Below are positions 1 through 11,516 of a stretch of 11,516 nt of DNA, in pieces. Position numbers and translations under genes: made by a program. Under the pieces are notes generated by a model. It saw only the letters and a program-made list of their open reading frames with translations, had not been told where the DNA came from and did no database searches. The DNA is from Sphingopyxis sp. (GTDB lineage: Bacteria; Pseudomonadota; Alphaproteobacteria; Sphingomonadales; Sphingomonadaceae). The number at the start of each line of letters is the position of its first letter. Positions within the stretch are counted from its first letter, which is position 1. The stretch lies in NCBI GenBank assembly GCA_012035435.1, contig JAAUPH010000048.1, forward strand, positions 1 to 11,516. Direction: 5' to 3'.

Positions 1-33
1 TGGCGGCGTCGGAAAACCTTGCGATATCTTCAT
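1..33 (-). CDS. Possible start of a gene running off the left edge
   Basis: On the minus strand an ATG at 33 opens a frame of 11 codons (MKISQGFPTPP) that continues past the window edge. A purine-rich GAAGGG lies just upstream, though closer to the ATG than an ideal Shine-Dalgarno. The piece is too short to identify. It would lie downstream of, and in the same direction as, the surface-protein gene that ends at 107. It could be chance. The rest of 1-106 holds no other gene I can support. Confidence 0.2.
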   Translation of the reverse strand, partial: MKISQGFPTPP

Positions 34-106
34 ATCCCTTCGGCTTTCCCCCTAGCCCTGAGCAAATGGCCTCAAACCTCGAACGCGGATTTAATAGGTC
101 CTGACC

Positions 107-1930
107 CTAATTTACCCGCCCCCGAAAACGAATCGTAAAGCTGGGCTGTGTGGTCGCGGTCGCCGCCGCCATCGTCCCGGTCGGCGCAATCCGGACGCCG
201 CGCACATTGGCATCATAGCCTGCCGTCGGCGTATATGCATAAGGCGCGCCGCCGCTCGGCTGGCTCGAAAAACTGACCATCGTCGCCGCGTTAAAGGCAT
301 TGAGCCCGCTGGCTGTTGCCCCGTTGACGAACGTGACGGGCGTGGCGCCATCATAGGTAAAATTGGCCGGCAGGACATCAGCGACAATGATTGTGTTGGC
401 GCTGACCGTCTGATTGCCGACATTGGTCACGGTGATCGCATATTCAACTACTGCGCCGGGGATGAGCTTGGGATTGGTGGTGCCGTTGACAGGATCGGAC
501 ACGACCGAGGAGACTTTACTGACCGTCAGATTGGCCGTCGCAATGCGGGTGTTGGTGATGCTGCAGGTCACGACATCGCCATAGGTTGGGGTGATCGCAC
601 CGCCGACGGTTGTGGGCAAAACGGTCGAAGAGGTCGCCGCATTGGCGCAGGCAACCGTCCGCGTGTAGTTCCCCAGATTTCCCGTCCCCGCCGCAATTTC
701 ATCGATCGTATAATTGGTTCCTGCAACCAGCTGGACCAGCCCGGTATCGCCGCCCGTGATGGTTCCCGCCGTGCCGCTTGTGGTCGAGGAGGCAACAACC
801 GCGGCGCCATTGTTGATCCGTACCGTAAACTGGTCGCCGGCAAAGCGCCGTCCGCCGCTTCCGAGCAGCTTGCGGACGCGAACATGCGGAAAAGCTTCAT
901 TGGTAAATGTGCAGATGAGCGCATCGCCAAAGGCCAGCGCGCCAAGACTATAGCTGGTCGTCTGCACATTCGTCGGCAGCGGGGTCGAGGAACCGCCGCT
1001 GTTGGTACAGCTAAGCCGCGAGCGATATTGCCCAATGCTGCTGACGCTTCCCGGTGCCATTGCCTCGCTCAGTGTTAGCCCAATGCCCGAGGCGAGGCTG
1101 AGCGCGGTCGCGGCAAAGGGACCATTGCTGGCGCCGCTGGTGCTCCCCGAAGCAAGCGCAGCTCCCGAGCTGGTCGCCGTCACCCCAAAGTTGAACTGGT
1201 CAGCTGCGTTGATCCGCGCCCCGCCGATCACCTTGTTCAGCCGGATTGACGCAAAGCGGACCGCGAACATGATGCCTTGCAAGCCGCCCGCGGTAACCTG
1301 CGCTGTCACCGTGGTCGGACTGTTTGACCCCACGATATGCCCACCGACCGTTCCCGAAACCCCCGTCACGGTGAAGGTCGTGGCCCCTTCGCCGCTAACG
1401 GTAGGATAAAGATTGCCGCTGATCGGTGGCACCTCGTCCAAAATCGTCCAGCCGCCGCCGTTGGTTGTATAGACAAGGCTTTCGCCGCCATTCGAAGATT
1501 CGGCATCGGCCACAACGAAGCTATAGGCGCTGACCGCGCTCACACCCGCAGGCGGGGTGATGGTGATGCCGCTGATCGTGATGAGCCTTGTTCCCGGCGC
1601 AGCGGTGTAGAGGATGGGGCGACCAGGTATCCCCAGAAAAGCCGTGTTACCAACCGCAGCGCCGGTCCACGACGGAGCCGTCACCGAGTTGAAAGCGGTC
1701 CCGGTCCCGGGCGTCACCCTGAGATTGAAGGTCAGCGTCGATCCGTCGGACAAACCGAAACTGAAATTCTGGCCACCCGCCGACCGCGCGGTCGCGTCGC
1801 TGTAGCTGGCAAAATCCAGCCAGCAGTAAGTCTGCCATCCCGCCGGTGCTGTGCCCTGCGTGGTCGCGGGCGCACAGCTTTGCGCCGCCGCCGGGGTGGA
1901 CCATAGCGCAGCAGCCAGTACGGCCAGCAC
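107..1930 (-). CDS. Exported surface protein: CshA-like domain, two prealbumin-type repeats, DUF11-type C-terminus
   Basis: This is a secreted or surface-exposed structural protein with no enzymatic motif seen. Read from the GTG at 1930, the first 17 residues are a hydrophobic signal-peptide core ending in TPAAAQ, a signal-peptidase I type site. Residues about 30-225 resemble the non-repetitive fibril domain of CshA-type adhesins (YCWLDFASYSDA near the start). Residues about 227-345 and 349-461 are two tandem copies of one repeat, each with K..G..R...DQF, a central TSG, an LPT motif and a closing GD...CxxTN. Residues about 466 to the end are a DUF11-like Ig-type domain. The composition is rich in Ser, Thr, Gly and Ala, as in adhesins. 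The GTG start leaves no positively charged n-region. An ATG at 1968 (MTAAAQRLR) supplies one in another frame, so one T is probably missing at 1938-1941. The ligand is unknown. Domain naming is from memory of the families. Confidence 0.85.
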   Translation of the reverse strand: MLAVLAAALWSTPAAAQSCAPATTQGTAPAGWQTYCWLDFASYSDATARSAGGQNFSFGLSDGSTLTFNLRVTPGTGTAFNSVTAPSWTGAAVGNTAFLGIPGRPILYTAAPGTRLITISGITITPPAGVSAVSAYSFVVADAESSNGGESLVYTTNGGGWTILDEVPPISGNLYPTVSGEGATTFTVTGVSGTVGGHIVGSNSPTTVTAQVTAGGLQGIMFAVRFASIRLNKVIGGARINAADQFNFGVTATSSGAALASGSTSGASNGPFAATALSLASGIGLTLSEAMAPGSVSSIGQYRSRLSCTNSGGSSTPLPTNVQTTSYSLGALAFGDALICTFTNEAFPHVRVRKLLGSGGRRFAGDQFTVRINNGAAVVASSTTSGTAGTITGGDTGLVQLVAGTNYTIDEIAAGTGNLGNYTRTVACANAATSSTVLPTTVGGAITPTYGDVVTCSITNTRIATANLTVSKVSSVVSDPVNGTTNPKLIPGAVVEYAITVTNVGNQTVSANTIIVADVLPANFTYDGATPVTFVNGATASGLNAFNAATMVSFSSQPSGGAPYAYTPTAGYDANVRGVRIAPTGTMAAATATTQPSFTIRFRGRVN

Positions 1931-1991
1931 GGCCAGGAAAAGGTTCGCAGTCGTTGCGCGGCGGCGGTCATCCCGGGTCTCTCATGTCCAA

Positions 1992-2005
1992 TGCAAATGA
2001 TTGCA
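1992..2005. promoter_or_regulatory. Inverted repeat TGCAA-N4-TTGCA upstream of the surface-protein gene
   Basis: A perfect 5-bp inverted repeat with a 4-base gap lies about 25 bases upstream of the probable true ATG (1968) of the surface-protein gene. It could be an operator or a small hairpin in the leader. No regulator is identified, and short repeats of this kind arise by chance. Confidence 0.2.
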
Positions 2006-2024
2006 AAGGGAACGTCCGCACATA

Positions 2025-2039
2025 GTAAACCCAATTTAA
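2025..2039. promoter_or_regulatory. Near-consensus CtrA box (GTAA-N7-TTAA)
   Basis: Read on the minus strand this is TTAA-N7-TTAC, one base away from the TTAA-N7-TTAA site bound by the alphaproteobacterial cell-cycle regulator CtrA. It lies about 57 bases upstream of the probable start of the surface-protein gene (1968), a plausible promoter position. CtrA control of envelope and surface genes is known in alphaproteobacteria. Its use here is inference. Confidence 0.35.
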
Positions 2040-2079
2040 CCAACAAATAGTAACCAGCCAGTCATCGAAATGCACCAGA

Positions 2080-2533
2080 TCAGATAACGGCAATCACGCG
2101 GATCACGCCCGGCCTCCCCGCAAAATCCAGCAAATCGTCGGCGGCTCCGCCAATCAAAGCCCGGCTGAGCGGCGCGTTAAACGACAAGCAACCAGCGTCC
2201 GGGTCGGCTTCGTCATCACCGACGATCGTCACGGTCCGCGTCTTGCCGCTTAGGTCGAACACCACCTGCGACCCTATGCCGATCTCGCCCGTCGGGGGCG
2301 GGGGAGCAAGCTGCGCCGTGGCCAACCGTGTCCGCAATAGCGCAGCTGGCGCGCCGTCGGATCAGGGGCCTGCGGCGTATCGGCGCCGCGCGGCAGCGCT
2401 TCATATTTTGCCACATTCGCGACGAGCATTTCCATGCCGCGCGGCGTGACCCAATTGGGCCCGGCGGGATGGGCAGCTCAAAGCGCGGTTCTTTATGCTC
2501 GTCATCCCCTTCGCGGCGGAATGCAACACTCAT
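2080..2533 (-). pseudogene. GreA/GreB-family transcription elongation factor, two apparent frameshifts
   Basis: GreA/GreB factors enter the secondary channel of RNA polymerase and stimulate cleavage of backtracked transcripts. The reading is spread over three frames. The first, from ATG 2533, gives MSVAFRREGDDEHKEPRFEL and then PIPPGP. The second gives NWVTPRGMEMLVANVAKYEA and runs on to ARQLRY. The third gives TRLATAQLAPPPPTGEIGIG and the FKBP-like C-terminal domain, ending at 2080. One base added to the run at 2457-2462 and one at 2335 (making RQLRYWRTRL) restores a single frame of 151 residues, normal for the family. AAGGGA at 2541-2546, 7 bases before the ATG, is a good ribosome binding site. 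The gene is divergent from gshA. It may be intact in the organism if the missing bases are sequence errors. The symbol greA or greB is withheld because this short N-terminal variant is probably a separate paralogue. Confidence 0.8.
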
Positions 2534-2540
2534 CAAACTA

Positions 2541-2546
2541 TCCCTT
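2541..2546 (-). promoter_or_regulatory. Ribosome binding site of the Gre-like gene
   Basis: AAGGGA on the minus strand, 7 bases before the ATG at 2533. It favours ATG 2533 over the adjoining TTG at 2536 as the start. Confidence 0.6.
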
Positions 2547-2644
2547 GCTGGCGGCGAGGTGCTGCAACTGTGGAGCCGCCCGTCGCGTTCCCGCGCCTGT
2601 GATTACGGGGTCTGCGCTTTGCCAAATTCCCCTAGCACTTACCA

Positions 2645-2666
2645 GCGCCGGCCGTTATTGCGGCGC
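2645..2666 (+). promoter_or_regulatory. Hairpin directly before the gshA start
   Basis: GCGCCG (2645-2650) and CGGCGC (2661-2666) are perfect complements around a 10-base loop and end 2 bases before the gshA ATG. No Shine-Dalgarno sequence is visible in this leader. The hairpin could influence initiation, or it may be a chance product of high G+C. Confidence 0.3.
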
Positions 2667-2668
2667 GC

Positions 2669-4042
2669 ATGAGCACGCGACAAGTTTCAAAAGAAAACGA
2701 TCCGGTCATCGCCCATCGCGATCAGCTGGTCGCCCCGATGATCAAGGGCGAAAAGCCCAAATCGGCTTGGCGCATCGGCACCGAGCATGAGAAATTTGTG
2801 TATCGCTCCAGCGACCACCGTGCGCCCAGCTATGATGAGCCCGGCGGCATCCGCGACCTGTTGATGGCGCTGACCCGCTATGGCTGGGAACCGGTGATGG
2901 AGGGCGGCCATGTGATCGCACTGGCGGGCAGCGATGGGACAGTCAGCCTGGAACCGGCGGGCCAGCTTGAACTCTCCGGCGCGCCGCTCGCCAATTTGCA
3001 CCAGACCTGCGCCGAAACCGGACGTCATCTCAAACAGGTAAAGGAAGTGGGGGCCGAACTTGGCCTTGGATTTCTGGGTCTTGGCATGTGGCCCGACAAG
3101 ACGCGTGCCGAGCTGCCGATCATGCCCAAGGGGCGGTACAAGATCATGCTCGACCATATGCCGCGCGTCGGCACCATGGGGCTCGACATGATGCTGCGCA
3201 CCTGCACCATCCAGACCAATTTGGATTACAGCAGCGAAGCCGACATGGTGAAAAAATTCCGCGTGTCGCTCGCGCTGCAACCCATCGCGACCGCGCTGTT
3301 CGCCAGCTCGCCCTTTACCGAAGGCAAGCCCAACGGTTTTCTGTCCTATCGCAGCCATATCTGGACCGACACCGACCCGCAGCGCACGGGCATGATCCCC
3401 TTCGTGTTCGAAGATGGCTTCGGCTATGAACGCTATGTCGACTATATGCTCGACGTGCCGATGTATTTCGTTTTCCGCGACGGCCAATATATCGACGCGG
3501 CGGGGCAGTCGTTCCGCGACTTCATGCGCGGCGAGCTGCCTGCGCTCCCTGGCGAACTGCCCCACGCTTCCGACTGGATGGATCATTTGTCGACGGCCTT
3601 CCCCGAAGTGCGGTTGAAGGGCTATCTTGAAATGCGGGGCGCCGATGGCGGGCCTTGGAACCGCATCTGTGCGCTGCCCGCGCTGTGGGTCGGGCTGCTC
3701 TATGATCAGGGCGCGCTGGATGCAGCGTGGGATCTGGTCAAAAATTGGACCATTGAGGAGCAACAGGCGCTGCGCGATGCCGTCCCGCGCGAAGGGCTGT
3801 GCGCGGCCGCGCCGGGCGGCGGCACCGTGGACCAGTTGGCCAAGCAGGTGCTCGACATTGCCAGTGCCGGCCTGATCGCGCGCGGCGAGGTGAACGCGAT
3901 GGGCGATACAGAAGTGGGCTTCCTTGAACCTCTGCGGCGGATCGTCGCGAGCGGCAATTCGCCGGCGCATGACCTGCTCCAACGCTACCATGGCCCATGG
4001 GGCGGGTCGCTCGACCCCATTTATGACGAGCTCTCCTTTTAG
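2669..4042 (+). CDS. gshA: Glutamate-cysteine ligase
   Basis: This enzyme catalyses the ATP-dependent joining of L-glutamate and L-cysteine to gamma-glutamylcysteine (EC 6.3.2.2), the first step of glutathione synthesis in the cytosol. The 457-residue protein has the layout of the alphaproteobacterial/plant-type enzyme. It has WRIGTEHEKF at about 34-43 (start of the catalytic fold), HRAPSYDEPGGI, a glycine-rich MEGGHVIAL and SLEPAGQLELSGAP (substrate and metal side). These are followed by LGLGMWP, MPKGRYKIM, MLRTCTIQTNLDY and a C-terminal GPWGGSLDPIYDEL. The start at ATG 2669 matches the usual family N-terminus (DPVIAHRDQLVAPMIKGEKP), although no Shine-Dalgarno sequence precedes it. The gene is intact, in contrast to most of its neighbours, and is transcribed away from the Gre-like gene. 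I see no terminator after it. Confidence 0.97.
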   Translation: MSTRQVSKENDPVIAHRDQLVAPMIKGEKPKSAWRIGTEHEKFVYRSSDHRAPSYDEPGGIRDLLMALTRYGWEPVMEGGHVIALAGSDGTVSLEPAGQLELSGAPLANLHQTCAETGRHLKQVKEVGAELGLGFLGLGMWPDKTRAELPIMPKGRYKIMLDHMPRVGTMGLDMMLRTCTIQTNLDYSSEADMVKKFRVSLALQPIATALFASSPFTEGKPNGFLSYRSHIWTDTDPQRTGMIPFVFEDGFGYERYVDYMLDVPMYFVFRDGQYIDAAGQSFRDFMRGELPALPGELPHASDWMDHLSTAFPEVRLKGYLEMRGADGGPWNRICALPALWVGLLYDQGALDAAWDLVKNWTIEEQQALRDAVPREGLCAAAPGGGTVDQLAKQVLDIASAGLIARGEVNAMGDTEVGFLEPLRRIVASGNSPAHDLLQRYHGPWGGSLDPIYDELSF

Positions 4043-4058
4043 ACTGTCATAAACCGCC

Positions 4059-4068
4059 GCAAATTTGC
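4059..4068. repeat. Perfect palindrome GCAAATTTGC
   Basis: A 10-bp perfect palindrome just after gshA, within the 164-base gap before the TonB receptor gene. It has no T-tract behind it, so it is not a terminator. It could be a regulator site for the receptor gene. Confidence 0.3.
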
Positions 4069-4083
4069 AACACTGCTGCCACT

Positions 4084-4095
4084 AAACGCGCGTTT
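4084..4095. repeat. Perfect palindrome AAACGCGCGTTT
   Basis: A 12-bp perfect palindrome 112 bases before the receptor start. Together with the palindrome at 4059 it could form part of the receptor's control region. It does not match a Fur box that I recognise. Confidence 0.3.
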
Positions 4096-4194
4096 CTCTA
4101 CCGCAGGCGTTGACGATTGCGCACGCGCGCGACAACGGCGCGGGGAACCCGCAATGGGTTGCATTGCCGAACCCTTTATCCGCTCACAAGAAGC

Positions 4195-4199
4195 AGGAG
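4195..4199 (+). promoter_or_regulatory. Ribosome binding site of the TonB receptor gene
   Basis: AGGAG lies 7 bases before ATG 4207 and settles the start at MRRIISALSL. The upstream in-frame ATG at 4117 would give an arginine-rich leader that is not a signal peptide. Confidence 0.75.
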
Positions 4200-4206
4200 C
4201 CCCCTT

Positions 4207-6456
4207 ATGCGCCGCATCATTTCCGCTCTTTCACTGACCACAGCCCTTGCCGCCACCGGCTGGGCCGCTCCCGCCGTCGCGCAGGACGCCGCCACCGATG
4301 ATGGCGCACTGGTCGACATCATCGTCACCGCGCAGCGCCGCGAGGAAAATCTGCAGGATATTCCGCTTTCGGTTGCAACCGTCAGCGGCGACACGCTCGC
4401 TGCCGTGACCGGCGCCGCGCGACATCCGCTCGCTGTCGGGCCGCGTCCCCAGCCTCAACATCGAAAGCTCGTTCGGCCGCACCTTCCCGCGCTTTTACAT
4501 CCGCGGCCTCGGCAACACCGACTTTGACCTCAACGCATCGCAGCCGGTCAGCCTAGTCTATGACGATGTCGTGCTCGAAAACCCGATCCTGAAGGGCTTC
4601 CCGGTATTCGACGTCGAGCGCGTCGAAGTGCTGCGCGGGCCGCAGGGCACGCTGTTTGGCCGCAACACCCCCGCCGGGATCGTCAAGTTCGATTCGGCGC
4701 GCGCCACGTCGGACAATAATTTCGCGAAAGCGAGCTGGGGCCGCTTTAACACCGTCAACGTCGAAGCAGGTGTCGGCGGCGAGCTGGGCAACGGCATCTA
4801 CGCCCGCGTGTCAGCACTTTATCAGCGCCGCGACGATTGGGTTGATAATCTCGACGCCCCCGGCGGCAACAATCTCGAAGGTTTCGAAGATTTCGCTGCC
4901 CGCCTGCAGCTGCAGGCCGAACCCACCGACGCGCTGACGCTGCGCCTCACGGGCCAGATTCGTACCGTCGATGGCACTGCGCGCGTGTTCCGCGCCAACG
5001 CCTTTGCCCGCGGCAGCAACAAGCTGATCGGCCTCACCGGCCCGACGAGCGAATTCCGCCGTGGCCAGACGCGCGCCGATGGCCTGAACTTCCAAAACCT
5101 CGACAATTATAATGTCGGGCTGACCGCCGAATATGATGCTGGCCCTGTCACCATCACCTCGGTCACCAGCTATTGGAATGGCAACCTCGAAAGCCGCGGT
5201 GACATCGACGGCGGGTTCGGCAACCAGTTCGCCCCGACCATGGGCCCGGGCTTCATCCCCTTCTCGGCGCAGAGCCAGGACAATGTCCCCAGCCTCGATC
5301 AGTTCACGCAGGAACTGCGCATCGCGTCGAACAACGACGGCGGCCTTGGCTATCAGGTCGGCATTTTCTACTTCAATGAAAAGCTGAACATCACCAGCTT
5401 CGACTTTGGGTCGCCAACCGACACGGCGCCCGCCGCCATCGCGGTGCAGCGTCAGGACAGCGATGCCATCGGCGTGTTCGGCTCGCTCACCTATGAATTT
5501 GAGGGCGGCCTGCGGCTGCAGGGTGGTGCACGTTTCAACCGTGACGAACGCACGTTAACCGCAGCCCGTCCGACCGACACGCGGCCCGGCTTCCTGGGCT
5601 TTGGTGGCCCGGTCGCACCGGTGACCGCGGATGTCGCGGACAGCGTGCTGACCTGGGATCTGGCGCTCAGCTATCCCGCGTCGGACGACGTCAACCTGTT
5701 CGCCCGCGTGGCGCGCGGCTATCGCGCGCCGTCGATCCAGGGCCGCGTGCTATTTGGCCGCACCCTGTCGATTGCCGACAGCGAAACGACGATGAGCTAT
5801 GAAGCGGGGATCAAGACCACCTTTGCCAATGGCCGCGCCCGCTTCAACCTCACCGGTTTCTACTTCAGCACCGATGATCTGCAGCTGACGGCCGTGGGCG
5901 GCGCGTCGAACTTCACGACGTTGCTCAACGCCGCCAATGTCGACGGCTATGGCTTCGAAGCCGAGCTGGAGGCGCGTCCTGCCGACGGCCTGACGCTGAC
6001 CGCCGGCCTGTCGTACAACAAGAACAAGATCGACGATCCGCTGGCCTTCACCGCTGGTTGCGGCGCGCCGTGCACCGTGCTCAACACACCGCGCGCGGTT
6101 CGCCGGGCATCTTCTCGATCGATGGCAACCAGTTGCCGCAGAGCCCACGCTGGATTGCCAACTGGACGGCTGGCTATGCCCACCCCGTCGGCAATGGCGA
6201 AGTCTATGCCTTCACCGACTGGGCCTACCGGTCGAAAGTGCAGTTCTTCCTCTATCGCTCGGTTGAGTTCAGCGACGATCATCTGCTCGAAGGCGGTCTG
6301 CGCTTTGGCTATCGCACCGACAAATTCGACGTCGCGCTGTTTGGTCGCAACATTACCAATGATGTGTCGGCAGTCAGCGGCATCGACTTCAACAATTTGA
6401 CCGCAATGGTCAACGAACCCCGCGTCTGGGGCGTCGAGGCCGGGATCAAGTTCTGA
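4207..6456 (+). pseudogene. TonB-dependent outer-membrane receptor, apparent frameshifts at two places
   Basis: These receptors import iron-siderophore complexes, vitamins or sugars across the outer membrane with energy from TonB-ExbBD. Residues 1-26 are a signal peptide ending APAVAQ, and DIIVTAQRR at 37-45 is a TonB-box-like start. The plug domain follows (ESSFGRTFPRFYIRGLGNTD, VERVEVLRGPQGTLFGRNTP), then a long beta-barrel ending in an aromatic residue (VEAGIKF). The frame breaks at about 4411-4421: two extra G, making GAGADIRSLSGRVP, restore it. It breaks again at 6097-6098, where one extra G gives NTPRAGSPGIFSIDG. The corrected protein is 750 residues, normal for the family. The substrate cannot be told from sequence, though iron chelates are the most common ligands. 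The gene stands alone with no adjacent sensor, anti-sigma factor or periplasmic binding protein. It may be intact in the organism if the breaks are sequence errors. Confidence 0.9.
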
Positions 6457-6479
6457 TCCACTGGCGCTAACGCAAAAAA

Positions 6480-6511
6480 GGCTCCGGCAGCAATGCCGGG
6501 GCCTTTTATTT
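6480..6511 (+). terminator. Rho-independent terminator, probably bidirectional
   Basis: A 10-bp stem (6480-6489 with 6494-6503, one G-T pair) around the loop GCAA is followed by TTTTATTT. It lies 24 bases after the receptor stop. A run of six A (6474-6479) precedes the stem, so the minus-strand transcript also gets a stem followed by U's. It can therefore serve the convergent membrane-protein gene, whose stop is at 6513. Confidence 0.9.
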
Positions 6512-6512
6512 G

Positions 6513-7923
6513 TCAGGCCACCGGGCCGACGTGCGGATCAGGTTCCAGCACCACCAGCGGGCGGGCGCGTCCCGCCAACCGCGCGCACAGTCGCGGCAAA
6601 ACCGCATGCTGCTGCGCCCAGCTCCAATATTCGGCATAGGCCGGATCGGCCAGGAGATGCTTCTCCTCGGTCTTCGCACGCCAATATAGATCAGCTGACG
6701 ACACCGAGCAGCACGGCGTTGCGCAGCCCTTCAACCACGCTGCCCGAGGTTACCAGAAACGGCATGGCACCCAGCCACCAGGTCAGGTTTTTGGACACAT
6801 AGGCCGGGTGCCGCGTGAAGGCATAGGGGCCATGCGTAATGATCCCCCGGTGCGTCAGGTTCGAAAAGCGAATGCCAAAGGCCAGCGTCGCCCAGCTGTA
6901 GATCGCGGTGAGCGCAGCGAGCATCACGCCCCACAGGATCAGCAGCGCCTCTCGCCCCGCAAACCAATAACCCCAATCGGCGGTGCCCGCATGATAGTCG
7001 AGCGGGCCGCCGCCGTTCATCAATATGAAGGGCGGATAACAGATCAGCGCCGCGACCCACGCCATGCCATAGGGATTGGCGGTGCGGATGTGCGCGTCGA
7101 GCGGCTTCAGTGTCAGGATATAGCCGACGGTGGCCACATGGACATCGATCAGAAACAGGAAATTGATCGTCCAGATCGCGAGCGCATAGGGATTGGCCGT
7201 CACCTCCGCGAGCGGTACGCTGACGAGGCTCGCAAAATTCCCCGGCACGATCGACAACATAAATGCGGTGAAGAAGCCTTTGACCGCCCATGCACGGAGG
7301 TGATGCGCGATAGCGCGCCGTGCGGCGGCGTCGGCCCCCTGCCCAAGCAGCCAGTGGCCAAAGGCATGACAGCCATCGCGCGGGTCGACCATGTGCCGAT
7401 CGAGCCACACGATGTAGGGCGCCGAGATCAGCAGTAGTGCGGGCATGACCGCGACCAGCAGCTCCATCGAGAAGAGATATTGCCCCTGCCAATAATAACG
7501 CAGCCCGCCATAGGCCAAGGCGATCAGCCCCCAGGTCGCCCACAGTCCGGCCAGCTTGACGAGGCTGATGTCCAGTGTTTCGCGCCATGGTCGGCGCAGC
7601 GCCCAGTCGATGCCGGTGGTCGGATTGCGGTGCACCTTATCGATCAGAACCGACCACAGCACCATCGGAATGCCGCAGGCGAGCACACTGGCGATGGCCG
7701 AATTGGTTCCGCTCATCACACCGCGACTGCTCCAGTCGATGCCCAGAAAAGCTGCGATTTCCGGAGCATAGCGCGCCGCAAGTAGATATAGGATCAGGCC
7801 CGTTAGGCCAGCGAATCCAACCCCTGCGCTTACGGCTGACCTCGGACGCACTGCGCTCACCGCGCCCGTTTCGGGCGGCGCTATATCGGTTGGCGCGGCA
7901 ACCAGCGGGCGCATCATCGTCAT
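6513..7923 (-). pseudogene. Multi-pass membrane protein with isoprenylcysteine-methyltransferase-like C-terminus, one apparent frameshift
   Basis: The protein has about eight to nine hydrophobic segments. The C-terminal part has the HGPYAFTRHPAYVSKN signature and, after the break, WRAKTEEKHLLADPAYAEYW. This is the layout of the integral-membrane isoprenylcysteine carboxyl methyltransferase/phospholipid methyltransferase superfamily, where the RHPxY region and the EE pair contribute to S-adenosylmethionine and substrate binding. The N-terminal 250 or so residues are an extra membrane region not needed in minimal members, with MVDPRDGCHAFGHWLLGQG in a soluble loop. The first frame stops at 6691 after LLGVVS, and the family's closing segment continues in another frame to 6513. 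The shift equals two missing bases or one extra, somewhere around 6691-6710. The repaired length is about 470 residues. The substrate is unknown, since bacteria lack prenylated CaaX proteins. The start at 7923 is the first of three close ATG codons. Confidence 0.8.
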
Positions 7924-8143
7924 GGCCCCGGCGCGTAGCTGAAAAAGGTTAGGGAGCCGTCAATCATGATCGATTCGCAGCCGATTCCCATTTTGTTCCG
8001 CCGGTCCCTGCAAAGGATTACACCACTCATCGCATCCTTGCTTCGGCTCGGCCCGACTCCGGCCCACCGGATTCGGCCATCGCGCGCGACGCTGCTACGC
8101 GCGGCTCACAATGAGGGGCGATACCTATAATCGCCTGGAAGCA
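7924..8143. other. Divergent intergenic region, 220 bases
   Basis: This gap separates the divergent membrane-protein and peptidase genes and should hold both promoters. The only clear element is TATAAT at 8126-8131, a perfect -10 hexamer on the plus strand, without a recognisable -35 at the usual distance. If used, it would give a transcript with almost no leader before 8144. I see no ORF, RNA gene or terminator here. Confidence 0.4.
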
Positions 8144-8157
8144 ATGGGGTCGTCACC

Positions 8158-9344
8158 TTGCCATCGTTCGTATCTGGCCTGGGCCAGTGGCGCAGCCGTT
8201 TTGCGCACCTGTTTCAGGATCACGAGATTTTCGTGCGGACCCATGGTCACGTGCGTTTTCTGCGGATTAGCGCGGCCGTGCAAAAGCGGGCCGCCGTGCT
8301 GGTCGGTGCTGTGCTGCTGGCATGGGCGGCCTTCACCATCGCGATGCTGGTCAATCAGTGGCTGACTGCCGACGAACGCGCCGCCGTCGCCGCGCAGCAG
8401 GCCAAGGCCGCAGCCGCCGAAAAGCGCATCGCCAAATATCAGGGCCGCATCGTCGAAACTGCGGCTGATCTCGATGAACGGCAGGCCCATATTGAAGGCT
8501 TGTTCGATCAGCATTTTGGGGGTGATCCCAAAACGCTTCCCGCCGCCGATCCTGCTGACGCCAAGGCGGAAAAACCATTTACGACCAGCATGATCGACCC
8601 CAGCCTGCCCCCTGAAGCGCAGGCGCTGGCTCGGATCGAGGCCCGCCAAGAGGTCTTTGCCGGCCGTCTGCTTGCCGCCGTCAACAGCCGCGCGGCACAG
8701 GCCGAAATGGCCGTCGCCAAGCTCGGTTTAAACCCACGGCGCTGGTGCAGGAAGCTGCACGTGGCCGCGGTGGTCCGTTCATCCCCTACACTGGCCGCAT
8801 GGGCCGCGCGCGCGCGCTGGGACCGGCCTTTGCCGCACTTGAGGGCGCGCTGTTCCGCATGGAAGTGCTCGAACGCACGCTTGTTGCCGTCCCGTCGGGC
8901 AACCCCGCCAATATCATGATGATGTCGTCGGGCTTTGGCTATCGCAGCGACCCCTTCACCGGGGTCGGCGCGATGCACAATGGCCTGGATTTCAAGGGGC
9001 CGGTCGGCACCCCCATCCTGGCCGCCGCGCCGGGCCGCGTGTCGAGTGTCGGGTCGCAGGGCGGCTATGGTAGTACGGTCGAAATCGACCATGGTCAGGG
9101 CATTATGACGCGCTATGCTCATCTCTCGGGCTTTGATGCGCGAGTCGGCGATGTTGTGACCGCCGGGCAGCAGATCGGCCGCATGGGCTCGACGGGCCGC
9201 TCAACCGGCAGCCATTTGCATTTTGAGGTTCGTATCAACGGCGCCGCAGTCAATCCGCGCCGCTTTCTGGAGGTCAATGACGATGTTCGCGAAGTCAAAG
9301 CCGACGCCCGAGAGCGCGTTGCCGCCGTCGCCCGGAGCCAATAA
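8158..9344 (+). pseudogene. Membrane-anchored M23 (LytM-type) peptidoglycan endopeptidase, one or two apparent frameshifts
   Basis: M23 peptidases are zinc metallo-endopeptidases that cut peptide cross-links in peptidoglycan. From TTG 8158 the order is a basic cytoplasmic start (FQDHEIFVRTHGHVRFLRIS), as in the DUF5930-type N-terminus of alphaproteobacterial M23 proteins, then a membrane segment at about 45-66, a charged coiled-coil-like stretch at about 70-118, and a linker. After a break at 8733-8735 the catalytic domain continues. It has GFGYRSDPFTG, then HNGLDF (two zinc ligands, H and D), RYAHL, and HLHFEV, whose first H is the catalytic His and second a zinc ligand. One C added to the CCC run gives GLNPTALVQEA and restores the frame. 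The TTG start is doubtful. ATG 8144 (MGSSP) would fit if one base is also missing at 8146-8157, giving a 400-residue protein. The end overlaps the bactofilin gene by 62 bases, suggesting co-translation. Confidence 0.88.
9268..9274 (+). promoter_or_regulatory. Ribosome binding site of the bactofilin gene
   Basis: TGGAGGT lies inside the end of the peptidase gene, 8 bases before ATG 9283 and only 2 before ATG 9277. The spacing favours 9283, giving the start MFAKSKP, which is usual for bactofilins. Confidence 0.7.
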
Positions 9345-9741
9345 AATGGCCACCGGCGCGCGTAACACCACCTTCTCCATCCTCGGCGCCGATGTCGTCG
9401 TCACGGGCAATGTGTCGGCCAGCGTCGATCTGCACATCGACGGCAAGGTGCAGGGCGACCTGAAGTGCGCCAATCTCGTCCAGGGGCAGGCCAGCGAGAT
9501 CAAAGGCAGCGTCATTGCCGACAGCGCCAAGGTCGGCGGCATGATCGATGGATCGATCGAGGCCAAGACGCTCGTCATCCACGCCAGCGCCCGCATCACC
9601 GGCGACGTCACTTATGAAAGTGTGACCATCGAACAGGGCGCCCATGTCGACGGAAAACTGACCCACCGCCGCGCTGGGGTGGCGAAACCCGCATTGGGTG
9701 TGGTCGGCGGTGTTGGCGGTGAAGGGCAGTTGGCGGGGTAA
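9283..9741 (+). CDS. Bactofilin, polymer-forming cytoskeletal protein
   Basis: Bactofilins self-assemble without nucleotides into filaments on the inner face of the membrane and recruit cell-wall enzymes. The 152-residue protein has a short, flexible, proline-rich head, then the DUF583 beta-helix core from about residue 27 (FSILGADVVVTGNVSASVDL). The core continues with regular six-residue turns such as HIDGKVQGDL, IKGSVIADSAKVGGMIDGSI and ARITGDVTYESVTI, and ends with GAHVDGKL. A glycine-rich tail follows. The start was chosen at 9283 from the ribosome binding site. An upstream in-frame start at 9223 would lie deep in the peptidase gene. The overlap with the M23 peptidase gene is a recurring bacterial arrangement in which the bactofilin positions the peptidase. 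The stop is one base away from the stop of the convergent RES gene. Confidence 0.95.
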   Translation: MFAKSKPTPESALPPSPGANKMATGARNTTFSILGADVVVTGNVSASVDLHIDGKVQGDLKCANLVQGQASEIKGSVIADSAKVGGMIDGSIEAKTLVIHASARITGDVTYESVTIEQGAHVDGKLTHRRAGVAKPALGVVGGVGGEGQLAG

Positions 9742-9742
9742 G

Positions 9743-10318
9743 TTACTTCTGCTGGGCCTTGCGCCACGCGGCCCAGTCGACGGGCTCACTGTCGACCAGT
9801 TGCAATTCGTCGAGATCGAACCGGTCGGCAAACAGCACCAGATTTTGGCATGGCCAGCGCGCGCTGGGGGCAAGGATGCCGTCGAAGCCGAGGAACTGCG
9901 CCGCGTCGCCAATTTCCTGGCAGCGTTGGTAGGATAGCGTTGCGTAGGTTTCGTTGCTCACCCCGAGCGATTCGAGCGCGGCGAGGTCGGCGATTTTGAG
10001 AGTGCGCTGGGTGGTGACGCGCAGGCGGTGGAGAATCGAGCGCAGCTTGGACGGGAACACCGGCTGGCGGCTCAAGTGAAAATATATTTCGGCCAGCGCG
10101 CCGTCGCGTTCGAGCGAGGTGTAGAGAACGTCGAAGGTGCCGGGATCCCAGCGCGCAGCCGCCGGATAGCCCTGCAACACATCGCGGTCGGCACGGACGA
10201 TGCGCCACACATCGCCGGTAAAGGCCACGCCCTGATGCGCGTCAATCTGGTCAAGCAACGCAAGGTCGCGGGCGCGGCGTTCGGTCACGCGCTTTGCCCT
10301 AAATAAACGCTCCGGCAT
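9743..10318 (-). CDS. RES-domain toxin of a type II toxin-antitoxin pair
   Basis: RES toxins are related to ADP-ribosyltransferases. Characterised members deplete or modify cellular targets, by NAD+ degradation (MbcT/Res) or by ADP-ribosylation of phosphoribosyl pyrophosphate synthetase (ParT). Which applies here is unknown. The 191-residue protein shows WRIVRADRD at 38-46, then R56 in ARWDPG, E77 in ALAEIYFHL, and S152 in DGILAPSARW followed by QNLVLF. These supply the Arg, Glu and Ser that name the domain, so it looks catalytically competent. The ATG at 10318 overlaps the antitoxin gene by 20 bases. A GTG at 10288, 10 bases past the antitoxin stop and preceded by AGGG at good spacing, is a strong alternative giving 181 residues. 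It is co-transcribed with the upstream antitoxin gene and appears intact. Confidence 0.92.
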   Translation of the reverse strand: MPERLFRAKRVTERRARDLALLDQIDAHQGVAFTGDVWRIVRADRDVLQGYPAAARWDPGTFDVLYTSLERDGALAEIYFHLSRQPVFPSKLRSILHRLRVTTQRTLKIADLAALESLGVSNETYATLSYQRCQEIGDAAQFLGFDGILAPSARWPCQNLVLFADRFDLDELQLVDSEPVDWAAWRKAQQK

Positions 10319-10637
10319 CGAGCCGCTCGATCACCGCCAGCACCTCCTCGGTCCGGCCAAGGTTGATGAGGTCGATGGCGCGCTCGCCCGCCAACAGCTG
10401 GTGGCGCGCGTGCAACCACAACCGCGCCTCGTCTGCGGTATAGAAATCGGACAATCGGTCGACGACATAGCGCAGGTCGGCAATCACCGTCTGCGTATGG
10501 ATATCGGGGGTCGCATTCCCGCGCGACCAACGCGACACGGTCGCGGTCGAGACATCGACGATATTGGCGATGTCCTTGCCCTGAAGACCGCCATAGGTTT
10601 TGAGATCGCCAAGGATGCGGGTGACGGCAGTGGCCAT
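10299..10637 (-). CDS. Xre/MbcA/ParS-type antitoxin
   Basis: This 112-residue protein should neutralise the RES toxin encoded directly downstream and repress their shared promoter. Residues about 18-42 form a helix-turn-helix (LQGKDIANIVDVSTATVSRW). Residues about 70-112 match the DUF2384/MbcA-ParS toxin-binding domain, with ARLWLHARHQLLAGERAIDL and the closing EEVLAVIERLDAG. The layout of an Xre-like DNA-binding part followed by a toxin-binding C-terminus is standard for RES partners. Antitoxin first, toxin second, with a short overlap, is the usual gene order and points to translational coupling. A candidate sigma-70 promoter and a perfect inverted repeat lie 38-77 bases upstream, fitting autoregulation. 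No strong Shine-Dalgarno sequence precedes the ATG. Confidence 0.93.
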   Translation of the reverse strand: MATAVTRILGDLKTYGGLQGKDIANIVDVSTATVSRWSRGNATPDIHTQTVIADLRYVVDRLSDFYTADEARLWLHARHQLLAGERAIDLINLGRTEEVLAVIERLDAGAFI

Positions 10638-10674
10638 GGTGGGTGCCTTTGGATGGTGGATGGATTATGGTAGA

Positions 10675-10703
10675 ATATTACGGATTAATTTCACATACAT
10701 CAA
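10675..10703 (-). promoter_or_regulatory. Sigma-70-type promoter of the antitoxin-toxin operon
   Basis: On the minus strand, TTGATG (10703-10698) and TAATAT (10680-10675) are separated by exactly 17 bases. Each hexamer is close to consensus. The predicted transcript start is near 10668, about 30 bases before the antitoxin ATG. Confidence 0.75.
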
Positions 10704-10714
10704 GACGTGAAATT
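10687..10714. promoter_or_regulatory. Candidate operator: AATTTCAC-N12-GTGAAATT
   Basis: A perfect 8-bp inverted repeat with a 12-base spacer places two half-sites about two helical turns apart. It is centred on the -35 hexamer of the antitoxin promoter, the expected place for an autorepressing Xre-type antitoxin dimer. It also lies just before the divergent gene at 10723, which it could control as well. Confidence 0.7.
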
Positions 10715-10722
10715 GAAAAGCA

Positions 10723-11226
10723 ATGGCTCTTCGCTTTGCGGCTTGGCGCATGCGGCGACATTACATTATTTGGTTCGCGCGAAGACGCGAAGACAAGCTT
10801 GGCGGCCTCATTGAGGCCTTCCTTTCAATCCATACGGATACTAAATCATTGATTTGGATTGCAAATGCTCCGATTGCGAGCTTTAGCGCGCGCATCGCTC
10901 TGGCGCACTCTTTAGGTCTAATTGGAGAGAAGGAACAGTCAGAACTCAATATGCTACGGAAAATCCTTAATTGGTTCGCCCATGACTTTCGACGGCGAAT
11001 CGACGATCGCGATGTGGTCGACATAATGTCGAATTTTCGAGAGTTGGTTGATTTCGTTTGGATCGAAGAATTGTCGAAAATTGCCGTGAAATTTGCTGAT
11101 TTACCGAGAGATCAGTTTTTTAGAGCCGTCCTGCGGCTCGCCAACGAAATCAATAACCGAAAGTGGGTCATTGAAAATGAAGAAATGAAGCTCCGTGAAG
11201 TAAATTGGCGTGAGCATTATATGTAA
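10723..11226 (+). CDS. MltR-like (possibly HEPN-type) protein in AT-richer DNA
   Basis: The clearest part resembles the MltR (mannitol repressor) family: SLIWIANAPIASFSARIALA, then HSLGLIGEKEQSELNMLRKI and LNWFAHDF. Related proteins usually have IRNxFAH at the last motif, a HEPN-like R-N-x-x-x-H pattern. Here that Arg is replaced by Leu, so RNase activity is doubtful. No mannitol genes are nearby, and a regulatory role is unproven. The N-terminus from ATG 10723 (MALRFAAWRMRRHYIIWF) is unusual and has only a weak ribosome binding site. A second reading from ATG 10667 (MVEYYGLISHTSRREIEKQW) would join this frame if one base is missing near 10808-10813, giving SREDAKTSLAALIEAF. However, that start overlaps the antitoxin promoter. 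Five 60-base lines here average 46% G+C (138/300), against 41 of 60 in a sampled gshA line, suggesting acquisition by transfer. The gene is divergent from the antitoxin. Confidence 0.65.
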   Translation: MALRFAAWRMRRHYIIWFARRREDKLGGLIEAFLSIHTDTKSLIWIANAPIASFSARIALAHSLGLIGEKEQSELNMLRKILNWFAHDFRRRIDDRDVVDIMSNFRELVDFVWIEELSKIAVKFADLPRDQFFRAVLRLANEINNRKWVIENEEMKLREVNWREHYM

Positions 11227-11246
11227 GACACTCTTATAACACAAAC

Positions 11247-11516
11247 TCACCCCCTTACCCCAATCCGCCGATAGCTCAGCGCCTCCGCCACGTGGATGCG
11301 GCCAACGCCGTCCGCGCCCGCGAGATCTGCGATGGTCCGCGCCACCCGCAAGATTCGCGTATAGCCGCGCGCGCTGAGGCGCATGGCTTCGGCGGCCTGG
11401 GCAAGCAGCTTGCGGCCCGGATCGTCCGGGGTTGCCGCACTTTCCAGAAGGTCGCCGTCGATTTCGGCGTTCGTCCGCGCGCCGTGTCCGACATAGCGTG
11501 CGGTCTGCGCAGCGCG
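11247..11516 (-). CDS. comM: Mg-chelatase-like ATPase of the ComM/YifB family, C-terminal part only
   Basis: The frame enters from the right edge and covers 89 residues to the stop. It shows NAEIDGDLL, LLAQAAEAMRLSARGYTRIL, then RVARTIADLAGAD and HVAEALSYRR. This is the C-terminal helical domain typical of ComM/YifB, where LSAR.Y.R.L.VARTIADL is the family's most constant stretch. ComM is a hexameric AAA+ helicase-like protein that promotes branch migration during uptake and recombination of DNA in natural transformation. The ATPase core lies outside the window. The gene converges with the MltR-like gene, whose stop is 20 bases away. The C-terminal tail (IGVRG) runs slightly beyond the usual YRR ending. 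Confidence 0.88.
   Translation of the reverse strand, partial: RAAQTARYVGHGARTNAEIDGDLLESAATPDDPGRKLLAQAAEAMRLSARGYTRILRVARTIADLAGADGVGRIHVAEALSYRRIGVRG

What the first reader, a model, noticed from the sequence alone, without database searches (positions are those of the whole stretch)
1938..8735. Repeated single-base losses in short homopolymers break several conserved genes
Breaks occur at 1938-1941, 2335, 2457-2462, 4411-4421 (two bases), 6097-6098, about 6691-6710 and 8733-8735. Adding one base to a short G, C or T run (two such changes at 4411-4421) restores a family-typical protein in every case except possibly the 6691-6710 site. Unrelated housekeeping-type genes would not normally decay together in this pattern. 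Homopolymer under-calling in the sequence or assembly is the simplest explanation, so pseudogene labels here should not be trusted.
Basis: partly seen in the sequence, partly recalled or inferred. Interest (0 to 1): 0.7.

Follow-up and report, generated by a model that had tools for sequence, protein, structure and literature searches.

The report
Sequencing deletions breaking ordinary bacterial genes
A short metagenome contig from a Sphingopyxis-like bacterium has lost about eight single letters inside four everyday genes that are whole in its relatives, which looks like ordinary sequencing or assembly error rather than gene decay.

Summary
The window is a whole 11,516-base contig from a Sphingopyxis-like bacterium. 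Four genes are out of frame: a GreA/GreB factor, a TonB-dependent receptor (TBDR), an ICMT-like methyltransferase and an M23 peptidase. Six break sites, about eight lost bases, are supported by relatives. No relative examined shares a break; one, L096, has its own loss close to the ICMT site. The nearest genome piece (79% DNA identity) has open TBDR, methyltransferase and peptidase frames. The site at 1938-1941 is inconclusive: it touches only a signal-peptide leader. Under a preset rule the window has 4 breaks in 10.1 kb against 18 in 560 kb of relatives. The artefact reading is strongly supported. The homopolymer part is weaker: five of the eight lost bases fit runs of at most two, and 20 runs of five or more in verified coding are intact. 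Best description: residual single-base deletion error, as in a long-read-type contig. Pseudogene labels here should not be trusted. No reads were available. Ordinary; low interest.

The parts
107..1941 (-). SpaA/DUF11-type surface protein; possible break in the signal-peptide leader at 1938-1941 (inconclusive)
   Evidence: Pfam PF20674; homologues; leader lengths
2080..2536 (-). GreA/GreB-family elongation factor, broken at about 2459-2464 and about 2335-2337 (one lost base each)
   Evidence: Pfam PF01272 on the C-terminal piece; 12 of 12 relatives' loci run through in one frame; the 120 listed homologues are 145-174 aa; frame-aware alignment
2669..4042 (+). glutamate-cysteine ligase (GCS2), intact
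   Evidence: Pfam PF04107; single frame at 87-88% identity in the best matches
4207..6456 (+). TonB-dependent receptor, broken at 4411-4421 (net two lost bases) and 6095-6098 (one lost base)
   Evidence: Pfam PF07715 and PF00593
6516..7923 (-). ICMT-like methyltransferase, broken at about 6690-6710 (best read as two lost bases)
   Evidence: Pfam PF04140 just under cut-off on the 410-aa piece, precomputed for many listed full-length homologues
8158..9344 (+). M23 peptidase, broken at about 8733-8738 (one lost base)
   Evidence: Pfam PF01551; 52 of 52 other loci with a homologue read through
9346..9741 (+). bactofilin, intact
   Evidence: Pfam PF04519; in frame with L123
9743..10318 (-). RES-domain protein, intact
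   Evidence: Pfam PF08808; in frame with L123
10299..10637 (-). Xre/MbcA/ParS-type antitoxin, intact
   Evidence: Pfam PF09722 just under cut-off; NF049845 under cut-off; in frame with L123
11265..11516 (-). C-terminal part of a ComM/Mg-chelatase-like protein, in frame to the contig end
   Evidence: Pfam PF13335

Best explanation
The breaks are residual single-base deletion errors in this contig's consensus, about 0.8 per kb of verified coding, falling on short repeated bases, as expected of an imperfectly polished or low-coverage long-read contig. In the organism the GreA/GreB, TBDR, ICMT and M23 genes are most likely whole. Shown: the frame breaks, their absence from the relatives examined, and the intactness of neighbouring genes. 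Inferred: that the errors are technical, and the type of sequencing (no reads or metadata were available).
For: (1) Relatives read through the sites in one frame: TBDR first site 14 of 14 evaluable loci, second site 40 of 40, ICMT 83 of 85, M23 52 of 52, Gre 12 of 12. (2) The 120 listed ICMT homologues (of 4484 found), seven of them at 83-88% identity, carry the protein past the break; the 120 listed Gre homologues (of 4753) are 145-174 aa. (3) The nearest genome piece L123 has single open frames for GshA, TBDR, ICMT, M23, bactofilin, RES and Xre. (4) Breaks are enriched against 31 relative loci. (5) The excess of third- over second-position differences persists after the break in ICMT (4.7 before, 4.0 after) and M23 (3.3 before, 7.0 after). 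(6) The four sites with a one-base shift are losses, and the two with a net two-base shift are best read as two losses each. (7) The rate is below that of published MinION metagenome contigs: 6 frameshifts per kb unpolished, 1.2 polished with short reads (PMC6469205, passages).
Against: No reads, quality values or metadata were seen. The two net two-base sites could also be one gain plus a lost codon (prefers that for ICMT; TBDR was not run there). In the TBDR the pos3/pos2 ratio is 5.2 before the first break but only 1.6 between the breaks and 2.0 after, so that gene gives no clean sign of constraint. Long runs are not selectively hit. No same-species sequence was found, so a recent real lesion in any one gene cannot be excluded individually.
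Confidence: 0.93

Rival explanations
1. Recent real pseudogenes: a lineage under relaxed selection or with a high indel rate lost these genes too recently for further decay to show.
For: The frames are broken in the sequence as given; a break too young to decay would look the same. The low ratio in the TBDR would allow relaxed constraint in that gene.
Against: Four unrelated genes are hit within about 6.5 kb; the changes are best read as losses only; no relative examined shares the sites; the ligase, bactofilin, RES and Xre genes between and beside them are intact.
Confidence: 0.04
2. Programmed frameshifting or recoding restores the proteins in the cell.
For: None beyond the presence of frame changes.
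Against: Homologues are encoded in one frame at these sites, and three of the four genes would need two or three shifts each.
Confidence: 0.01
3. A narrower form of the artefact reading, overlapping the best explanation: classic long-homopolymer under-calling.
For: Two sites can fit a run of four, the doubtful leader site lies at a T run, and each lost base can be placed in a run of two or more.
Against: Five of eight fit runs of at most two, and 20 runs of five or more in verified coding are in frame. With so few events a length dependence is not excluded.
Confidence: 0.25

Closest known systems
Frameshift errors in long-read metagenome contigs (PMC6469205, passages seen)
   Same: Indel errors in contigs cause frameshifts in translated alignments, and comparison with known proteins exposes them.
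   Different: That study gives 6 per kb for contigs and 1.2 after short-read polishing; here about 0.8 lost bases per kb of verified coding, losses only by the best reading. The platform of this contig is unknown.
Gene-fragmenting errors in long-read assemblies of small genomes (Kastor, PMC12007338, passages seen)
   Same: Errors in long-read assemblies create false pseudogenes that comparison with relatives reveals.
   Different: In the Kastor test set deletions stood out after long stretches of one base, A/T most often; here mostly doublets or short runs.

Membership tests
Consensus indel artefact | Breaks absent from close relatives | tested here: met
   L096 has its own one-base loss within about eight residues of the window's ICMT site, at a different place. 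No same-species sequence was available.
Consensus indel artefact | Several unrelated genes hit at a rate above relatives | tested here: met
   4 in 10,077 nt against 18 in 559,859 nt; P = 4e-4
Consensus indel artefact | One direction of error (losses) | tested here: inconclusive
   Four one-base sites are losses; two net two-base sites are best read as two losses each but allow one gain plus a lost codon
Consensus indel artefact | Reads contradict the consensus | not testable with these tools
   No reads available
Homopolymer under-calling | Losses concentrate in longer runs | tested here: inconclusive
   Longest compatible runs 4, 2, 4, 2, 2, 2, 2, 3; 20 runs of five or more intact; each placeable in a run of two or more, P about 0.02
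Genuine pseudogenes | Relaxed constraint after the break | tested here: inconclusive
   Not met in ICMT and M23, which keep the third-position excess; TBDR uninformative (5.2, 1.6, 2.0); Gre not tested. A very young lesion would show no relaxation.
Genuine pseudogenes | Lesions shared with relatives | tested here: not met

The most novel reading that the evidence does not exclude
A living Sphingopyxis-like lineage with a strong single-base deletion bias at doublets that is really losing several unrelated genes at once. The evidence does not strictly exclude this because no reads were seen.
Probability: 0.03. Interest if true: 0.5.

Novelty: not a real feature. Interest (0 to 1): 0.1.

Why it matters
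It matters for annotation only: four ordinary genes on this contig would be wrongly recorded as pseudogenes or as short false proteins, and the contig shows how comparison with relatives separates consensus error from decay.

Tried and rejected
No whole genome is held for the window, so a genome-wide count of breaks was not possible. The plasmid search found 28 records, none covering 80% of the window; the 20 listed match only within the TBDR gene. Two searches failed because 'of' needs a genome handle. The frame-aware alignment was run on Gre, M23 and ICMT, not on the TBDR; it also placed a shift at 8160-8163 in M23, which I reject because it lies at the start codon, where the relatives' chosen starts extend upstream. 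In one search the ComM row was off frame through my coordinates; it was dropped and redone. In one search the count for the first Gre site printed 0 because my threshold could not be met so near the N-terminus; one search gives 12 of 12. In one search the loci counted have a best match of at least 40% identity; 27 loci were set aside for the first TBDR site and one for the second (match at a locus end); of 85 other loci for ICMT, L096 has its own loss and L041 missed my length threshold although its alignment runs past the site in one frame to residue 436. Some loci come from the same genomes (for example L008 and L094), so locus counts are not all independent. Scripts stopped with errors and were redone; the first Gre site's run lengths come from the part that had finished. 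The ORF at 10723-11226 gave no Pfam or NCBIfam match and one insignificant PDB match (E = 0.47).

Full report
What the window is. The window is 11,516 bases, 62% G+C. A protein search lists one of its own proteins, as a single member, on a contig of exactly that length (P0121), so the window is a whole contig. The ligase matches loci titled Sphingopyxis (and some unnamed bacteria) at 85-88% protein identity at the top of the list, and gene order from the ligase to the bactofilin is shared with many of those loci.

The genes. Pfam matches give a SpaA/DUF11 surface protein, a GreA/GreB factor, a glutamate-cysteine ligase, a TonB-dependent receptor, an M23 peptidase and a bactofilin, then a RES protein, an Xre/MbcA/ParS-type antitoxin just under cut-off, and the end of a ComM-like protein. 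The methyltransferase fragment matches ICMT just under cut-off; many of its listed full-length homologues carry that domain.

The breaks. Relatives' TBDR proteins align to the window in three successive frames, changing at 4411-4421 and about 6095-6097; their methyltransferase changes frame near 6686-6737 and their peptidase near 8718-8790. For Gre three frames are needed, changing near 2463 and 2335. Alignments around the sites show conserved stretches that the window encodes only if the frame changes there. At 6690-6710 the DNA alignment with L123 shows two separate one-base gaps about ten bases apart, and the seven closest homologues agree on an uninterrupted stretch there. The frame-aware alignment alone preferred one extra base and a missing codon, which gives the same net shift; I weigh the near relatives more. 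The same ambiguity holds in principle for 4411-4421, where ten bases stand in place of twelve.

Relatives do not share them. Loci that span each site in one frame: 14 of 14 evaluable (TBDR, first), 40 of 40 (TBDR, second), 83 of 85 (ICMT), 52 of 52 (M23), and 12 of 12 for Gre. The two ICMT exceptions: L096 has its own one-base loss within about eight residues of the window's site, apparently in a doublet, and L041 fails only my length threshold. Loci whose match lies at their ends were set aside (27 and 1 for the two TBDR sites). Some loci are from the same genomes. The 120 listed ICMT homologues, of 4484 found, carry the protein past the site, 117 by a motif and 3 by eye. The 120 listed Gre homologues, of 4753, are 145-174 aa, none under 140; that search used my joined query and returns only proteins of 0.55 to 1.75 times its length.

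Rate. With identical steps and a rule set beforehand (at least 3 supporting loci, and more supporters than uninterrupted alignments), the window has 4 breaks in 10,077 nt and 31 relative loci have 18 in 559,859 nt; Poisson P is 4e-4. The window's four have 11, 11, 23 and 21 supporters; no break in the relatives has more than 9, but I looked at that stricter view after seeing the table. Of the relatives' 18, four lie 40-65 bases before the ligase start (L006, L023, L028, L029), where false frames are likely; I did not check the rest. The Gre breaks do not enter this comparison: the queries were ORFs of the ligase-centred loci, and no Gre break was reported in that call.

Constraint. Against L123, third-position differences exceed second-position ones 4.7 times before and 4.0 times after the ICMT break, and 3.3 times before and 7.0 times after the M23 break; the intact ligase gives 9.1. 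For the TBDR the ratios are 5.2, 1.6 and 2.0, which do not support continued constraint there. Gre was not tested.

Is it homopolymers? Allowing every placement that fits the family nearly as well as the best, the longest run each lost base can belong to is 4 (first Gre site), 2 (second Gre site), 4 (M23), 2 and 2 (ICMT), 2 and 2 (TBDR first) and 3 (TBDR second). Random deletions in the ligase gene give a maximum of two or more in 918 of 1500 trials, so 8 of 8 has P about 0.02; this treats paired losses as if single, so it is approximate. Three or more comes in 483 of 1500 trials, and 3 of 8 are seen. Meanwhile 20 runs of five or six bases lie in coding stretches that stay in frame, and the contig's run-length spectrum resembles that of L123 and is not short of runs of three, four or five and more against L001-L029. 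So short repeated bases are somewhat favoured, but long runs are not visibly the weak points.

The leader site. The surface protein's predicted leader is 18 aa. Of 119 listed homologues P0122-P0240, 115 leaders could be parsed: median 29, with 27 at 18 or less. A frame change at 1938-1941 would join the leader to an upstream stretch with a start and charged residues and so bring it nearer the median, but the start could simply be where it is predicted. Inconclusive.

Literature. A MinION metagenome study reports 14.8 frameshifts per kb for reads, 6 for contigs and 1.2 after short-read polishing (PMC6469205, passages). Kastor reports that correcting errors amounting to less than 0.05% of the genome lowered the pseudogene rate from 23.3 to 5.6% in its example long-read assemblies (PMC12007338, passages). 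The window's 8 lost bases in 9,993 nt of verified coding are in keeping with such residual error. I did not identify the platform.

Verdict. The finding is a good catch of a common artefact, not biology. The breaks are real in the sequence as given, the artefact reading is strongly supported, and 'homopolymer under-calling' should be softened to 'single-base deletions, mostly at doublets or short runs'.

Noticed in passing
10701-11246: A 45% G+C stretch with a 167-aa ORF (10723-11226) lies between the RES/Xre pair and the ComM-like gene; 10725-11245 does not align to L123, and the ORF has no Pfam or NCBIfam match and no significant PDB match.
   Followed up: partly
9743-10637: The Xre-type antitoxin is identical in protein to that of L123 over 112 codons although about a quarter of third positions differ, while the RES protein is 88% identical.
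   Followed up: no
L096, about 3344: A relative's contig carries its own one-base loss in the same methyltransferase gene, within about eight residues of the window's site.
   Followed up: partly
107-2536: SpaA/DUF11 surface protein beside GreA/GreB: listed homologues of the two proteins have longest contigs of the same lengths (11,104 and 11,150) in two searches, which hints at a conserved pairing.
   Followed up: no
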